NCBI GenBank assembly: GCA_035691485.1
Contig: DASSIZ010000003.1
Coordinates: 1 to 64,000, forward strand
Direction: 5' to 3'
Source of the DNA: Terriglobales bacterium
GTDB taxonomy: Bacteria > Acidobacteriota > Terriglobia > Terriglobales > Acidobacteriaceae
DNA: 64,000 nucleotides
Below are positions 1 to 64,000 of this stretch, piece by piece (within the stretch, counting starts at the first letter, position 1; every line of letters begins with the position of its first letter). The notes below the pieces were generated by a model. That model saw nothing but the letters and a program-made list of their open reading frames with translations. It made no database searches and was not told the DNA's origin. A program made the position numbers and the translations under genes.

Positions 1-12
1 ATTTCCAATGCA

Positions 13-71
13 TGTCATCCCGAGCGGAGCGATCCTGAGCCTGAGCTTACGAAGGCGAAAGGGACCCCTAC
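13..71 (-). repeat. Left inverted copy of the GIY-YIG-flanking repeat
   Basis: Read on the minus strand this begins GTAGGGGTCCCT and ends CGCTCCGCTCGGGATGACA. Both ends match the two copies at 367-417 and 428-478, which lie in the opposite orientation on the other side of the small nuclease gene. The middle (about 27 bases) differs from those copies. The last base of the repeat directly abuts the ATG of the nuclease gene. Confidence 0.85.
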
Positions 72-425
72 ATGCGCCAGAGACGTTTCTATGTGTACAT
101 CATGGGCAGCTTGTCAGGAACGCTGTACACGGGAATGACGAATAATCTGCACAAGCGAGTGTGGCAGCACAAAGAACAGGAGATGGAGGGATTCACCGAC
201 GAGTATGACGTCGACCGCCTGCTCTACTGGGAATCTTTCGACGATGTTCGAGTCGCCATTAATCGCGAGAAACAAATTAAGAAGTGGCGCCGCGACAAGA
301 AAGTCATGCTGATTGAGCAGCTGAACCCGAGCTGGAAGGACCTGGCCCGCGAGTGGTACGAAAAAAGTAGGGGTCCCTCGACTGCGCTCGCCGCGGCTCG
401 CTCCGCTCGGGATGACAGGAGTTAA
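72..425 (+). CDS. GIY-YIG nuclease family protein (117 aa)
   Basis: Small single-domain protein of the YhbQ/UPF0213-like GIY-YIG group. The N-terminus carries the two signature strands (YVYIM at residues 7-11 and LYTGMTNN around 18-25), followed by HKRVWQHK with the conserved Arg. The usual C-terminal part of the domain is present (WESFDDVRVAINREKQIKKW). Family members are usually about 90-100 aa. Here the last roughly 19 residues, from about residue 99, are encoded by the first copy of the downstream repeat, and the stop codon falls just after it. The ATG sits directly against the upstream inverted repeat, so no Shine-Dalgarno of its own is visible. A role in DNA cleavage is inferred from the family; the substrate is unknown. 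The inverted repeats suggest the gene may be part of, or dependent on, a small mobile or repeat-maintaining element. Confidence 0.85.
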   Translation: MRQRRFYVYIMGSLSGTLYTGMTNNLHKRVWQHKEQEMEGFTDEYDVDRLLYWESFDDVRVAINREKQIKKWRRDKKVMLIEQLNPSWKDLAREWYEKSRGPSTALAAARSARDDRS

Positions 426-478
426 GAGTAGGGGTCCCTCGACTGCGCTCGCCGCGGCTCGCTCCGCTCGGGATGACA
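367..478 (+). repeat. Two tandem 61-bp copies of the GIY-YIG-flanking repeat
   Basis: Copies at 367-417 and 428-478 are identical over 51 bases and are joined by a 10-base link, giving a period of 61. Each starts GTAGGGGTCCCTCGACTGCG and ends CTCCGCTCGGGATGACA. The first copy overlaps the 3' end of the nuclease gene. They are inverted relative to the copy at 13-71. With only two copies and no variable spacers this is not a CRISPR array. Confidence 0.9.
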
Positions 479-499
479 TGAGTTAAGACGTAGTGGGTT

Positions 500-518
500 C
501 GCGCTCGGGGCGAGCGCG
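500..518. other. Hairpin downstream of rseP
   Basis: An 8-bp perfect stem (CGCGCTCG / CGAGCGCG) around a GGG loop lies 37 bases past the rseP stop codon. No T-run follows it on the minus strand, so it may be an RNA-stabilising or weak terminator structure closing the uppS-cdsA-dxr-rseP operon. The assignment is tentative. Confidence 0.35.
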
Positions 519-554
519 CTCCAACATCGAGGGCGGCTGCCGCAACGCGAGTTT

Positions 555-1892
555 TTACGGTAACCGCTGCAAGCTCGGGATCGTCTTGGCCAGATCGTTG
601 TAGATCACGATCACAGCGAACAGGATCAGCAGGACGAAGGCGAGCTGGTAGATGCGTTCCTTCAGGTGAAGGCTGATGTCGCGGCGGCGGATGGCCTCGA
701 TGGCGAGGAACAGGATCATGCCGCCGTCCAGGATGGGAAACGGAAACAGATTGAAGATCGCCAGGTTCAGGCTGATCGCGGACATCAGTGCGATCAGCGG
801 CGTCCAGCCGGGCTGGCGCGCCGCCTCTCCCGCCGCCTGCCCAATTCCGATGGGGCTGGAGAACTGCTTGACCGACACTTTGCGCTGCACCATCTTCTCG
901 ACCAGTTCGATGATGAGGAAGGAATTCTTCTTGTTCTGGTCGAGCGATTTGGCCAGGGCCTTGCCGAAGGGGAGCCTGTCGACGTGCTGAGGATCGGAGC
1001 GAATGCCGATCCGCCACATGTCCTGGCCGTTATTGTCCTTGGTCAGCGTCGGGGTGACGGTGAAATTCAGTTCTTTGCCGTCGCGCACAACCGTCAGGCT
1101 GAGCGGCTTGTTCTTATTGGCCTGAATTTCGCGGATGACGGACTGCATGGAACGCGTCGCCTGGCCGTTCAAACCGACAATCGTGTCTCCGATACGGATG
1201 CCGGCCTTGGCCGCGGGCAGGCTGGGCTCGACGTCGGTCACCGTGTTCGGCTGATCGGGAAGCCAGCCGGGATTGCCGAACTCCTCGGGACCGGTGGGAG
1301 TCGGGACAATGGTTTTTTCCAGGACCTGGTTGCCGCGCTGGAGGGCGACGCGAACCGGCTGTCCGGGGCTCATGACCACCTTGGGCAGCACATCTTCCCA
1401 GGTCGGATTCTGCATGTTCTCAATGCGGACGATGCGGTCGCCGGGCTGAATGCCCGCTTTTTGCGCGGGAGAGTTGTCGAGAACCCAGCCGATGACGGCA
1501 GGCTGGTCAAGGTAAACCGGGTGCTCGTAACGGACCATGAAGACGCCGGTCAGCAGGGCGATGGCGAGCACGATGTTGGCGAAGGGCCCGGCAAAGGCAA
1601 TGATGAAGCGCTGCCAGCGAGGCTTGGAGGTGAACTCGCGCGGGTCGCCGGTGTGGGCTTCCAGCGGATTTTCTCCCGCCATCTTGACGTAGCCGCCGAA
1701 GGGCAGGGCATTGATGCGGTAATCGGTTTCGCCCTTCTTGATCCCGAAGAGCCGTTTTCCGAAGCCGATGGCGAACTGCTCCACCCGGACGTCGAACAGT
1801 TTGGCTGCGGCGAAATGGCCGAACTCGTGGACCACGATCATGATCCCGAGGACGACGGCGACGGCCGCCAGGTCGACAAAGAAATTTTCCAT
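555..1892 (-). CDS. rseP: RIP zinc metalloprotease, site-2 protease family
   Basis: Intramembrane zinc protease of the RseP/S2P family (445 aa, normal length). It cleaves single-pass membrane proteins, classically anti-sigma factors. The HEFGH zinc motif lies in the first membrane segment (residues 22-26). Two PDZ domains follow in the middle, at roughly 115-200 and 205-290. The second active-site motif, LDGG, is in a C-terminal membrane segment (FPFPILDGGM, about residue 385), with a last hydrophobic helix at the end. The ATG at 1892 is preferred over a TTG one codon upstream. It is last in an operon with uppS, cdsA and dxr, an order also seen around rseP in many bacteria, and starts 25 bases after dxr ends. 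No anti-sigma substrate gene is visible nearby. Confidence 0.95.
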   Translation of the reverse strand: MENFFVDLAAVAVVLGIMIVVHEFGHFAAAKLFDVRVEQFAIGFGKRLFGIKKGETDYRINALPFGGYVKMAGENPLEAHTGDPREFTSKPRWQRFIIAFAGPFANIVLAIALLTGVFMVRYEHPVYLDQPAVIGWVLDNSPAQKAGIQPGDRIVRIENMQNPTWEDVLPKVVMSPGQPVRVALQRGNQVLEKTIVPTPTGPEEFGNPGWLPDQPNTVTDVEPSLPAAKAGIRIGDTIVGLNGQATRSMQSVIREIQANKNKPLSLTVVRDGKELNFTVTPTLTKDNNGQDMWRIGIRSDPQHVDRLPFGKALAKSLDQNKKNSFLIIELVEKMVQRKVSVKQFSSPIGIGQAAGEAARQPGWTPLIALMSAISLNLAIFNLFPFPILDGGMILFLAIEAIRRRDISLHLKERIYQLAFVLLILFAVIVIYNDLAKTIPSLQRLP

Positions 1893-1916
1893 CAAGTTGA
1901 GATAAGTCCTTTACGT

Positions 1917-3101
1917 CTATTTGGGCAGAGCTGGGGAGTGGCTCAAAGAAGCAATTTTATCCCAAGCCAGCCGTCGCGCATCGGCGTCTGCCGCAAGTAC
2001 CTGATTAATAGATGGGGGATGGGTGTCGGCAGTTTCACGAACTGTGCCCTCAATTACGCGCGAAATGTCGGTAAAGCTGATTTGCCGCTTCAGAAAAGCC
2101 GCCACGGCAACCTCATCAGCGGCGTTCAGGGCAATGGTTTTAGCGCCGCCGGCTTCGGCCGCTTCATAGGCCAGGCGCAGGCATGGGAAACGCTCCAAGT
2201 CGGGCGGGCTGAAATCCAGCGTCCGGAGTTCCTGGACGGGGAAGCGGAGATCGGAGCCAATGCGGTCCGGGTAGGTGAGCGCGTAGAGGATGGGCAGCCG
2301 CATGTCGGTGACGGAAAGTTGGGCGATCAGGCTGCCGTCCACGAACTCGACCATGGAGTGGATGGTGGACTGCGGGTGCACGATAACGCCGACGCGTCCG
2401 CAGGGGAGTCCAAAGAGGCGGCAGGCCTCGATCACCTCGAAGCCTTTGTTCATCAGGGTGGCGGAGTCGATGGTGATGCGCGGCCCCATCTTCCAAGTGG
2501 GATGGTTCAGAGCCTGCTCGGGGGTGATGGCGTCGAATTCGGAAACCGGCGTATGCAGGAAAGGGCCGCCGGAGGCGGTCAGCCAGATGCGTTCGACCTC
2601 GAGCAGCTTGCCGCCGCGCATGCACTGGTGCACTGCGTTGTGCTCGCTATCGATGGGAAGCAGCGGCTTGCCCTGACGCTTGGCTTCGGCAGTAATGAGT
2701 TCTCCGGCTACGACCAGCGATTCTTTGTTGGCGAGGCCAAGAGTTTTACCGGCTTTGACGGCCTCGTAGGTCGCCTCCAGGCCGGCGACACCGACGATGG
2801 CGCTGACCACGAACTCAGCCTCGGGATGCGTGGCCACGGCAATATTGCCGGCGGGGCCATGGACAACTTCGACGCCCTCCAGGCCGGACATTTCCAAGCC
2901 GTCTTGAACCTGCCGCGCGTCTTGTTCGCGGGCAACGGAGACGAGCTTGGGTTTATAGCGAAGCGCCTGGCGGAAGAGTCCCTCAAAATCCTGACCGGCG
3001 GCGAGGGCCACCACGGAAAAGCGCTCCGGATAGGCGCTGACGATGGCGAGCGTGCTGCGCCCGATGGAGCCGGTGGAGCCGAGGATGGCAATCTTTTTCA
3101 T
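1917..3101 (-). CDS. dxr: 1-deoxy-D-xylulose 5-phosphate reductoisomerase
   Basis: Second enzyme of the MEP isoprenoid pathway. It converts 1-deoxy-D-xylulose 5-phosphate with NADPH to 2-C-methyl-D-erythritol 4-phosphate in the cytoplasm. The 394-aa length is typical. The N-terminal NADPH-binding loop GSTGSIG is at residues 8-14. The metal/substrate region has PIDSEHNAVHQC, the flexible-loop part has TASGGPF, and the ATLMNKGFEVIEA helix is followed by IVHPQSTIHSMVEF, all typical of DXR. It lies between cdsA (53-base gap upstream) and rseP (24-base gap downstream) in the same operon, coupling isoprenoid precursor supply to the undecaprenyl diphosphate synthase at the head of the operon. The start has no strong Shine-Dalgarno. 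Confidence 0.97.
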   Translation of the reverse strand: MKKIAILGSTGSIGRSTLAIVSAYPERFSVVALAAGQDFEGLFRQALRYKPKLVSVAREQDARQVQDGLEMSGLEGVEVVHGPAGNIAVATHPEAEFVVSAIVGVAGLEATYEAVKAGKTLGLANKESLVVAGELITAEAKRQGKPLLPIDSEHNAVHQCMRGGKLLEVERIWLTASGGPFLHTPVSEFDAITPEQALNHPTWKMGPRITIDSATLMNKGFEVIEACRLFGLPCGRVGVIVHPQSTIHSMVEFVDGSLIAQLSVTDMRLPILYALTYPDRIGSDLRFPVQELRTLDFSPPDLERFPCLRLAYEAAEAGGAKTIALNAADEVAVAAFLKRQISFTDISRVIEGTVRETADTHPPSINQVLAADADARRLAWDKIASLSHSPALPK

Positions 3102-3154
3102 TCGCTAACGTTTCACCGATGCGGCGCGAAGCTCAGCATTGCGCGCCCCCCTAT

Positions 3155-4045
3155 TCAGCCCAGCACGCGCCAAGCTGCATAGTACCAAAGCACGGGGGCG
3201 GCAAAGAGGAGCGCGTCAATCCGGTCGAGCATGCCGCCATGGCCCGGGAGAAGGGCGCCCGAATCCTTGACTCCGGCGCCGCGCTTGATCAGCGACTCCG
3301 CCAAATCTCCGATCTGGGCGGCCACATTCGTAACGGCGGACAGGACAGCGAACTGCCAGAGCGGCGGAATCCGCGGTGGCAGGTATGCCTGGTCCGGCGT
3401 GAGCAGGCCGATGGAGATCAACCGGCCGCTGACCTGGCGCGAGTAGGCGAACAGCAACGTGCCGCAGGCAATCGCGCCGATAAACGATCCGACTGTGCCT
3501 TCCCAGGTCTTGCCGGGGCTGATTCGCGGAGCCAGCTTGTGGCGACCCAGGGCGCGTCCGGTGTAGTAGGCGACGGTGTCTCCCATCCACACGACGATAA
3601 GCACGTAGAGTATGAGGAACGCGCCGGAACCTTGCTGGCGCAACTGCACCAACATGGCCAGCGGCACGACGATGTAAAGAAATCCCAATGCCGCCGCTGC
3701 GGCAGCAGGGAAGCCGGTTGCCAGCGGTTCGCGGCGCATCGCGAGCGCGAGAAAGAAAAAGGCCACGGCCACGGCGGCGCCTGAAATTCCAAACAGCATT
3801 TGCGAAGTCGCCACCAGGTAGCCGCTGCCGGTCTGCGCTGCCACGGCGATGAAGGCGAGAACGGTTACGACATACAGCGGAGCGCGAAAGGGCTCGACGT
3901 GGTAATGGCGGACCAGTTCGACGTATTCGCGGATGGTTAGGACGGCGACCAGGGCCACCGCTGCCGCCAGCAGCGCCACCGGCGCGCGAAGAACAAGAAC
4001 GAGAACGATGGGGATGAGGACAGCCGCGGTCGCGACACGCTTCAT
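3155..4045 (-). CDS. cdsA: Phosphatidate cytidylyltransferase
   Basis: Integral membrane enzyme that makes CDP-diacylglycerol from phosphatidic acid and CTP, the branch point for phospholipid synthesis. At 296 aa with about eight hydrophobic segments it has the expected size. The family signature is intact near the C-terminus: SLIKRGAGVKDSGALLPGHG, followed by GMLDRIDAL. Earlier, WMGDTVAYYTGRALGRHKL and SPGKTWEG match the conserved central region. Its ATG overlaps the TGA of uppS by four bases (ATGA), implying translational coupling. The next gene downstream is dxr. Confidence 0.96.
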   Translation of the reverse strand: MKRVATAAVLIPIVLVLVLRAPVALLAAAVALVAVLTIREYVELVRHYHVEPFRAPLYVVTVLAFIAVAAQTGSGYLVATSQMLFGISGAAVAVAFFFLALAMRREPLATGFPAAAAAALGFLYIVVPLAMLVQLRQQGSGAFLILYVLIVVWMGDTVAYYTGRALGRHKLAPRISPGKTWEGTVGSFIGAIACGTLLFAYSRQVSGRLISIGLLTPDQAYLPPRIPPLWQFAVLSAVTNVAAQIGDLAESLIKRGAGVKDSGALLPGHGGMLDRIDALLFAAPVLWYYAAWRVLG

Positions 4046-4902
4046 CGAGCCCGGCGGCTCCCGTTACCGGCGACGGAGGCATGGCCGTCGCCGTTGCCAC
4101 GTCCATCGCCGTTGGAGTGGCCATCGCCGTTGCCAAGGCCGCCGTAGCGCCGCTCGCGTTTTTGGTACTCGGCGATCGCTTCCAGCAGGTGCACGCCGCG
4201 AAACTCCGGCCAGAGAGTGTTGGTCACGTAAATTTCTGCGTAGGCGACCTGCCAGAGAAGAAAGTTGCTGAGGCGCATTTCACCGCTGGTGCGGATGACG
4301 AGATCGAGTTCAGGCAGGTTCCGGGTGTAAAGATGGTTGGCGATAAGGTTCTCGCTGAACTGTAGGTGCGCAATCCCGCCGTTGTGGGCGGCAGCATGGG
4401 TGATTGCCTGGAAAGCATCGACTAGCTCCAGGCGGGCGGAGTAGTTCAGCGCCAGGGTAAGCCGCAAGCCGGTGTTGCGCGAAGTTTCCTGGCGCGCCCA
4501 GTCCATGCGTTCCTGCACTTCGGCGGGCAATTCGTGCTGGCGGCCGATGTAACCGAGGCGGATGTTGTTCTTCTGCAGCGTCGGCAATTCGTGCTTCAAG
4601 TACTGGCGGAGAAGGCGCATGAGGAAGCCAACCTCGGTCCGCGGCCGCCGCTGCCAGTTCTCGGTGGAGAAGGCATAGAGCGTGAGCGACTGGATGCCAA
4701 CGCGAGCGGCGGTCTCGACGGTCGAGCGCACCGAGTCCACCCCGGCGCGATGGCCGGCGATGCGAGGCAGGTGACGCTGGCGCGCCCAGCGTCCGTTGCC
4801 ATCCATGATGATCGCTATGTGATGCGGCAACCGCCGCGGATCGAGGCGGCGGTAAACCTCTGTTTCCTTCCGGTCGAGTCCGGCGGGAACACTAACTTCC
4901 AA
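4042..4902 (-). CDS. uppS: Isoprenyl transferase (undecaprenyl diphosphate synthase)
   Basis: Cis-prenyltransferase making the C55 lipid carrier for cell-wall and surface-glycan synthesis. It has IAIIMDGNGRWA near the N-terminus (catalytic Asp), the LTLYAFSTENW motif, RTSGEMRLSNFL, and WPEF near the C-terminus. I place the start at the TTG at 4902 because it follows GAGG with a 6-base spacer. A longer open frame to 5052 would add low-complexity residues encoded by a G-rich repeat. The core ends near KRERRYGG and is followed by an unusual tail of about 30 residues rich in Gly, Asn and Asp (GNGDGHSNGDGRGNGDGH), encoded by a small tandem DNA repeat. The tail reaches the 4-base overlap with cdsA. 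Head gene of the operon. Confidence 0.93.
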   Translation of the reverse strand: MEVSVPAGLDRKETEVYRRLDPRRLPHHIAIIMDGNGRWARQRHLPRIAGHRAGVDSVRSTVETAARVGIQSLTLYAFSTENWQRRPRTEVGFLMRLLRQYLKHELPTLQKNNIRLGYIGRQHELPAEVQERMDWARQETSRNTGLRLTLALNYSARLELVDAFQAITHAAAHNGGIAHLQFSENLIANHLYTRNLPELDLVIRTSGEMRLSNFLLWQVAYAEIYVTNTLWPEFRGVHLLEAIAEYQKRERRYGGLGNGDGHSNGDGRGNGDGHASVAGNGSRRAR

Positions 4903-4963
4903 AGTTGACCTCAACAAATGGGGAATGGGACCTGACGCGGTATGCGTCTTGGCAATTGTACAG

Positions 4964-5040
4964 CAGGGGACAGGGCGAGGAGTCAGAAGACAAGGGGCAG
5001 GAGCCATCGTTAGAAGCGAGGGGCCAGGAGTCGGCTTCGA
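4964..5040. repeat. G-rich simple repeat upstream of uppS
   Basis: A run of imperfect units such as GGGGACAGGG, GAGGAGTCAGA, GGGGCAGGAG and GAGGGGCCAGGAGTC lies between uppS and the upstream regulator terminator. It is probably non-coding filler of the same kind as other simple-motif repeats in this window. It extends an open frame upstream of uppS that I do not accept as coding. Confidence 0.55.
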
Positions 5041-5050
5041 GGTCGGAAGC

Positions 5051-5078
5051 AAAAACGCCGGAGCCCGAGGCTCCGGCG
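5051..5078 (-). terminator. Rho-independent terminator of the XRE regulator gene
   Basis: A perfect 10-bp stem (CGCCGGAGCC / GGCTCCGGCG, loop TCG on the minus strand) lies 20 bases after the stop codon of the XRE gene and is followed on the minus strand by TTTTT. This separates the regulator from uppS transcription. Confidence 0.9.
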
Positions 5079-5097
5079 GAACAATTGGCGGGAGAAC

Positions 5098-5625
5098 TTA
5101 GACAGAGCGACGCGGGCGGATGGACAAATCGCGCATCTGCGTCATCACGCTCTGCCACTGCATACCGTTGAGTTTAGGCAGAAAGGGCACCAGCTCTGCG
5201 ATGAAATCGTCTTTCATCAAGTCGCGAATTTCGTCTTCGCACCCGCCGCACGAAATCAGGTCGGGGACGGTGACCTGGAGGGCTTTGGCGAGCCGCTCCA
5301 GCGACGACAGGGTCGGGGTGGCCTTTTCGTTTTCGATCTTGGAGACGTAGGTACGGGGCACGCTCATGCGCATGGCAAGCTGGCGCTGGCTAAGCCCGCT
5401 GCGCTGGCGCAGATTGCGAATAGCCAAAGCCACCTGAACGCCCTGGCGACGCATGACGGGTGCGGGCTCGGGTTCCGGCTGAACGAGAATGGGCTCGGGC
5501 TCTTCCTCGTCGAGGGAGGTCTTGCAGCGCCGGCAGAGATTGTTGTTGGTTCGGAACTGGACGAGTGAACAGCGGTCGCATCTCACCACGTCCCTAGAAT
5601 CTACAGGTGCTAAAGTTGTGGCCAT
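5098..5625 (-). CDS. XRE-family transcriptional regulator with N-terminal zinc-ribbon-like motif
   Basis: A 175-aa cytoplasmic DNA-binding protein. Residues 16-34 hold two Cys pairs (CDRC and CRRC, 11 residues between them) that look like a small zinc ribbon. An acidic/proline stretch follows (EEEPEPILVQPEPEPAP). An HTH_3 domain spans about 64-120 (LRQRSGLSQRQLAMRMSVPR, then TYVSKIENEKATPTLSSLERLAKAL). A C-terminal part of about 50 residues has one CGGC motif and no recognised domain. The gene is monocistronic, with a strong terminator after it. A 16-bp palindrome about 70 bases upstream of its start is a candidate autoregulatory operator. The target genes are unknown. Confidence 0.85.
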   Translation of the reverse strand: MATTLAPVDSRDVVRCDRCSLVQFRTNNNLCRRCKTSLDEEEPEPILVQPEPEPAPVMRRQGVQVALAIRNLRQRSGLSQRQLAMRMSVPRTYVSKIENEKATPTLSSLERLAKALQVTVPDLISCGGCEDEIRDLMKDDFIAELVPFLPKLNGMQWQSVMTQMRDLSIRPRRSV

Positions 5626-5694
5626 CAGGTTGTGCGAGATGCCAGAGCGGGCATCCTTTCACTTCGGGCTTGGGAGTTGACGATGCTTTGTCAA

Positions 5695-5710
5695 GCACCA
5701 AGCTTGGTGC
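5695..5710. promoter_or_regulatory. Perfect 16-bp palindrome, candidate operator
   Basis: GCACCAAGCTTGGTGC is a perfect inverted repeat in the divergent intergenic region between the XRE regulator and the HD-domain gene. A TTGACA hexamer on the minus strand (5694-5689) abuts it, and TTGT/ACAA flanks extend the symmetry imperfectly. Placement and symmetry fit binding of a dimeric HTH protein, most simply the adjacent XRE regulator. Confidence 0.55.
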
Positions 5711-5834
5711 ACAATGTGGGGCAAGTGCAAAGTAGAGTCAAGAGCTAAATGGGGTGATTCCGCAACATTTCCTGTGCAAATCCCAAAACAGGCGAAACAA
5801 GACGGAGAAAAACCGGCGAATCGGGGGAGAAGGC

Positions 5835-6422
5835 ATGAGCGACCGTGAGTCCGCGTGGTGTTTACTAACTGAGTTCACGCAGTCGGAAAATCTGCGCAAG
5901 CATGCCCTCGCGGTCGAGGCCTGCATGCGCGCCTATGCCCGGAAATACGGAGAAGACGAAGAAAAATGGGGCGTGGTCGGGCTGATTCACGATTTTGATT
6001 ACGACCGCTGGCCGAGCCTGGAAGACCACCCTTACCGAGGGAACGAAATTCTGACCGAGCGCGGCTGGCCGGAAGAGATCAAGAAGGCAGTCATGTCGCA
6101 CGCGGAATACACGGGCGTCCCACGGGAGAGCCAGATGGAGAAAGCGTTGTTCGCCTGCGACGAACTGGCCGGATTCATCACGGCGGCGGCGCTGGTCCGT
6201 CCGGACAAATCCATCCACTCGCTGGAAGCCAAGTCGGTGAAGAAGCGGATGAAGGACAAGGCGTTTGCGCGCAGCGTGAGCCGCGACGACATCACCAACG
6301 GCGCCGCCACGCTGGGAGTGGAACTGGATGAGCACATCGCGTTCTGCATCGAGGCATTGAAAAGCATCGCAACGGAGCTGGGGCTGGAAGGAATACCGGC
6401 GGTGCCTGGGCAGGGAGCCTAG
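5835..6422 (+). CDS. HD-domain protein (putative phosphohydrolase)
   Basis: A 195-aa protein with an HD metal-binding fold: His in LRKHALAVEACM, the HD pair in VVGLIHDFDYDRW, and a later SHAEYTG plus ALFACDELAGFITA. This pattern is found in small HD hydrolases that are often annotated as hydrolase or HDIG-like, with substrate unknown. The start at 5835 (MSDRES) is chosen because GGGGGAGAAGG precedes it; an in-frame ATG at 5754 is less likely. The gene is divergent from the XRE regulator and shares its upstream region with the palindrome. Its 3' end overlaps by four bases with the convergent PilZ protein gene. Confidence 0.88.
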   Translation: MSDRESAWCLLTEFTQSENLRKHALAVEACMRAYARKYGEDEEKWGVVGLIHDFDYDRWPSLEDHPYRGNEILTERGWPEEIKKAVMSHAEYTGVPRESQMEKALFACDELAGFITAAALVRPDKSIHSLEAKSVKKRMKDKAFARSVSRDDITNGAATLGVELDEHIAFCIEALKSIATELGLEGIPAVPGQGA

Positions 6423-9160
6423 GTGGAGGTGGATCCCGTCGCGCCGGCGGCAATGCCGAGGGCTGCGGGGGCGTGATCCATGACCATGCGGCGCAGGCGC
6501 GAGCGGCCATCCATGTCGATGTCCAAAACCTCGAAGGCGATTTCACGCGTAAGCAGGTGGCGCAAGAGAACGTGAGTACGGAGGCGAGACAAGCCAACCT
6601 GCCATTCCAGGACAGCCTCGCCGCCGCGGGGCAGGCGAGGGTCGGCGGAGATCAGGCCACCTCCCAGGCTGAGGCGCTGCACATCGATGGCGCACTTTCC
6701 CTTGGGAGTGATGGCGAGCGCGCTCCACGGCTTCAGTGGCTGCACGCGCGGATAGCGGCGTTGGCGGACCCAGTCGCTGTGGCTTGGAGCCAGCGCACCG
6801 ACCGCGAGTTCCTGCGGGCCGAAGCCGGCGCGGCCGCATAAAGACGGAAGACGGTCGGGATTGATGTTGACCAAGGCGCGGGCGGCCGTGAGCTGCATTT
6901 CGCGGGAGCGGCGCGACGCGAATAAACCACGAGAGGCCATGATTTCGTCGAGCAGCGTGGTGGCATCACTTATGCCAAGCCGGCCCAGTGCTTCAATGGC
7001 CTTGATGCGAATCAGCGGGCGATCTTTGGCCAAGCCTTCACCGGCGGCCAACTCCATCAGTTTGCCGGCGGCGGCAGACTCGCCGGAGAAGCCAATCTCA
7101 TCGAGCGTCTCGGGAAGCACCAGGGGATCGAGCTGCTGCAGGATTTCCAGCAGCAGGCGCCCGCGCTGCGGCGCTCCAGCGGCCGCCAGGGCACGCACAA
7201 CGGCATCCTGCTGCGGCCGGGAGAAGCTGCCGACACGGCCCGGCAATACCTCGTCCACCACCTCGGGCCGCAAACGGCTCAACAGGCCGGCCGTACCGGA
7301 GACTTCGCCGGCGTGGCCGGCGCGCAAGCCGCCGGTCAAACATTCCACAACACCCTTGCCGACTGATTCCGCCAACTCCACAACCCGGTTGGCCTGGCTG
7401 CGCAAGGTACATTGTCCAAACTGCAAGGCAAGCTCCTGCGCCGCCAATTGAGGAGTTCGCGCCAGCACCGAAACCAGGCCTTCGGGAATGACCGGGGCCT
7501 GGATGGCTTCGCTGATGAAACCGCGCAGACGATTGTCCATAGTTATGCGCGGCCGGACTTCCTGGGCGGTGCGGGGGCGATACTCATGCAAACGCTCCAG
7601 GGTGACCAGAGACTGAAAGACCGCGGGATAATCGCGCTGCTGAGCGGCTTCCTGGGTGAGACGCACGTAAGCGGCGCCGAGCAGGGTCTGCATCTCCAAC
7701 GCAGCTTCGGCGCAAACCCGCATTCCGACCTGGCGGACTGCTTCCACCAGCAGGCCGGGGGCGACCTTGCCGAACAGATCGGCCAACTCGTTGATGGCGA
7801 CAGCCGTCTTGCGGCGCGCTTCGAGTTCAGAATTTCCCAACTGGCGGAGGCAGTTTCGAAGGATCTCGTCGGCCACGGTCAGATCCCCGCGGGAGATCAG
7901 TTCCTCGATGTAGGCGCGGATGTTGCGCGCGGGAATACACCACATATCCGGCGAGAGCAGGACGCTTTTCTTGCCCTGCTCCGGGATGTTGGCCCAGAAC
8001 TTGCGATCCAGCAGGTCAGCGTAGGACTCGACGGCCATGCCGGCGCGCGTCATCTTGCTTTCGTGCGATTCGAGCACGGAGCGCAGCGACTGGATCTCCT
8101 TGCCCATGCGCTCCATCATGTCGTGCACGGCGTTCACCTTGACGTTGCCGCGCTCGAACTGTTGCATGGCAAATCGAATGGCCAGCCGTTCTGCCAGTTT
8201 TTTCAGAGTGTCGGTGCCCAGACCCTCGTCTTCCCCCTCGACGGGGAGCAACAGCATGACTTTGCGCAGCATGCGGCAGGCGTCCTTCTCCTGCGACAGT
8301 TCGCGCATAAGCGCGGACTCGGGATCGGCTTTGCCACGCAGCGAAGCCACCGTCGCCAGCAGGCGCAAGGTCTTGGTGACCGCCTCCTCCTGCAAAATTT
8401 CGCCGCCGCTGCCACCTGATCCGGAGCCGGCCCCCCCACCGGTGCCGCTTCCTGCTCCGCCCGTTCCGGTTCCACCGAAGACATTGCCAACGCCCGATCC
8501 AGCGCCGAATCCGCCACCGGTTCCGGTTCCTGCTGCGCCGGATCCGCCGGAACCTTCGCCATTCCCGCCAGCGTTTCCGCCGTCGCCGCCAGTGCCTTCG
8601 CCACTGCCGCCACCGGAGGAACCTTCGGCGGCCGCGATCAATTGCAGAAGTTTTTCCGGGTCCTGCAGCCAGGGAGCCAGATTGTCAGCGCGATCGGCCA
8701 AGGTTCGAGTGGCAAGTTGCTCGGCCAGGTCCTCAGAACCGGGGACAAACCGGACTTCGTTCACCCGAATGGCGCCGTGGTCGCCGAGAGCAGCCTTGAG
8801 TTGCTGGCCGACTTCGGAAGGCTTGCAACAGTGAAATGCGCGCAGCAACTGCTCCAGGTCGATGCGCTGAATGCCATAAGTAAAGTTGAGGCTGGCGATG
8901 TTGGCGGTGGTAAGCAGATTGGCGAAGCTGCGCTCAGAGTTTCCTTCCAAAGGGAGACCGTCGATCACCAACTTGCCGTCGGCGGCGCCCAGCAAAAGTC
9001 CGGTCTCAGGAGCGGCAGCGCGCTTTAATTCTTCCCACGCGATGTCGAACTGGTCTTGCGTGCGCTGGTGATCCATCCCGTACAACCGAACGTACTTGAG
9101 CAGGATGTTCAGGCTGCGGGCGAAGGCGCGAGCGGATTCGACTTGAGACAGCTCATGCAT
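6419..9160 (-). CDS. Large protein with glycine-rich linker and C-terminal PilZ domain
   Basis: A 913-aa protein with no signal peptide. Residues 1-180 are helical with a conserved-looking start (ESARAFARSLNILLKYVRLYG MDHQRT). Residues about 181-252 are almost only Gly, Ser, Thr and Ala, a flexible linker of roughly 70 residues. About 260-770 are helical, with HEAT-like parts late (IRIKAIEALGRLGISDATTL). About 785-890 is a PilZ domain: RQRRYPR supplies the arginines, and a later LSLGG corresponds to the (D/N)xSxxG motif. PilZ domains generally bind c-di-GMP; the first residue of that second motif is not conserved here, so binding is uncertain. The ATG at 9160 follows GGAGGG at 11 bases and is preferred to 9184. 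It is convergent with the HD gene. Function unknown; a scaffold for surface or motility control is a guess. Confidence 0.75.
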   Translation of the reverse strand: MHELSQVESARAFARSLNILLKYVRLYGMDHQRTQDQFDIAWEELKRAAAPETGLLLGAADGKLVIDGLPLEGNSERSFANLLTTANIASLNFTYGIQRIDLEQLLRAFHCCKPSEVGQQLKAALGDHGAIRVNEVRFVPGSEDLAEQLATRTLADRADNLAPWLQDPEKLLQLIAAAEGSSGGGSGEGTGGDGGNAGGNGEGSGGSGAAGTGTGGGFGAGSGVGNVFGGTGTGGAGSGTGGGAGSGSGGSGGEILQEEAVTKTLRLLATVASLRGKADPESALMRELSQEKDACRMLRKVMLLLPVEGEDEGLGTDTLKKLAERLAIRFAMQQFERGNVKVNAVHDMMERMGKEIQSLRSVLESHESKMTRAGMAVESYADLLDRKFWANIPEQGKKSVLLSPDMWCIPARNIRAYIEELISRGDLTVADEILRNCLRQLGNSELEARRKTAVAINELADLFGKVAPGLLVEAVRQVGMRVCAEAALEMQTLLGAAYVRLTQEAAQQRDYPAVFQSLVTLERLHEYRPRTAQEVRPRITMDNRLRGFISEAIQAPVIPEGLVSVLARTPQLAAQELALQFGQCTLRSQANRVVELAESVGKGVVECLTGGLRAGHAGEVSGTAGLLSRLRPEVVDEVLPGRVGSFSRPQQDAVVRALAAAGAPQRGRLLLEILQQLDPLVLPETLDEIGFSGESAAAGKLMELAAGEGLAKDRPLIRIKAIEALGRLGISDATTLLDEIMASRGLFASRRSREMQLTAARALVNINPDRLPSLCGRAGFGPQELAVGALAPSHSDWVRQRRYPRVQPLKPWSALAITPKGKCAIDVQRLSLGGGLISADPRLPRGGEAVLEWQVGLSRLRTHVLLRHLLTREIAFEVLDIDMDGRSRLRRMVMDHAPAALGIAAGATGSTST

Positions 9161-9351
9161 GGGTGTCAGTTCCCTCCGCCACACACAGGATCCAACTGAA
9201 GTGATGCACCGCGGTGGCCAAAGCGAAATGAATGTAAGCTATTGAAATCAATAACGGTTGCATGCGGGATGAGGTGGTCAAGGTGAGACTGGGATCCAGG
9301 TTTTCACAAACTGAGACGACCCTCACTGGGATTGGAGACGGTACGGCGCCG

Positions 9352-10941
9352 CTAGCGCAGCACACCGGCAATTTCGCCGCGTTGAAGGACACCGACGACG
9401 CGCGCGAAATCGGGGGCCAGACTGCGATCCTGGGTGAGCTTTGGCGAGGCAGAGCGTATGGCGGCGATCGCTTGCTGCGCTGGCTTGCTGGGCTGGAGCG
9501 GGGCAAGAAATTCCAGGGCCTGCGCGGCGGCGATGGCTTCAATGGCGAGCACGTTGAGCGTGTTGGCCACGATTTTCTTGAGCTTGATGGCGGCCGTCAT
9601 CCCCATGGAAACGTAATCTTCCTTGTTGCCGGAGGTGGTGATGGAATCCACCGACGCTGGATGAGCCAGCACCTTGTTCTCGCTGACCAAGGCCGCGGCG
9701 GTGACCTGCGCCATCATGAAACCGGAGTTGAGGCCGGCGCCATTGGCAAGAAACGGGGCCAAGCCCTCATTGAGTGAGGGATTGACCAGGCGCTCGATGC
9801 GGCGCTCGGAAATTCCGGCCAGCGCGCTGAGGGCGATAGCGAGGAAATCGAGGGCGAAGGCGACAGGCTCGCCATGAAAATTGCCACCGGAGATGATGTC
9901 GCCATGCGCTTCTTCGGTCTGCGGCGCCCCGACGCGCCTGGGCGCGACAAAGACCAGCGGATTGTCCACCGCGGAGTTCATTTCGATTTCGAGAACCTGG
10001 GCGCAGTAATTGAGGGCGTCGCGCACGGCGCCGTGGACCTGCGGCATGCAGCGGAGCGAATAGGCGTCCTGCACGCGTCCGCATTCACGATGGGACTCGC
10101 GAATGGCGCTGCCTTCCAGCATGTGCCGGAGATTGGCAGCGCTGGTGATCTGGCCGGTGTGCGGGCGAACGTGCTGGATGCGCTCGTCAAAGGCGACATC
10201 GGTTCCGCGGAGCGCGTCGGCGGTCATGGCGCCGATGACGTCGGCGGAATCGACCATTTGTCGGGCGGCAAGCAGCGCCAGCGCACCCACGGACACCATG
10301 GCCTGGGTGCCGTTGATGAGAGAAATGGCCTCCTTGGCTTCCAGCTTCAGGGGCCTGATGTCGGCGCGCTTGAGGGCTTCTCTTGCCGAATAACGGCGGA
10401 CGCGAACATCGCCGGCGCGGCGGGGGGGCTTGGCTTTGGGGTCGGAATGCAACGCCTCGCCTTCGCCGATGAGCACGAGCGCAAGATGGGCGAGCGGCGC
10501 CAAATCTCCACTGGCGCCGACGCTGCCCTGGGAGGGCACCAGGGGATGCACGCCGCGATTGAGCATCTCGCAGAGCATGTCAATCACCTCGGTGCGAACC
10601 CCGGAATATCCCTTGGCCAGGGAGTTGGCGCGGAGCAGCATCATGGCGCGCACTTCTGCTTCGCTGAGCGGTTCGCCTACGCCGACGGCATGGGAACGCA
10701 GCAGGTTGACCTGCAATTCGCGAATCTGGTCGGGAGCGATACGCACATCGGAAAGCTTGCCGACGCCGGTAGTGACCGCGTAGGCGACCTGGTTGCTTTC
10801 GACCACGTCTTCGACCACCGCGCGCGCGGCCTGCACGCGGATGCGGGCGTCGGGGTCGAGCAGCACGGGACGGCGCTCGTATACCGCCTCGCGCAGATCA
10901 TCAAGCGCGAGATCGGAGCCGTTGATGTGAAGAGCGCGCAT
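9352..10941 (-). CDS. hutH: Histidine ammonia-lyase family protein
   Basis: MIO-dependent aromatic amino acid lyase, 529 aa. The Ala-Ser-Gly triad that cyclises to the MIO cofactor is at residues 143-145 (GSVGASGDLAPLAHL). The catalytic Tyr loop YAVTTGVGKLSD is at about 54-65, and LRSHAVGVG (His84) favours histidine or tyrosine over phenylalanine as substrate. The second half has NGTQAMVSVGAL, VDNPLVF and QVTAAALVSENK, all typical of HAL. It would convert L-histidine to urocanate and ammonia. hutU, hutI and hutG are not in this window, so the assignment as HutH rather than a tyrosine lyase or aminomutase is by family. The start at 10941 is preferred; upstream in-frame codons are repeat-derived (LLPTTNYRLLTTT). 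Confidence 0.85.
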   Translation of the reverse strand: MRALHINGSDLALDDLREAVYERRPVLLDPDARIRVQAARAVVEDVVESNQVAYAVTTGVGKLSDVRIAPDQIRELQVNLLRSHAVGVGEPLSEAEVRAMMLLRANSLAKGYSGVRTEVIDMLCEMLNRGVHPLVPSQGSVGASGDLAPLAHLALVLIGEGEALHSDPKAKPPRRAGDVRVRRYSAREALKRADIRPLKLEAKEAISLINGTQAMVSVGALALLAARQMVDSADVIGAMTADALRGTDVAFDERIQHVRPHTGQITSAANLRHMLEGSAIRESHRECGRVQDAYSLRCMPQVHGAVRDALNYCAQVLEIEMNSAVDNPLVFVAPRRVGAPQTEEAHGDIISGGNFHGEPVAFALDFLAIALSALAGISERRIERLVNPSLNEGLAPFLANGAGLNSGFMMAQVTAAALVSENKVLAHPASVDSITTSGNKEDYVSMGMTAAIKLKKIVANTLNVLAIEAIAAAQALEFLAPLQPSKPAQQAIAAIRSASPKLTQDRSLAPDFARVVGVLQRGEIAGVLR

Positions 10942-10943
10942 GG

Positions 10944-10987
10944 TAGTAGTCAGGAGCCGGTAGTTTGTAGTTGGCAAAAGCAACTAC
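10944..10987. repeat. Short GTAGT-type repeat upstream of hutH
   Basis: Units like GTAGT, CCGGTAGTTTGTAGTTG end in a small hairpin (GTAGTTG / CAACTAC). If translated on the minus strand it reads LLPTTNYRLL, the kind of repeat-derived peptide that inflates gene starts. One member of the simple-motif repeats seen at many borders in this window. Confidence 0.55.
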
Positions 10988-11021
10988 ACTCCGCGTTGTC
11001 GTAATCTCGAGTGCGCATTGG

Positions 11022-11432
11022 CTAAGAGGTCACCGCCTGTTTGAAAACCTCCAAGTACTTCTCCGGCAGCGGGCGCTTGTTCAACTCCGCATCGGTGACA
11101 ATGTGCGTGGTTTCGCCTTCCGCCAGTAGCGTGCCGTCCCGCTCGCGGACCGCCTCGTAAGCAAAATGAATCAGCGATTCGCGCACGTTCTTCAGGCGCG
11201 TGCGAACCGTGATTTCATCATCGTACCGCGCCGGAGCGCGAAAGCGGCAACGGGCATCGACCACGGCGATAAAGCACTTCTCCTGGAGTTCCATCTCCTT
11301 GTAGGTGAAGCCGAGTTGGCGAAGCAATTCCACGCGACCGACCTCGAACCAGATGAAATAATTGGAGTGATAGACGACGCCCATCTGGTCGGTTTCGGCG
11401 TAACGGACGCGGATTGTGGTGATGTTGGTCAT
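11022..11432 (-). CDS. Acyl-CoA thioesterase, YbgC/4HBT family
   Basis: A 136-aa hotdog-fold thioesterase. The family motif RYAETDQMGVVYHSNYFIWF contains the catalytic Asp, and EVGRVELLRQLGF follows. The length is standard. It hydrolyses acyl-CoA thioesters, with substrate range not predictable from sequence. It lies between hutH and the enoyl-CoA hydratase on the same strand, about 80 and 100 bases from its neighbours, and may serve CoA recycling in this catabolic block. Confidence 0.9.
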   Translation of the reverse strand: MTNITTIRVRYAETDQMGVVYHSNYFIWFEVGRVELLRQLGFTYKEMELQEKCFIAVVDARCRFRAPARYDDEITVRTRLKNVRESLIHFAYEAVRERDGTLLAEGETTHIVTDAELNKRPLPEKYLEVFKQAVTS

Positions 11433-11448
11433 TGGTTGCGAGATCGAG

Positions 11449-11542
11449 AACTTGAAGTTGGAAATTTGAAAATGTGAAGCGTGCAGTTGTGCCCGAGGCG
11501 TTCTGCCCTAATTTCCAATTTTCAAATTTCCAATTTCAAGTT
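11449..11542. repeat. Inverted-arm element between thioesterase and enoyl-CoA hydratase genes
   Basis: The left arm 11449-11473 and right arm 11518-11542 are 25-base inverted copies with one mismatch (arm begins AACTTGAARTTGGAAATTTG). The whole element spans 94 bases and is AT-rich, unlike the surrounding genes. The right arm includes the stop codon of the enoyl-CoA hydratase gene. Confidence 0.9.
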
Positions 11543-12315
11543 GTCCACCTCGGTTTTCGCTTCTCCAGGAACGCGGTCACGCCTTCGCGGAAATCGGGCG
11601 TGGTGCGGATGAGGGCATTGTCCTCGATGGCCTGCGCCATCTGCTCGTCGAGGGCGCGCTGGAGAAATCCGTTGACCAGCTTCTTGGTCAGGCGCACCGA
11701 CGATGGGGAAAGCTCGAGCAACTGCGCGGCCAGTTCGCGCGCGCGCGCCATCAAACGCTCCGGCTCGACAACTTCATTCACCAGCCCATAGCGATGAGCC
11801 TCGGCGGCGTCGAACAGGCGGCCGGTCATCAGCAGGTCGCGGGCGATCTTGTGTCCGACTTGCCAGACGAGGATAGAAGACACCAGCGCCGGAATGAATC
11901 CGATCTTTACTTCCGTGTAGCCGAACTTTGCTTCCGGCACGGCGAAGGTGAAATCGCACATGGTGGCAATGCCAGTGCCGCCGGCGATGGCGGCACCGTT
12001 CACGGCGGCGATGGTAGGGAGGGGGAACTCGTAGATGCGGCGAAAGATTTGCGCCATGCGAGCCGAGTCTATCCGGTTCTCCTCGTGCGTCTTGCCGAGC
12101 AGCGACTTAAGTTCTTCGAGGTCCAAGCCGGCGCAAAAAGCCTTTCCCGAGCCGGTGAGGATCAGCACCTGCGCACGCGAATGTTCCACTTCATCGAGCG
12201 CCGCCATGAGCTCGGAGAGGAGCTCGAAGCTGATGGCGTTGCGTTTGTCGGGACGATTGAGGGTGATGAGCGCGACCAGGTCTTCGTAAGCGAGCGTAAG
12301 AGTGTTGTAGGGCAT
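11536..12315 (-). CDS. Enoyl-CoA hydratase/isomerase family protein
   Basis: Crotonase-fold enzyme of 259 aa. It shows VALITLNRPDKRNAIS near the N-terminus, LTGSGKAFCAGLDLEEL (first oxyanion-hole strand), and AAVNGAAIAGGTGIATMCDF with the second oxyanion Gly. KFGYTEVKIGFIPALVSS follows, where one catalytic Glu normally lies (EVKIG). Given its neighbours (HMG-CoA lyase and an MCC-like carboxyltransferase), methylglutaconyl-CoA hydratase in leucine breakdown is the likeliest role. The start at 12315 (MPYNTL) is chosen because upstream codons read through a repeat. The last two Thr and the stop are repeat-derived. Confidence 0.9.
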   Translation of the reverse strand: MPYNTLTLAYEDLVALITLNRPDKRNAISFELLSELMAALDEVEHSRAQVLILTGSGKAFCAGLDLEELKSLLGKTHEENRIDSARMAQIFRRIYEFPLPTIAAVNGAAIAGGTGIATMCDFTFAVPEAKFGYTEVKIGFIPALVSSILVWQVGHKIARDLLMTGRLFDAAEAHRYGLVNEVVEPERLMARARELAAQLLELSPSSVRLTKKLVNGFLQRALDEQMAQAIEDNALIRTTPDFREGVTAFLEKRKPRWTT

Positions 12316-12326
12316 GCAAAAGCCAA

Positions 12327-12400
12327 CCGCGGATTTTCGCGGATTTGCGCGGATAAAACAAATCAAATAGGAAAATCCGCGAAGATCCGACCGATCCGCG
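12327..12400. repeat. Inverted-arm element with CGCGGAT motifs
   Basis: The left part has three tandem CGCGGAT units (12327-12354) and the right part (12372-12400) has the inverted equivalents (ATCCGCG). They can fold back on each other across an AT-rich middle. It sits just before the enoyl-CoA hydratase start and two bases after the 3' end of the HMG-CoA lyase gene. Confidence 0.75.
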
Positions 12401-12401
12401 A

Positions 12402-13265
12402 TCAAGTTTTGTATTTCTGCGCGATGTCGGCGTTGATGCGGATGACGTTGTCGAGCGGCTTGCGGATGGGCACGACCGCGCCGCGCCGGCCGAGAGCTTC
12501 GATCACCGCCTCGGTCGGAATATTGCCAACCAGTTCGTCCTGCGCGAACGGACAGCCGCCCAGGCCGCCGATCGCGGAATCAAAGCGGCGAATGCCGGCG
12601 TCGTAGGCGGCGAGAACCTTGTCCGCGGCTTCCGCGGGACGGCTGTGCAAGTGGACGCCGATGTCGAGATAGTCATACTGAGCAAGAACGGCGGTGACGA
12701 GCGAACGAATGTGGTCCGCCGCAGCGAGGCCGACCGTATCGGCGAGAGAAACGGAACGTGTGCCGGTCTTTTCGATCAGGTCCACGGCTTCGAGCACTTC
12801 GTCGGCGCTCCAGGGATCATTGTAGGGATTGCCGAATGCCATGGAGATGTACACGACCATGTCGAGGCCGGCGTTGTCAGCCTTTTCCTTGATCTTCTCC
12901 AGCGTGTCGTAGGCGTCTTCCAGCGTCTGGTTCTGGTTTTTCAGCAGGAAGGTGGGAGAGATGGAATAGGGGAAGCCGAGGGTGTGGACGGCCTGGGTGG
13001 CAACGGCGCGCTCGGCGCCTTTTTCGTTGACCACGATGCCGATGATCTCGACGTCGTCGGGAGGATCAATCTGCTTCAGGACCTCTTCCGAATCGGCCAT
13101 CTGCGGCACGGCCTTGGTGGAGACGAAGCTCACCGCGTCGATGTGCTTGAACCCGGCGCCGATCAGGGCGCGCAGGTAGGCGGCTTTGACCTCCGAGGGG
13201 ACCTGGCCCTTGAGGCCTTGCCAGGCGTCGCGGGGACATTCGATTAATTTTGGGCTGTCGGCCAT
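12402..13265 (-). CDS. Hydroxymethylglutaryl-CoA lyase
   Basis: TIM-barrel lyase of the DRE-TIM group, 287 aa. It cleaves HMG-CoA to acetoacetate and acetyl-CoA, the last step of leucine degradation. The C-terminal signature GGLGGCPFAQDELVGNIPTE carries the catalytic Cys. VHLHSRPAEA gives the metal-binding histidines, and AVSFVSTKAVPQMADSEEVL is typical of the family. The usual N-terminal DGxQ segment is degenerate here (IECPRDAWQGLKGQVPSEVK, with DAWQ where DGLQ is usual). The ATG at 13265 lies inside a GCCGATAGCCGATGGCC repeat arm and has no Shine-Dalgarno. It is 10 bases downstream of the carboxyltransferase gene, so probably the same operon. Confidence 0.88.
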   Translation of the reverse strand: MADSPKLIECPRDAWQGLKGQVPSEVKAAYLRALIGAGFKHIDAVSFVSTKAVPQMADSEEVLKQIDPPDDVEIIGIVVNEKGAERAVATQAVHTLGFPYSISPTFLLKNQNQTLEDAYDTLEKIKEKADNAGLDMVVYISMAFGNPYNDPWSADEVLEAVDLIEKTGTRSVSLADTVGLAAADHIRSLVTAVLAQYDYLDIGVHLHSRPAEAADKVLAAYDAGIRRFDSAIGGLGGCPFAQDELVGNIPTEAVIEALGRRGAVVPIRKPLDNVIRINADIAQKYKT

Positions 13266-13275
13266 CGGCTATCAG

Positions 13276-14973
13276 CTATGTTTGCAGCACTCCCACCTTG
13301 AACTCAGGCACGTCTGGATTGAGGGCGGCGGCTTCCAGGGCGCGAGTGATGGCTTCGCGGGTGTCGAGGGGATCGATGATCTTGTCGATCCATAGGCGGG
13401 CGGCGCCGTAGCGAGGATCGGTCTGCTCGTCGTAGGTCTTCTTCACCGAGTCGTACAACTCTTTCTTCTCTTCGTCGCTAAGCTTTTTGCCGCCGCGTTC
13501 TAATTGCCGAATCTTGATTTCCAGCAGCGTGCCCGCGGCCGATTCTCCTGCCATCACGGCATAGCGCGCGGTGGGCCACGCGAAGAGGAAGCGCGGATCG
13601 TAGGCCTTGCCGCACATTGCATAATGCCCGGCGCCGAAGGAGCCGCCGACAATCACGGCGATCTTGGGGACGACGGAGTTGGAGACTGCATTCACCATCT
13701 TGGCGCCGGCCTTGATGATGCCGCTCCACTCCGCATCGCGTCCGACCATGAAGCCGTTGACGTCGTGCAGGAAGACGAGCGGCACCAGATTCTGGTTGCA
13801 GTCCATGATGAAACGCGCTGCTTTCTCCGCCGACTCGGTGTAGATGACGCCGCCGAACTCGATGCGCTTGTGGCCGGATTCGTCGGTCTGCTGCTGGTGC
13901 TGCTTCTGGTTGGCGACGATGCCGACGGCAAAGCCTCCGATGCGCGCATAGCCGCAGATGACGGTCTTGCCGTACTCGGCCTTGTACTCGTCGAAGCGGC
14001 TGCCGTCCACGATGCGGGCGATGATCTCCTTCATGTCGTAAGGGCGGGCGGGATCGGACTCGTAGATTCCGTAAAGCTCCTCGGCGGCGTAGAGCGGCGC
14101 CTCCGGTTTCTTGCGATCGTAGGGCGAGAGCCGGCGGTAGCCCATCTTTTCCACCAGCGAACGGATGCGCGCGAGGCAGGCTTCATCGTTGGGCTCGTGG
14201 TAATCGATGGTGCCGCTGATGGCGGAATGCATGGCAGCGCCGCCCAGTTCTTCCGCGGAATACTTCTGCCCGATCGCGGCCTGCACGAGCGCGGGGCCGG
14301 CGAGGAACAGGCCGCTGCCGTCGGTCATCAGGACGTTGTCACACATCACCGGCAGATAGCCGCCGCCGGCAACGCACATGCCCATGATGGCAGCAATCTG
14401 TGGGATGCCCATGGCAGTCATGACGGCGTTGTTGCGGAAGACGCGGCCGAAGTCGTCGGTGTCGGGAAAGACGTCTTCCTGCAAAGGCAGGAACACGCCG
14501 GCGGAATCGACCAGGTAGATAGTCGGGATGCGGTTGTCAATGGCGATATTCTGGGCGCGGATGACTTTCTTGGAAGTCATCGGGAAGAAGGCACCCGCTT
14601 TGACCGTGGCATCATTGACGATCAGCATCATGAGGCGGCTGTGAATGCGTCCGAGGCCGGTGATGACACCGGCGGCCGGCGCGCCGCCCCAGTCTTCGTA
14701 CATGCCGAAGGCGGCGTAATTGCCGAGCTCAAAGAACTCGCCTCCGGCATCGAGCAGCATGGCAATCCGTTCACGGGCGGTGAGGCGTCCCTTGCTGTGC
14801 TGTGACTCGATGGCCTTGGCGCCGCCGCCTTCGCGAATTTTTTCTTCCTCGTTGTGGATGCCGGTGACCAAGCCCGCCATGGCGCGCATGTTCTTTTCAA
14901 AGCGCGCCGAAGTCGCGTCCACGCGGGACTCGATGACGTTGTTCACAGCCGAAGAGACTGTACGGTCTGCCAT
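13276..14973 (-). CDS. Acyl-CoA carboxylase beta (carboxyltransferase) subunit, methylcrotonyl-CoA type
   Basis: A 565-aa carboxyltransferase of the biotin-dependent acyl-CoA carboxylases. It moves the carboxyl group from biotin to an acyl-CoA. It shows SKGRLTARERIAMLLDAGG near the N-terminus, MCVAGGGYLPVMCD and YAEELGGA-like KYSAEELGGAAMHS in the middle, and NVSFG-type VVPKIAVIVGGSFGAGHYAM plus FAWPTARYAVMAGESAAGTL at the C-terminus. The pattern is closest to methylcrotonyl-CoA carboxylase beta. With HMG-CoA lyase and the hydratase downstream, a leucine pathway role is likely. The biotin-carrying alpha subunit is not in this window, and geranyl-CoA carboxylase remains possible. Confidence 0.88.
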   Translation of the reverse strand: MADRTVSSAVNNVIESRVDATSARFEKNMRAMAGLVTGIHNEEEKIREGGGAKAIESQHSKGRLTARERIAMLLDAGGEFFELGNYAAFGMYEDWGGAPAAGVITGLGRIHSRLMMLIVNDATVKAGAFFPMTSKKVIRAQNIAIDNRIPTIYLVDSAGVFLPLQEDVFPDTDDFGRVFRNNAVMTAMGIPQIAAIMGMCVAGGGYLPVMCDNVLMTDGSGLFLAGPALVQAAIGQKYSAEELGGAAMHSAISGTIDYHEPNDEACLARIRSLVEKMGYRRLSPYDRKKPEAPLYAAEELYGIYESDPARPYDMKEIIARIVDGSRFDEYKAEYGKTVICGYARIGGFAVGIVANQKQHQQQTDESGHKRIEFGGVIYTESAEKAARFIMDCNQNLVPLVFLHDVNGFMVGRDAEWSGIIKAGAKMVNAVSNSVVPKIAVIVGGSFGAGHYAMCGKAYDPRFLFAWPTARYAVMAGESAAGTLLEIKIRQLERGGKKLSDEEKKELYDSVKKTYDEQTDPRYGAARLWIDKIIDPLDTREAITRALEAAALNPDVPEFKVGVLQT

Positions 14974-15034
14974 GCGTGAGGTTCACCCAAACTGGTTACG
15001 GTACATCACGAACGGCGCAACGCTCAAGGCGAAG

Positions 15035-15817
15035 TCAGATCGACGCGACGGGAATGGCAGCGAGGTCGTCCGCCAACCCGACCTCCTTTTGCAGGAACGG
15101 CTCGGCATAAGCGACGCCGGCCAACATGCCGTAAAAGCGCGCCATGGTTTCCTGGCGAGTCCGGACTTCCGCCCGCCGAGGAAACAGACCGCTGCCGGCC
15201 TGCTGATCGGTGTATTGCGACTGGTAGGCCATCAGCGCCTGGAAACGAGCTTCGAACTGGTCGGTAATATCGACCACGAAAGTGGGACGAATATCGTAGT
15301 ACAGGGTCGCGTAGACGATTTTGAACGGACGGTGAGGGGAGTTGTCGGTTGTGAGTTCTGAGTTCTGAGCTGCGAGCGTGAGGCTGAGCGATTCGGCAGG
15401 CACCTGCGAGAGGTCGAGCTTCGTCAGGCCGGCAAGGAAGCAAGCTTCGTAACCCAGCGTGGAGCAGGTGTAGTGATCGGGATGGCGGCCCTGCCAGTAG
15501 GGAAGGATGACCACGCGCGGGCGCAGGACGCGCACGACTGCCGCGACCTTGAGCCGGTTGTCCCAGGTATTCTCTACCCGTCCGTCGGGAAGATCGAGCG
15601 CGCCGCGCCAGGAAACGTTCAGGATCCGAGCTGCTTCGGCGGCTTCGCGCTCGCGGTCCTGGGCGGTGCCGCGCGTGCCCATTTCACCGCGAGTGAGATC
15701 GAGAATGGCGGTGCGATGGCCGAGCGCCGCCATCTTGAGCAGGGTGCCGCCGCAGGTCTGCTCAACGTCGTCACGGTGGGCGGCGATGGCGAGGATGTCA
15801 ACTTGGCTTTCGGCCAT
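15035..15817 (-). CDS. bshB1: PIG-L deacetylase, BshB1-like (bacillithiol biosynthesis)
   Basis: A 260-aa zinc deacetylase of the LmbE/PIG-L family. BshB1 removes acetyl from GlcNAc-malate in bacillithiol synthesis. The N-terminal motif is AHRDDVE instead of the usual AHPDDVE, with the metal ligands His, Asp and Asp kept. DLTRGEMGTRGT and PYWQGRHPDHY are typical of BshB1. Around residues 143-162 an inserted segment (AQNSELTTDN, encoded by 15330-15375) looks like translated simple-motif repeat rather than family sequence. The ATG lies within a GCCGATAGCCGATGGCC repeat. bshA and bshC are not nearby. Upstream on the same strand is the prenyl synthase. Confidence 0.82.
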   Translation of the reverse strand: MAESQVDILAIAAHRDDVEQTCGGTLLKMAALGHRTAILDLTRGEMGTRGTAQDREREAAEAARILNVSWRGALDLPDGRVENTWDNRLKVAAVVRVLRPRVVILPYWQGRHPDHYTCSTLGYEACFLAGLTKLDLSQVPAESLSLTLAAQNSELTTDNSPHRPFKIVYATLYYDIRPTFVVDITDQFEARFQALMAYQSQYTDQQAGSGLFPRRAEVRTRQETMARFYGMLAGVAYAEPFLQKEVGLADDLAAIPVASI

Positions 15818-15866
15818 CGGCTATCGGCTTTCGGGTCGCGGCCATTGACGCACGGGCCTTCGACGC

Positions 15867-16748
15867 TTACTTTTTTCGCTCGACCAGGAACCGCGCCAGC
15901 GACTTGAGCGTATTAGCGCGCTCCCCAAAAGAATCGAGTTGGATGCAGGCGGAGGTCACCAGGTCCTCAGCCTTGCGCGCCGACGCTTCGATTCCGAACA
16001 GCGCCGGATAGGTAGCCTTCTCGGCGGCGGCATCCTTGCCCGCGGTTTTGCCCAACTGCTCCGAAGATTGGGTCACGTCCAGAATGTCGTCGGCGATCTG
16101 GAACGCCAGGCCGGCTTGGAGCCCGAATGAGCACAGTTTTGCGATTTCGTCTTCCGAAGCTCCGGCGTAAATGCCGCCGCTGACGACGCTGGCCCTGATC
16201 AGCGCTGCTGTCTTGGAGGAATGGATATATTCCAGCGTTTCCGCGTTGGGCTTTTTGTGTTCGGCTTCCAGGTCCATCACCTGGCCGCCAATCATGCCGT
16301 TGACGGTGCCGGTGGCGTGCGCAGTCTCCTCGATGATGCGGACACGCGCCTCCGGCGGACAGGAGAGGCGAGACAGGACTTCATAGGCGTAGGTCTGCAG
16401 CGCGTCGCCGGCGAGGATGGCAATGGCGTCACCGAACACCTTGTGGCAGGTGGGACGGCCACGGCGCAGGTCATCGTTGTCGAGAGCTGGGAGATCGTCG
16501 TGGATGAGCGAATAGGTATGCAGCATCTCCAGCGCGGCGCCGAGTTCTTCGACCCCGCGCGGGACGTGGGAAGCGATCATTCGCGCCGCCTCGAAGCACA
16601 GGACCGGCCGCAGGCGCTTGCCCCCGGCGAAGACGCTATGGCGCATGGCCTGGTGAATGGCCACCGGATACTGGTCTGCCGGCGGCAACAAGCGCTCCAG
16701 CGCGTCATCGGCCAACGCACGTCCCCGCTCCAGGATCTCGGCGAGCAT
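15867..16748 (-). CDS. ispA: Polyprenyl synthetase (farnesyl/geranylgeranyl diphosphate synthase)
   Basis: Trans-prenyltransferase of about 293 aa that condenses IPP with allylic diphosphates. The first Asp-rich motif is SLIHDDLPALDNDDLRRG and the second is FQIADDILDVT. HSVFAGGKRLRPVLC is the IPP-binding region, and GGQVMDLEAE and KTAALIRASV are also standard. The short product type (C15, possibly C20) is inferred from the aligned FARM region (Leu-Pro between the Asp pairs, as in IspA). The ATG at 16748 matches the usual distance to the GGKRLRP motif; an in-frame ATG at 16784 is an alternative. It lies upstream of bshB1 with a 49-base gap. Confidence 0.92.
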   Translation of the reverse strand: MLAEILERGRALADDALERLLPPADQYPVAIHQAMRHSVFAGGKRLRPVLCFEAARMIASHVPRGVEELGAALEMLHTYSLIHDDLPALDNDDLRRGRPTCHKVFGDAIAILAGDALQTYAYEVLSRLSCPPEARVRIIEETAHATGTVNGMIGGQVMDLEAEHKKPNAETLEYIHSSKTAALIRASVVSGGIYAGASEDEIAKLCSFGLQAGLAFQIADDILDVTQSSEQLGKTAGKDAAAEKATYPALFGIEASARKAEDLVTSACIQLDSFGERANTLKSLARFLVERKK

Positions 16749-16856
16749 AAGCGGGCCAGTATACCAGCCGAATTTGGCGGTCATCGGTGCGCTCGCCGCG
16801 TCGCATTGACCGCCCGCCGTGTTCGGAGTACGGTTTCGGGTTCTGCAGAATCAGCC

Positions 16857-17645
16857 ATGGCAGCTATCTTCGAAGGCGTCGATGACCTCATTGACCGCGC
16901 ATTGGGTATTGCTCATATCGGGAACGCTCCGCATTATCGGCACAAAACCTCTGCACTGCTACTACGGTCGAGACCTCTCGGACTGAACGTACCGAGTCTG
17001 CTGGACGGCATACGTAACAAGCTGTACCAGAACTGGTCTCTTGGCCAGGAACGACGAGCAAGACGCGGCTCCGCCGAGAATTGGCGGTGGGAAAAGAAGA
17101 CGTGGATTTCGAACTCAAACTCCAGCGTCGAAAAGCAGTGCGAGAAGGCGATTGCACTGGAATGCGGAGATGATTGGGTCAATCAGGTGCCGACTGCGTC
17201 AGGTCTGATCGATGGCAAGAGCGAACGCCATTGCGACATTGACTTGGTTCACCGCTGCGGCCCGTCAGCATACGAATTCATCGAACTCAAATACGAAGAT
17301 GCCACTCCCCTGTTTGCCGCTTTTGAGCTTCTCAAATACGGCATGCTGTACGTCTTCTCCCACGACTTCATGATGGAGTTGGGATATACATTCGAGGAAA
17401 AGCCAGTTCTTGCAGCACGCGAGGTGCACCTATGCGTGCTTGCTCCTGCGGATTATTACGCAGGATTCACTCTCGATTGGTTGGAGAAGGAACTCAACCT
17501 CGGCTTACGCACGATCGGTGGTAGCGCCTACCGGATGGACTTCCGGTTCGAAAAGATGGATTGGCCGGACGGGGGAGACGTCGTTTCTGCTTTGGCTACG
17601 CGCTCGCGGGTTTGCCACTGGGCGAAAGCTGCTTCAGGCAGTTGA
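16857..17645 (+). CDS. Uncharacterised protein with PD-(D/E)XK-like motif
   Basis: A 262-aa protein that I do not recognise. Its central part reads DGKSERHCDIDLVHRC and, after a short turn, YEFIELKYED, which matches the D-(about 12)-ExK pattern of the PD-(D/E)XK nuclease fold. Two helices follow (FAAFELLKYGMLYVFSHDFM). A nuclease-like or nucleic-acid role is inferred only from this pattern. The start is uncertain: ATG at 16857 lacks a clear Shine-Dalgarno, and a TTG further upstream is in frame. Base composition is noticeably less GC-rich than that of the flanking genes, suggesting acquisition. Its stop codon is immediately followed by the end of a convergent gene, and it is divergent from ispA. 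Confidence 0.6.
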   Translation: MAAIFEGVDDLIDRALGIAHIGNAPHYRHKTSALLLRSRPLGLNVPSLLDGIRNKLYQNWSLGQERRARRGSAENWRWEKKTWISNSNSSVEKQCEKAIALECGDDWVNQVPTASGLIDGKSERHCDIDLVHRCGPSAYEFIELKYEDATPLFAAFELLKYGMLYVFSHDFMMELGYTFEEKPVLAAREVHLCVLAPADYYAGFTLDWLEKELNLGLRTIGGSAYRMDFRFEKMDWPDGGDVVSALATRSRVCHWAKAASGS

Positions 17646-18032
17646 TTATCCGAGACTGCGGATTTCCAATGCAGCGCGGTCTTCAGACGCACAGGGGCAG
17701 TGGCTGTTTTCACATTTGAGATTTGTACCGATAATTGGGCGCAAGTGTCCTGTCTTGTAAAGACGGGCTCTCGTTGGGTCAGCGTCGTCACGTTCCTTCT
17801 GTTTCCGCCACAACTTGGAAGCGTTCATTGCAGCCTCGACGTCATCCTGATACGTGCGCACAGCAGGCACCTTGAAATTCCCACGCGGCCCGACTAGAAC
17901 AGTCACTCCGGCGACTTCTGTGAATACGTAACCATAAGCCTCGCCTCGGATGGGCAGCTGTGCACTGATGTTACGGTCGAGGAACAAGTGCGATTCAAGC
18001 CATGCGAGTGCTTGTTGCTGGGCTACGTTCAT
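17646..18032 (-). CDS. Hypothetical protein (128 aa)
   Basis: Small protein without a recognised domain. The N-terminal half reads ALAWLESHLFLDRNISAQLP, then a compact beta-like stretch (YGYVFTEVAGVTVLVGPRG). The C-terminus has CENSHCPCAS, a possible Cys cluster. The stop codon is directly adjacent, with zero bases between, to the stop of the convergent PD-(D/E)XK-like gene, and the start is 48 bases from the divergent ligase gene. GC content is lower than in surrounding genes. It may be a partner of the nuclease-like protein, but coding status is only moderately certain. Confidence 0.45.
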   Translation of the reverse strand: MNVAQQQALAWLESHLFLDRNISAQLPIRGEAYGYVFTEVAGVTVLVGPRGNFKVPAVRTYQDDVEAAMNASKLWRKQKERDDADPTRARLYKTGHLRPIIGTNLKCENSHCPCASEDRAALEIRSLG

Positions 18033-18080
18033 TGCCGCACAGTTTACGCCGAGCCTTACTCAGCCGCATCAAAGGGTTTC

Positions 18081-19205
18081 ATGGACAAGACGAAGAAGCT
18101 GGCAAGAAAAGGCAATCGGGTTATTGAAGCCGTTGTTCCAGCCGAAGATTTGAAGAGCGCCTTCCCGCCAATAGGTCTGCCCATTCGACCTCCGTTTCCG
18201 CCGATGGAAGCAAAGCTGGTAAAAGAAATCCCCGAAGGCGAAGGGTGGATCTACGAGCCCAAATGGGACGGCTTCCGCTGCCTGGTTTTCCGGCGCGACG
18301 ACGAGGTGCTGCTTCAGTCCAAGGCCGGACAGCCGCTGGGCAGATATTTTCCCGAGCTGGTTGAGGAATTTCGAAAATGGCAACCGCGCAAATTTCTGCT
18401 CGACGGGGAGATCGTGATCTTCGTGGACGGGCAGCCATCGTTCGACGAGCTGCTGATGCGAATTCATCCCGCCGAGAGCCGGATTAGGAGGCTATCGAAA
18501 GAAACGCCGGCATCGTTTCTCGCGTTTGACCTGCTGGTGAATGAACGCGGGCAATCGCTGGTGGATGAGCCTCTCCGTAAGCGCCGGCACGAGCTGGAAG
18601 CGTTCTACAAATCAGCGGGCCGGCAGAGCGGCTCCATTCAACTCTCGCCCGCGACAGAGGACCGCAGGCAGGCGGAACGCTGGATGAAGGACCTGCAAGG
18701 AAGCGGCTTCGATGGTGTGATGGCCAAGCGCGCGGACGCGCCCTATGCATCGGGCCAGCGCAGCGCCATGGTGAAGATCAAGAAAATCCGCACGGCGGAT
18801 TGCGTCGTCGGCGGCTTCCGCTACGCTTCCAAGGGCGGCGCCATCGGGTCGTTGCTGCTGGGCCTGTACAACGACCAGGGGCTGCTCGACCACATCGGGT
18901 TTTCATCCAGCTTCAAAGCGGATGAGCGAGCCAAGCTCAGAAAAATCGTCGAGCCCTTGCGCGGCGGAAGCGGCTTCACCGGCCGCGCGCCCGGCGGCCC
19001 GAGCCGCTGGAGCACGGAGCGGAGCGGGGAGTGGGAGCCACTGGATCCCAAGCTGGTTTGCGAAGTTTCCTACGATTATTTTTCGCAGGGACGCTTCCGC
19101 CATGGAACCAAGTTCCAGCGCTGGCGTCCGGATAAAGGTCCACGCCAGTGCACATTCGAGCAAGTCCAGCCGGCTCGCCGGAGAAGGCATCGTTTGGCCA
19201 GCTAG
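18081..19205 (+). CDS. ATP-dependent DNA ligase
   Basis: A 374-aa stand-alone ligase of the LigC/LigD-ligase type. The adenylation Lys is K61 in EPKWDGFR (motif I). LLDGEIVIF is motif III, FDGVMAKRADAPY covers motif IV, and AMVKIKKIRTADCVVGGF gives motif V. A C-terminal OB domain follows, with PKLVCEVSYDYFSQGRFRHG and KFQRWRPDKG typical of this family. The start at 18081 follows AAAGGG at the right spacing. No ku gene and no LigD polymerase or phosphoesterase domain is present nearby. It is followed after 39 bases by a stress-type SDR in the same direction. Confidence 0.93.
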   Translation: MDKTKKLARKGNRVIEAVVPAEDLKSAFPPIGLPIRPPFPPMEAKLVKEIPEGEGWIYEPKWDGFRCLVFRRDDEVLLQSKAGQPLGRYFPELVEEFRKWQPRKFLLDGEIVIFVDGQPSFDELLMRIHPAESRIRRLSKETPASFLAFDLLVNERGQSLVDEPLRKRRHELEAFYKSAGRQSGSIQLSPATEDRRQAERWMKDLQGSGFDGVMAKRADAPYASGQRSAMVKIKKIRTADCVVGGFRYASKGGAIGSLLLGLYNDQGLLDHIGFSSSFKADERAKLRKIVEPLRGGSGFTGRAPGGPSRWSTERSGEWEPLDPKLVCEVSYDYFSQGRFRHGTKFQRWRPDKGPRQCTFEQVQPARRRRHRLAS

Positions 19206-19244
19206 CCATCGCGTTTCTGCATCGGAAAAAGATGCGAGGCAATC

Positions 19245-20282
19245 ATGGTACCGACCAATGCAACGAATTCACCAGAGAAATCAGAACGGATACTTGGCCG
19301 AAAAGGGACCATTCAAGAAATGCCGGCGCGTGAGAAACACAGAAGCGCCGGCCCAGCAGCCGGCGCAAAATCGGCGCGTGGCGGGAAAGCCGGACCGCGG
19401 GCCGGCGAACGCCAACCGATGCGCGAGCCCAAGCCGCCGAATCCGAAGCAGAAGCAAGCGAAACCGGGGCTGGAGTCCAGGATGCGGCCACGGCCACGCT
19501 ACCAGGCGCCGCGTTACAAGGCAGCCGGGAAGCTGCAGGGCAAGGTGGCCATCATTACCGGGGGCGATTCCGGAATTGGACGCGCCGTGGCGGTTTTGTA
19601 CGCGCGCGAAGGCGCCGACGTGGCCATCATCTATCTGGAAGAAGAACAGAGCGATGCCGAGGAGACCCGCCGCGCCATCGAGGAAGAAGGAGGTCGCGCG
19701 CTGCTGATTGCCGGCAACGTTTCCGACGCGGAGTTCTGCCGCGAGGCGGTCGAGCAGGTGGTGGGAGAGTTCGGGCACCTGGACATCCTGGTGAACAATG
19801 CTGCCTTCCAGAGCCACAAGGCTGACGTGGAAGAGATCAGCGAGGAGCAATGGGACCGGACATTTCGCACCAACATTTACGGGTACTTCCACATGGTGAA
19901 GGCGGCGCTACCGTACCTGCAGCCGGGAAGCGCGATCGTGAACACCGGCTCCATCACCGGCCTGCGCGGCAACAAGAACCTGCTGGACTACTCTTCGACC
20001 AAGGGCGCCATCCACGCTTTCACCAAGTCGCTGGCACAAAACCTGGTGGAGCGCAAGATTCGCGTGAATTGTGTTGCGCCAGGACCGGTATGGACGCCGC
20101 TGATCGTCTCCGACTTCGAGCCGGAGAAGTCGTCAAAGCAGGGTTCGGACACGCCCATGGAGCGGGCCGCACAGCCGGAAGAGGTGGCGCCGGCGTACGT
20201 ATTTTTCGCGGCGGAGAGCGATTCCAGCTACATCACGGGGGAGGTGTTGACGCTGCTGGGCGGAGAAACGACGGCGGCGTGA
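19245..20282 (+). CDS. SDR family oxidoreductase with basic N-terminal extension
   Basis: A 345-aa short-chain dehydrogenase of the YghA / general stress protein 39 group. The Rossmann NAD(P)-binding loop is GGDSGIGRA (about residue 105), NNAA follows, the catalytic Ser is in GSITGLRG, and the YxxxK pair is in YSSTKGAIHAF. The family normally has a short Pro-rich N-terminal tail. Here about 100 residues precede the Rossmann fold and are rich in Lys, Arg, Ala and Pro. The first ATG has the only good Shine-Dalgarno (GAGG), so the long tail is probably real. Substrate unknown; an aldehyde or sugar-alcohol reductase in stress is a family-level guess. Confidence 0.88.
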   Translation: MVPTNATNSPEKSERILGRKGTIQEMPAREKHRSAGPAAGAKSARGGKAGPRAGERQPMREPKPPNPKQKQAKPGLESRMRPRPRYQAPRYKAAGKLQGKVAIITGGDSGIGRAVAVLYAREGADVAIIYLEEEQSDAEETRRAIEEEGGRALLIAGNVSDAEFCREAVEQVVGEFGHLDILVNNAAFQSHKADVEEISEEQWDRTFRTNIYGYFHMVKAALPYLQPGSAIVNTGSITGLRGNKNLLDYSSTKGAIHAFTKSLAQNLVERKIRVNCVAPGPVWTPLIVSDFEPEKSSKQGSDTPMERAAQPEEVAPAYVFFAAESDSSYITGEVLTLLGGETTAA

Positions 20283-20325
20283 AAGAAAGGCTTCCAAGTT
20301 TCAGGTGGCAGCGCCCGCCGAGGGT

Positions 20326-20856
20326 CTACACCACATCTCCGCCGGTGATGGCGCGCTTGGCTTCGTCGAGCTTGCGGCGCAGAAACTCGGTGTGATCGGC
20401 TTCGAAGTTGGCCAGCTCGGCGTAGGTCGAGCGCAGGTTGCGGTCGCTGGCGCGTTCGACGAGTTGAGAGTAGAAGCGCATGGCCGTCTCTTCGGCCTCG
20501 AGAGCGACCTGCAGGGCGGCTTTGCGGGGAGCGATGCTGGCGTTGCCGCGGCTGACGGCGAACAGTTCGCCGCTTTCCAGCTTCGGCACCTCCAGCATCT
20601 CGCAAATGTCCTCTTCGGTGACAACGCAGGCCTGGGTGCCGTAGCGGTCGAAATAGCGCTCCTGCAGCATGGTGCCGTGACCACGCTCCTCGTTCGACAT
20701 GTCCCAGAAGACCTGCGCAATCTCCAACGAATCGGGATCCTTGAACTCGGCGAACAATTCGGCGAACTGCTGGTAGAGTTCGGCATTCCGCTCTTCGATG
20801 AAGATGGCGACATGCAGGGCCTCTTGCGGCGTGAGCGAGGTAAATTCGCGTTTCAT
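20326..20856 (-). CDS. Ferritin-like / rubrerythrin-type diiron protein
   Basis: A 176-aa four-helix-bundle protein. Helix motifs with metal ligands are visible: FIEERNAELYQQFAELF, MSNEERGHGTML, LEAEETAMRFYSQLVERA and FEADHTEFLRR. The two Glu...ExxH-type half-sites are those of ferritin-like diiron proteins. There is no C-terminal rubredoxin domain. A role in iron handling or peroxide defence is likely. ATG at 20856, preceded by GGGAGCAAG. It is convergent with the SDR gene. Confidence 0.82.
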   Translation of the reverse strand: MKREFTSLTPQEALHVAIFIEERNAELYQQFAELFAEFKDPDSLEIAQVFWDMSNEERGHGTMLQERYFDRYGTQACVVTEEDICEMLEVPKLESGELFAVSRGNASIAPRKAALQVALEAEETAMRFYSQLVERASDRNLRSTYAELANFEADHTEFLRRKLDEAKRAITGGDVV

Positions 20857-20944
20857 CGAGCTTGCTCCCGGGTCCAAAAATCAGTCTACAACGCGTACGA
20901 CTGCGGCCGAGCGGCGAAATCCGCGCCGGTTCCCAAAATGGAAC

Positions 20945-21211
20945 TCAGGCAGTCCTGGCATTCTCGGCAGCTGGCGCCCCTGGGCGTCCCCGCATCTGCC
21001 TGACCACGGTGCGGTCTTTGACGCGGCAAACCGTCATGGTCTGCGAACAGACTTTGCAGAGCCAGTAGCGTTCAACCTTGGTTTCAGTCGCTTGGTCCCA
21101 GACGAGATCGGCAGGCACGGAATGAGGGCCTGCCAAGAGGGTAAAAATTCGGCCTTCGCCCAGATAGCGGAACTGGGCGCAGCAAGAGGGGTTGGCGCAC
21201 TTGGAAAGCAT
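20945..21211 (-). CDS. Small Cys-rich (zinc-ribbon-like) hypothetical protein
   Basis: An 88-aa protein. Near the start CANPSCCAQFRYLGEGRIF, and later YWLCKVCSQTMTV, give two Cys pairs as in a small zinc ribbon. AAGGAGG at five bases fixes the start at 21211. It lies 22 bases downstream of the next small gene, so they are probably co-transcribed. I recall similar short proteins as common in Acidobacteria, but no function is known to me. The C-terminal part is basic and probably disordered. Confidence 0.7.
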   Translation of the reverse strand: MLSKCANPSCCAQFRYLGEGRIFTLLAGPHSVPADLVWDQATETKVERYWLCKVCSQTMTVCRVKDRTVVRQMRGRPGAPAAENARTA

Positions 21212-21233
21212 CGCCGCCTCCTTCCCAGCCGGA

Positions 21234-21605
21234 TCAGGCGGTGCGTTCCTGGCGTTCACTTTCGATGCGCGCAATCAACGCGCGCAGCCAGGCGATGGCC
21301 GCCGCTTCCAGCTTCGCCTGATTATCGCGCGATTCCATGGCAGCAACGGTTTCTCCGGCCGGGGTGAGCGGAATATGGTGGCAGGGGACATTCTCGTTTC
21401 GGTAAGCGTCCGGAACGAAATCGATCAGCATGCACTCGGAACAGGGATGGGGGCGGCTGTGCTCGCCGAAGTTCAAGCAGGTGATGGAATCCTGAAAAAT
21501 GGAGGTGGGTGTCTGGGGGGCATGAACGGAACGGCCATAACCACCCTGCTCAAGGAAACTGAGTTCGAATTTCAGGACTTCCAGGATGTCGCGCTGGTCG
21601 GGCAT
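21234..21605 (-). CDS. Hypothetical protein (123 aa)
   Basis: Unrecognised protein. MPDQRDILEVLKFELSFLEQ opens an amphipathic helix, GGYGRSVHAPQTPTSIFQDS follows, and a CLNFGEHSRPHPCSECMLIDF segment holds three Cys, which could bind metal. LTPAGETVAAMESR leads into a C-terminal helix. The start at 21605 has GAGGTGCTCC upstream. It precedes the Cys-rich gene at 20945-21211 and lies about 115 bases after the LuxR-type regulator on the same strand. Confidence 0.65.
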   Translation of the reverse strand: MPDQRDILEVLKFELSFLEQGGYGRSVHAPQTPTSIFQDSITCLNFGEHSRPHPCSECMLIDFVPDAYRNENVPCHHIPLTPAGETVAAMESRDNQAKLEAAAIAWLRALIARIESERQERTA

Positions 21606-21719
21606 GGAGCACCTCGGCAACTGCGGCGATTGTCGCGCGCTGGGCACAGCCGGGCTGTGACATAGGACACCGGCAGCTGTGACAAATGGCCATTTTGACC
21701 CAGGTCAAGGTGATGGGGG

Positions 21720-22427
21720 TCACATCCGGGAGTGACTCTCAGCGGGCGCGCCCGCGCCCAAGGAGGCGCCCCCCTTGGACACCAGGCGGTGCTCGATGGC
21801 GAACAGCGCCAGTTCCAGGCGGGTGGAGACACCGAGCTTGCTGAAGATGCTGGTGAGGTGGTGTTTGACGGTGTCCTCGCGAACGTTGAATTTCAGCGCG
21901 ATCTCGCGGTTGCTGGAGCCCTCGACGATGGCCGCCACCATCTGCATCTCGCGCCGGGTCAAGCCGTAGCGCTCGGCCGGTTGTTCCGGCGCCGCCTTGT
22001 CGAGAACGAGTTCCTTGAGGTCGGGCACGCTTTCGCGACCGACCCAGAAGCTGCCAGCCATCACGGCGGCGATGCTCTTGAGCAAAACCTGGGTGGCAGA
22101 TTCCTTCAGCACCACGCCGCGCGCTCCCAGTTGCAGGGCTTCAGCGATTTGCGGGCGTTCTACCGAGGCGGTGAGCAAGATGGTGCGCACCGGGCTTTTG
22201 CCGATGCAAAGCTCGCGCAGGGCCTCCATGCCGGGAACGCGGGGCATGGCGAGATCGAGCAGCAGGAGGTCGGGCTTGAGCTGGGCAACAAGGGCGACTG
22301 CTTCGGCGCCGTCGGCGGCTTCTCCGACAACTTGGAAGCCGGGTTCGGCTTCCAGCAGGCGGCGCAGCCCGTCGCGGAAAATCGGGTGGTCGTCGGCAAT
22401 CAAGATGCGGGTGGGAACGTTAGACAT
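21720..22427 (-). CDS. NarL/LuxR-type response regulator
   Basis: A 235-aa two-domain regulator. The receiver domain spans residues 1-120 (ILIADDHPIFRDGL, phospho-acceptor Asp in LLLLDLAMPR, Thr/Ser and Lys positions in ILLTAS and GVVLKES). The C-terminal LuxR HTH spans about 150-215 (LTRREMQMVAAIVEGSSNRE, then TVKHHLTSIFSKLGVSTRLE). It overlaps the upstream histidine kinase gene by eight bases, so the two are coupled and almost certainly form a pair. The signal and targets are unknown; the small downstream genes are candidates for co-transcription. Confidence 0.93.
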   Translation of the reverse strand: MSNVPTRILIADDHPIFRDGLRRLLEAEPGFQVVGEAADGAEAVALVAQLKPDLLLLDLAMPRVPGMEALRELCIGKSPVRTILLTASVERPQIAEALQLGARGVVLKESATQVLLKSIAAVMAGSFWVGRESVPDLKELVLDKAAPEQPAERYGLTRREMQMVAAIVEGSSNREIALKFNVREDTVKHHLTSIFSKLGVSTRLELALFAIEHRLVSKGGASLGAGAPAESHSRM

Positions 22428-24192
22428 AGGTGGCCTGTGCCTTCTGCGGGAACGTAACCTCCAGCCGTGTTCCCTTTCCGGGGAGCGATTCTATCTCCAA
22501 TTGTCCACCCAGAACGCGGACTCGCTCCTTGATTATTTCCGGACCTTCCCGGCATGCGTCCAGTTCGGACAAGAATTTCTTGCCCGCAAACGCGAAGCCG
22601 CGGCCGTCATCTTCGACGCCCAGGGTCCAGTTGGAGTCGCGCATTCCGAAGCGAACGAGCACGCGTTGCGCGCCGCTGTGTTTGCGCACATTGGCAAGCG
22701 CTTCCTGGGTGATGCGAACCAGTTCGCGGCAAACGCGGGGGGAGAGGGCGACGTCTTCAAGGCTGGAAACGAACTCGGCGCTGATGCCGGTGTCACGGCG
22801 GAAACGCTCCACTACGTCAGCCATGTGATCCAGCAACTGCGAGGGACTGAACTCCACCGGCTTCATTTGCTGCATGAGGGTGCGGAGGTCGAACACCTGG
22901 TCGCGAAGCATTTCCTGAACCCGTTCGAGGCGTGCCTCGAGGCTGGAGTCCTGGGAGCGCGAGGCGCCGCGGCGGAGGACGTCCACTTCCATCTCCACCG
23001 CGATCAGCGCCTGGATGGCGCCGTCGTGGAGTTCGCGGGCGACACGCGCCCGTTCAATGGCGCCGGCGCGAGAGCGCAAACGGCGCAGCAGGTACACGGT
23101 GTAGATGGCCGGTCCCATTTGACGGAATAACTTTTGCGCGAAGCGAAGTTCCTGCAGTTTGTCACCGCCGGTGCGGGCGTCGTAGAGCAGCAGGCAACCG
23201 CTCCATTCCTCACCCATAAGCAGGGTCACGGCGAGAACGGAGGCAGCGGAGCCAACTTCAGGCAAAGCGACCGGCGACCAGGAAGCATCGATGCGAGAGC
23301 GCCTGCCATCCCCGCCAAGTCCCCACAGACCGGTTTTATCCCATAACAGGGCCGAGGCCGGCAGCGGGACCTTGTATCTGGCCCGGTCCTCGGGGCCGAC
23401 CTCAGAACTGAAGATGCTGTACTCGCCATTGGCGCGAGATTGTGATTGCCAGAGGAACACGCGCCCAGAGTTGGCTTGCTGGAGGACGGCCAAGGCGCGT
23501 GGGGCGAGAAACAGGCGCATGGTTTCGCCGAGAACGCCTTGCATGGTGCCGCGCAAACCGGAATCAACGCGGGCCTTACCGATCATGCGGGTGATAAAGG
23601 CATTCTCGGCGCGGAGCTCTTTTTCAGTTTCCGCCAGGTAGCCGAGCAGGACGCCCAGGATCAGCAGGTAAGAGAGCCGAATCACGAGACGGTTGATTTC
23701 GTACTGGCCTTCGAGCCAGGTTCCGATATGACTTCCATAGGTCAGCAGCACGGCCTCCACCAGGATGAACAGGCTGATGATCGACGAAGTCAGCATGGTT
23801 TCGATGAAGCCCCAGCGGAAGGCGGCGGCGGTCAACACAAAAACGAAGAAAAGGAAAAAAGGACTATTGGGGCCCTCGGTAAACAGGGTGAAAACCGCGG
23901 GGAAGAGCATGTCGACGGCATGCATCCAGACGAAGGAGGGCGTCAATTCCTGGAAACGGCGAAGCACGGCCCAAACCCCGGCGCTGTAAACGATGTAGGC
24001 GAACAGCAGCACATAGGCAAGGCGGGAGTAACGGGTGGGCTCGGTGGGATCAAGATAAATGGCGACCATGGCCGCAAAGGCAAGAAACACGCGGGCAGTC
24101 GCCAGCACGCGCTCGATGCGGCGGTGTTCCTCGCGGTCGATCGGCGCGCCGAGACGCCTGAGGAATCTTGGAGTTTTGCCCAGCGACAGCAT
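22420..24192 (-). CDS. NarX/DegS-type sensor histidine kinase, six membrane segments
   Basis: A 590-aa kinase. Residues about 30-205 hold six hydrophobic segments (for example VFLAFAAMVAIYL, LLFAYIVYSAGVWAVL, FFLFFVFVLTAAAF and LLILGVLLGYLA) with little exposed sequence. A central GAF-like region spans about 215-370. The HisKA_3 phospho-acceptor is in ARVARELHDGAIQALI (about residue 390), and a C-terminal HATPase has ALANVRKHSGA and VEDDGRGFAF. It pairs with the overlapping NarL-type regulator. Because the sensor part lies in the membrane, it may sense membrane state, quinone status or a small lipophilic signal; this is inference. Confidence 0.9.
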   Translation of the reverse strand: MLSLGKTPRFLRRLGAPIDREEHRRIERVLATARVFLAFAAMVAIYLDPTEPTRYSRLAYVLLFAYIVYSAGVWAVLRRFQELTPSFVWMHAVDMLFPAVFTLFTEGPNSPFFLFFVFVLTAAAFRWGFIETMLTSSIISLFILVEAVLLTYGSHIGTWLEGQYEINRLVIRLSYLLILGVLLGYLAETEKELRAENAFITRMIGKARVDSGLRGTMQGVLGETMRLFLAPRALAVLQQANSGRVFLWQSQSRANGEYSIFSSEVGPEDRARYKVPLPASALLWDKTGLWGLGGDGRRSRIDASWSPVALPEVGSAASVLAVTLLMGEEWSGCLLLYDARTGGDKLQELRFAQKLFRQMGPAIYTVYLLRRLRSRAGAIERARVARELHDGAIQALIAVEMEVDVLRRGASRSQDSSLEARLERVQEMLRDQVFDLRTLMQQMKPVEFSPSQLLDHMADVVERFRRDTGISAEFVSSLEDVALSPRVCRELVRITQEALANVRKHSGAQRVLVRFGMRDSNWTLGVEDDGRGFAFAGKKFLSELDACREGPEIIKERVRVLGGQLEIESLPGKGTRLEVTFPQKAQATYV

Positions 24193-24374
24193 GGAATATG
24201 TGGTGTAACTGTAGCCGCGAAGAGGGCGGCCAGCAAGTCTCTATCTCGATGTGCGCCATGGGCGTGCATGCTGTGACGCAACTCACAGCAGTTCCCGGCA
24301 TTCAGGGGTATCTTAAACATGGACAGCTCCCGATGTGGAGTGGCGGCCGCAGTGGGCCCGAAGGAGGAGCAGCC

Positions 24375-24791
24375 ATGCGGAGAAAACTGCTCGTGCCAAT
24401 GTTGTTGCTGGCGTTGGTTTCGGTCGCGTCGGCGGCACCAGAACAGAAAAATAGCGGCGAGGTTCCGAAGTACGACACGGCCCGGGAGGTCACCATCAAG
24501 GGAACGGTGGACGAGGTCAAGGAAGTCCCCAATCCCAAGGGGCAAATTGGCATTTACCTGATGGTGAAATCGGGCGGCGTAATCACTGAAGTTCGGCTCT
24601 GCCCGAACAGCTTCCTGAAGGAATTTGCCGTGGTCTTCAACAAAGGCGACGAGGTGAAGGTTACCGGTTCCAAGGTCCGGGTGGACGACAAGGAAGTAGT
24701 GCTCGCGCGTGAGATCGAGGCCGGCAACAACAAGATGACCTTGCGTGATAAGGAAGGCGTGCCGGTCTGGACCTGGTTGACCAAAGGCTAG
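24375..24791 (+). CDS. Small exported OB-fold-like protein
   Basis: A 138-aa protein with a signal peptide (MRRKLLVPMLLLALVSVASA, cleavage likely after SAA). The mature part reads TIKGTVDEVKEV, IYLMVKSGG, EVRLCPNSFL and GDEVKVTGSKVRVDDKEVVL, a series of short strands like bacterial OB-fold proteins in the periplasm. AAGGAGG eight bases ahead fixes the start. Function unknown. It is divergent from the histidine kinase. Confidence 0.75.
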   Translation: MRRKLLVPMLLLALVSVASAAPEQKNSGEVPKYDTAREVTIKGTVDEVKEVPNPKGQIGIYLMVKSGGVITEVRLCPNSFLKEFAVVFNKGDEVKVTGSKVRVDDKEVVLAREIEAGNNKMTLRDKEGVPVWTWLTKG

Positions 24792-24900
24792 TACGCTGGG
24801 TACCGGCAACTCACTTTTGTCGCATACTCGGATAAAGGCGCCCTGCTCAGCTCCATGCTGCTGTATTCTTCTCACCTCAAAGAATGTTCATCCTGCTACG

Positions 24901-24915
24901 GACCCTATAGTTAGC
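24901..24915 (+). promoter_or_regulatory. Putative -10 region upstream of glgB
   Basis: GACCCTATAGTTAGC contains TATAGT. It matches 13 of 15 bases with a similarly placed site at 27691-27705. No convincing -35 box is found at the usual distance. Confidence 0.35.
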
Positions 24916-24975
24916 AACTAGTAACGGCTCGTTCGGCTCTAATCGGAAGCGGAACATTGCCATGGGCGAGGACGA

Positions 24976-26910
24976 ATGCGCTCCCTCGAAACGGAAGCTC
25001 TGATATCGGCCGTGACCAACGACTACTCACTCCTGAGTGACTACGACCTTCATCTCTTCAATGAGGGAGCGCACAACCGCCTGTACGAGAAAATGGGCGC
25101 GCACCGGGGGGAATGGAACGGCAAGCGGGGAGTCTATTTCGCCGTCTGGGCGCCTGACGCCGAGGAGGTCAACGTCTTTGGCGACTTCAACGGCTGGAAC
25201 AAGTACACGCACCACCTGCGCCCGCGCGGCCACTCGGGAATCTGGGAGGGTTTCATTCCCGGGTTGAACGAGGGTACGCATTACAAGTACTACGTGGTTT
25301 CGCGATACCACGGGTACCGGGTGGACAAGGCGGATCCGTTTGCGGTTTTCAACGAAGTGCCGCCGCGCACCGCGTCCATCGTGCGCGAGCTGAACTACGA
25401 ATGGCGCGACCAGGACTGGATGCAAACCCGCCACATGCATAACTCGCTGCAGGCGCCGATGTCGATCTACGAGATGCACATCGGTTCCTGGATGCGGGTG
25501 CCGGAAGAGAACAGCCGCTCGCTTACCTACCGCGAACTGGCGCCCAAACTGGCCGATTACGTCACCAAAGCCGGGTTCACGCACGTCGAGTTCATGCCGG
25601 TCATGGAGCACCCGTTCGGAGGATCCTGGGGATACCAGACAACCGGCTTCTTCGCTCCCACCAGCCGCTATGGCACGCCGCAGGATTTCATGTACCTGGT
25701 GGACTACCTGCACCAGAAGGGAATCGGGGTGATTCTGGACTGGGTGCCCTCGCACTTCCCAGCGGACGAGCACGGCCTGGCGTATTTCGACGGCACGCAT
25801 TTGTACGAACATGCCGATACGCGCCAGGGTTTTCACCCCGACTGGAAGAGTTACATCTTCAACTACGGGCGCAACGAAGTGCGCAGTTTCCTGCTCTCCA
25901 GCGCAATCTTCTGGCTCGACCGCTACCACGCCGACGGCCTGCGGGTGGACGCGGTGGCTTCCATGCTGTACCTCGACTACTCGCGCCAGCAAGGGGAGTG
26001 GATTCCCAATCGCTACGGCGGGCGAGAGAACCTGGATGCGATCAGTTTCCTGCAGCGTCTGAATCACGACGTCTACCAGAACTTTCCCTCGGTGCAGACC
26101 ATCGCGGAGGAGTCGACGGCGTGGCCGATGGTCTCCAAGCCCACTTACCTGGGCGGGCTGGGCTTCGGGCTGAAGTGGGACATGGGCTGGATGCACGACA
26201 CGCTGGTGTACATGAGCAAAGACCCGGTGCATCGCCGCTACCACCATCATTTGCTGACCTTCCGCGGCTTGTACGCCTTCACCGAGAATTTTGTCCTGCC
26301 CCTGTCGCATGACGAGGTGGTGCACGGCAAGGGATCGCTGCTTGACAAAATGCCGGGCGATGAATGGCAGAAGCGGGCGAACCTGCGGGTCCTGCTTGGC
26401 TACATGTGGGCGCAATCCGGCAAGAAGCTGCTGTTCATGGGGGGAGAGTTCGGGCAGTGGCGGGAATGGAACCACGATACCAGCCTGGAGTGGCACCTGC
26501 TGCAATTTGCCGATCACCAAGGATTGCTGCGATGGGTGCAAGACCTGAACCGTGTGTACCGCAACGAGGCCGCCTTGCATGCTCTCGACATTGACCCGCG
26601 GGGGTTCGAGTGGATTGACGCCAACGACGGCGACAACAGCGTTCTGACCTTTATGCGCAAGACCGAAGATCCGAACGACGCCATCGTTGTGGCGCTGAAC
26701 TTCACCCCCGTGCCGCGCGACAATTACCGCGTCGGGGTGCCGCAGTGCGGGTACTGGCGTGAACTGCTCAACAGCGATGCCACCATTTATGGCGGGTCTG
26801 GCATGGGCAACGGAGGTGGGCGGCAGTCGGACCCCATCCCCTGGCACAACAAGTCCTGCTCCATTTCTCTGACCATTCCGCCGCTGGGAGCGCTCTACCT
26901 GAAACGTTAA
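24976..26910 (+). CDS. glgB: 1,4-alpha-glucan branching enzyme
   Basis: Glycogen branching enzyme of family GH13, 644 aa. It creates alpha-1,6 branches. The N-terminal carbohydrate module starts about residue 40 ([20 protein letters not shown]). Catalytic-barrel motifs are [21 protein letters not shown] (nucleophile Asp near residue 324), [10 protein letters not shown] (acid/base Glu near 377) and [11 protein letters not shown] (near 441-451). The C-terminal beta domain ends [10 protein letters not shown]. It lacks the extra N-terminal module of the longest GlgB forms. No other glg gene is adjacent. GCGAGGA precedes the start. Confidence 0.97.
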
Positions 26911-27040
26911 CCTCCCGAAAGCTTACAAACCTTTTACATGCTCCACGCCGACTCTTTACCCCGGCGTTGCTCCCGGTGTGTTCCGATGCGGTGTAGAGAA
27001 TGCCGTCCTCGTCATGTGAGGACCGGCTATGGAGACAACC

Positions 27041-27508
27041 ATGAGAAAGCAATTCGTTGTCATTCTGGTGCTGATGGCGTTCGCCTCGGCGCTCCTGATC
27101 GCGCAGATCCATTCCACTTCGCCCTCACCGCCATCTGCGGCGGAGCGGGCGCAACGTCATCTCCAGTTCTTGACCACCGCGCTGTCGCTCACTGCCGCCC
27201 AGCAGCAGCAGGCGACGGCCATCATGAACAGTGCCGCGACTGCGGAAGATGCCGCCCATGCCAACATGAAGGCCGCACACGAAACGCTGCATGCGGCCAT
27301 AAAGACGAATGATCCGGGTGCCATCGACCAGGCTGCCGCCGTCATCGGCAACCTCACTGCACAAACCACCGCCATTCACGCCAAGGCGATGGCTGCCTTC
27401 TACCAGATACTCACGCCCGAGCAGCAAACCAAACTCGACCAGTTGCACCAGCAAGGCCCGCACGGCATAGGGCCGATGAGCGTCCACGTAATGGGCCCGT
27501 TCCTGTGA
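27041..27508 (+). CDS. Spy/CpxP-like periplasmic protein
   Basis: A 155-aa protein with a signal peptide (MRKQFVVILVLMAFASALLI). The rest is almost all helix, rich in Ala, Gln and His, with SLTAAQQQQATAIM early and ILTPEQQTKLDQLHQQ late. These are the two LTxxQ-type motifs of Spy/CpxP proteins. Such proteins are periplasmic chaperones or inhibitors of sensor kinases and may bind metal. The start at 27041 follows GGAG at six bases; an in-frame ATG at 27029 is possible. A sensor kinase and OmpR regulator follow 208 bases downstream in the same direction, resembling cpxP next to cpxAR. Confidence 0.78.
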   Translation: MRKQFVVILVLMAFASALLIAQIHSTSPSPPSAAERAQRHLQFLTTALSLTAAQQQQATAIMNSAATAEDAAHANMKAAHETLHAAIKTNDPGAIDQAAAVIGNLTAQTTAIHAKAMAAFYQILTPEQQTKLDQLHQQGPHGIGPMSVHVMGPFL

Positions 27509-27585
27509 ACGATGATGGGCAGCCGCACGACGGCTGCGTCCGTGGATTGTTTGGCGGCGCCTGCGCCTTACATCGCGCAATGGTT

Positions 27586-27609
27586 GCGGCGGGCGCCTTC
27601 GCCCGCCGC
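27586..27609 (+). terminator. Strong hairpin after the Spy-like gene
   Basis: A perfect 10-bp GC stem (GCGGCGGGCG / CGCCCGCCGC) with loop CCTT lies about 80 bases past the stop. It lacks a clear T-run, so termination may be partial or the hairpin may protect RNA. Confidence 0.45.
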
Positions 27610-27690
27610 CTGATCGCATCGCATTTGCCCACCTTTTACAACGTCTTTACACCGCGGCGTCTTGCGTCTGTCACACTCATAAGTGGTTGC

Positions 27691-27705
27691 GACCCTATAA
27701 TTAAC
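27691..27705 (+). promoter_or_regulatory. Putative -10 region of the sensor kinase operon
   Basis: GACCCTATAATTAAC contains a perfect TATAAT at 27696-27701, only 15 bases before the ATG of the kinase. That would leave a leader of about nine bases with no Shine-Dalgarno. It resembles the site at 24901-24915. Confidence 0.45.
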
Positions 27706-27716
27706 GTGGCTCTGCC

Positions 27717-29606
27717 ATGAAGCCGCTCCTCACCCAACGCTGGTCCTCCTTGGCCGTGGTCACGGCTCTCGCCGTCGTTCTCATCATGCTGGGCGTAATG
27801 CAGTATCACTGGAGCCGCATCGTCAGCGACGCCGCCGGCGTGCGCATGCAGATGAACCTGCATGCCTCGCTGCTCGGTTGGCGGCAGGACTTCTATCGCG
27901 AACTCGGTTCCGCCTCCGATGCTCTTCAGGGAGGACACGGCGTTGCGCCCGAACGTTCTGCTTCCGCCATTGCCGAGCGGTATGCCATTTGGAGACGGAC
28001 GGCGGCCCATCCCGAGCTGATTGCCGGCGTCTTCCTTGTCCAAGGACCGGCCAGTAACACCGGCCTATCGCGCCTGGATCCCGCCACGGGACAGTTCGTC
28101 GCTACCGGCTGGCCCCGCGGTTTCGAGCAGCTTCGTGATTGGCTGCAGCACGCGTCGGCCGGACCCTCCACCGCTGGGGCCCCCCGCAACATGACCTTTC
28201 ACGTGGAAGCTGCGCCCGGCAGTGGTCGCCCCGGCCTCAACCATCGCTCGCTTCACCTCGGTCCCATGCCCTGGCTGGTGGCGCAGGATGTGCCGGCGCT
28301 GGTCAGCCCTCTCATGCACGCGCCCGAAATGCATCGCGAGGATCGCCCCGTCGAGTGGCTGATCGTGCTCCTGGATTCCGGCGTTCTTCGCGACTCCATC
28401 TTCCCGGAACTGGCAGAGCGTTACTTCGGCGGTCATTCCGCCCTCGGCTACCGCGTAGACATCGTCAGCGGCAGCGAACGCGTGTATTCCTCTGACCGGG
28501 CCGCGGTTGCCGATCCGACCGCCGGCGCCGACGCCGTGATCAATGTCTTCGGACCTCCTCTCGCTATGGCATCGACCGGCGGCAACACGTTTGCGCCTCC
28601 CATACCCATGCGCGGCGAAGGCGGCACGCACTTGGTTCATCTTGCCGGAGCGGCGCCATCGTTTCATTTCGAGCCGATCCGCTACAGCGCTCCGTCATCG
28701 GACTGGCGACTCGCGGTCCGCAACCGCAGTGGATCACTGGAAGCGGTGGCGACGGCGATTCGCCGCCGCAATCTGGCCATCAGTTTTGGAGTGCTGCTGG
28801 TGCTGGCCGCCACCGTCGGCATGATACTGGTCGCCAGCCAGCGCGCGCAGCGCTTAGCGAAACTGCAGATGGAATTTGTGGCGGCCGTGTCGCACGAATT
28901 GCGCACTCCGCTCACCGTGATTTCATCCGCGGCGGACAACATCGTCGACGGCGTCGTCTACGACAAGCAGCAAGTCAGGCGCTACGGCGCCGTCATCAAG
29001 AACCAGGCGCGGCAACTCATCCACATCGTCGAGCAGGTTCTTCTTTTCGCCGCCACCCGCGACAGCGCTCACCGCTACCACGTTCAATCTCTCGCGGTGG
29101 CCGACATCGTGGATGCCGCCCTGGAAAGCACCGCGGAATTGGTATCGGCTGCCGGCTTCAAAGTGGAGCGCGCCGTGGCGCCCGGCCTTCCGCCCGTGGC
29201 AGGCGATATGGTTGCGCTCACCCAGTGCCTGCAAAACTTGATTGTCAATGCCGTCAAGTACGGCGGCGAGCAGCGCTGGATCGGAGTTCAGGGGGACTTG
29301 GCTACGGCCGCCGGGCGCGATGAAGTCCGGATCAGCGTCGCCGATCGTGGTCCGGGAATTCCTACCTCCGAAGTCGAACAAATCTTCCAGCCCTTCTATC
29401 GCAGCGCGTCCGCTACCGCGGCGCAGATCCACGGCACCGGCCTTGGTTTGCCCTTGGCCAGGAGAATTGCCGAAGCCATGAATGGGAGCATTTCCGTGTC
29501 CAGCGAGCCGGGCAAGGGCAGCACGTTTGTCTTGCACCTGCCCGCCGCCGCTACTGGACAGGCGGAAATACTTCAACCTGCCTCAGCGGGAGAAAAAGTC
29601 TCGTGA
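27717..29606 (+). CDS. Sensor histidine kinase with periplasmic domain
   Basis: A 629-aa classical kinase. One membrane segment is near the N-terminus (AVVTALAVVLIMLGVM). A periplasmic region of about 320 residues has no recognised domain. A second membrane segment is near residues 355-380 (AISFGVLLVLAATVGMILVA). HisKA has the phospho-His in AAVSHELRTPLTVISSA. HATPase_c has NLIVNAVKYGG, VADRGPGIP and GTGLGLPLARRI. Its stop overlaps the GTG of the response regulator by four bases. With the Spy-like gene upstream, an envelope-stress sensor is a reasonable inference. Confidence 0.93.
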   Translation: MKPLLTQRWSSLAVVTALAVVLIMLGVMQYHWSRIVSDAAGVRMQMNLHASLLGWRQDFYRELGSASDALQGGHGVAPERSASAIAERYAIWRRTAAHPELIAGVFLVQGPASNTGLSRLDPATGQFVATGWPRGFEQLRDWLQHASAGPSTAGAPRNMTFHVEAAPGSGRPGLNHRSLHLGPMPWLVAQDVPALVSPLMHAPEMHREDRPVEWLIVLLDSGVLRDSIFPELAERYFGGHSALGYRVDIVSGSERVYSSDRAAVADPTAGADAVINVFGPPLAMASTGGNTFAPPIPMRGEGGTHLVHLAGAAPSFHFEPIRYSAPSSDWRLAVRNRSGSLEAVATAIRRRNLAISFGVLLVLAATVGMILVASQRAQRLAKLQMEFVAAVSHELRTPLTVISSAADNIVDGVVYDKQQVRRYGAVIKNQARQLIHIVEQVLLFAATRDSAHRYHVQSLAVADIVDAALESTAELVSAAGFKVERAVAPGLPPVAGDMVALTQCLQNLIVNAVKYGGEQRWIGVQGDLATAAGRDEVRISVADRGPGIPTSEVEQIFQPFYRSASATAAQIHGTGLGLPLARRIAEAMNGSISVSSEPGKGSTFVLHLPAAATGQAEILQPASAGEKVS

Positions 29607-30301
29607 CGGTAGCTATGGACGAGCGCATTCTGCTGGTCGAAGACGAACAGGCGCTTTGCATGACGCTAACCGACCGCCTGCACAGCGAGGGTTACGAGAC
29701 CGATTGCGCCCGCGACGGTGAACAGGGTTTCCGACGCGCCACCGAGGGCGCTTATGACCTCATCATCCTCGACGTTATGCTGCCCAAGCGCAGCGGCTTC
29801 GACGTTTGCCGCGACATCCGCGCCGCCGGCCTGATTACGCCTATCTTGATGCTGACCGCGCGCTCCCAGACGGTGGACAAGGTGGTGGGTCTGAAACTCG
29901 GCGCCGACGATTACCTCACCAAGCCATTCGAGATGATGGAACTCCTCGCTCGCGTCGAGGCCCTCCTCCGGCGCGCTCCCAGCAGGCCGGCCGAAAGTGG
30001 CGCCGTCTATGAGGTCGGACCGCTGCGCGTGGACGTGCGCGGGACCGAAGTCCGCCGCGAGGGCAAACCCGTCAATCTTTCCGCACGCGAGTTCCAGTTG
30101 TTGCGCTACTTCCTGGAGCATCGCGGCGCCACTCTCTCGCGCGACGAGATCCTTCGCGAGGTCTGGGGCTACAACACCGAGACCTTTACTCGCACCGTCG
30201 ATGTTCACGTCGCCAGCTTGCGGCAGAAACTCGGCGACGATCCCCGCCAGCCCAGCTTCATCGTCACCGTGCCCGGCCTCGGCTACAAGTTTCTCGCCTG
30301 A
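29603..30301 (+). CDS. OmpR-family response regulator
   Basis: A 232-aa regulator. The receiver has acidic pocket ILLVEDEQ, phospho-acceptor Asp in LIILDVMLPKRSG, LTARS, and the conserved Lys in DDYLTKPFE. The C-terminal winged helix spans about 140-230 (LSAREFQLLRYFLEHRG, RDEILREVWGYN, FTRTVDVHVASLRQKLG). The GTG at 29603 overlaps the kinase stop by four bases; an ATG at 29615 is an alternative. Partner of the preceding kinase. Confidence 0.95.
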   Translation: MTVAMDERILLVEDEQALCMTLTDRLHSEGYETDCARDGEQGFRRATEGAYDLIILDVMLPKRSGFDVCRDIRAAGLITPILMLTARSQTVDKVVGLKLGADDYLTKPFEMMELLARVEALLRRAPSRPAESGAVYEVGPLRVDVRGTEVRREGKPVNLSAREFQLLRYFLEHRGATLSRDEILREVWGYNTETFTRTVDVHVASLRQKLGDDPRQPSFIVTVPGLGYKFLA

Positions 30302-30351
30302 ACCAGACCCTACCGATACAGCTGCGCGCGAGGCGCTGGAGCCATGTGTCA

Positions 30352-30711
30352 TCAGCGCTGCGGCAGTACCACCAGCACCGACTGCTGCTTTCCGACAACG
30401 CGCAACTCCTCGGCGGCTTGGCGAAGCTGCGCATCGGTGGCGCCGGCAACCTGGATGACGATCGAGTTCTCGCACTGCTTGTGCCAGCAGCCGCGCGCCG
30501 GCAGGATGGTGAAACCATCGAAATGCCGGTTGAGAATTGCCTCGATTGCGGTGCGGTCGAAGTCGGCGACGTAAATGGCGGCAGGTTGACACCGGGTGAT
30601 TGCAACCGGGCGGTTGGGGATAGCGCAGGCATTGGCAGGCAGGACCGGGGGGCGCTGCGCACCGGCTTGCAAAGAGAATACGAGAGCGCCCGCAAGGATT
30701 GCGTTTTTCAT
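30352..30711 (-). CDS. Small exported hypothetical protein
   Basis: A 119-aa protein with a probable signal peptide (MKNAILAGALVFSLQAGAQ). The mature part has four Cys (ANACAIPN, TRCQP, GCWHKQCE), which may form disulfides. YVADFDRTAIEAILNRHFDG and ATDAQLRQAAEELRV are otherwise plain. No family recognised. It is convergent with the response regulator. Confidence 0.6.
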   Translation of the reverse strand: MKNAILAGALVFSLQAGAQRPPVLPANACAIPNRPVAITRCQPAAIYVADFDRTAIEAILNRHFDGFTILPARGCWHKQCENSIVIQVAGATDAQLRQAAEELRVVGKQQSVLVVLPQR

Positions 30712-30753
30712 GGCGGCATTGTAGCCGCGTGTCCGGGCGCCTGATAAACAACA

Positions 30754-30779
30754 AAAGGCACGACTCTTGCCGTGCCTTT
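30754..30779 (-). terminator. Rho-independent terminator after the single-TM protein gene
   Basis: A 9-bp stem (AAAGGCACG / CGTGCCTTT) with an 8-base loop lies 22 bases past the stop of the minus-strand gene. On the minus strand it is followed by TTGTTGTTT. It separates that gene from the next minus-strand gene. Confidence 0.85.
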
Positions 30780-30800
30780 GAAGCGTGGGGGCTCCGGGCG

Positions 30801-31481
30801 CTACTCGCTCATTACCTGCCATCCACCTTTGTCGTTCTTGACCAGGGTGACGGCCGTTTTCTTCGCGTCGGCGTGATAGAAGCTGGCGCCGTACTTTTCA
30901 ATCAGCGACTGTGTCTCCCAGATGTTGAATCCCTTGATCATCTGGCCATTGGCGTCAAAGACGTCGCCGATGGGCGTGGGATTCCATTTCCAGGTGTACT
31001 CGACGCGCGCCATGCTGGGGCTGTTCATCGTGACTTTGGTGACTTCGACCAGCTGGCGGCGCGCCAGCGGCACCTGCATTGCCAATGTTCCATCTTTTTC
31101 CTCGCTCTTTTGGAATTCAGGGAAGGCGGGCAATTCCTTCTCTCCCTTGGGAGTGAGGGCGATGTTATAGGTCTCGAACTTTCCCTTCACCGGCGCGAGT
31201 TTCACGTAACCGGCTTTTTCGAGCAGCTTGTAATGCGGATCGCGCGGCTTCTCGTTGATGCTCGATTTCACGGTGCCGGTGTGGAAGCGCAGAACGGCGG
31301 GGCCTTGCGCCTTGAGGATGGAGGTGACGACGGCAGTCGCCTCCGGCTGGGTCAGAACTTTCTTGGCCTGGACAACCCAGTATCCGACCGTGCCGACGAT
31401 GACGCCCGCCAGCGCGATGATGAGCAACAGCGGAACCACCGACGACGATTTCTGCTCCAGTTCCAATTCCTGTTCAAACAT
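30801..31481 (-). CDS. Conserved-type single-membrane-segment hypothetical protein
   Basis: A 226-aa protein with a short cytoplasmic N-terminus (MFEQELELEQKSS), one membrane helix (VVPLLLIIALAGVIVGTVGYW) and an extracytoplasmic domain. The domain has a polar, beta-rich look (KYKLLEKAGYVKL-type segments, YTWKWNPTPIGDVFDANG). The C-terminal half resembles proteins where a lipid- or ligand-binding beta domain follows one helix, but I cannot name a family. It is monocistronic with a terminator, and divergent from the glycan cluster. Confidence 0.7.
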   Translation of the reverse strand: MFEQELELEQKSSSVVPLLLIIALAGVIVGTVGYWVVQAKKVLTQPEATAVVTSILKAQGPAVLRFHTGTVKSSINEKPRDPHYKLLEKAGYVKLAPVKGKFETYNIALTPKGEKELPAFPEFQKSEEKDGTLAMQVPLARRQLVEVTKVTMNSPSMARVEYTWKWNPTPIGDVFDANGQMIKGFNIWETQSLIEKYGASFYHADAKKTAVTLVKNDKGGWQVMSE

Positions 31482-31710
31482 GGGTGCCTCCCTCGCGGCC
31501 GCACGGGCGTCCGCACCGCAACACCGCCGACGCTATGGGCCGCAGCCGGCCAGCGATCCGGGAACTCTACAGTATCAGCCTGTGGAAAACCGAACGCCGT
31601 GATAGTAGTCACAAGCTCATGTGAGGGACGGCCACGCGAACCTGGCCGTCGCGTGCTGGGTGGGGTGAAGACGTGCCTAAGTTCGCAACCTGCTGCGGCG
31701 GTGCAGTGCA

Positions 31711-31716
31711 TATAAT
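31711..31716 (+). promoter_or_regulatory. Putative -10 box ahead of the glycan cluster
   Basis: TATAAT lies 36 bases before the first glycosyltransferase start. No good -35 hexamer is visible at 16-18 bases. A hairpin (GACGGCCA / TGGCCGTC, 31627-31650) lies further upstream in the same 271-base divergent gap. Confidence 0.4.
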
Positions 31717-31752
31717 CGAGGCCAGCCATTCCATCACTTTGTTGATCGCCTC

Positions 31753-33072
31753 ATGTCCACACTCGCGTCGCGCCCAGTGATCGAGAGCACGGTCGCACCA
31801 CCGCGCGCGGCCCGCGTCGTGCTCAGCCATCCCGGGATAGGACCCTTCGTGCAGCACGCGGCGCGGGCGCTGCAAGAGGCCGGCTTGCTGTCGGCTTATG
31901 TCACCACCTTTCACTACGACAAGCGGAGCGCTCTCGGACGCCTGCTCCGGACCGCCATGGTTGCTGTAACGCGCAATGCCGAGCAGCAGCTTTCGCGTCG
32001 AGCAATCACCGAGGTCCCCCGCGAAGTCATCCAGTCGCACCCGCTGCCGGAAATGATCCGCATGGCGGCGGTCAAGGGCACCAATCCGATCACGACAGAC
32101 CGCGTGTGGGACGTGACGGAGAAATGGTTCGACCGCATCGTGGCGCGTCATCACCTGGATGGCAGCGACGCAGTTTATGGGTATGAATATGCCGCGCTGG
32201 CGACATTCCAGGCGCAGAAGGCGCGGGGCGGGCTCTGCCTATATGACATGCCGATCTGTCACCATGCGACTACCCGCCGCTGGGTGGGGGCGGAGTACGA
32301 AAAATTTCCGGAGCTAGTCACGCCCTACGAGCGCCATCGTTGGAAACTTGCGGCAGAACGCAACCGGCGGAAGGATGCTGAATTGGCGCTCGCTGACCGG
32401 GTGGTCGCCGCTTCCAAGTTCGTGCGGGACTCGCTGGTCGCTGCCGGAGTGGCGCCGGAGCGAATCTGGCAGCTTCCATCGGGTGCGCCGCCGGTTGACA
32501 CCTCAGGCCGCAAGGCTGAATCCGGCAAGTTCGTGTTCATCATGGCGGGCCACCTTTCCGTTCGCAAAGGTACGCATTACCTGCTGGATGCCTGGCGCAA
32601 GCTGGCGCCAGCGTCCAACATCGAGCTGTGGTTGTTGGGCAACTGGCAACTACCGGAGAAGATGAAGCAGGCGCTTCCGGCAAACGTCACGTATAGCCCA
32701 ACGATTCCACGCCCAGAGCTGTATGCGCGTTTCGATCGCGCCCACGTTTTTGTTTTTCCGACCCTGGCCGAGGGCTTGGCGCTGACGCCGCTGCAGGCCA
32801 TGTCACGCGGCCTGCCGGTCATTACAACCCCGAATAGCGGCTGTGAGACGTTCGTACGAGACGGGGAGAACGGCTGGCTCGTTCCGCCCGGCAATGTCGA
32901 TGCGCTGGCGTCGGCAATGCAGTCCGCGATCGAGCGCGGGGTGCAAGTCGAGGAGATGGGCCGCGAGGCAGCGGCCACGGTCGGGCGCTGGCAGTGGAGC
33001 GACTACCGTGCTGAACTCGGGCGGGCGGTCAGTGAGTTTATCCAACAGCGCTGCACAACGACGGCGCAATGA
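31753..33072 (+). CDS. Glycosyltransferase family 4-like protein
   Basis: A 439-aa GT-B glycosyltransferase and the first gene of the glycan cluster. The C-terminal domain has FIMAGHLSVRKGTHYLLDAW, VFPTLAEGLALTPLQAMSRG and GLPVITTPNSGCETFVRDGE, the nucleotide-sugar binding region of GT4. The second Glu of the EX7E motif is Gln here (EGLALTPLQ). The N-terminal domain has VVLSHPGIGPFVQHAARALQ. It probably adds a sugar to a lipid-linked intermediate on the cytoplasmic face. There is no clear Shine-Dalgarno. Confidence 0.88.
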   Translation: MSTLASRPVIESTVAPPRAARVVLSHPGIGPFVQHAARALQEAGLLSAYVTTFHYDKRSALGRLLRTAMVAVTRNAEQQLSRRAITEVPREVIQSHPLPEMIRMAAVKGTNPITTDRVWDVTEKWFDRIVARHHLDGSDAVYGYEYAALATFQAQKARGGLCLYDMPICHHATTRRWVGAEYEKFPELVTPYERHRWKLAAERNRRKDAELALADRVVAASKFVRDSLVAAGVAPERIWQLPSGAPPVDTSGRKAESGKFVFIMAGHLSVRKGTHYLLDAWRKLAPASNIELWLLGNWQLPEKMKQALPANVTYSPTIPRPELYARFDRAHVFVFPTLAEGLALTPLQAMSRGLPVITTPNSGCETFVRDGENGWLVPPGNVDALASAMQSAIERGVQVEEMGREAAATVGRWQWSDYRAELGRAVSEFIQQRCTTTAQ

Positions 33073-33134
33073 CGCGCGCGGCATGACAAGACTGGAATGA
33101 CCGGGCCAACCACATCAACGAATCCGAGGATGGC

Positions 33135-34364
33135 GTGCGCGTCTGCCTGATCGGAGCTACTCATCCCTGTCATAACCCGCGCCTGGTGCGCGAGGCCGAC
33201 GCGCTGGCCGAGCGCGGCCACCAGGTGCGCGTGGTTGCCGTGCAGGCGGTGCCTGAACTCGTGGCTGACGACGAGAAACTGGTTGCGAGCCGGCACTGGC
33301 GCTTGCAGGTGGCAAGCATTCTGCGGTCGCCGTGGCCGAATCGGTTGCGCGCCATACCGAACCGCCTGCGTCGCGGTGCCGCGGCCAAAGAGTTTCAACG
33401 CAGCGGCAAGTGCGATGCCGCTGAGCACGCGCTCTGCGAAGCGGCGCCACAGTTATTGCGGCTCGCCCTGGCCGAGCCGGCGGACTGGTTCATTGCCCAT
33501 ACCCAGACCGTCCTGGGTGTAGCGGCGAAGGCGGCGCGGCACTATGGCTCACATCTCGGGTTTGATTGCGAAGACCTGCTCGGCGAGCGTGGGCAAGCTG
33601 CGCCGGAAATGGCGCAGGCCGTTGAGCGCGCGTATTTGCCCGCGTGCGACTACATCACGGTGACTTCAAGGGCGATGCAGGCCCGGCTCCAGCAGCAATA
33701 CTCCATCGCGCCGCCCACTGTGCTCTATAACGTCTTTCCGCTGGCTTTGGCCGCGAAACTGCTGCCTCCGCAACAGCGTCCCCACAGTCCGGCGCTGCGC
33801 CTGCATTGGATCGGCCAGACCGCCGGTCCCGGCAAAGGACTGGAAGAAGCGGTGGAAGCTGCGTCGCTGGCGGAAGGGGGAGTCGAGATTTACCTGCGCG
33901 GCAACCCCGCCGCCGGATTCGGGGTGAAACTATCGAGCTTGGCGCAGGAGCGGGGTGTCCCGATCAAGTTTTTGCCGCACGTTCATCATGACGATGTGCT
34001 GACGACGATGGGCGAGTTCGACATTGGCCTGGGGCTGGAGCGCACCTCCGATTCCAATTACTCCCTGACTGTCACCAACAAGGTCTTCAGCTACATGCTT
34101 GCCGGGCTTGCAATTGCCTTAACCGACACGCCGGGTCAACGCGAAGTTTTCGAGCAGGCCCCGACCGCGGCTTTCATTTATCCGTGCGGCCGTCCCGAAC
34201 TGCTGGCGGCCCGCCTGCGCCAGTGGCGCGACGACCGGCTTGCCCTGCGAGCAGCGCAATGCGCGTCATGGCAAGCTGCGCGCGCGCGGTTTAGCTGGGA
34301 GCGGGAGAAGCCGCGGTATCTGCAGCTTCTGGAGACACCGATGGCGCGAGAGGCGCACAGCTGA
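33135..34364 (+). CDS. Glycosyltransferase, GT-B fold
   Basis: A 409-aa protein starting at a GTG with GAGGATGGC upstream. The N-terminal half reads VCLIGATHPCHNPRLVREAD and LAERGHQVRVVAV, typical of GT4. The C-terminal half has LHWIGQTAGPGKGLEEAVEA and FDIGLGLERTSDSNYSLTVT, then KVFSYMLAGLAIALTDTPGQ. This last pattern occurs in GT4-like enzymes of surface polysaccharide clusters. Donor and acceptor unknown. Confidence 0.85.
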   Translation: MRVCLIGATHPCHNPRLVREADALAERGHQVRVVAVQAVPELVADDEKLVASRHWRLQVASILRSPWPNRLRAIPNRLRRGAAAKEFQRSGKCDAAEHALCEAAPQLLRLALAEPADWFIAHTQTVLGVAAKAARHYGSHLGFDCEDLLGERGQAAPEMAQAVERAYLPACDYITVTSRAMQARLQQQYSIAPPTVLYNVFPLALAAKLLPPQQRPHSPALRLHWIGQTAGPGKGLEEAVEAASLAEGGVEIYLRGNPAAGFGVKLSSLAQERGVPIKFLPHVHHDDVLTTMGEFDIGLGLERTSDSNYSLTVTNKVFSYMLAGLAIALTDTPGQREVFEQAPTAAFIYPCGRPELLAARLRQWRDDRLALRAAQCASWQAARARFSWEREKPRYLQLLETPMAREAHS

Positions 34365-34450
34365 ACGAAAGCTTTCGAAACCTCGCAAACCTGGGAAAGG
34401 CTGAGCTTGGGCTCGAATCCGAATACTCACAGGAATCTTTCCAGCTTCTG

Positions 34451-34479
34451 TTTACGTTGTCTCGACAGTTGTCTAGAAT
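34451..34479 (+). promoter_or_regulatory. Promoter of the wza-like gene
   Basis: TTTACG (34451-34456), a 17-base spacer and TAGAAT (34474-34479) lie 49 bases before the start codon. The same TTTACG-N17 arrangement occurs before sucC (63642-63670). This suggests an internal promoter within the glycan cluster. Confidence 0.65.
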
Positions 34480-34527
34480 GACTCAACCTGTTCCGGAAAC
34501 CGACCCGTTTTGCAACGAGGTAGCATA

Positions 34528-35550
34528 ATGTCGCTGCTCCCTGCCTGGAATCGCCGCGTTGGGATTGTTGTAGTCATCGCCGGGATGTTGCCGGCATGCG
34601 CACAAGAGCCGCAGCAGCCCTCGGCGCCGTCTCAAAGCCAGCAGGCGCAACCGTCAAACAACGGCAACGCCAATCCATCGACCGCCGACCGGTCGCCGGC
34701 GCACATGCAGATCTCGTCTCCGGCTTCGGCGACTCCAGCGGAAATGCTGATCGGTCCCGGTGATGAAGGAGACTTGTCAGCGTACGGCGTGCCGGAGTTG
34801 AACACGCACTTCCGCGTGGAAGGCAGCGGAGATGTTTACCTGCCGCTGATCGGAAAGTTTCACATCGCGGGGTTGACCTCTGACGCGGCGCAAGCCGAAC
34901 TCAACAAGATGTACGAAGCGGGCGGCTATTTGCGGAACGCTCATGTGAATGTCTACATCAAGGAGTACACGACGCAGGGCATCTCGGTACTGGGGGAGGT
35001 GAATCATCCCGGCATTTATTCGGCGCTGAATGCGCGGCGGCTGTTTGACGTGTTCCTGATCGCGGGCGGGCTCACGCCGCGAGCCGGCAGGACCGCCACC
35101 ATCGCCCACTCCAAGGAACCGGACAAGCCGATCGTGGTTCCTATCAGGAATAATGAGGGGACGGGCGAGGCCAACATCGAAATTCAACCCGGCGACACGA
35201 TCACGGTTTCAGCGGCGGGCGTAGTGTACGTCATCGGTGAGGTGAATCGCCCGGGCGCCTTTGTTCTCGACAGCACGCAGAGTCCGAGCTTGTTGCAAAT
35301 CATGGCGGCGGCCGCCGGTCCGACCCACCTGGCGCAACTCAGTCACACTCGTTTGATCCGGCAGACGCCCAAGGGCCTGGAGAGCAAGGACGTGGATCTG
35401 AAGAAAATCATGCAGGCCAAGGCGGGTGACGTTACGGTCGAGGCCAACGACATCGTGTTCGTGCCGGGCAGCCGCGGCAAGTCCGCCATGGAACGCGGCT
35501 CAGGTTCGGTCTTGAGCATGCTCACCAACCTCGCCTTGTACCGGTTCTAA
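34528..35550 (+). CDS. Polysaccharide export outer membrane lipoprotein, Wza-like
   Basis: A 340-aa exported protein. A hydrophobic leader (VGIVVVIAGMLPAC) ends in a lipobox-like LPAC. A Gln/Pro/Ser/Asn-rich linker follows. The Poly_export domain begins near residue 75 (LIGPGDEGDLSAYGVPELNT, then VYLPLIGKFHIAGLTSDAAQ). Two SLBB-type segments follow (TQGISVLGEVNHPGIYSALN and AAGVVYVIGEVNRPGAFVLD). Wza-type proteins form the outer-membrane channel for exported glycans. GAGG seven bases ahead of ATG 34528 supports this start. No Wzc-like co-polymerase or Wzx/Wzy gene is seen in the window. Confidence 0.9.
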   Translation: MSLLPAWNRRVGIVVVIAGMLPACAQEPQQPSAPSQSQQAQPSNNGNANPSTADRSPAHMQISSPASATPAEMLIGPGDEGDLSAYGVPELNTHFRVEGSGDVYLPLIGKFHIAGLTSDAAQAELNKMYEAGGYLRNAHVNVYIKEYTTQGISVLGEVNHPGIYSALNARRLFDVFLIAGGLTPRAGRTATIAHSKEPDKPIVVPIRNNEGTGEANIEIQPGDTITVSAAGVVYVIGEVNRPGAFVLDSTQSPSLLQIMAAAAGPTHLAQLSHTRLIRQTPKGLESKDVDLKKIMQAKAGDVTVEANDIVFVPGSRGKSAMERGSGSVLSMLTNLALYRF

Positions 35551-35594
35551 GGAGCCACTATTCGGCGACATCCCCGTTTCCGCGCCCGATCCGC

Positions 35595-36914
35595 ATGAGA
35601 ACCGTCCTGGTCGTCGGGCCCGACTTTGTGCCCAGCAGCACTCCTCCAGCGCTGCGCCTGCGTTTCCTGGTGCGTCACCTGCGAGAATTCGGGTGGAACC
35701 CGGTGGTGGTGTCGGTCGATCCGAGCCGCTACGAACAAGTCACGGACCCGGAAAACGAGAAGCTCCTGCTTAGCGACCTGGAAGTAATTCGCACGCCTGC
35801 GGCTTCTCCGGCCTGGACGCGGAAGTTCGGCATCGGCGACTTGGGACTGCGTTCCTTGCGCCAACAGTGGAAGGCGATTCGCAGCATCTGCGCGCGCCGA
35901 AAGATCGACCTGCTGTTCTTTTCCGTCCCGCCCTACCCGACCATGGTGCTTGGCCGCTTCGCTTTCCAGCGCTACCGGATCCCGTACGTCGTGGACTACC
36001 AGGATCCGTGGGTGACCGACTATTACGCCGGCAGGCCGAAGCACGAGCGTCCGCCCAAGTGGAAGCTGTTCAATGCCATTGCCAAGCGGATGGAACCATT
36101 CACGCTGCGGCGGGCCGCACACCTCACAGGCGTTTCTCAAGGCACCACCGATTTCGTCGCGCGACGCTATCCATGGTTGAACGGGGTAGGAACAACCGAA
36201 ATTCCGCTGGGCGTGGAACCCGGAGACATTGATTATGTCCGTCGTCATCCGCGATCCAACCAGGTATTCAGCAGCGACGACGGCATGGTTCATCTTTCCT
36301 ACGCCGGCGTGTACATTCCGGGCATGAATGGGGCATTGCGCGCCCTGTTCGACGCGGTTCGACTCGGAATGACGGAAGACCCGCAGTTGTTCGGCCGGTT
36401 GCGCCTGCATTTTGTCGGCACGAGTTACGCATCGAAACCAGCCGGGCAGGTGATGGCGGCCGCCGGGGAAGCCGGAGTTGCCGGGTTGGTCTCGGAACGC
36501 GCCGCGCGCGTGCCTTACCTTGATGCGCTCCAGATCCTGCTCGAATCTGACGCTGTCATGTTGCTGGGGTCGGACGCGCCGCACTACACCGCCTCCAAGC
36601 TTTTTCCTTACATTCTTTCGCAAAAGCCGCTCCTGGCAATCTTTCATCGGGAGAGCAGCGTGGTGCGGATTGCGGCCGAGACCCGCGCCGGGACAGTGAT
36701 CCCGTTTGACAACGTGAATGATCCGCCCGCGCACAGGGTCGCCGAGATTCGCTCGTGGCTGACCGCACTTCTCCGGGCGCCGGCCGAGTTGCAGCCGAAA
36801 ACGGATTGGAAAGCGTTCGAACAATACACGGCGCGCGCCATGTCGCAGCGTTTGGCGGCGGTGTTCGATCGCACTGTAGCTGCAGAAGGAGCGCTCAGCG
36901 CGCGGGCCCGCTAG
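35595..36914 (+). CDS. Glycosyltransferase family 4-like protein
   Basis: A 439-aa protein. The N-terminal domain is LVVGPDFVPSSTPPALRLRF, then HLREFGWNPVVVSVDPSRYE. IDLLFFSVPPYPTMVLGRFA and YVVDYQDPWVTDYY are typical of the GT4 enzymes in exopolysaccharide clusters. In the C-terminal domain the usual EX7E region is replaced by DAVMLLGSDAPHYTASKLFP, then YILSQKPLLAIFH. It is followed seven bases later by another glycosyltransferase gene. Confidence 0.85.
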   Translation: MRTVLVVGPDFVPSSTPPALRLRFLVRHLREFGWNPVVVSVDPSRYEQVTDPENEKLLLSDLEVIRTPAASPAWTRKFGIGDLGLRSLRQQWKAIRSICARRKIDLLFFSVPPYPTMVLGRFAFQRYRIPYVVDYQDPWVTDYYAGRPKHERPPKWKLFNAIAKRMEPFTLRRAAHLTGVSQGTTDFVARRYPWLNGVGTTEIPLGVEPGDIDYVRRHPRSNQVFSSDDGMVHLSYAGVYIPGMNGALRALFDAVRLGMTEDPQLFGRLRLHFVGTSYASKPAGQVMAAAGEAGVAGLVSERAARVPYLDALQILLESDAVMLLGSDAPHYTASKLFPYILSQKPLLAIFHRESSVVRIAAETRAGTVIPFDNVNDPPAHRVAEIRSWLTALLRAPAELQPKTDWKAFEQYTARAMSQRLAAVFDRTVAAEGALSARAR

Positions 36915-36921
36915 CGATTAC

Positions 36922-38082
36922 ATGTCGATGCCGCCGATCAAAATCGTGCATGTGGTCCCGTCGTTCTATCCGGCGCACAGTTACGGCGGTCCCATCCAAT
37001 CCGTGTATGCGTTGACGAACGCCTTGGCGCGCCAGGGTTGCGAAGTTCGGGTACTCACCACCAATGCCAACGGACTCGGCGCGGTCCTGCCGGTAGATAC
37101 CGCACGCGAACATCGGCTTGGCGACGGCATATCCGTACGCTATTGCCCGCGCCGCGTGCGCCACTCCGTCTCCCCGGAATTGCTGCGCGTGCTGCCGGAT
37201 TATGTCCGCTGGGCCGACGTAGTTCATCTCACCGCCGTATACAATTTCACGACTTTCCCAACCCTTGCCATGGCGCGCCGGCACCGCAAGCCAGTGGTGT
37301 GGTCGCCGCGGGGAGCGCTCCAGCGTTGGACCGGCTCGCGACGGCCGAACGTTAAAGCGATTTGGGAGTTGGTCGCGCGAGGCCTGGCCACTAACCACCT
37401 CGTTCTTCACGTCACCAGCGAGCAGGAAAGCATCGAGAGCCTGCGGAAATTTCCCGCCGCCCGCGCCGAGCTGATTCCTAACGGAATCGAGATCCCCGCG
37501 GCTGTCTCGCACGAGGAGAGCAAGGGTCCGTTGCGTTTGCTCTTCATCGGCCGCATCGACCCGAAGAAAGGAATTGAAAACCTGCTGGACGCCTGCGCGC
37601 GCCTCGATTTTCCCTCGGTGCTCACGATTGCCGGCAGCGGAGAAGAGGCTTACTTGCGTTCCATTGAGGCGCGGGTTCACCGCCTCGGCCTGGACGAGAT
37701 GGCGACCATGACGGGCGAGGTGCGCGACGATGCCAAGGAGCGCGTCTATTGGCAGGCCGACATCTGCATGGTGCCGTCGTTCACGGAAAATTTTGCCCTC
37801 GTGGTTGCCGAAGCGCTGGCGCGCGCGGTGCCGGTCATTGCCAGTCGCGGTACCCCGTGGCAGGCGGTGGAACGAAAAGGCTGTGGCCGCTGGGTGGAGA
37901 ACAGTCCGGAGAGCCTGGCTTCCGCCATCACGCAACTTCGCTCGATGCCTTTGCGCGAGATGGGCCGGCGCGGGCGTGAGTGGATGCAGCAAGATTTCTC
38001 CTGGGACACAATTGGCGCGCGCATGGTTGCTGTTTATCGGGAGTTGCTGGCGGAAAAAGGCGCGACTGCTGCCGCCACATAG
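36922..38082 (+). CDS. Glycosyltransferase family 4 protein
   Basis: A 386-aa GT-B enzyme with complete family motifs. VPSFYPAHSYGGPIQSVYAL is at the N-terminus and PVVWSPRGALQRW in the middle. LRLLFIGRIDPKKGIENLLD, then SFTENFALVVAEALARAVPV with an intact EX7E, are at the C-terminus. The pattern is common in GT4 enzymes that add sugars to undecaprenyl-linked oligosaccharides. Confidence 0.92.
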   Translation: MSMPPIKIVHVVPSFYPAHSYGGPIQSVYALTNALARQGCEVRVLTTNANGLGAVLPVDTAREHRLGDGISVRYCPRRVRHSVSPELLRVLPDYVRWADVVHLTAVYNFTTFPTLAMARRHRKPVVWSPRGALQRWTGSRRPNVKAIWELVARGLATNHLVLHVTSEQESIESLRKFPAARAELIPNGIEIPAAVSHEESKGPLRLLFIGRIDPKKGIENLLDACARLDFPSVLTIAGSGEEAYLRSIEARVHRLGLDEMATMTGEVRDDAKERVYWQADICMVPSFTENFALVVAEALARAVPVIASRGTPWQAVERKGCGRWVENSPESLASAITQLRSMPLREMGRRGREWMQQDFSWDTIGARMVAVYRELLAEKGATAAAT

Positions 38083-38172
38083 AGGAGCGCGGGTGCGATT
38101 TCGAAACTCGACGATTGCGGCGCCGTCACGGCCTGTGGTACTAGTTAGCGAATTGTTCGTCGCGGGGGAGTT

Positions 38173-39066
38173 TTGCCTACCAGGAATCTGATTGCGACCG
38201 AATTGTCCGCCGCCAGCGATCGCACCGTGCCGCCCGCGGCTGTTTCCGTCGTGATCCTGGCCTGCGACGAGGAACGCAATTTGCCCGATTGCCTGGCCAG
38301 CCTGCAAGGACTCGCTTGCGAATTATTCGTCGTCGATTCCGGCAGCACCGATCGCACCCGCGAGATCGCCGCCGCCGCGGGCGCGGTGGTGGTGGAGCAC
38401 CCATTCGAAAACTACTCCGCGCAGCGTAACTGGGCGCAGCACAACCTGCCGCTCCAGGCTGACTGGGTACTGCACCTGGATTCCGATGAGCGTCTTACCC
38501 CGGAGCTGGTCGTCGAGATCAACAGCACGCTGCGAACTCCTCCCGCCGGCGTTGACGGTTTTCTGTTTCGCAAGCGCACTGTCTTCATGGGCCGCTGGAT
38601 CCGCCACGGGGGGCATTATCCGGCGTACCACCTGCGATTGTTTCGCAAGGACCGCGGCAGTTGTGAACAGCGCTTGTACGATCAGCATTTCGTTGTTCCG
38701 GGAAAAACCGTAGCGCTCCGCCACGACTACGTTGACGTCCTGACCTCCGACCTCGACCAGTGGACGCTGCGTCACCTCCGCTGGGCGGAATTGGAAGCCC
38801 GGGAAGCATTAGGAGGAGAACGCGCCCCCGACCGCGTGAGCCCAGACGCATTCGGCAATCCCATTCAGCGCCGCCGATGGCTGCGAGAAAGTTTTTATGG
38901 CCGCTGGCCGCTGTTTGTCCGCCCGTTTCTCTACTGGGTCTACCGCTATATCTTTCGCCTGGGATTTCTCGACGGCCGCCAGGGCCTGGTGTTTCATTTT
39001 CTCCAGGGCTGCTGGTTCCGCTTGATGATCGACGTGAAAATCTACGAACTCCGCAAACGCCGGTAG
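38173..39066 (+). CDS. Glycosyltransferase family 2 protein (WaaE/KdtX-like)
   Basis: A 297-aa GT-A enzyme. It has VSVVILACDEERNLPDCLAS, FVVDSGSTDRT and the metal-binding HLDSDERL, with the long spacing typical of the LPS core beta-1,4-glucosyltransferase group. The C-terminal part is basic and aromatic (FYGRWPLFVRPFLYWVYRYI), suggesting membrane association. The start is uncertain: the TTG at 38173 has GGGGGAG only two bases away, so translation may begin slightly further in. Confidence 0.87.
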   Translation: MPTRNLIATELSAASDRTVPPAAVSVVILACDEERNLPDCLASLQGLACELFVVDSGSTDRTREIAAAAGAVVVEHPFENYSAQRNWAQHNLPLQADWVLHLDSDERLTPELVVEINSTLRTPPAGVDGFLFRKRTVFMGRWIRHGGHYPAYHLRLFRKDRGSCEQRLYDQHFVVPGKTVALRHDYVDVLTSDLDQWTLRHLRWAELEAREALGGERAPDRVSPDAFGNPIQRRRWLRESFYGRWPLFVRPFLYWVYRYIFRLGFLDGRQGLVFHFLQGCWFRLMIDVKIYELRKRR

Positions 39067-39147
39067 AACACGCAAGATTTCCACCGCCAGTTTCGTGCTA
39101 TTCTCGCTCGCAGATCGCTTCACATCGCGCAGGAAAAAATCAATTTC

Positions 39148-39375
39148 ATGATGCCTTCACGCGCCATTGACACTCCTGCGTCCCCGGACCGCGGAGACTT
39201 GGGTTCTGGAATCCCCGGGCACCACGAACATGTGCGCCGCAAGCGACGTCAACGGTCCCGATCTTTTTACAAGCGGTGGATCCGCCCCTACCAGCGTGAA
39301 TTGAAGAATGCCGTGTTGTTCGGCGTGGTCGTTGTTCTCGGATATTTTTTGTGGTCGATCGTCGCCGGACGTTGA
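39148..39375 (+). CDS. Small basic protein with one C-terminal membrane helix
   Basis: A 75-aa protein. The N-terminal 50 residues are polar and very Arg-rich (RRKRRQRSRSFYKRW). A single membrane helix follows (AVLFGVVVVLGYFLWSIV) and the protein ends at once. No family recognised. Its place between a glycosyltransferase and the carbamoyltransferase suggests a membrane anchor or accessory protein of the glycan machinery. AGGAAAAAA upstream is a weak Shine-Dalgarno. Confidence 0.6.
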   Translation: MMPSRAIDTPASPDRGDLGSGIPGHHEHVRRKRRQRSRSFYKRWIRPYQRELKNAVLFGVVVVLGYFLWSIVAGR

Positions 39376-39481
39376 GAACAACGCTCACGTACCTTTTCCG
39401 GCATTACGCACGCGGTCTCCTTTTCCTACAATGTTCGAACAATCTCAGGTGGCGAAGCAGGTTTCGCGCCGAGGAGAATGT

Positions 39482-41209
39482 TTGTACATCCTGGGGATAA
39501 ACGCCTACCACGGTGATGCCGCGGCTGCCTTGGTCAAAGACGGCCACCTGGTGGCCGCGGTGGAGGAAGAGCGCTTCAACCGCAAGAAGCACTGCGCCGG
39601 CTTTCCAACTCTCGCCGTGCGCTATTGCCTGGAAGAAGCAGGCATCAAGGCCTCGGACCTGGACCACATCGGCATCTCGCGCGATCCATCGGCAAACCTG
39701 CACAAAAAGATCCTGTTTTCCCTGACGCGGCTGACCAAAGTCGGCAACCTGATCGGCACGCGCCTGGCGAACGCCGCGAAAGTGCGCAGCCTGAAAGATG
39801 AATTGGCACGCGGGCTCGGCATCACCAGCGACAGCTTCCGCGCCCAGTTTCATAACGTGGAGCACCACAAGGCGCACATGGCGAGCTGTTTCCTGGTCTC
39901 GGATTTCGACCGCGCCGCCATCCTTTCCATCGACGGCTTCGGCGACTTCATCAGCACCATGTGGGGCCTTGGAGAGGGTGTGAAGATGCAGGTTCTGGGC
40001 GAGATCGAGTTTCCCCACTCGATGGGCTGCGTCTACACCGCCACCACCCAGTTTCTCGGCTTCCCGCACTATGGCGATGAAGGCAAGGTGATGGGGCTGG
40101 CACCCTACGGCAAGCCGCGGTTCCTCGATCAGTTTCGCGACATCGTCACCACCGAGAAGGACGGCCGCTTCCAGCTGAACCTCGACTACTTCCTGCATCA
40201 CTCCGAGGGCGTCGACATGACGTGGGACGAGGGCTCACCCACGGTTGGCCGCATCTTCTCCGACAAGTTCATCGAAACCTTCGGCCCGGCTCGCGAGAAG
40301 GGTGGGCCGATGCGTTCACATCACGAGGACATCGCGGCATCGCTGCAGGCGCGGCTGGAGGAAGTGAGTTTCCATGTTCTGCAACACCTGTACGATCAGA
40401 CGGGCAGCGACCGCCTGTGCCTGTCCGGTGGCGTGGCCTTTAACTCGGTGATGAACGGCAAAATCCTGTTGCATACGCCGTTCAAGCAGATCTATGCGCA
40501 GCCGGCCGCCGGTGACGCGGGCACCGCGGTCGGTGTTTGCTACTACCTCTATCACCTGCAACTGCACCAGCCGCGCGCTTACGTGATGGACCACGCCTAC
40601 ACCGGGCCGGGGTACGAGAACGGTCACATCGAATCCGCGGTACGCGATTCCGGCTTGCGCCACACTCGCCTGCAACCGGAGTGCGTGACGCGCATGGCGG
40701 CACGCGCCATTGCCGAAGGCCAGATCGTGGGTTGGTTCCAGGGCCGCATGGAGTTTGGACCGCGCGCGCTGGGAAACCGCAGCATCGTGGTCGATCCGCG
40801 CCGCGCCGAAATGAAAGACATCCTCAATGCGCGCATCAAGAAGCGGGAACCGTTTCGGCCATTCGCGCCCTCCATCCTGGAAGAACGCGTCTCCGAGTAC
40901 TTCGAGCAGTCGCACCCCGCGCCCAGCATGTTGATGGTTTACCAGGTCAAAGAAGACAAGCGGGCGCAGATCCCGGCGGTGACCCACGTCGACGGTTCGG
41001 GACGGCTGCAGACCGTGTCGCGCTCCACGAACGCGCGCTACTATGACCTGATCCGCGACTTCGAGGAGATCACGGGCGTTCCCGTGGTGCTCAACACTTC
41101 CTTCAACGAAGACGAGCCAATCGTGTGTACACCACAGGAGGCGCTCAGCTGTTTCCAGCGCACCCGCATGGACAAACTTTTTCTCGGCGATTACATGGTC
41201 GAGCACTGA
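39482..41209 (+). CDS. Carbamoyltransferase, NodU/CmcH family
   Basis: A 575-aa enzyme that transfers a carbamoyl group from carbamoyl phosphate, via carbamoyl-AMP, to a hydroxyl, usually on a sugar. The N-terminal TsaD-like domain begins YILGINAYHGDAAAALVKDG, and VEEERFNRKKHCAGFP follows. HNVEHHKAHMASCF and LSIDGFGD hold active-site residues. The C-terminal domain has RMEFGPRALGNRSIV, FRPFAPSI and VVLNTSFNEDEPIV. I choose the TTG at 39482 because GAGGAG lies five bases ahead and relatives begin at this point; an ATG at 39431 would add 17 residues. It points to a carbamoylated sugar in the glycan. Confidence 0.9.
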   Translation: MYILGINAYHGDAAAALVKDGHLVAAVEEERFNRKKHCAGFPTLAVRYCLEEAGIKASDLDHIGISRDPSANLHKKILFSLTRLTKVGNLIGTRLANAAKVRSLKDELARGLGITSDSFRAQFHNVEHHKAHMASCFLVSDFDRAAILSIDGFGDFISTMWGLGEGVKMQVLGEIEFPHSMGCVYTATTQFLGFPHYGDEGKVMGLAPYGKPRFLDQFRDIVTTEKDGRFQLNLDYFLHHSEGVDMTWDEGSPTVGRIFSDKFIETFGPAREKGGPMRSHHEDIAASLQARLEEVSFHVLQHLYDQTGSDRLCLSGGVAFNSVMNGKILLHTPFKQIYAQPAAGDAGTAVGVCYYLYHLQLHQPRAYVMDHAYTGPGYENGHIESAVRDSGLRHTRLQPECVTRMAARAIAEGQIVGWFQGRMEFGPRALGNRSIVVDPRRAEMKDILNARIKKREPFRPFAPSILEERVSEYFEQSHPAPSMLMVYQVKEDKRAQIPAVTHVDGSGRLQTVSRSTNARYYDLIRDFEEITGVPVVLNTSFNEDEPIVCTPQEALSCFQRTRMDKLFLGDYMVEH

Positions 41210-41254
41210 TGTTGAGGAGCCCCGCCCAAACGCGGGAACCGGATACCGAATAGA

Positions 41255-42541
41255 GTGGCGGCAACAGCCCAAATTCCCGAGGCAGTGGCGAACGTAGATT
41301 TCGCAGCCGGCTGCGGCCGCAGCATCCTCATTCTGAACCAGACGTTTTATCCTGACGTTGTTTCCACGGCGCAGCACGCCGCCGATCTGGCGGTCGCGCT
41401 GGTGGGGGCCGGCTACCGGGTCACGGTTCTGACCGGCGCGCACGCTTACGACGATCCTTCCAGGGAATTCCCGGCGCGTGAAGCGTGGCGTGGTATGCAA
41501 ATCATCCGCGTCAGCGGAACTGCATTTGGCAAAGGGGCGCGATGGCGCCGCGCCGCTGATTTCGGCACCTACATGGCCGCCTGCGCCGCGCGCGCCGCCC
41601 TGCTGCAACATCACGACCTCACCATTGCGCTCACCTCGCCGCCATTGATTTCCTTCCTCGGGTCTTTGTTGTTGCCGTTGAAGAAAACGGGGGCGCTGCT
41701 GTTCTGGGCCATGGACCTGAATCCCGACGAGGCCATCGCCGCGGGCTGGCTTCGCGAGCGGTCGCTCCCGGGCCGCGTGCTCTCCAGCATGCAGCTGCAA
41801 AGCATGCACCGGGCCACTCGCATCGTCGCCCTCGACGATTTCATGAAAGAGCGAATGATCGCCAAGGGACTTGCCGCCGACAAGATCGACGTCATCTCGC
41901 CGTGGACCCACGAGCCGGTGAGTTTCGATGCGGCTGCCTCCGGGGAGTTTCGCGCACAGCACGGCCTGGCGGGTAAGTTTGTGGTGATGTATTCCGGAAA
42001 CCACAGTCCCTGCCATCCGCTGGACACTGTGATCGAAGCAGCGCGTCGCCTCGAATCTGATCCGCGCATCGTCTTCTGCTTCGTGGGCGGAGGCAGCGAA
42101 CATCGCCGCCTGCGGGAAATCGCGCGCCAGCAAAACCTGCGCAACCTGATTTTCCTGCCCTATCAGCCGCTGGAAGAACTGGGAGCGTCGCTTTCGGCAG
42201 CCGACCTTCACCTCGTCGTCATGGGGGAACCCTTCGTCGGCATTATCCATCCGTGCAAGATTTACAACGTTCTGCGCGTCGGAGCTCCAGTTCTCTACAT
42301 CGGCCCTTCGCCAAGCCACATCACCGATCTCCTCGCGGAGCTGAACAGCAGCCAAACCTACAGGGCGAATAACGGAGACGTGGAAGGCGTGGTCGAAAAA
42401 ATTCTCGACGCCGCCGCTGTTCCGCATCGCGCAAATCCACGTCATGTCAGCTTCGCGGAAAAATTTTCGCACCAGGTTCTCATCTCTCGAATGCTCGATG
42501 TAGTGCGCGAGGCCTTGGCAACCAGCGAAGCGCGCGCCTGA
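41255..42541 (+). CDS. Glycosyltransferase, WbuB-like GT4
   Basis: A 428-aa GT-B enzyme starting at GTG. ILILNQTFYPDVVSTAQHAA and LVGAGYRVTVLTG are typical of the WbuB group, which often acts on UDP-GlcNAc/FucNAc derivatives. FVVMYSGNHSPCHPLDTVIE and FCFVGGGSEHRRLREIARQQ form the nucleotide-binding domain, and HLVVMGEPFVGIIHPCKIYN the C-terminal signature. It lies between the carbamoyltransferase and the initiating transferase. Confidence 0.88.
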   Translation: MAATAQIPEAVANVDFAAGCGRSILILNQTFYPDVVSTAQHAADLAVALVGAGYRVTVLTGAHAYDDPSREFPAREAWRGMQIIRVSGTAFGKGARWRRAADFGTYMAACAARAALLQHHDLTIALTSPPLISFLGSLLLPLKKTGALLFWAMDLNPDEAIAAGWLRERSLPGRVLSSMQLQSMHRATRIVALDDFMKERMIAKGLAADKIDVISPWTHEPVSFDAAASGEFRAQHGLAGKFVVMYSGNHSPCHPLDTVIEAARRLESDPRIVFCFVGGGSEHRRLREIARQQNLRNLIFLPYQPLEELGASLSAADLHLVVMGEPFVGIIHPCKIYNVLRVGAPVLYIGPSPSHITDLLAELNSSQTYRANNGDVEGVVEKILDAAAVPHRANPRHVSFAEKFSHQVLISRMLDVVREALATSEARA

Positions 42542-42674
42542 ATCGCACACTTCACAGAACCCTTGCGCAACTTGGTTCATGCTCGACTTAGCCTGCGACA
42601 TCCACGAGAGGCTACGGTACGATCCAAACAACTACGGTGCAGATCAAGTTGGAAAACTTAGAGGAGCGCCCTAG

Positions 42675-44219
42675 GTGTTCGTAATCAGCCTGAGCAGTTT
42701 TGCCATTGCTCTGTTGCTTTCATTTGCGCTCACCCGATACGTACGGAATTCAGCGGTCAAGCGCGGATTCGTTTCGCTTCCGGACGCGGAGCGTCACATC
42801 CACACCTCGGCGTTGCCGCGAATCGGCGGCATCGCCATTTATGCCGCCCTCGTCGTCGCCCTGTTCCTTGTCCTCTCCTACGCTTATTTTCACCCGATGC
42901 ACCAGACCTTCCACTTGCACACCCTGGTTTTCCTTCTGGTGCCGGGAACGCTGGTTTTCCTGCTCGGCCTCTATGACGACCTGCGAGGCATCGGCCCCTA
43001 TTGGAAATTTTTCTTCCAAGGTATCGCCGCCGTGATCGTCTTTGCCGGCGGGTTGCGCATTGTCGCTCTGCCCATCCTGTTTGGCTCCTCGACATTCGGC
43101 TGGGCGGCATCGCTGGTGATCACCATCTTCTGGATTCTCTGGATTACCAACGCTTTCAACCTAATCGACGGCGTGGACGGGCTGGCCACCGGCTCGGCGC
43201 TGTTCTCCACCTTCGTGGTTTTCGTGGTTTCCGCCCTCAACGGCAATCATTTCGGATTGCTGATCACCGCCACCTTGTCGGGCGCACTGATCGGATTCCT
43301 GCGCTTTAATTTCAATCCTGCCACGATATTCCTAGGCGACTGTGGCAGCCTGTTTGTCGGTTTCATGCTGGGGGCGCTCTCCCTGCATGGGCAGAAATCG
43401 CCGACCATGGTGGCGGTTGCGATCCCGGTGGTCTCCTTCGGTTTGCCGATCCTGGAGACACTGCTCTCCGTCGTTCGGCGTTTCATGAACGGCAAGCCGC
43501 TCTTCCAGGCCGATTGCGAGCATATCCATCACAAGCTGCTGAAGCGCGGGCTGACCGTGCGCCAGACGACCCTGGTGCTGTACGCCGTGTCCGCCGCCTT
43601 CGGGCTCCTTAGCCTTTTCTTATTGTTGCCGGGCGGCGGGCCGGTGGCGCTGGTCCTCACCGTGCTCGGCGGAATCATGTGGGTGGGCGTCCAGCACCTT
43701 GGCTATCACGAATGGTTCGAAATTCAGCGCGTCGCGAAGCGCACGCTGGATCAGAAGCAGGTCATCGTCAACAACCTTGCGGTGCGCCGCGCCATGGATG
43801 AGCTGGGCGATTGCGACGGCATCAGGAAACTGCGAGCACTGCTGGCGCGGACGTTCGAGGAAAACGATTTCGACGGCTACGAACTCGAGTACCTGCCGGC
43901 CGTGAGGAACGGCATCGGTCCCGAGGCAATCCGGCTTTCCTGGTGCAAGCCGACGGCTGTCGTCCTGGGCACGTCCGCCGTCTGGCGCATGGAGTTGCCG
44001 CTCTCCGGCGACAAGGGGCGAGGCCAGTTCCGGCTCTACCGCGAATACTCCGACAAGCCGCTGATGTTCGATATCAACCTGCTGACGCGCTATTTTCCCG
44101 CGGAACTCGCGAAGGCACTGGACCGTGCCGCGCGCAACCAGATCAAGGGAGAAAAGGCGCTTGTCGCAGCGGCGGTATCGGGCTCGCGGCCGTTGCCCCA
44201 GTTCGAGACACAGGCATGA
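42675..44219 (+). CDS. Undecaprenyl-phosphate sugar-1-phosphate transferase (WecA/TagO-like) with C-terminal extension
   Basis: A 514-aa membrane enzyme that starts lipid-linked glycan assembly by moving a HexNAc-1-phosphate onto undecaprenyl phosphate. About eleven membrane segments fill residues 1-350. Family motifs are present: FLLGLYDDLRGIGPYWKFFF (DDxxD-like), NAFNLIDGVDGLATGSALF, IFLGDCGSLFVGF, and CEHIHHKLLKRG near the last cytoplasmic loop. After the membrane part a cytoplasmic tail of about 160 residues follows (AVRRAMDELGDCDGIRKLRA, GIGPEAIRLSWCKPTAVVL), which WecA and TagO lack. The GTG start has GAGGAG ten bases ahead. Confidence 0.9.
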   Translation: MFVISLSSFAIALLLSFALTRYVRNSAVKRGFVSLPDAERHIHTSALPRIGGIAIYAALVVALFLVLSYAYFHPMHQTFHLHTLVFLLVPGTLVFLLGLYDDLRGIGPYWKFFFQGIAAVIVFAGGLRIVALPILFGSSTFGWAASLVITIFWILWITNAFNLIDGVDGLATGSALFSTFVVFVVSALNGNHFGLLITATLSGALIGFLRFNFNPATIFLGDCGSLFVGFMLGALSLHGQKSPTMVAVAIPVVSFGLPILETLLSVVRRFMNGKPLFQADCEHIHHKLLKRGLTVRQTTLVLYAVSAAFGLLSLFLLLPGGGPVALVLTVLGGIMWVGVQHLGYHEWFEIQRVAKRTLDQKQVIVNNLAVRRAMDELGDCDGIRKLRALLARTFEENDFDGYELEYLPAVRNGIGPEAIRLSWCKPTAVVLGTSAVWRMELPLSGDKGRGQFRLYREYSDKPLMFDINLLTRYFPAELAKALDRAARNQIKGEKALVAAAVSGSRPLPQFETQA

Positions 44220-44285
44220 GCGCGTTTGGCGGCGTCGGTTTATCGGGCCGCACACCATGTTTTGCGGTTGTGGGGGAGGAAAGAC

Positions 44286-45317
44286 TTGGCAAGTGCTGAG
44301 CGACGCGTACTGGTGACAGGCGCTGGTGGGTTCATCGGCCATCATCTGGTCAAGCGGCTGAAGACCGAAGGCTGTTGGGTGCGCGGCGTAGACATCAAGC
44401 CGCCGGAATACGAGCCGACGAGCGCCGACGAGTTCGAAATTCTCGACCTGCGCGGCTGGGACAACTGCCTGCTGGCGACGCGCGGCAATATCGGACAGGT
44501 CTATAACCTGGCAGCCGACATGGGCGGCATCGGTTACATTACCGCCTCCCTGGCCGATATTGCGCGCAACAACACGCTGATCAACACTCACATGCTGGAA
44601 GCAGCCCGTGCCAACGGGATCCGCAAGTTTCTCTATTCGTCCTCCGCCTGCGTTTACGCCGGCTATAAGCAGAAAGAGGCAGAGATCGCGCCGCTGAAAG
44701 AGGAGGACGCCTATCCCGCCGATCCGGAGCCCGGCTACGGGTGGGAAAAGCTGTACGCCGAGCAGCTGTGCCAGTACTACTGGCACGATTTCAGGTTCGA
44801 GACGCGGATTGTCCGCTTCCACAACGTCTATGGCCCGCTGGGTACCTACGATGGGGGCAAGGAAAAAGCGCCGGCGGCAATATCGCGCAAGGTGGCCCTG
44901 GCGAGGGACGGCGGACAGATCGAAGTTTGGGGCGACGGGCTGCAGACGCGCTCGTTCATGTACGTGGACGACTGCGTCGAGGGATTGATTCGCCTGATGG
45001 CGTCGGAATACCGCGATCCGCTCAATCTGGGGCGCGACGACATGATCTCGGTGAATGATCTGGTGAAACTGATTGCGCGCATCGCCGGAAAAACGCTGAG
45101 CATTCGCCACAATCTTTCAAAGCCGCAAGGAGTCCGCGGACGTAACAGCGACAATACGCGGCTGCGCAACGTGCTGGGCTGGGAACCGGCGATCACACTG
45201 GAGCAAGGTCTGCGGGTGACCTACCGCTGGATCGAAAGCGAACTCGCCGAAGCGGGCCAAATTCCCGCGATGGCGGTAGCGGCAGCGGCGGCGGCAACCG
45301 CGGCCCCAGCGCAGTAG
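44286..45317 (+). CDS. GDP-mannose 3,5-epimerase-like NAD-dependent epimerase
   Basis: A 343-aa extended SDR. VTGAGGFIGHHLV binds NAD. NLAADMGGIGYITASLADIA and NTHMLEAARANGIRKFLYSS closely follow plant GDP-mannose 3,5-epimerase. The catalytic YxxxK pair is Y151/K155 in GYGWEKL. The acid/base pair of that enzyme appears as C122 (SSACVYA) and K194 (GKEKAPAA). FHNVYGPLGTYDGGKEKAPA and WGDGLQTRSFMYVDDCVEG follow. The likely reaction is GDP-D-mannose to GDP-L-galactose and/or GDP-L-gulose. The TTG at 44286 is chosen because GGGGGAGGA precedes it at five bases. Last gene of the glycan cluster; a short Ala-rich tail ends it. Confidence 0.9.
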   Translation: MASAERRVLVTGAGGFIGHHLVKRLKTEGCWVRGVDIKPPEYEPTSADEFEILDLRGWDNCLLATRGNIGQVYNLAADMGGIGYITASLADIARNNTLINTHMLEAARANGIRKFLYSSSACVYAGYKQKEAEIAPLKEEDAYPADPEPGYGWEKLYAEQLCQYYWHDFRFETRIVRFHNVYGPLGTYDGGKEKAPAAISRKVALARDGGQIEVWGDGLQTRSFMYVDDCVEGLIRLMASEYRDPLNLGRDDMISVNDLVKLIARIAGKTLSIRHNLSKPQGVRGRNSDNTRLRNVLGWEPAITLEQGLRVTYRWIESELAEAGQIPAMAVAAAAAATAAPAQ

Positions 45318-45339
45318 ATTTCCACAATCTTCACAGTTT

Positions 45340-45369
45340 GCACAAAGGTTCCGCGAGGAACCTCTGTGC
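45340..45369. terminator. Bidirectional hairpin between the glycan cluster and hspR
   Basis: A 12-13 bp stem with one mismatch (GCACAAAGGTTCC / GGAACCTCTGTGC) sits in the 69-base convergent gap. A T-rich stretch (CTTTTTT) follows about 20 bases later on the plus strand. It probably ends transcription from both sides. Confidence 0.7.
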
Positions 45370-45386
45370 GGCTTTGTGGATATTCC

Positions 45387-45785
45387 TTATCTTTTTTCCT
45401 TGCTGCTGAATGGAACAGGGGAGACGCCGCGACGCACAGGAATGATCGCGCCTTTGCTGGCGTCGGCATGGCTCATGCGCGCAATCATCTCCTGCTGGAA
45501 GTGATTCAGGAACTCGTGCATCTGGCGCTGCATTTCCTCCATGCGGGCGCGCATGTCGAGAATGATGGCAATGCCGCTGATGTTGACGCCCAAATCTCGG
45601 GCCAACGAGAGAATGACTTCCAGGCGCGCCAAGTCCTCGTCGGTATAAAGACGCGTATTCCCCTCGGTGCGCGACGGCTTGAGCAGCCCCTCGCGCTCGT
45701 ACAGACGCAACGTCTGCGGATGAATGCCGTACATCTCCGCGACGGAGGAGATCATGTATGCGCCTTTGCCTCGTCTCTTCGCCAT
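45387..45785 (-). CDS. hspR: MerR-family heat-shock repressor HspR
   Basis: A 132-aa DNA-binding protein. MISSVAEMYGIHPQTLRLYE and REGLLKPSRTEGNTRLYTDE form the MerR winged helix; DLARLEVILSLARDLGVNIS follows. A C-terminal helix rich in Met and Gln (RMEEMQRQMHEFLNHFQQEM) would mediate dimerisation. HspR represses dnaK operons by binding HAIR sites, usually with DnaK as co-repressor. It is the last gene of the dnaK - small ORF - dnaJ - hspR locus. A HAIR-like site overlaps the dnaK promoter. Confidence 0.93.
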   Translation of the reverse strand: MAKRRGKGAYMISSVAEMYGIHPQTLRLYEREGLLKPSRTEGNTRLYTDEDLARLEVILSLARDLGVNISGIAIILDMRARMEEMQRQMHEFLNHFQQEMIARMSHADASKGAIIPVRRGVSPVPFSSKEKR

Positions 45786-45799
45786 GATTCATTACTCAT

Positions 45800-45845
45800 C
45801 CACCGAGGGCACAGAAGAAAAACATTCCTCCCTGTCCTCTGTGGC
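45800..45845. repeat. Inverted CCACNGAGG-type element between dnaJ and hspR
   Basis: The left arm 45800-45817 (CCACCGAGGGCACAGAAG) and right arm 45827-45845, inverted (GCCACAGAGGACAGGGAGG on the minus strand), form a compact fold-back. It is the same arm family as the elements at 53691-53782 and 56738-56832. The right arm touches the dnaJ stop codon. Confidence 0.8.
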
Positions 45846-47074
45846 TAGACCTTGGCCCACAACTCTGCCCGCGGGTCGTCTGGGTTCAGCTTGGCCAGTT
45901 CGCGCAGCAGTTCTTTCGTCTTCTCGTCGCGCGGCATGGGGACGGCGATCTTGACCTCGACGATCTCGTCGCCGCGCTTGCCGTCTTTGATCGCCGACGG
46001 GACACCTTTTTCGCGCAAGCGCAGCTTCTGTCCCGACTGCGTGCCGGGCGGAATGCGCAGCAGGGCGCGGCCATCGATGGTGGGGACCTCGACCTTCGCG
46101 CCGAGCGCCGCTTCGGTCATGCTGACCGGCACGCTCACGTAAATATCGTCGCCCTCGCGATGGAAGACGGGATGGTCTTCCGTCTTGACGATAATGTAGA
46201 GATCACCCGGCGGGCCACCGTGCGGGCCCGCGTTTCCTTTGCCGGCAATGCGAATGCGCTGGCCGTCGCGGGTGCCGGGCTTGATGCGAACTTCGAGCGG
46301 TTCGGTGCGCTGCACCACCCCCTCGCCGCCGCAGACGTTACACGCCGACCGCTGCTTGCCGGTGCCGCCACAGCGCGGGCACACGGTGTTGAACTTCATG
46401 CGCCCGCTGGTCTGCTGGATGTGTCCGGAGCCTTTGCACTCCGGGCAGACGCCCGGCGATTCGATGTAGCCGCGCCCGTGGCACTTGGCGCAGCTATCCA
46501 GACGGGTGATATTCAAGCGCATCACGGCGCCGCGGATCGCCTGCCAGAAGCCGACACTGACCTGGTATTCCAAGTCGGTGCCGGGTTCCGGCTCTTCCTG
46601 GACGGCGGCGCCGCCGCGGCCGCCGCTGAACATGCTGGAGAAGATGTCACGGAACCCGCCGCCACCGCGACGCTGTTGCTGCGGACCACCGCCACCCTCA
46701 AACATGTCGGAGAAATCGAAGCCGCTGAAATCGAAGGGCACTTCCTGACCTTGGCCGCGCCCGCCGCCCGGAGGCGGACCGCCAAAGCCGCCGGCGCCGA
46801 AGCCGCCGCCCCGCGCGTAGGCCTCCGCCGCAGCCGGGTCGATATTGTCGCTGTAGTAGCCGAGTTGATCGTAGATCTTGCGCTTCTTGGGATCGCTCAG
46901 GACGTCGTTGGCCTCGGAGATCAGCTTGAATTTTTCTTCCGCCGACTTGTCGCCGGGATTGACGTCAGGATGGTACTTGCGCGCCAGCTTGCGAAACGCC
47001 TTACGAATCTCATCGGGGGAGGCGGACTTCTTCACTCCGAGAGTTTCGTAATAGTTTTTGGTGGCGGTGGCCAT
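45845..47074 (-). CDS. dnaJ: Molecular chaperone DnaJ
   Basis: A type I DnaJ of 409 aa. The J domain spans residues 5-75 with the HPD motif in [11 protein letters not shown] Gly/Phe-rich region follows ([17 protein letters not shown]). Four zinc-binding repeats are present: [24 protein letters not shown] and CNVCGGEG. The C-terminal substrate-binding domain starts near [15 protein letters not shown]. It stimulates the DnaK ATPase. I choose ATG 47074; a TTG at 47083 lies just upstream. It sits in the dnaK locus between a small gene and hspR. grpE is absent from the locus. Confidence 0.96.
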
Positions 47075-47086
47075 GGCGTTCAATCG

Positions 47087-47263
47087 CTAGTTCACACTCT
47101 CCGAGTCGAGGTTGGCCGCGACTTCTTCCGGGCCGATAGGGGCGTCGTCGTGCAGGACGGCCAGGATTTCAACTCCGTTTCGGGTCGGCTTGAAGACAAA
47201 CCAACGTCCTTCCTCGGGGAGGAAATTCAGGAAATATGGTTGTTGATTAACGTTGAATTGCAA
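47087..47263 (-). CDS. Small hypothetical protein between dnaK and dnaJ
   Basis: A 58-aa protein if the TTG at 47263 is the start; GAGG lies eight bases ahead and the codons upstream are repeat-derived. The sequence QPYFLNFLPEEGRWFVFKP and NGVEILAVLHDDAPI looks like a folded small alpha/beta protein with an acidic C-terminus. No family recognised. It ends 12 bases before dnaJ, so it is probably co-transcribed with the chaperone genes. Confidence 0.6.
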   Translation of the reverse strand: MQFNVNQQPYFLNFLPEEGRWFVFKPTRNGVEILAVLHDDAPIGPEEVAANLDSESVN

Positions 47264-47284
47264 TTCTTGGGCCTCGCTTCTGTC

Positions 47285-47478
47285 GCCCCGGCGGGGCTCA
47301 CTCGTATTTTGCGCGCAACCCACGGCTTACGCCGTGGGCTGCACATTCTGCCGCGCTTCGCGCTTCCGGACGTGTCACGTCGCGCTGTGGACGTGTTCGG
47401 CTGATGCGCGTCGCGCTCACCCCAGCGGCTAAAGCCGCCAATGATGTGGCGCCCGGGCGGCACGGCTAAAGCCGTGCC
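47285..47478. repeat. Palindromic repeat cluster with TTAC/TAAA loops
   Basis: Four hairpins lie in this 194-base gap after dnaK: GCCCC/GGGGC (47285-47297), CCCACGGC-TTAC-GCCGTGGG (47319-47338), GCGGC-TAAA-GCCGC (47425-47438) and GGCACGGC-TAAA-GCCGTGCC (47459-47478). The last three share the form GGC + 4-base A/T loop + GCC. They look like a family of REP-like palindromes. They may also act as a barrier between dnaK and dnaJ messages. Confidence 0.8.
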
Positions 47479-47541
47479 CTACCCGGTTGGGGAGCGTTAA
47501 CCATCAACCTTTGACCGCGCGGACAGCTATGCCACCGACTC

Positions 47542-49482
<1,941 letters not shown>

Positions 49483-49558
49483 GGGATGCTGCCTCCTACT
49501 TCGTAAGTCATTATAATCGTTGCACTTTTCTCATGAACTCTGGTTTTATAGCAGGAGC

Positions 49559-49588
49559 AATATAAGACTTGAGTGTAACGTTGTCAAG
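49559..49588 (-). promoter_or_regulatory. dnaK promoter with overlapping HAIR-like HspR operator
   Basis: On the minus strand -35 is TTGACA (49587-49582), the spacer is 17 bases and -10 is TATATT (49564-49559). A HAIR-like inverted repeat spans 49568-49588: plus-strand CTTGAGT, seven bases, TGTCAAG, against the consensus CTTGAGT-N7-ACTCAAG (12 of 14 positions). HspR binding here would cover both promoter boxes. A second TATAAT on the minus strand at 49516-49511 could be an additional promoter. Confidence 0.88.
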
Positions 49589-49695
49589 TTGTTAGATGTG
49601 ACAAGGCAAATGGAAGATGCAGGGCCAGTGCCCGGCAGCTAGTGGTTAGCAGCTCGTGGTGGTGAGCATGAGCCGCGGGGGAACGGAACACCGGC

Positions 49696-50427
49696 TCAAT
49701 CGAATCTTTCGTAAAGAATCGCCTTCCGGTCCCAGCCCAATTGCTTCAACAGATCGCGGTTCGCCAGAACCATGTCCTTGAGCCCGCAGATGTAGGCGTC
49801 CATGTCAGTGCGACCTGCCGCGAGATGCCGAACGTGCTCCTGCACGTAGCCACGGGCCCCGGTCCAGCCGGGGTTTTCGCGGCTCAGGGTCGGAAGATAA
49901 TGGAAATTGGGATGCTCATGCGCCAGTTGCAGGAACTCGTCGTTGTAGTAGAGATCAGCCTGGTAGCGCACGCCGAACAGCAGCCAGAATTCATGTCCGC
50001 GGTGGCGCGAGTCATCGGCGAAAAGCCACTGCAGCATGCCTCGCAATGGCGCGATGCCGGTTCCGGTTCCGATAAAGAGAGAATCACGCACCGGGTCCTT
50101 GAGCACGAAATAACCGTGGGGCCCGTGGAACGGGACTTTCTCCCCTTCGGGAAGATCGCAAAGAAAATTTGAAAAAAAGCCCTCTTGTACGCGGTTGAGG
50201 CAGAGGTCGAAGGTGTTGTTGCCGCGCGGAGGCGAGGCGATGGAGTAGGCACGCGTGATCTCGCGGCCGTCATGCGGTTCCTTCATCGAGACGAACTGCC
50301 CGGCAGTGAAGTCGAAGCGGGGAAGTTCTTCGACCGAGAATTCCAGGTGCTTGGTGTCGCCCGAGAGCGGGACGGAGCGCACCAGGCGTGCGGTCAACAG
50401 TTGGCGGTGAGTGGACACTGGTTTCAT
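49696..50427 (-). CDS. Ferredoxin-NADP+ reductase-like flavoprotein
   Basis: A 243-aa two-domain FAD/NAD(P) oxidoreductase. The FAD-binding domain shows FDFTAGQFVSMKEP and RAYSIASPP. The nucleotide-binding domain shows LFIGTGTGIAPLRGMLQWL and AYICGLKDMV. It ends ILYERFD, an aromatic near the C-terminus as in bacterial Fpr enzymes. No iron-sulfur domain is attached. It may pass electrons between NAD(P)H and ferredoxin or act with an oxygenase. It is alone on its strand, about 100 bases from the dnaK promoter region. Confidence 0.87.
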   Translation of the reverse strand: MKPVSTHRQLLTARLVRSVPLSGDTKHLEFSVEELPRFDFTAGQFVSMKEPHDGREITRAYSIASPPRGNNTFDLCLNRVQEGFFSNFLCDLPEGEKVPFHGPHGYFVLKDPVRDSLFIGTGTGIAPLRGMLQWLFADDSRHRGHEFWLLFGVRYQADLYYNDEFLQLAHEHPNFHYLPTLSRENPGWTGARGYVQEHVRHLAAGRTDMDAYICGLKDMVLANRDLLKQLGWDRKAILYERFD

Positions 50428-50641
50428 TCTAAAGAATGCCGTTGCCCTTGGCCATTGGCCGTAACTCAGCAATCAGCAGTCAGCGATGGGCAGAGCAAAA
50501 CGTAGTCGCCGGCGAGGGCGCCCCCGCCACAAACGTTCGGGTCGCATAAACGGCAGTTCCGGCGAGGCGCCGGGCCTGCATTGTCAGAATTTGGACGGTG
50601 CGGACGAACCGAAAGTTCGTTGGCTAACCGCCAATGGCGAT

Positions 50642-52516
<1,875 letters not shown>

Positions 52517-52671
52517 GTGAATACCCTCGAAAAGCTGGCTTGTCTCAGGAGTTCAGCCGAAGGCTGCCGCCCGGCTGGAACTTGAGCCGGCAGCACCATG
52601 ATATTGGATTCTCGCCCGAGCGGATATGATTCCGCCACTTACCCCGGTAACGAAAGACTTCCAGGCGATGA

Positions 52672-52917
52672 TTAATGTGCTTCCAGGGAGTAACGGAACT
52701 CCTCGATCACCGGATTGGTGAGGACCTCGCGAGCGATGCGTTCGACCTCCTGGCGGGCACGCGCTTCATCCAACCCATCGACCGTAACCTCGAAGTACTT
52801 GCCCTGGCGTACATCGGTCACCGCTTGAAAGCCCATCTTGCGGAGTGCGCCATGAATGGTTTTGCCCTGCGGGTCGAGCACCGTCTTCTTGAGCGACACG
52901 TACACGTAGGCTTTCAT
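52672..52917 (-). CDS. purS: Phosphoribosylformylglycinamidine synthase subunit PurS
   Basis: An 81-aa subunit of the PurLQS complex of purine synthesis. The N-terminal strand MKAYVYVSLKKTVLDPQGKT and helix ALRKMGFQAVTDVRQGKYFE, then ARQEVERIAREVLTNPVIEE, match PurS over its full length. purQ and purL are not in the window, unusual because purS is often next to purQ. A TATAAT box on the minus strand (52933-52928) lies only 10 bases before the ATG, hinting at a nearly leaderless message. glmS follows 155 bases downstream on the same strand. Confidence 0.93.
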   Translation of the reverse strand: MKAYVYVSLKKTVLDPQGKTIHGALRKMGFQAVTDVRQGKYFEVTVDGLDEARARQEVERIAREVLTNPVIEEFRYSLEAH

Positions 52918-53010
52918 GAGTAGGGAAATTATACAGCGTACGCGCAGGCGCTCTCGATGGCGGGCAACAGCAAATTCATTGCCCGAATCGCAAGCACTGG
53001 GAGGACATCC

Positions 53011-53220
53011 ATGGCCGACGTAAACAAACAGCAAGATCAGGACCTCCGCTTCCGCTGTGCGGATGTCGGGGACAAGAACTGCAAATGGGAAGCCCGTGGC
53101 CGCAACGAAGACGACATCATGCAGCAAGCCGAGCAGCACGGCCGCGAAAAGCACAACCTCCACATGGACGACAACATGCGCCAGAAAGTCCGTGGCGCCA
53201 TCCAGCGTAAAGCAGCGTAA
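53011..53220 (+). CDS. DUF1059 family small protein, copy 1
   Basis: A 69-aa protein of the DUF1059 (predicted small metal-binding) family. It has FRCADVGDKNCKWEARGRNE, then DDIMQQAEQHGREKH, with two Cys and two His that could bind a metal. GGGAGG ahead of the ATG at 53011 sets the start. A second, related gene lies 224 bases downstream in the same direction. Function unknown. Confidence 0.88.
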   Translation: MADVNKQQDQDLRFRCADVGDKNCKWEARGRNEDDIMQQAEQHGREKHNLHMDDNMRQKVRGAIQRKAA

Positions 53221-53225
53221 GACGA

Positions 53226-53295
53226 GTTGTCGGTTATCGGTTTTCGGTGGACGGTTCCGATTTCGAAATCGATCGCCGAGAACCGACAGCCGATC
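53226..53295. repeat. Inverted-arm element with TCGGTTNTCGG motif between the DUF1059 genes
   Basis: The left arm 53226-53247 (GTTGTCGGTTATCGGTTTTC) and right arm 53276-53295 are imperfect inverted copies. A perfect 12-base palindrome, GATTTCGAAATC (53259-53270), lies between them. Same architecture as the other fold-back elements in the window, with a different arm sequence. Confidence 0.65.
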
Positions 53296-53444
53296 AGCAG
53301 ACGATAACCATGACCATCGCGGCGGTTCGCGGAGACACCGCAGCTGAGTCTCGGGTCAGCTCAGCCCAGCTCTCGATTTCGGACAACAGCCTGGGCCGGT
53401 GGTGAATCCCTTCTTGAAGAAATCCAACCAACGGAAGGGGAACT

Positions 53445-53666
53445 ATGGCTCGCGACAAAGGGAAAAAAGCGCCTTTAGGACACCTTCACCTGCGATGCGC
53501 CGACGTCACCGACCCGAATTGTCATTGGGAAGTCCGGGGCCACGATGATGCCGACATCATGAAGCAAATGGAACAGCATGCCCACGAGGCGCACAACGTC
53601 ATGCACCTCGACAATGGCGTCCGTAACCGCATCCGAAGCGTCATTCACACCAAGAAAGCGGCATAA
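53445..53666 (+). CDS. DUF1059 family small protein, copy 2
   Basis: A 73-aa paralogue of the gene at 53011-53220. LRCADVTDPNCHWEVRGHDD, then ADIMKQMEQHAHEAHN, repeats the CAD...NC.WE.RG and DIM pattern with more His residues (HEAHNVMHL). GGAAGGGG lies just before the ATG. The pair may have arisen by tandem duplication followed by insertion of a repeat element between them. Confidence 0.88.
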   Translation: MARDKGKKAPLGHLHLRCADVTDPNCHWEVRGHDDADIMKQMEQHAHEAHNVMHLDNGVRNRIRSVIHTKKAA

Positions 53667-53690
53667 CGGCGGCACCGCAGAGTCGCATCA

Positions 53691-53782
53691 GCCACCGAGG
53701 AAGCACATAGCGGTTTCCAGGTTGGTTTCCAGGCATGGCATGGCCACCGGAGACCGGAAACTGCCTTTGTGTCCTCGGTGGC
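53691..53782. repeat. Inverted GCCACCGAGG-type element
   Basis: The left arm 53691-53710 begins GCCACCGAGGAAGCACATAG. The right arm 53765-53782 on the minus strand reads GCCACCGAGGACACAAAG. The whole spans 92 bases. It sits in the convergent gap between a DUF1059 gene and the LytTR regulator and may act as a transcription barrier. Same arm family as 45800-45845 and 56738-56832. Confidence 0.85.
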
Positions 53783-53791
53783 TGGTCTTCT

Positions 53792-54559
53792 TCAAAGCCG
53801 GAACAGTTCGCGGAGTCTCTTGGTTTGTGCGCGGCTGACCGGAATTTCCGACTGCTTCTTGTCGTCCATGCGGAGCTGGTAGGAGCTCTTGAACCACGGC
53901 ACAACCTCGCGAATGCGGTTGATATTTACCAGGTAGGAGCGGTGCGCGCGCCAGAACAGGTTGGGATCGAGGGAGGCGAGAAGTTCCTCCAGCGTACGGC
54001 AGTTGGATTGACCCTCGATCTGAGCCGTTACCACGGTAATGACACCGTCTTCGATCGAGGCATAACAGATGTCCTTCTGGTCCACCAGGAACAATCGGCC
54101 GGCGGCCTTGATCAGGATTTTCGCGGGCTGATGAGGCTTGGCTTCCAGGCTACGGATGAGCGTTTCCAGGCGTTCGCTGGGTCCGGCGGTGGATACCTTG
54201 GCCTTGGCTTTTCTCACGGATTGGGTGACCCGCGCCTTATCAAAGGGCTTGAGGAGATAATCGACGGCGTTCACTTCAAACGCCTTGACCGCGTATTGAT
54301 CGTAAGCGGTAGCAAAAACGATTTGCGGCAGCGGCACCTTCTTGTCCATCAGCTTTTTGATTACCGCAAAGCCGTCCAGTCCGGGCATCTGGACGTCGAG
54401 GAAGACGAGGTCGGGCGAGTGCTCCTTGATGAGGTTCACGGCCTCGACGCCGTTCTTGCCCTGCGCGACTACATTGACGTCATCCACCGACTTCAACAGG
54501 AAGGCAAGCTCATCGCGCGCGAGCTGCTCATCATCGATGATAACTGCGGACAACGGCAT
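53792..54559 (-). CDS. LytTR-family response regulator
   Basis: A 255-aa regulator. The receiver domain has AVIIDDEQLARDELAFLL, phospho-acceptor Asp in LVFLDVQMPGLDGF, IVFATAYDQY and the Lys in VDYLLKPFDKAR. The LytTR DNA-binding domain spans about 150-250 (IEDGVITVVTAQIEG, RTLEELLASLDPNLFWRAHR, SYLVNINRIREVVPWFKSS). No histidine kinase gene is adjacent, so it is an orphan or its partner lies elsewhere. It probably acts alone on its own strand, convergent with the DUF1059 gene. Confidence 0.93.
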   Translation of the reverse strand: MPLSAVIIDDEQLARDELAFLLKSVDDVNVVAQGKNGVEAVNLIKEHSPDLVFLDVQMPGLDGFAVIKKLMDKKVPLPQIVFATAYDQYAVKAFEVNAVDYLLKPFDKARVTQSVRKAKAKVSTAGPSERLETLIRSLEAKPHQPAKILIKAAGRLFLVDQKDICYASIEDGVITVVTAQIEGQSNCRTLEELLASLDPNLFWRAHRSYLVNINRIREVVPWFKSSYQLRMDDKKQSEIPVSRAQTKRLRELFRL

Positions 54560-54607
54560 AGGACCCCCACGGTAGAACCCTTCAGTATAGCGGGGAGCAG
54601 AGGAATA

Positions 54608-54687
54608 AAGAATTAAGAAGTCAGAATGAAAGATGCTGCAATTACGGAATGACTTCTCACTTCTTCATTCTGCATTCTTCATTCTGC
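54608..54687. repeat. Inverted-arm element with AGAATGAA motif
   Basis: The left arm 54608-54636 (AGAAGTCAGAATGAAAGATGC within it) and the right arm 54651-54687 (CTTCTTCATTCTGCATTCTT within it) are inverted versions of the same simple motif. The thiolase stop codon and its last codons (Ser-Ala-Glu) are within the right arm. Confidence 0.7.
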
Positions 54688-55860
54688 ACTCTCGAGGGCC
54701 AGGGCCATTCCCATTCCTCCGCTGACGCAGAGGGTGGCAATGCCGCGCTTCGCCCTGCGCTTGAGCATCTCGTGCAGCAGCGTGACCGTGATGCGCGTGC
54801 CGGTACAGCCGATGGGATGGCCGAGGGCGATCGCGCCGCCATTGACGTTGAGCCGGCCGCGATCAAAGTGCATTTCGCGATCGCACGCCAGCACCTGCGC
54901 CGCGAAGGCTTCGTTGAGTTCGATGAGGCTGGCAGAGGCGGGCGAGATCCCGAATTTCTGCTCCAGCTTGCGCAGCGCCGGAACCGGTCCGATACCCATG
55001 TAGCGCGGATCCACGCCGGCCGTGGTCGCGGCGAGAATACGGGCCAGCGGCTTCTGTTGGTGCTGCTTCACAAATGATCCAGAGGCCAGCACCACGGCGG
55101 CGGCGCCATCGGTTATGCCAGAAGAGTTGGCGGCGGTGATAGTGCCGGTTTTTGAAAATACCGGAGGCAGCTTAGCCATTTTTTCCAGGGTTGCGCCAAG
55201 GAATGGGTGCTCGTCGCGCGTGACCACCTGCGTGCCTTTCTTGCTCGCGATGGTCACGGGCGCAATCTCGTCGTTAAACCTGCCGCTGTTGAGCGCTCGC
55301 TCCGCCCGCTGCTGCGAGCAGAGCGCGAACTGGTCCTGCTCCTCGCGCGTAATCCGGTATTTATCGGCCAGCAACTCGGCGGTCTCGCCCATCACCATCT
55401 TGGACATGGGGCAAAAGAAGCCGTCGCGATACATGCCGTCTACCAGTTCGGTGTCGCCCATCCGCAGGCCCCAGCGCGCGCCCTCGAGATAGTAAGGCAG
55501 ACGCGACATGGACTCGGTTCCACCGGCAAGAACCACAGCCAGGTTGCCGTGTGCGATCTCCTGCCAACCCAGCGCAATGCTCTTCATGCCCGAGGCGCAT
55601 GCCTGGTTCACCGTATACGCCGGAACAGAATCGGGCACTCCGGTTCGAATGGAAATCTGGCGAGCGGGATTGGGCCCTCCGCCAGCCTGGCGGGCGTTAC
55701 CGAAAATTGTTTCTTCCACCTGGTCCGGGCTGACGCCGGCACGTTCCAGCGCGGCCTTGGCGGCGACCACTCCCATGTCGGCGGCCGACAACGACGCGAG
55801 CGCCCCACCAAACTTGCCGATCGGCGTGCGCACTGCGGAAAGTATGAAAACGTCGCTCAC
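54679..55860 (-). CDS. Acetyl-CoA C-acetyltransferase (thiolase)
   Basis: A 393-aa thiolase from a GTG start. The acylated Cys is in NQACASGMKSIALG (near residue 88). The C-terminal active-site His and Cys are in NVNGGAIALGHPIGCTGTR and LCVSGGMGMALALE. VFILSAVRTPIGKFGGALAS is the N-terminal signature. It joins or splits acetoacetyl-CoA. The product of the upstream HMG-CoA lyase pathway (acetoacetate) could feed it, but the genes are 40 kb apart. It is divergent from rlmB. The last three residues are repeat-derived. Confidence 0.94.
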   Translation of the reverse strand: MSDVFILSAVRTPIGKFGGALASLSAADMGVVAAKAALERAGVSPDQVEETIFGNARQAGGGPNPARQISIRTGVPDSVPAYTVNQACASGMKSIALGWQEIAHGNLAVVLAGGTESMSRLPYYLEGARWGLRMGDTELVDGMYRDGFFCPMSKMVMGETAELLADKYRITREEQDQFALCSQQRAERALNSGRFNDEIAPVTIASKKGTQVVTRDEHPFLGATLEKMAKLPPVFSKTGTITAANSSGITDGAAAVVLASGSFVKQHQQKPLARILAATTAGVDPRYMGIGPVPALRKLEQKFGISPASASLIELNEAFAAQVLACDREMHFDRGRLNVNGGAIALGHPIGCTGTRITVTLLHEMLKRRAKRGIATLCVSGGMGMALALESAE

Positions 55861-56005
55861 AATCTCAGTCTAACAGTGGAGCTCAGGTTATCGGTAGCTC
55901 GCGGCAGGTGGCTCGTAGCCAGAAAACAACGACCAACACTGGTTCGGTCATCCCATCGTGTCGATGCCTTCCAACTCCCTGCAACCACCCTGCTAGACTC
56001 TTGCC

Positions 56006-56776
56006 ATGGCTGTGATTTACGGCATCAACGCGGTAGCGGAGGCGCTGAAGTCGCGCGGACGCGCGTTCGAGTACGTGGCGGTGGCGCGCGAGCGGCATGA
56101 TCAACGCCTGCAGCGCATCATCGCGGAGTGCCGCGCGCACGGCATAGCTGTCCGCTCCACGCCACGCCAGGATCTGGATCGCCTGGCGGCCACGCAGTCG
56201 CACCAGGGCGTGGTGGCGATCACCTCGGAGAAAGAATACGTCGGCGCAGACGACTTGCTGGCGCAGCGCCGAGGCGAGCGCGCTTTCATCGTCGTCCTGG
56301 ACGGGGTGGAAGACCCGCACAATCTCGGAGCGATCATCCGCACCGCCGATGCCGCCGGCGCCGATGGCATCGTGATCCCCGAACGCCGCGCCGCCGGCGT
56401 GACCGGCACGGTGGCGAAGGCCTCGGCGGGCGCGACCGAACATCTGCCCATCGCCCGGGTCACCAACATCAGCCGCACGGTGGAGGAATTGAAGCGAAAC
56501 AACGTGTGGACGGTCGGACTCGACGAGCGCGGAAGGCAGGCTTACGACGAGGTGGACTACACCACGGATTGCGCGCTGGTGCTGGGCGCGGAAGGAAAAG
56601 GCCTGCACGAACACGTCCGCCAACACTGCGACTTCGTCGTCAACATTCCCGTGCTCGGCCAGGTGTCGTCGCTCAACGTATCCGTGGCGGCGGGAGTGGT
56701 GATGTACGAAGTGGCGCGCCAGCGACGAAAAAGATTAGCCACAGAGGGCACAGAGGCAAAAGGCAAACCAGAATGA
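56006..56776 (+). CDS. rlmB: 23S rRNA (guanosine-2'-O-)-methyltransferase, RlmB-type
   Basis: A 256-aa SPOUT methyltransferase of the TrmH/RlmB group. The N-terminal substrate-binding domain begins VIYGINAVAEALKSR. The knot motifs are DPHNLGAIIRTADAAGADGI, LVLGAEGKGL and IPVLGQVSSLNVSVAAGVVM. It methylates a 23S rRNA guanosine 2'-OH by family. The C-terminal tail RLATEGTEAKGKPE is unlike the family and is encoded by the left arm of the inverted repeat at 56738. A TAGACT box lies seven bases before the ATG, so the message may be nearly leaderless. Its stop overlaps the next start (ATGA). Confidence 0.92.
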   Translation: MAVIYGINAVAEALKSRGRAFEYVAVARERHDQRLQRIIAECRAHGIAVRSTPRQDLDRLAATQSHQGVVAITSEKEYVGADDLLAQRRGERAFIVVLDGVEDPHNLGAIIRTADAAGADGIVIPERRAAGVTGTVAKASAGATEHLPIARVTNISRTVEELKRNNVWTVGLDERGRQAYDEVDYTTDCALVLGAEGKGLHEHVRQHCDFVVNIPVLGQVSSLNVSVAAGVVMYEVARQRRKRLATEGTEAKGKPE

Positions 56777-56832
56777 AGTCGACGCGTTTCCGCTTTTGTT
56801 TGTTTCTGTTTTACCTCTGTGTCCTCTGTGGC
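56738..56832. repeat. Inverted GCCACAGAGG-type element across the rlmB / peptidase junction
   Basis: The left arm 56738-56756 (GCCACAGAGGGCACAGAGG) and the inverted right arm 56814-56832 (GCCACAGAGGACACAGAGG on the minus strand) differ at one of 19 positions. Similarity continues inward as AAAA/AAAC-rich sequence. The element spans 95 bases. It codes the C-terminal tail of RlmB on one side and the hydrophobic end of the next protein's signal peptide on the other. Confidence 0.92.
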
Positions 56833-58527
56833 TCATCTTTCGCCGTCGATCGCACCGCGTTCACGTTCACTCACTACGATCTTGAAGTCCGTATCGATCC
56901 CGGTGGCTCGGCCATTGCCGCACGCGGCAAACTTCGAGTGCGCAATGACTCCAGCACGGCGCAGCGGAACCTTACGCTGCAAATATCGTCAGCGCTGACG
57001 TGGCGGCTCATCGAACTGAACGGCAAGCCGCTGCAGTACGTCACCGACAAGTACACCACCGACATCGACCATACGGGCGCGGTGACCGAAGCCGTGGTCG
57101 CGCTGCCCTCCGCGGTGCCGCCCCAGGCATCGGTGGAGCTGGAAGTTGGCTATTCGGGCGAGATCACGCAGGACGCCACCCGCCTGACTCGCGTCGGCAT
57201 TCCTTCCGAAGTGGCTGCCCACAGTGATTGGGACCAGGTTGCGGAGCCGATCACCGCCATCCGCGGCATCGGATATGTCGCCTGGTACCCGGTCTCGCTG
57301 CCGGCGGCGAGCATGTCGGACAACTCGCTGTTCCCGGCGCTCGATGCCTGGAAGACAGCGCAGCAGGCAACGTCGATGCGGGTGAGCCTGTGCTGGGTCG
57401 GGGAAGAAAACCTGACGGTCATCGCCAATGGCAGGCCTGAAGGTGTCACGCGTCACGCGGCAGGCGCCGGCGAGGACGCCACCACGAACCTGGGGTGCTC
57501 GATCTATACCTATGCGCCGGTGGCGAACACGGTACCCACGTTTGCGGTCGCCGAATACAGTGCGCTCGCCCGGCCGGTGATCAACGTGTTTTACCTCCCG
57601 CAACAGGCCGCGGCGGCGCAGGAGTACGCGCTCGCTGCGGAGAAAGTGCTGCCCTTTGAGACAGAGTGGTTCGGCGGACCCAAAACAAAGGTCCAGGTGG
57701 TGCAACTTGCCGCCATTGGCGATGCGCCGTTTGAGAGCGGGCCGTTGCTCTTCACGCCGCTGGAACTCACCGAGCGAAGTTCCATCGAACTGCGCATGAT
57801 CCACCAGTTGACGCACGCATCGTTCTCCGCGGCTCGACCGTGGATCGAGGAGGGCGTTGCGCACTTCGCGCAGGCTTTGGATCGCGAGCAGCAGAGTGGC
57901 CGCACCGCCGCGCTGTCGTACATGAAGACGCTGTTGCCGCCGCTGCAAGCTGCGGAAGCCGGTACGGCACCCGCCCCCGATCGCGGGTCGGAGGCCCGCG
58001 CCAAACACGCTGCGCCGGGCCTGATCACCTCTACCGACGAGGTCATGTATCGCGTGAAGGCGATGTATGTCTGGTGGATGTTGCGCGACATGATGGGCGA
58101 CGCCGCGCTGCAGCAGGCGCTCAAGAAGTATCGCGCCGCCGACGACAAGGATACCGCCTACATGTCGCATCTGCTGGAGCAGGCCGCCAGGCGCAATCTG
58201 GAGTGGTTCTTCGACGATTGGCTTTACCGCGACCGAGGCCTGCCGGATTTCCGCGTCGATGCCGTATTCCCGCGCGTCACCTTGAACGGGACGTACGTTG
58301 TCACCGTCACCGTCGCTGACGATGGCCAGCCTGCCGCCGAGGTGCCGCTCTTCGTCCGTGCCGAAGGCGGCGGCGAACGCACCAAGCGCGTGCTGGTGAA
58401 AGGGAAGAGCAAGGCAGTGGAACGAATCGAGCTGCCGGTCGCAGCGACCGAAGTATGGGTCAACGACGGCAGTGTGCCGGAGTCGAACATGAATAACAAT
58501 TCATTTACCATCGCGCCCGCGAAGTAG
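56773..58527 (+). CDS. Exported M1-peptidase-like protein with altered zinc motif
   Basis: A 584-aa protein starting at the ATG that overlaps the rlmB stop. The signal peptide is RFRFCLFLFYLCVLCGSSFA, part of it repeat-encoded. Residues about 25-160 resemble the N-terminal beta domain of M1 aminopeptidases (HYDLEVRIDP, LEVGYSGEI). The helical zinc region reads MIHQLTHASF at H344-H348, then WIEEGVAHFAQ at 357-367. The catalytic Glu of HExxH is Gln here, while both His and the later Glu are kept. A C-terminal domain follows (FDDWLYRDRGLPDFRVDAVF). Probably periplasmic or secreted. It may be inactive as a peptidase, keep metal binding, or be a binding protein. Confidence 0.82.
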   Translation: MKSTRFRFCLFLFYLCVLCGSSFAVDRTAFTFTHYDLEVRIDPGGSAIAARGKLRVRNDSSTAQRNLTLQISSALTWRLIELNGKPLQYVTDKYTTDIDHTGAVTEAVVALPSAVPPQASVELEVGYSGEITQDATRLTRVGIPSEVAAHSDWDQVAEPITAIRGIGYVAWYPVSLPAASMSDNSLFPALDAWKTAQQATSMRVSLCWVGEENLTVIANGRPEGVTRHAAGAGEDATTNLGCSIYTYAPVANTVPTFAVAEYSALARPVINVFYLPQQAAAAQEYALAAEKVLPFETEWFGGPKTKVQVVQLAAIGDAPFESGPLLFTPLELTERSSIELRMIHQLTHASFSAARPWIEEGVAHFAQALDREQQSGRTAALSYMKTLLPPLQAAEAGTAPAPDRGSEARAKHAAPGLITSTDEVMYRVKAMYVWWMLRDMMGDAALQQALKKYRAADDKDTAYMSHLLEQAARRNLEWFFDDWLYRDRGLPDFRVDAVFPRVTLNGTYVVTVTVADDGQPAAEVPLFVRAEGGGERTKRVLVKGKSKAVERIELPVAATEVWVNDGSVPESNMNNNSFTIAPAK

Positions 58528-58580
58528 CACCCAAGCATTGAGGTGCTTGTTACAATTTGCCGCTGCATCGGAGGTTCCGA

Positions 58581-60014
58581 TTGCCCTACCTTCAATTTCT
58601 CGGCGCGGCAGGGGTGGTTACCGGCTCCAAGCACCTGATCAACACCGAGCAGAATGGCACTCCCGGAATTCAAGTCCTGATCGATTGTGGCCTCTTCCAG
58701 GGGCAGAAGGAATGGCGCGAGCGCAACTGGCAAGGCCCGCCGCTGCCGGTGCGCGATCTCGACGCCGTCATCCTCACCCACGCGCACCTGGACCATTCCG
58801 GGTGGCTGCCGCGCCTGGTGAAGCTGGGCTTTCAAGGCCCGATCTACGCCACGCAAGCCACCATCGATCTCTGTTCCATCCTGCTGCCGGATTCCGGCCA
58901 CCTGCAGGAAGAAGACGCGGCGTTCCACAATAAGATCAAGTCGTCGAAGCACTCGCCGGCATTGCCGCTCTACACCTTCGAGGAAGCGCAAGACTGCATG
59001 AAATCGTTCCGCCCAGTCGAATACGAGCAAGTTCAGCAACTGCAGCCCGGCTTCGGCTTTCGTTTCGTGCGCGCGGCCCATATTATCGGGTCTTCGATGG
59101 TGGAGATTACTCTCGGCGGACAGCGACTGCTGTTCACCGGCGACATCGGACGGGTTCGCGACTCGCAGATTGCCCCTGGACGCGTGGTCCACTCCGGTCC
59201 TACCGAAGGAGAAGCTGCTGACCTGCTGGTCATGGAATCGACGTATGGCAACCGGCTGCATCCGACGACAGATCCCAGGCCGGAGTTGGCGCAGTTCATC
59301 CGCGACACGGTGAAGCGCGGCGGCTGCGTCATTGTTCCGGCCTTCGCCGTGGAGCGCACGCAGAAGCTGCTGTTCATGCTGAAGGAGCTGATGGAGTCCG
59401 GCCAGATTCCGCGCGTGCCGGTACACACCGACAGCCCGATGGCCATCCAGGCAGTCAACATTTTCCTGAAGCACACGGAAGAGTTCAGCGAGGACACAAA
59501 GCAACTGATCGGGCGCTACGGATCGCCGCTGACATGGCCGGGGTTTTACTTTGACAGCACGCCGGCGGACTCGAAGAAGATCAACGACAGTCACTACCCG
59601 ATGGTGATCGTGTCTTCCAGCGGCATGGCGACGGGAGGGCGCATTCTTCATCACCTGAGGCAACGGCTGCCCGATCCACGCAACCTTGTGCTATTCATCG
59701 GATTCCAGTCGCCGGGAACGCGCGGCTTCAGCATCAAGAGCGGCGCCAAGGAAGTGAAGATGTTCGGCGAGGTCGTGCCGGTGCGGGCGCAAGTCGCCGC
59801 GCTCGAGCAATTCAGCGATCACGCCGACACGCCGGAGCTGCTGGAATGGCTGCGCACGTTCAAGAACACGCCGTCACAGACGTACCTGGTGCACGGTGAA
59901 CCGGCGGCCGCCGCGGCGCTGCGCGATTCCATGGTGAAGGAACTGCACTGGCGCGTGGACGTGGCGCAGTATATGGAGAAGGTGCCTGTCGGGAATGGTA
60001 GTGCAGCGAGTTAG
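58581..60014 (+). CDS. MBL-fold / beta-CASP RNA-processing-type protein
   Basis: A 477-aa metallo-beta-lactamase fold protein of the YSH1/CPSF-like beta-CASP group. It starts at TTG 58581 with GGAGG six bases upstream. The metal site is LTHAHLDHSGWLPRL. LFTGDIGRVRDSQI follows, and MVIVSSSGMATGGRILHHLR is the beta-CASP motif. FSDHADTPELLEWL and YLVHGEP supply the C-terminal histidines. Members are RNases or related nucleases. A TACAAT box at 58551-58556 could drive it separately from the upstream gene. Confidence 0.93.
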   Translation: MPYLQFLGAAGVVTGSKHLINTEQNGTPGIQVLIDCGLFQGQKEWRERNWQGPPLPVRDLDAVILTHAHLDHSGWLPRLVKLGFQGPIYATQATIDLCSILLPDSGHLQEEDAAFHNKIKSSKHSPALPLYTFEEAQDCMKSFRPVEYEQVQQLQPGFGFRFVRAAHIIGSSMVEITLGGQRLLFTGDIGRVRDSQIAPGRVVHSGPTEGEAADLLVMESTYGNRLHPTTDPRPELAQFIRDTVKRGGCVIVPAFAVERTQKLLFMLKELMESGQIPRVPVHTDSPMAIQAVNIFLKHTEEFSEDTKQLIGRYGSPLTWPGFYFDSTPADSKKINDSHYPMVIVSSSGMATGGRILHHLRQRLPDPRNLVLFIGFQSPGTRGFSIKSGAKEVKMFGEVVPVRAQVAALEQFSDHADTPELLEWLRTFKNTPSQTYLVHGEPAAAAALRDSMVKELHWRVDVAQYMEKVPVGNGSAAS

Positions 60015-60026
60015 AGGGTGCACCTG

Positions 60027-60872
60027 CTAGAACGGACGGCGTATTTGCAATCCGCGCAGGCGCATCCACCAGCGGTACAGCCGGTAGTGCGGGTAAAACG
60101 GAGCCTCAAAGAATTCGCTCGGAACCATGCTGCTGCTCCGTTTTCGGTAAGCCTGGATCGAACCCCAGACATGGACGGCGGGATCTCGACGCTGCTTGAT
60201 CTTGTGCCATGGGTGCAAGGTGCTTAGCCGAGCCGTACCGCCCATGAAGTCGTACGGCTTGTGGGTTTCGAGGAACCAGCACACGTGACGAATGGCGGGC
60301 ATGCCCACGTCATCGAACACCAGGATTCCACCGTCCCGCAGGAGAAGGTCGGCGTAGTAGTAATCGACGAATGTGAAGTCGAAGGAATGCCAGCCGTCAA
60401 GAAAGATGAAATCGAACCGCTTGCCGTCAGCCAACAACGCGGGAAGCCCCAGGTGACTCGGCTTTTCGATGAGCGAGAAGCGATCCTGCAAACCCGCCCG
60501 GCGGACCATCTCGGCGCCGACGCCCCGGAACCCATCCGGCCCGTACCCGGTTTGATTGGGATCAATGGCGATATGCGTGCGGTCACCGCCAAGTTGCTCG
60601 AGCTTGGAGAGGATGGCCAGGGTTGACACGCCCGTCGCGCAGCCCACTTCCAGGGTGCGCCGAGCGTCCGCCATCGCGATCAGTTCCTGTATTTTGGCGC
60701 ACGACGCTCCGGAGATCGCGCCCCGCGCCTCTTCTTCTTCGCCGCGGCTGTTCCATACCCGGCGCGACGTGAGTACCTGCGCAAGCGTATCGCCGACAAT
60801 CTCGACCGGCGGTCCTCCGTAACCGCCAGGGACAGTCATCATGGCCGCTCCACTGGTTTCCGTCCGCGTCAT
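60027..60872 (-). CDS. SAM-dependent methyltransferase, class I
   Basis: A 281-aa protein. The SAM-binding loop is TLEVGCATGVSTLAILSKLE, then HIAIDPNQTGYGPD, with FDFIFLDGWHSFDFTFVDYY as the later strand. The C-terminal part is aromatic and basic (YPHYRLYRWWMRLRGLQIRR). The start at 60872 is one base after the stop of the next methyltransferase gene; in-frame Mets at 60842 and 60839 are alternatives. Target unknown. It is convergent with the MBL gene and third in an operon after trpD and another methyltransferase. Confidence 0.82.
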   Translation of the reverse strand: MTRTETSGAAMMTVPGGYGGPPVEIVGDTLAQVLTSRRVWNSRGEEEEARGAISGASCAKIQELIAMADARRTLEVGCATGVSTLAILSKLEQLGGDRTHIAIDPNQTGYGPDGFRGVGAEMVRRAGLQDRFSLIEKPSHLGLPALLADGKRFDFIFLDGWHSFDFTFVDYYYADLLLRDGGILVFDDVGMPAIRHVCWFLETHKPYDFMGGTARLSTLHPWHKIKQRRDPAVHVWGSIQAYRKRSSSMVPSEFFEAPFYPHYRLYRWWMRLRGLQIRRPF

Positions 60873-60873
60873 T

Positions 60874-61851
60874 TCATTTGCACTCCCGCAGGCAGCGGCG
60901 AATCCACAACGACGCCGGCTTGTGGTTGCGATATTCGCCGTAGACCGGCGCGGCCCGCGCGAGCGCATCCGGGTGATGCGCATCCAGGTAGCGGAGAGCG
61001 AGCACGATTTCAAACGCCGTGTTAAATGCCAGGAACGCTTGTACCAGATACTGCTCGGTCCAGAACAATTTCATGTCTCGCGAGAAGACCATCGGATACT
61101 CGAATGGCAGGAAGATATCGTGCACGTGCACCAGCACCCCCGGCTGCAGCCGCGGCACGATCTCCAGGTACTCGAATTGCACGTCGCCGCCGGTCCGTAC
61201 CACGTGCGAAGAGTCGATGAACAGGATGTCGTTGGCGCCGAGTTGTTCGAACAACGCCAGGTCCAAGTTCTCGACGAGGTCGCGAATCACCTTCACGCCA
61301 AGCTTTTCCAACCATGGCGCCGCGTACGGCTCAATGCAGATGTGCTCCGCCTGGTATCCCAGGGCGCGATTGCGGTCCAGTGCCGCCTTGGCGAGAAACG
61401 TCGAGCAGCCCGAGCCGATCTCGACCATCCGCTTGGGCTTGAAGTGCCGGATGACGCTGTACAGCACCTCCGCGTCTCCCGGACCGAACATTCCATTGAA
61501 GTAACAGAAGGCCGCTTTATGATTGCCGTCGAGCGGGAACTGCCGCACTTCATCGGCATAGCGTAACTGCTCTAATAATTGCAACTGTCGCTCCGGTTGC
61601 AGAGCGATTCCCGGCAGGAGGCTTTCGCGCGTCCAGGTCGATGGCGGCAGCGCGTCGGCATCGAATACCGGGTAATAATAGTGGAACGGCAGTGGAAGAA
61701 CGCCCCGCGAATTCCACGCCCGGAAGCTGCGCGGCATGTTCTCCGCACCCCAGCGCCATTGCAGCCTGGCGATGCGGGCTGCGGCGGGCGCCAGGACTGC
61801 ACCGCAAAGGTCAATCAACTTCAGCTTGAGGTTTTGTCGCGAGGATGTCAT
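60874..61851 (-). CDS. SAM-dependent methyltransferase-like protein
   Basis: A 325-aa class I methyltransferase-like protein. [20 protein letters not shown] is the SAM loop, and [54 protein letters not shown] follow. This pattern is found in proteins near glycan gene clusters. It overlaps trpD by four bases (ATGA) and is followed at one base by the other methyltransferase. The two may modify the same molecule, perhaps a glycan or lipid. Confidence 0.8.
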
Positions 61852-62897
61852 GAGATGCTGGTGAACTTTACCAGCGCTTCCAGCTTTGCGCGGGTGGCGC
61901 CGGAGTCAAGCGATGCAGCGGCTTGCGGGATGCCGTCGCTGATATTGTCTGCCCGGCCCGCAGCCACTAAAGCGGCGGCCGCGTTCAACAGAACGACATC
62001 GCGGCGAGCCGACTTTTCGCCATCCACGATGGCGCGGATGATGGCAGCGTTCTCCTGCACGCCGCCGCCGGCAATATCCTCCAGCGCGGCGCGCTTCAAA
62101 CCGAACTCCTCCGGCGTGACTTCGTACGTGCGCACCTGGCCATCGCGCATTTCCGCGATCCGCGTCGGCCCGCTGATGGTGATTTCATCCAGCCCGTCGT
62201 TCCCATGCACCACCAGGGCGCGCCGCAACCCGAGCATGGCCAGCGCCTCCGCCAGTTTTTCCACCAGGTCGGCGGAATAAACTCCCACCACCTGCGCCGA
62301 CGCATTGGCCGGGTTGGTCAACGGACCAAGCAGGTTGAAGACAGTCGGCAGCCGCAGTTCTCGCCGTGCCGGATGGACGTGTTTCATCGCCGAATGCATG
62401 GCGGGCGCGAACAGGAATGCAATCCCGACCTGCTCCAGACAAGCGGCAATGCGCTCCGGAGGCAGCGTGATCCTGATGCCAAGCGCCTCCACCACATCCG
62501 CCGAGCCGCACTTCGAAGTTGCGCTGCGATTGCCATGCTTGGCAACGCGCACGCCCGCTCCCGCGACGCAGAGCGCGGTGGCGGTCGAGATGTTGAAGGT
62601 CCCGCTGGCGTCGCCGCCGGTGCCGCAAGTGTCCACCAGCGCGTCGCGCCCGGTGCCGCTGGCGTCCAGGACCGAATTCTTGTGCAGAGGAAGCGGAGTG
62701 GCGGCCGCCCGGATCGCCTCGGCGAATCCGACGATTTCATCCACGCTCTCGCCTTTCATGTGCAGCGCCACCAGCAGCGCGGCGATCTGGGCATCGGTGG
62801 CGCCGCCGGCCAAAATCTCCGTCATGACCGCGCGCGCATCCGGCCGCGAGAGCGACTCGCGGTGATTGGCGATACGATGAATGGCCTCCAGAATCAC
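61848..62897 (-). CDS. trpD: Anthranilate phosphoribosyltransferase
   Basis: A 349-aa enzyme joining anthranilate and PRPP in tryptophan synthesis. [20 protein letters not shown] is the PRPP-binding motif, [20 protein letters not shown] holds anthranilate-binding residues, and [20 protein letters not shown] is conserved. [12 protein letters not shown] follows. The start is a GTG at 62897 with a weak Shine-Dalgarno. It has no other trp gene beside it. Instead it is coupled to two methyltransferases, an unusual partnership. Confidence 0.95.
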
Positions 62898-63055
62898 TGA
62901 CGGAACTTATCACAACCGCTTGTTCGGGTGGTCAGGCAATCGGGCAGCAGGTGACGAGCAGGTCCAGAGAATCCCTGGCAAAAGCGGCCAGGGTGGACCA
63001 CCCACAGCCCGATGGGAAACATCACCGTATAATCCGCAGTCTCGCAGGAGGATCC

Positions 63056-63577
63056 ATGCGCCGGTTCGTATTCGTACTCGCGTTGCTGTCCGGTGTCGTT
63101 CTCGCGCAAGAAGTCCCGAAAGATAAATGGGTAGAATGGCAGCCGTTCCTCGGTACTTGGGAAGGGGCCGGCGGCGGAGGACCGGGGCAGGGCACGGGGA
63201 GCTTCACTTTCTCGCCGGAACTGCAGGGAGCGATCCTGGTACGCCACAACTACTCGCAATATCCTGCCACCAACGGCAAGCCCTCCTACCGCCACGACGA
63301 CCTGATGGTCATCTATGCCGACGAGCAGGCCGGCAAGACTCGCGCCGAATACTGGGACAATGAGGGCCACGTCATTCGCTACCTGGTGGAATTGGGGGAC
63401 GGCGGCCGCAGGCTGGTGATGGCGAGTGACCCGGCGCAGCGGGGACCTCGCTACCGCCTGACCTACAGCAAAACCAGCGACAACGAGCTGAAGCTCACGT
63501 TTGAAATCGCTGCCCCGGAAGCGCCGGACAAGTTCAAGACGTACATCGAGGCCACGGCGAAGCGCACCAAGAAGTGA
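63056..63577 (+). CDS. Small exported protein, lipocalin/FABP-like
   Basis: A 173-aa protein with signal peptide MRRFVFVLALLSGVVLAQ. The mature part opens FLGTWEGAGGGGPGQGTGSF, then a run of beta strands (ILVRHNYSQYPA, MVIYADEQAGKTRAEYWDNE, GHVIRYLVELGDG), which resembles lipocalin/FABP-type beta-barrels. No catalytic motif. AGGAGG sits five bases before the ATG and TATAAT at 63028-63033. It may bind a small ligand in the periplasm. Confidence 0.75.
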   Translation: MRRFVFVLALLSGVVLAQEVPKDKWVEWQPFLGTWEGAGGGGPGQGTGSFTFSPELQGAILVRHNYSQYPATNGKPSYRHDDLMVIYADEQAGKTRAEYWDNEGHVIRYLVELGDGGRRLVMASDPAQRGPRYRLTYSKTSDNELKLTFEIAAPEAPDKFKTYIEATAKRTKK

Positions 63578-63641
63578 CTCCCGGCCGCAATCGCCGTCAT
63601 CACAGCTGGTTGTGATCTTGTTCCCGGCGCGTGCAATTACG

Positions 63642-63670
63642 TTTACGGAGCGGGCCGGGTTTTATACAAT
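63642..63670 (+). promoter_or_regulatory. Putative promoter of sucC
   Basis: TTTACG (63642-63647), 17 bases, TACAAT (63665-63670), with a leader of about 45 bases to the ATG. Same -35 hexamer and spacing as the wza-like promoter at 34451-34479. A small hairpin (ATCACA / TGTGAT, 63599-63616) lies upstream, after the previous gene. Confidence 0.6.
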
Positions 63671-63721
63671 CACACGTTTCGCCGTGGTTTCAGGATCCCA
63701 CTTGCGCGGCGGATTCATACC

Positions 63722-64000
63722 ATGAAAATTCACGAGTACCAGGCAAAAGCAATTCTGGCGAAGTACGGTGTTGCGGTGCCGCGCGGCGAAATGGCCACCA
63801 CTGCGCAAGAGGCTGAGGACGTGGCGCGCCGCCTGATGTCCGCGGGCGCCGAGGGCGTTGTGGTCAAGGCGCAGATCCATGCCGGGGGACGCGGCAAGGG
63901 CGGCGGGGTCAAGATCGCCAAGTCGATCGAGGAAGCGCGCGAGCTCGCGTCCAAGATGCTCGGCATGACGCTGGTGACCCACCAGACGGGGCCTGAAGGC
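63722..64000 (+). CDS. sucC: Succinyl-CoA ligase (ADP-forming) beta subunit, 5' part
   Basis: The first 93 codons, open to the end of the window. [20 protein letters not shown], then [20 protein letters not shown], are the N-terminal ATP-grasp motifs of SucC. The enzyme converts succinyl-CoA to succinate with ATP formation in the TCA cycle. sucD probably follows outside the window. There is a promoter-like sequence upstream and no strong Shine-Dalgarno. Confidence 0.96.

Follow-up and report, generated by a model that had tools for sequence, protein, structure and literature searches.

REPtrons, the closest described systems, consist of a gene for an HUH tyrosine transposase (RAYT, or TnpA-REP) that is framed by inverted, GTAG-tagged palindromes (REPs). 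Many further repeats lie solitary in the genome, often as inverted dimers (REPINs), while the enzyme genes are few and not amplified. In the excerpt of a 2013 survey used here, REPs are sorted into a GTAG and a CGTC superfamily, and it is the GTAG repeats that RAYTs flank (PMC3733652). According to the same excerpt, the CGTC superfamily is found in five phyla and includes dRS3 of Neisseria and the rickettsial RPE-4 and RPE-6; its repeats have a tag that is often TGTC, a stem starting with AT, an unpaired tail and loops of 4-5 nt, and they predominantly form head-to-head dimers (PMC3733652). It is also stated there that no transposase seems to be dedicated to CGTC repeats, and that REPtrons of this type may have vanished early (PMC3733652); the string GIY has 0 occurrences in the text of that survey. 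A 2006 survey of GIY-YIG proteins reports, in the part used here, the recent insertion of a GIY-YIG domain into a restriction gene, and this part does not mention repeats (PMC1564403). Among the matches listed for the open-licence literature, no paper links GIY-YIG genes to REP, REPIN, RAYT, dRS3 or RPE repeats. What appears to be new in the following is the pairing of REPs with an unrelated enzyme; the REP/RAYT pairing and the CGTC repeats are already known.

Here, we describe a small GIY-YIG gene whose surroundings resemble a REPtron in layout. Inverted tagged palindromes frame the enzyme gene, further repeats lie solitary in large numbers, often as inverted dimers, and the enzyme genes are few and not amplified; the enzyme is of the GIY-YIG type instead of an HUH tyrosine enzyme, and the tag is CGTC/TGTC instead of GTAG. 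Thus, the flanking inverted repeats and the dispersed cognate copies by which a REPtron is recognised were found, and the HUH transposase gene was not. We consider it probable, at about two chances in three (0.65), that the nuclease is a cognate REP-processing enzyme, analogous to the RAYTs though unrelated to them, and that the locus represents a REPtron-like unit of this gene and its TGTC/CGTC-tagged REPs; we infer cutting and movement from the analogy.

The DNA analysed, called the window below, is a stretch of 64,000 nucleotides. It opens at the end of contig C3, which is part of a 3.84-Mb genome in 145 contigs, and sequence to the left of base 1 is therefore not visible. The unit has the following features:

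13..71, minus strand: left TGTC-tagged REP, with the tag TGTCATCCCGAG outermost at 13 and the inner tail AGGGACCCCTAC at 60-71 abutting the ATG; inverted-repeat pairs I1, I2, I5 and I6
72..425, plus strand: GIY-YIG nuclease gene, 117 aa (PF01541, E=1.4e-14), stop TAA at 423-425
367..417, plus strand: right REP copy 1, with the inner tail GTAGGGGTCCCT and the tag end CTCGGGATGACA outermost, overlapping the 3' end of the reading frame
428..478, plus strand: right REP copy 2, tandem duplicate of copy 1 with period 61; repeat family D1, 97% over 61 nt

An earlier note on this DNA had described a nuclease gene framed by inverted repeats, with the left copy ending exactly at the start codon. Direct reading of the four features bears this out, as the left REP stops one base before the ATG at 72. 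The same note had placed two tandem repeats over the stop codon and had let them code for the last ~19 residues. The tandem arrangement and the coding stand; the stop, on the other hand, lies within neither copy but in the 10-nt spacer between them (418-427). Hence, copy 1 encodes most of the last 19 residues, which derive from it and from a few flanking bases. Recurrence of both repeat ends was also found as claimed, with three occurrences each in 64 kb against a chance expectation of 0.04 and 0.19 (up to 3 and 1 mismatches allowed, respectively).

Beyond the unit, the 13-mer TGTCATYCYGAGC occurs 42 times in the window's genome, 3 of these inside the window, and about 10 of 20 fetched places of the 10-mer CGGGATGACA elsewhere in this genome are, judged by eye, solitary repeats of the same kind. 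The genome holds one stand-alone GIY-YIG gene; of two further matches, one lies in a frame of 616 aa that presumably encodes UvrC, and the other scores below the cut-off. A known Rfam RNA was rejected as the identity of the repeats, since a search of window positions 1-800 gave no RNA family match at E<=1. Two minus-strand frames (114-479 and 304-1017) are long spurious ORFs created by the repeats, with peptides such as CHPERSEPRRAQSRDPYF; repeat-made ORFs of this kind are a likely source of false gene calls.

The only Pfam hit of the window protein is PF01541, with 54.6 bits against a cut-off of 22.6, and no NCBIfam family scores above its cut-off for this protein. The conserved domain covers approximately residues 1-98 of 117 (a 98-aa core). 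Nine alignment columns are invariant in 26 of 26 aligned relatives (Y9, Y19, R29, H33, K70, W72, R74, L80 and N85), and E66 is kept in at least 90% of the 26. By their match to I-TevI, we take Y9, Y19, R29, E66 and N85 to be the catalytic positions. Judged from its sequence, the protein is a member of the GIY-YIG superfamily and a predicted nuclease with conserved catalytic-type Tyr, Arg, Glu and Asn residues. The only two solved proteins found to match are 1zg2 (BH0048, E=3.9e-11) and 1ywl (EF2693, E=6e-7), both belonging to UPF0213, the YhbQ-like small GIY-YIG proteins, for which the literature consulted mentions no link to repeats. Homing endonucleases of the I-TevI type share the catalytic superfamily and are selfish elements as well; in contrast to them, the gene studied here is framed by palindromes, and no added DNA-binding domain, intron or intein was found. 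The ratio pN/pS between orthologous copies is 0.14 in Shinella and 0.37, 0.00 and 0.19 among three Sphingobium sequences, which suggests purifying selection on the nuclease gene from four comparisons, three of which share sequences.

The repeats follow the consensus YGTC-AT-N1N2-YGA ... GAR-N2'N1'-A(T/C)C-tail. The variable positions N1N2 are complementary to their partners in 174 of 190 repeats of the Acidobacteriaceae-like family (at most 109 in shuffles) and in 194 of 205 repeats of a set from other groups (at most 76), and the Y:R pair of the stem covaries likewise. Together with the CGTC/TGTC tag, the AT at the stem start, the unpaired tail and the occurrence of some head-to-head dimers, this complementary stem agrees with the CGTC-tagged REPs. 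The centres, however, measure 5-81 nt in the family (median 23.5), as compared to the loops of 4-5 nt given in the excerpt of the 2013 survey; we therefore call the family repeats TGTC-tagged REP-like and do not file them in any of the four families of that survey (PMC3733652). By contrast, the repeats around the gene in Azospirillum, Neisseria, Sphingobium and Shinella are, judged by eye, of the short-looped CGTC type.

Around the nuclease genes, the centre of each repeat is complementary to itself rather than to other copies (median self score 0.24 versus -0.06), and 89 of 128 such centres lie above the 95th percentile. The effect is weaker in the small solitary sets of two genomes (4 of 14 and 7 of 23). 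Centres that are hypervariable between copies and yet self-complementary within each copy, e.g., at L056-L135, look like new palindromes made per event. Solitary repeats are mostly intergenic (by eye, no count), and 38 of 102 solitary tags in five genomes belong to dimers under 135 bp. In genome G028, the solitary copies are often inverted dimers of 70-90 bp that run tag, stem, tail, short spacer, tail, stem, tag, and such a dimer is the nuclease unit minus the gene. A different arrangement was observed in genome G011, where five repeat tags of the same orientation follow each other at an exact spacing of 36 bp as a tandem array (contig C30, ~54603-54759, L350).

At E<=1e-8, relatives of the nuclease were found in 61 of 100 genomes of the family, with 0-9 copies each, some of them broken. 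We studied 80 family loci, which are the best-scoring regions among these relatives, weaker places being left out. The tag YGTCATNNYGA lies within 300 bp of the gene in 74 of the 80 and on both sides in 66. A locus-specific oddity is rejected on the basis of these counts. Within 300 bp the tag reaches a density of 4.14 per kb, compared to 0.153 per kb at 600-1500 bp, and the repeat is thus not found at random distance from GIY-YIG genes, an outcome that the earlier note had named as one that would speak against its proposal. Likewise, the motif GGATGAC drops approximately 20-fold, from 5.4 (upstream) and 4.8 (downstream) per kb within 100 bp to 0.26 and 0.23 at 1.6-5 kb, and its copies within 400 bp point mainly outward (56 of 80 upstream, 55 of 75 downstream). 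The best inverted arms around the gene have a median score of 22. At 71 of 80 loci they score above the maximum of single-base shuffles (13), and at 56 above the best score of the far flanks (17; n=68, median 9.5). Compared with the right flanks of all 80 loci, a left flank matches that of its own locus best in only 31 cases, and in 51 the own right flank is among the top three. As in the window, the right repeat begins before the in-frame stop in 38 of the 63 loci that have a full downstream repeat.

The inverted arms are a feature shared with insertion sequences; copies within a genome are, in contrast, not near-identical. For 58 within-genome pairs of nuclease genes the median identity is 52.7% and the maximum 86%, as against 52.3% between genomes, where it should be kept in mind that many genomes are draft assemblies, which are able to hide identical copies. 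Since copies within genomes are as diverged as those between genomes, the gene is not seen to be amplified in the manner of an insertion sequence. A gene that is not amplified, accompanied by numerous repeats, is what one would expect if the enzyme acts in trans, as RAYTs do. Two nuclease genes side by side, with starts ~600 bp apart, were observed at L064 (genome G018) and at G027:C11 369713-370615, possibly as a tandem duplication of the unit.

The pairing extends to other bacterial groups. The wider set comprises 80 relatives from other groups, the best of at least 577 found by a contig scan when ranked by similarity to the query alignment; because the members of this alignment come from repeat-framed loci, the set may lean towards a repeat-associated clade. 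By our count, the record titles name 22 phylum-level groups. A tag occurs within 300 bp at 70 of the 80 loci and on both sides at 53. With 74 of 80 loci in the family and 70 of 80 in the wider set, the flanking is not unique to one locus, the other finding that the earlier note would have counted against itself. Three loci with short flanks were dropped from the inverted-arm test. Arms above every single-base shuffle were found at 58 of the remaining 77, and arms above the far-flank maximum (13) at 56; at least one locus with arms above all shuffles exists in 21 of the 22 groups. A relative of the nuclease is also encoded in 34 plasmid records, 11 of which were fetched for the gene; some of the remaining ones came up again as relatives. 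Inverted arms score at least 17 at 9 of these 11 plasmid loci, the shuffled maxima in the two larger sets being 13 and 12.5, and eight of the nine carry a CGTC/TGTC tag (Planktothrix, Azospirillum, Neisseria, Spirosoma, Sphingobium, Shinella, Aeromonas and Novosphingobium). The ninth, on a Sinorhizobium plasmid, has inverted arms made of a different repeat, and no such repeat was found at the plasmid genes of Photobacterium and Rhizobium K1/93 (the unframed loci being L137 and L141). Phage records gave 2 weak nuclease matches. On plasmid p1 of Planktothrix agardhii (L136), the neighbours of the GIY-YIG gene are an MmeI-type restriction-modification gene on one side and, on the other, drmA of the defence system DISARM.

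Repeats and proteins match each other. Repeat similarity tracks protein similarity between genomes with a Spearman coefficient of 0.267, which 0 of 1000 permutations reach, and within genomes with r=0.54 (58 pairs). Solitary repeats were taken from CCC-tag places in genomes G063, G011, G026 and G018 and from the listing of the 13-mer in G028. When the tails of these repeats are compared with those around nuclease genes, the tails of the resident nuclease rank 1 of 38 in G011, 1 of 36 in G026, 4 of 30 in G028 and 7 of 30 in G063; G018, with three copies, fails this test (26 of 36). In Sphingobium, the tail CCCGCT is common to the solitary dimers and the repeats of the nuclease. The fraction of CCC-type repeats in the nuclease flanks is not significantly correlated with that in the rest of the genome (r=0.33, p=0.07, n=32).

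Genomes with the nuclease also have more repeats. In the 100 family genomes, the number of 13-mer copies per genome ranges from 0 to 196, and the reversed 13-mer was found no more than once per strand. The median is 42 copies in the 61 genomes with a nuclease and 8 in the 39 without (p=3e-8), and after subtraction of four copies per nuclease gene it is still 32 versus 8 (p=2e-5), both comparisons being uncorrected for phylogeny, genome size and assembly quality. Gene copies and repeat copies per genome show a correlation of 0.58, uncorrected for relatedness. In turn, repeats are also present in 34 of the 39 genomes that lack a nuclease at E<=1e-8, and six of these genomes have 41-154 copies. 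A renewed profile search of seven nuclease-less genomes at E<=1 gave no match in six and a stretch of 29 codons in the seventh (G001, E=0.002).

The strongest adverse result is the presence of repeats without a nuclease, as in genome G032. This genome is one complete contig with 154 repeat copies, it has no nuclease match at E<=1, and Y1_Tnp genes are present. The 20 repeats fetched from it (L366-L385) are all monomers, 15 of which share a CCCTA tail; most appear intact by eye, and many have copy-specific palindromic centres. Head-to-head pairs number 0 among 50 listed places in G032, compared to 20 among 100 in G034, a genome with three nuclease matches, so that the contrast is one between one genome of each kind. 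We used the counts from the listings here, as part of the regions fetched from G034 had been chosen for showing a pair and their 9 of 20 is not a fair dimer rate. Repeats may persist after loss of the nuclease while dimers disappear; alternatively, monomers may be spread by something else.

Orthologous sites with and without the unit were compared in four cases. In Azospirillum lipoferum 4B the unit lies between sufB and sufC, the gene having a whole head-to-head repeat dimer on either side. Among 12 records with a query coverage of at least 80%, the 11 besides 4B are aligned in the flanks alone, and no such repeat was found at the site in the four fetched records without the gene. In Sphingobium, 7 of 11 records with at least 80% coverage have the gene. 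Two gene-less plasmids keep one symmetric REP composed of the left part and the right part of the flanking repeats (plasmids compared: L172, L173 and L143), which could be a deletion scar between CCCCGGG motifs or else a pre-insertion site; TYG72, TYG65 and S. herbicidovorans have no REP at this site. In Shinella, two occupied plasmids with two repeats per side were aligned with two empty plasmids of more diverged flanks, and the repeats are absent from the aligned empty sites. The window's own site, downstream of rseP, carries the unit only in the window's genome among 30 rseP loci: 27 others show neither a tag within 1 kb nor a GIY-YIG hit, and two further ones lack downstream sequence. Four Sphingobium plasmids compared over 50 kb contain two solitary dimers of the appropriate type; in two relatives, one of these is absent or altered, with no clean boundary. 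Taken together, presence and absence at orthologous sites indicate that units are gained or lost whole, the intergenic flanks of occupied and empty sites in Azospirillum, Shinella and Sphingobium being too diverged to fix boundaries or a target-site duplication.

By analogy, we propose the following mode of action. The nuclease would recognise the folded repeat as a hairpin or cruciform, with tag and inner tail providing specificity, and would cut it. Cutting would allow pairs of inverted repeats to be excised, copied or converted to new places in trans, similar to the presumed action of RAYTs on GTAG REPs. The nuclease gene itself would spread rarely, as part of the repeat-flanked unit. In this way, the nuclease may be the missing machine that spreads or maintains the palindromic repeats. 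The earlier note had suggested a unit similar to REP and RAYT with a different enzyme class; in its layout this holds, with repeats on both sides that are mostly tag-outward, many solitary repeats, few nuclease genes and matching ends. That the unit is mobile or maintains its repeats, as also suggested there, receives indirect support from presence and absence of the unit at three plasmid sites, from the matched ends and from the higher repeat numbers in genomes with a nuclease; cleavage and movement themselves stay at the level of the analogy. More tentatively, at somewhat less than even odds, GIY-YIG nucleases might be the missing enzyme of the CGTC superfamily. They would then form a second, independent repeat-mobilising system in about 20 phylum-level groups, based on a hairpin-cutting nuclease instead of an HUH transposase, in which the copy-unique, self-complementary centres would be renewed per event by fold-back repair after hairpin opening. 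GIY-YIG genes of Neisseria, Azospirillum and Sphingobium are framed by repeats of the CGTC type. With the gene framed by CGTC/TGTC repeats in Acidobacteria, Alphaproteobacteria, Neisseria, Chloroflexi, Cyanobacteria, Patescibacteria and others, there is a concrete candidate enzyme, which could be tested with one small protein and one oligonucleotide hairpin. If the proposal is true, a partnership of a nuclease and a selfish palindrome arose at least twice, from unrelated enzyme folds.

Two other explanations keep the nuclease active on the repeats and give it a different role. The nuclease might cut solitary REP dimers so that its gene is copied between the halves via repeat homology, the repeats themselves being spread by something else. 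GIY-YIG enzymes are classic homing nucleases (PMC1564403, part used here), the gene of the Acidobacteriaceae-like genomes sits at the position of the spacer of a solitary dimer, as expected of a homing gene that interrupts its own site, and two gene-less Sphingobium plasmids keep a single symmetric REP. The layout does not fit Azospirillum and Shinella, with a whole dimer or two repeats per side and no such REP in the aligned gene-less sites; moreover, the protein consists of the catalytic domain only, without the NUMOD domains that the same part of the survey gives for bacterial homing enzymes (PMC1564403). An indifferent freeloader would also not explain the similarity, in four of five genomes, between solitary tails and the tails that belong to the resident nuclease. 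All in all, we regard such a freeloader as unlikely. Still less probable is a role in host maintenance, in which the nuclease would safeguard genome stability by resolving or trimming hairpins and cruciforms of REPs, the adjacent REPs would be regulatory, and the repeats would not be mobile through the nuclease. It would suit the repair nucleases Slx1 and UvrC among the superfamily relatives (PMC1564403, part used here), the purifying selection suggested by the four comparisons and the lack of amplification within genomes. The patchy distribution with several broken copies, the sites inside gene clusters (sufB-sufC, mmeI-drmA) and the polymorphism of whole units, however, look selfish rather than domestic.

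The remaining explanations take the nuclease out of the process, and the REP-processing reading is preferred over all four alternatives. Short genes and repeats both gather between genes, and an intergenic hot spot would agree with the mostly intergenic solitary repeats; this hardly deserves credence, and we reject chance in view of the end-match expectation, the outward orientation and the inverted arms, to which the correlation of proteins and repeats and the low tag density in the far flanks can be added. It is also highly improbable that RAYT-type or other transposases move the repeats with the GIY-YIG gene as a passenger. Of 60 family genomes, 52 do contain Y1_Tnp genes, which are of the RAYT type; the genome of the window is one of the 52, and such genes are also present in G032, where repeats occur without a nuclease. 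Nevertheless, a tag lies within 300 bp of 0 of 24 complete Y1_Tnp loci of the family (6 of 30 were dropped, as they are cut by contig ends), as opposed to 74 of 80 GIY-YIG loci, a control that likewise argues against chance and by which RAYT is rejected as the flanked enzyme. According to the excerpt of the 2013 survey, CGTC repeats were not found to frame any gene for a tyrosine transposase, and their associations with transposases of other classes were only a few and fortuitous (PMC3733652).

As an observation apart from the repeats, family genome G059 has 42 Y1_Tnp matches, two of them of equal score, suggesting an active expansion of the IS200/IS605 type.
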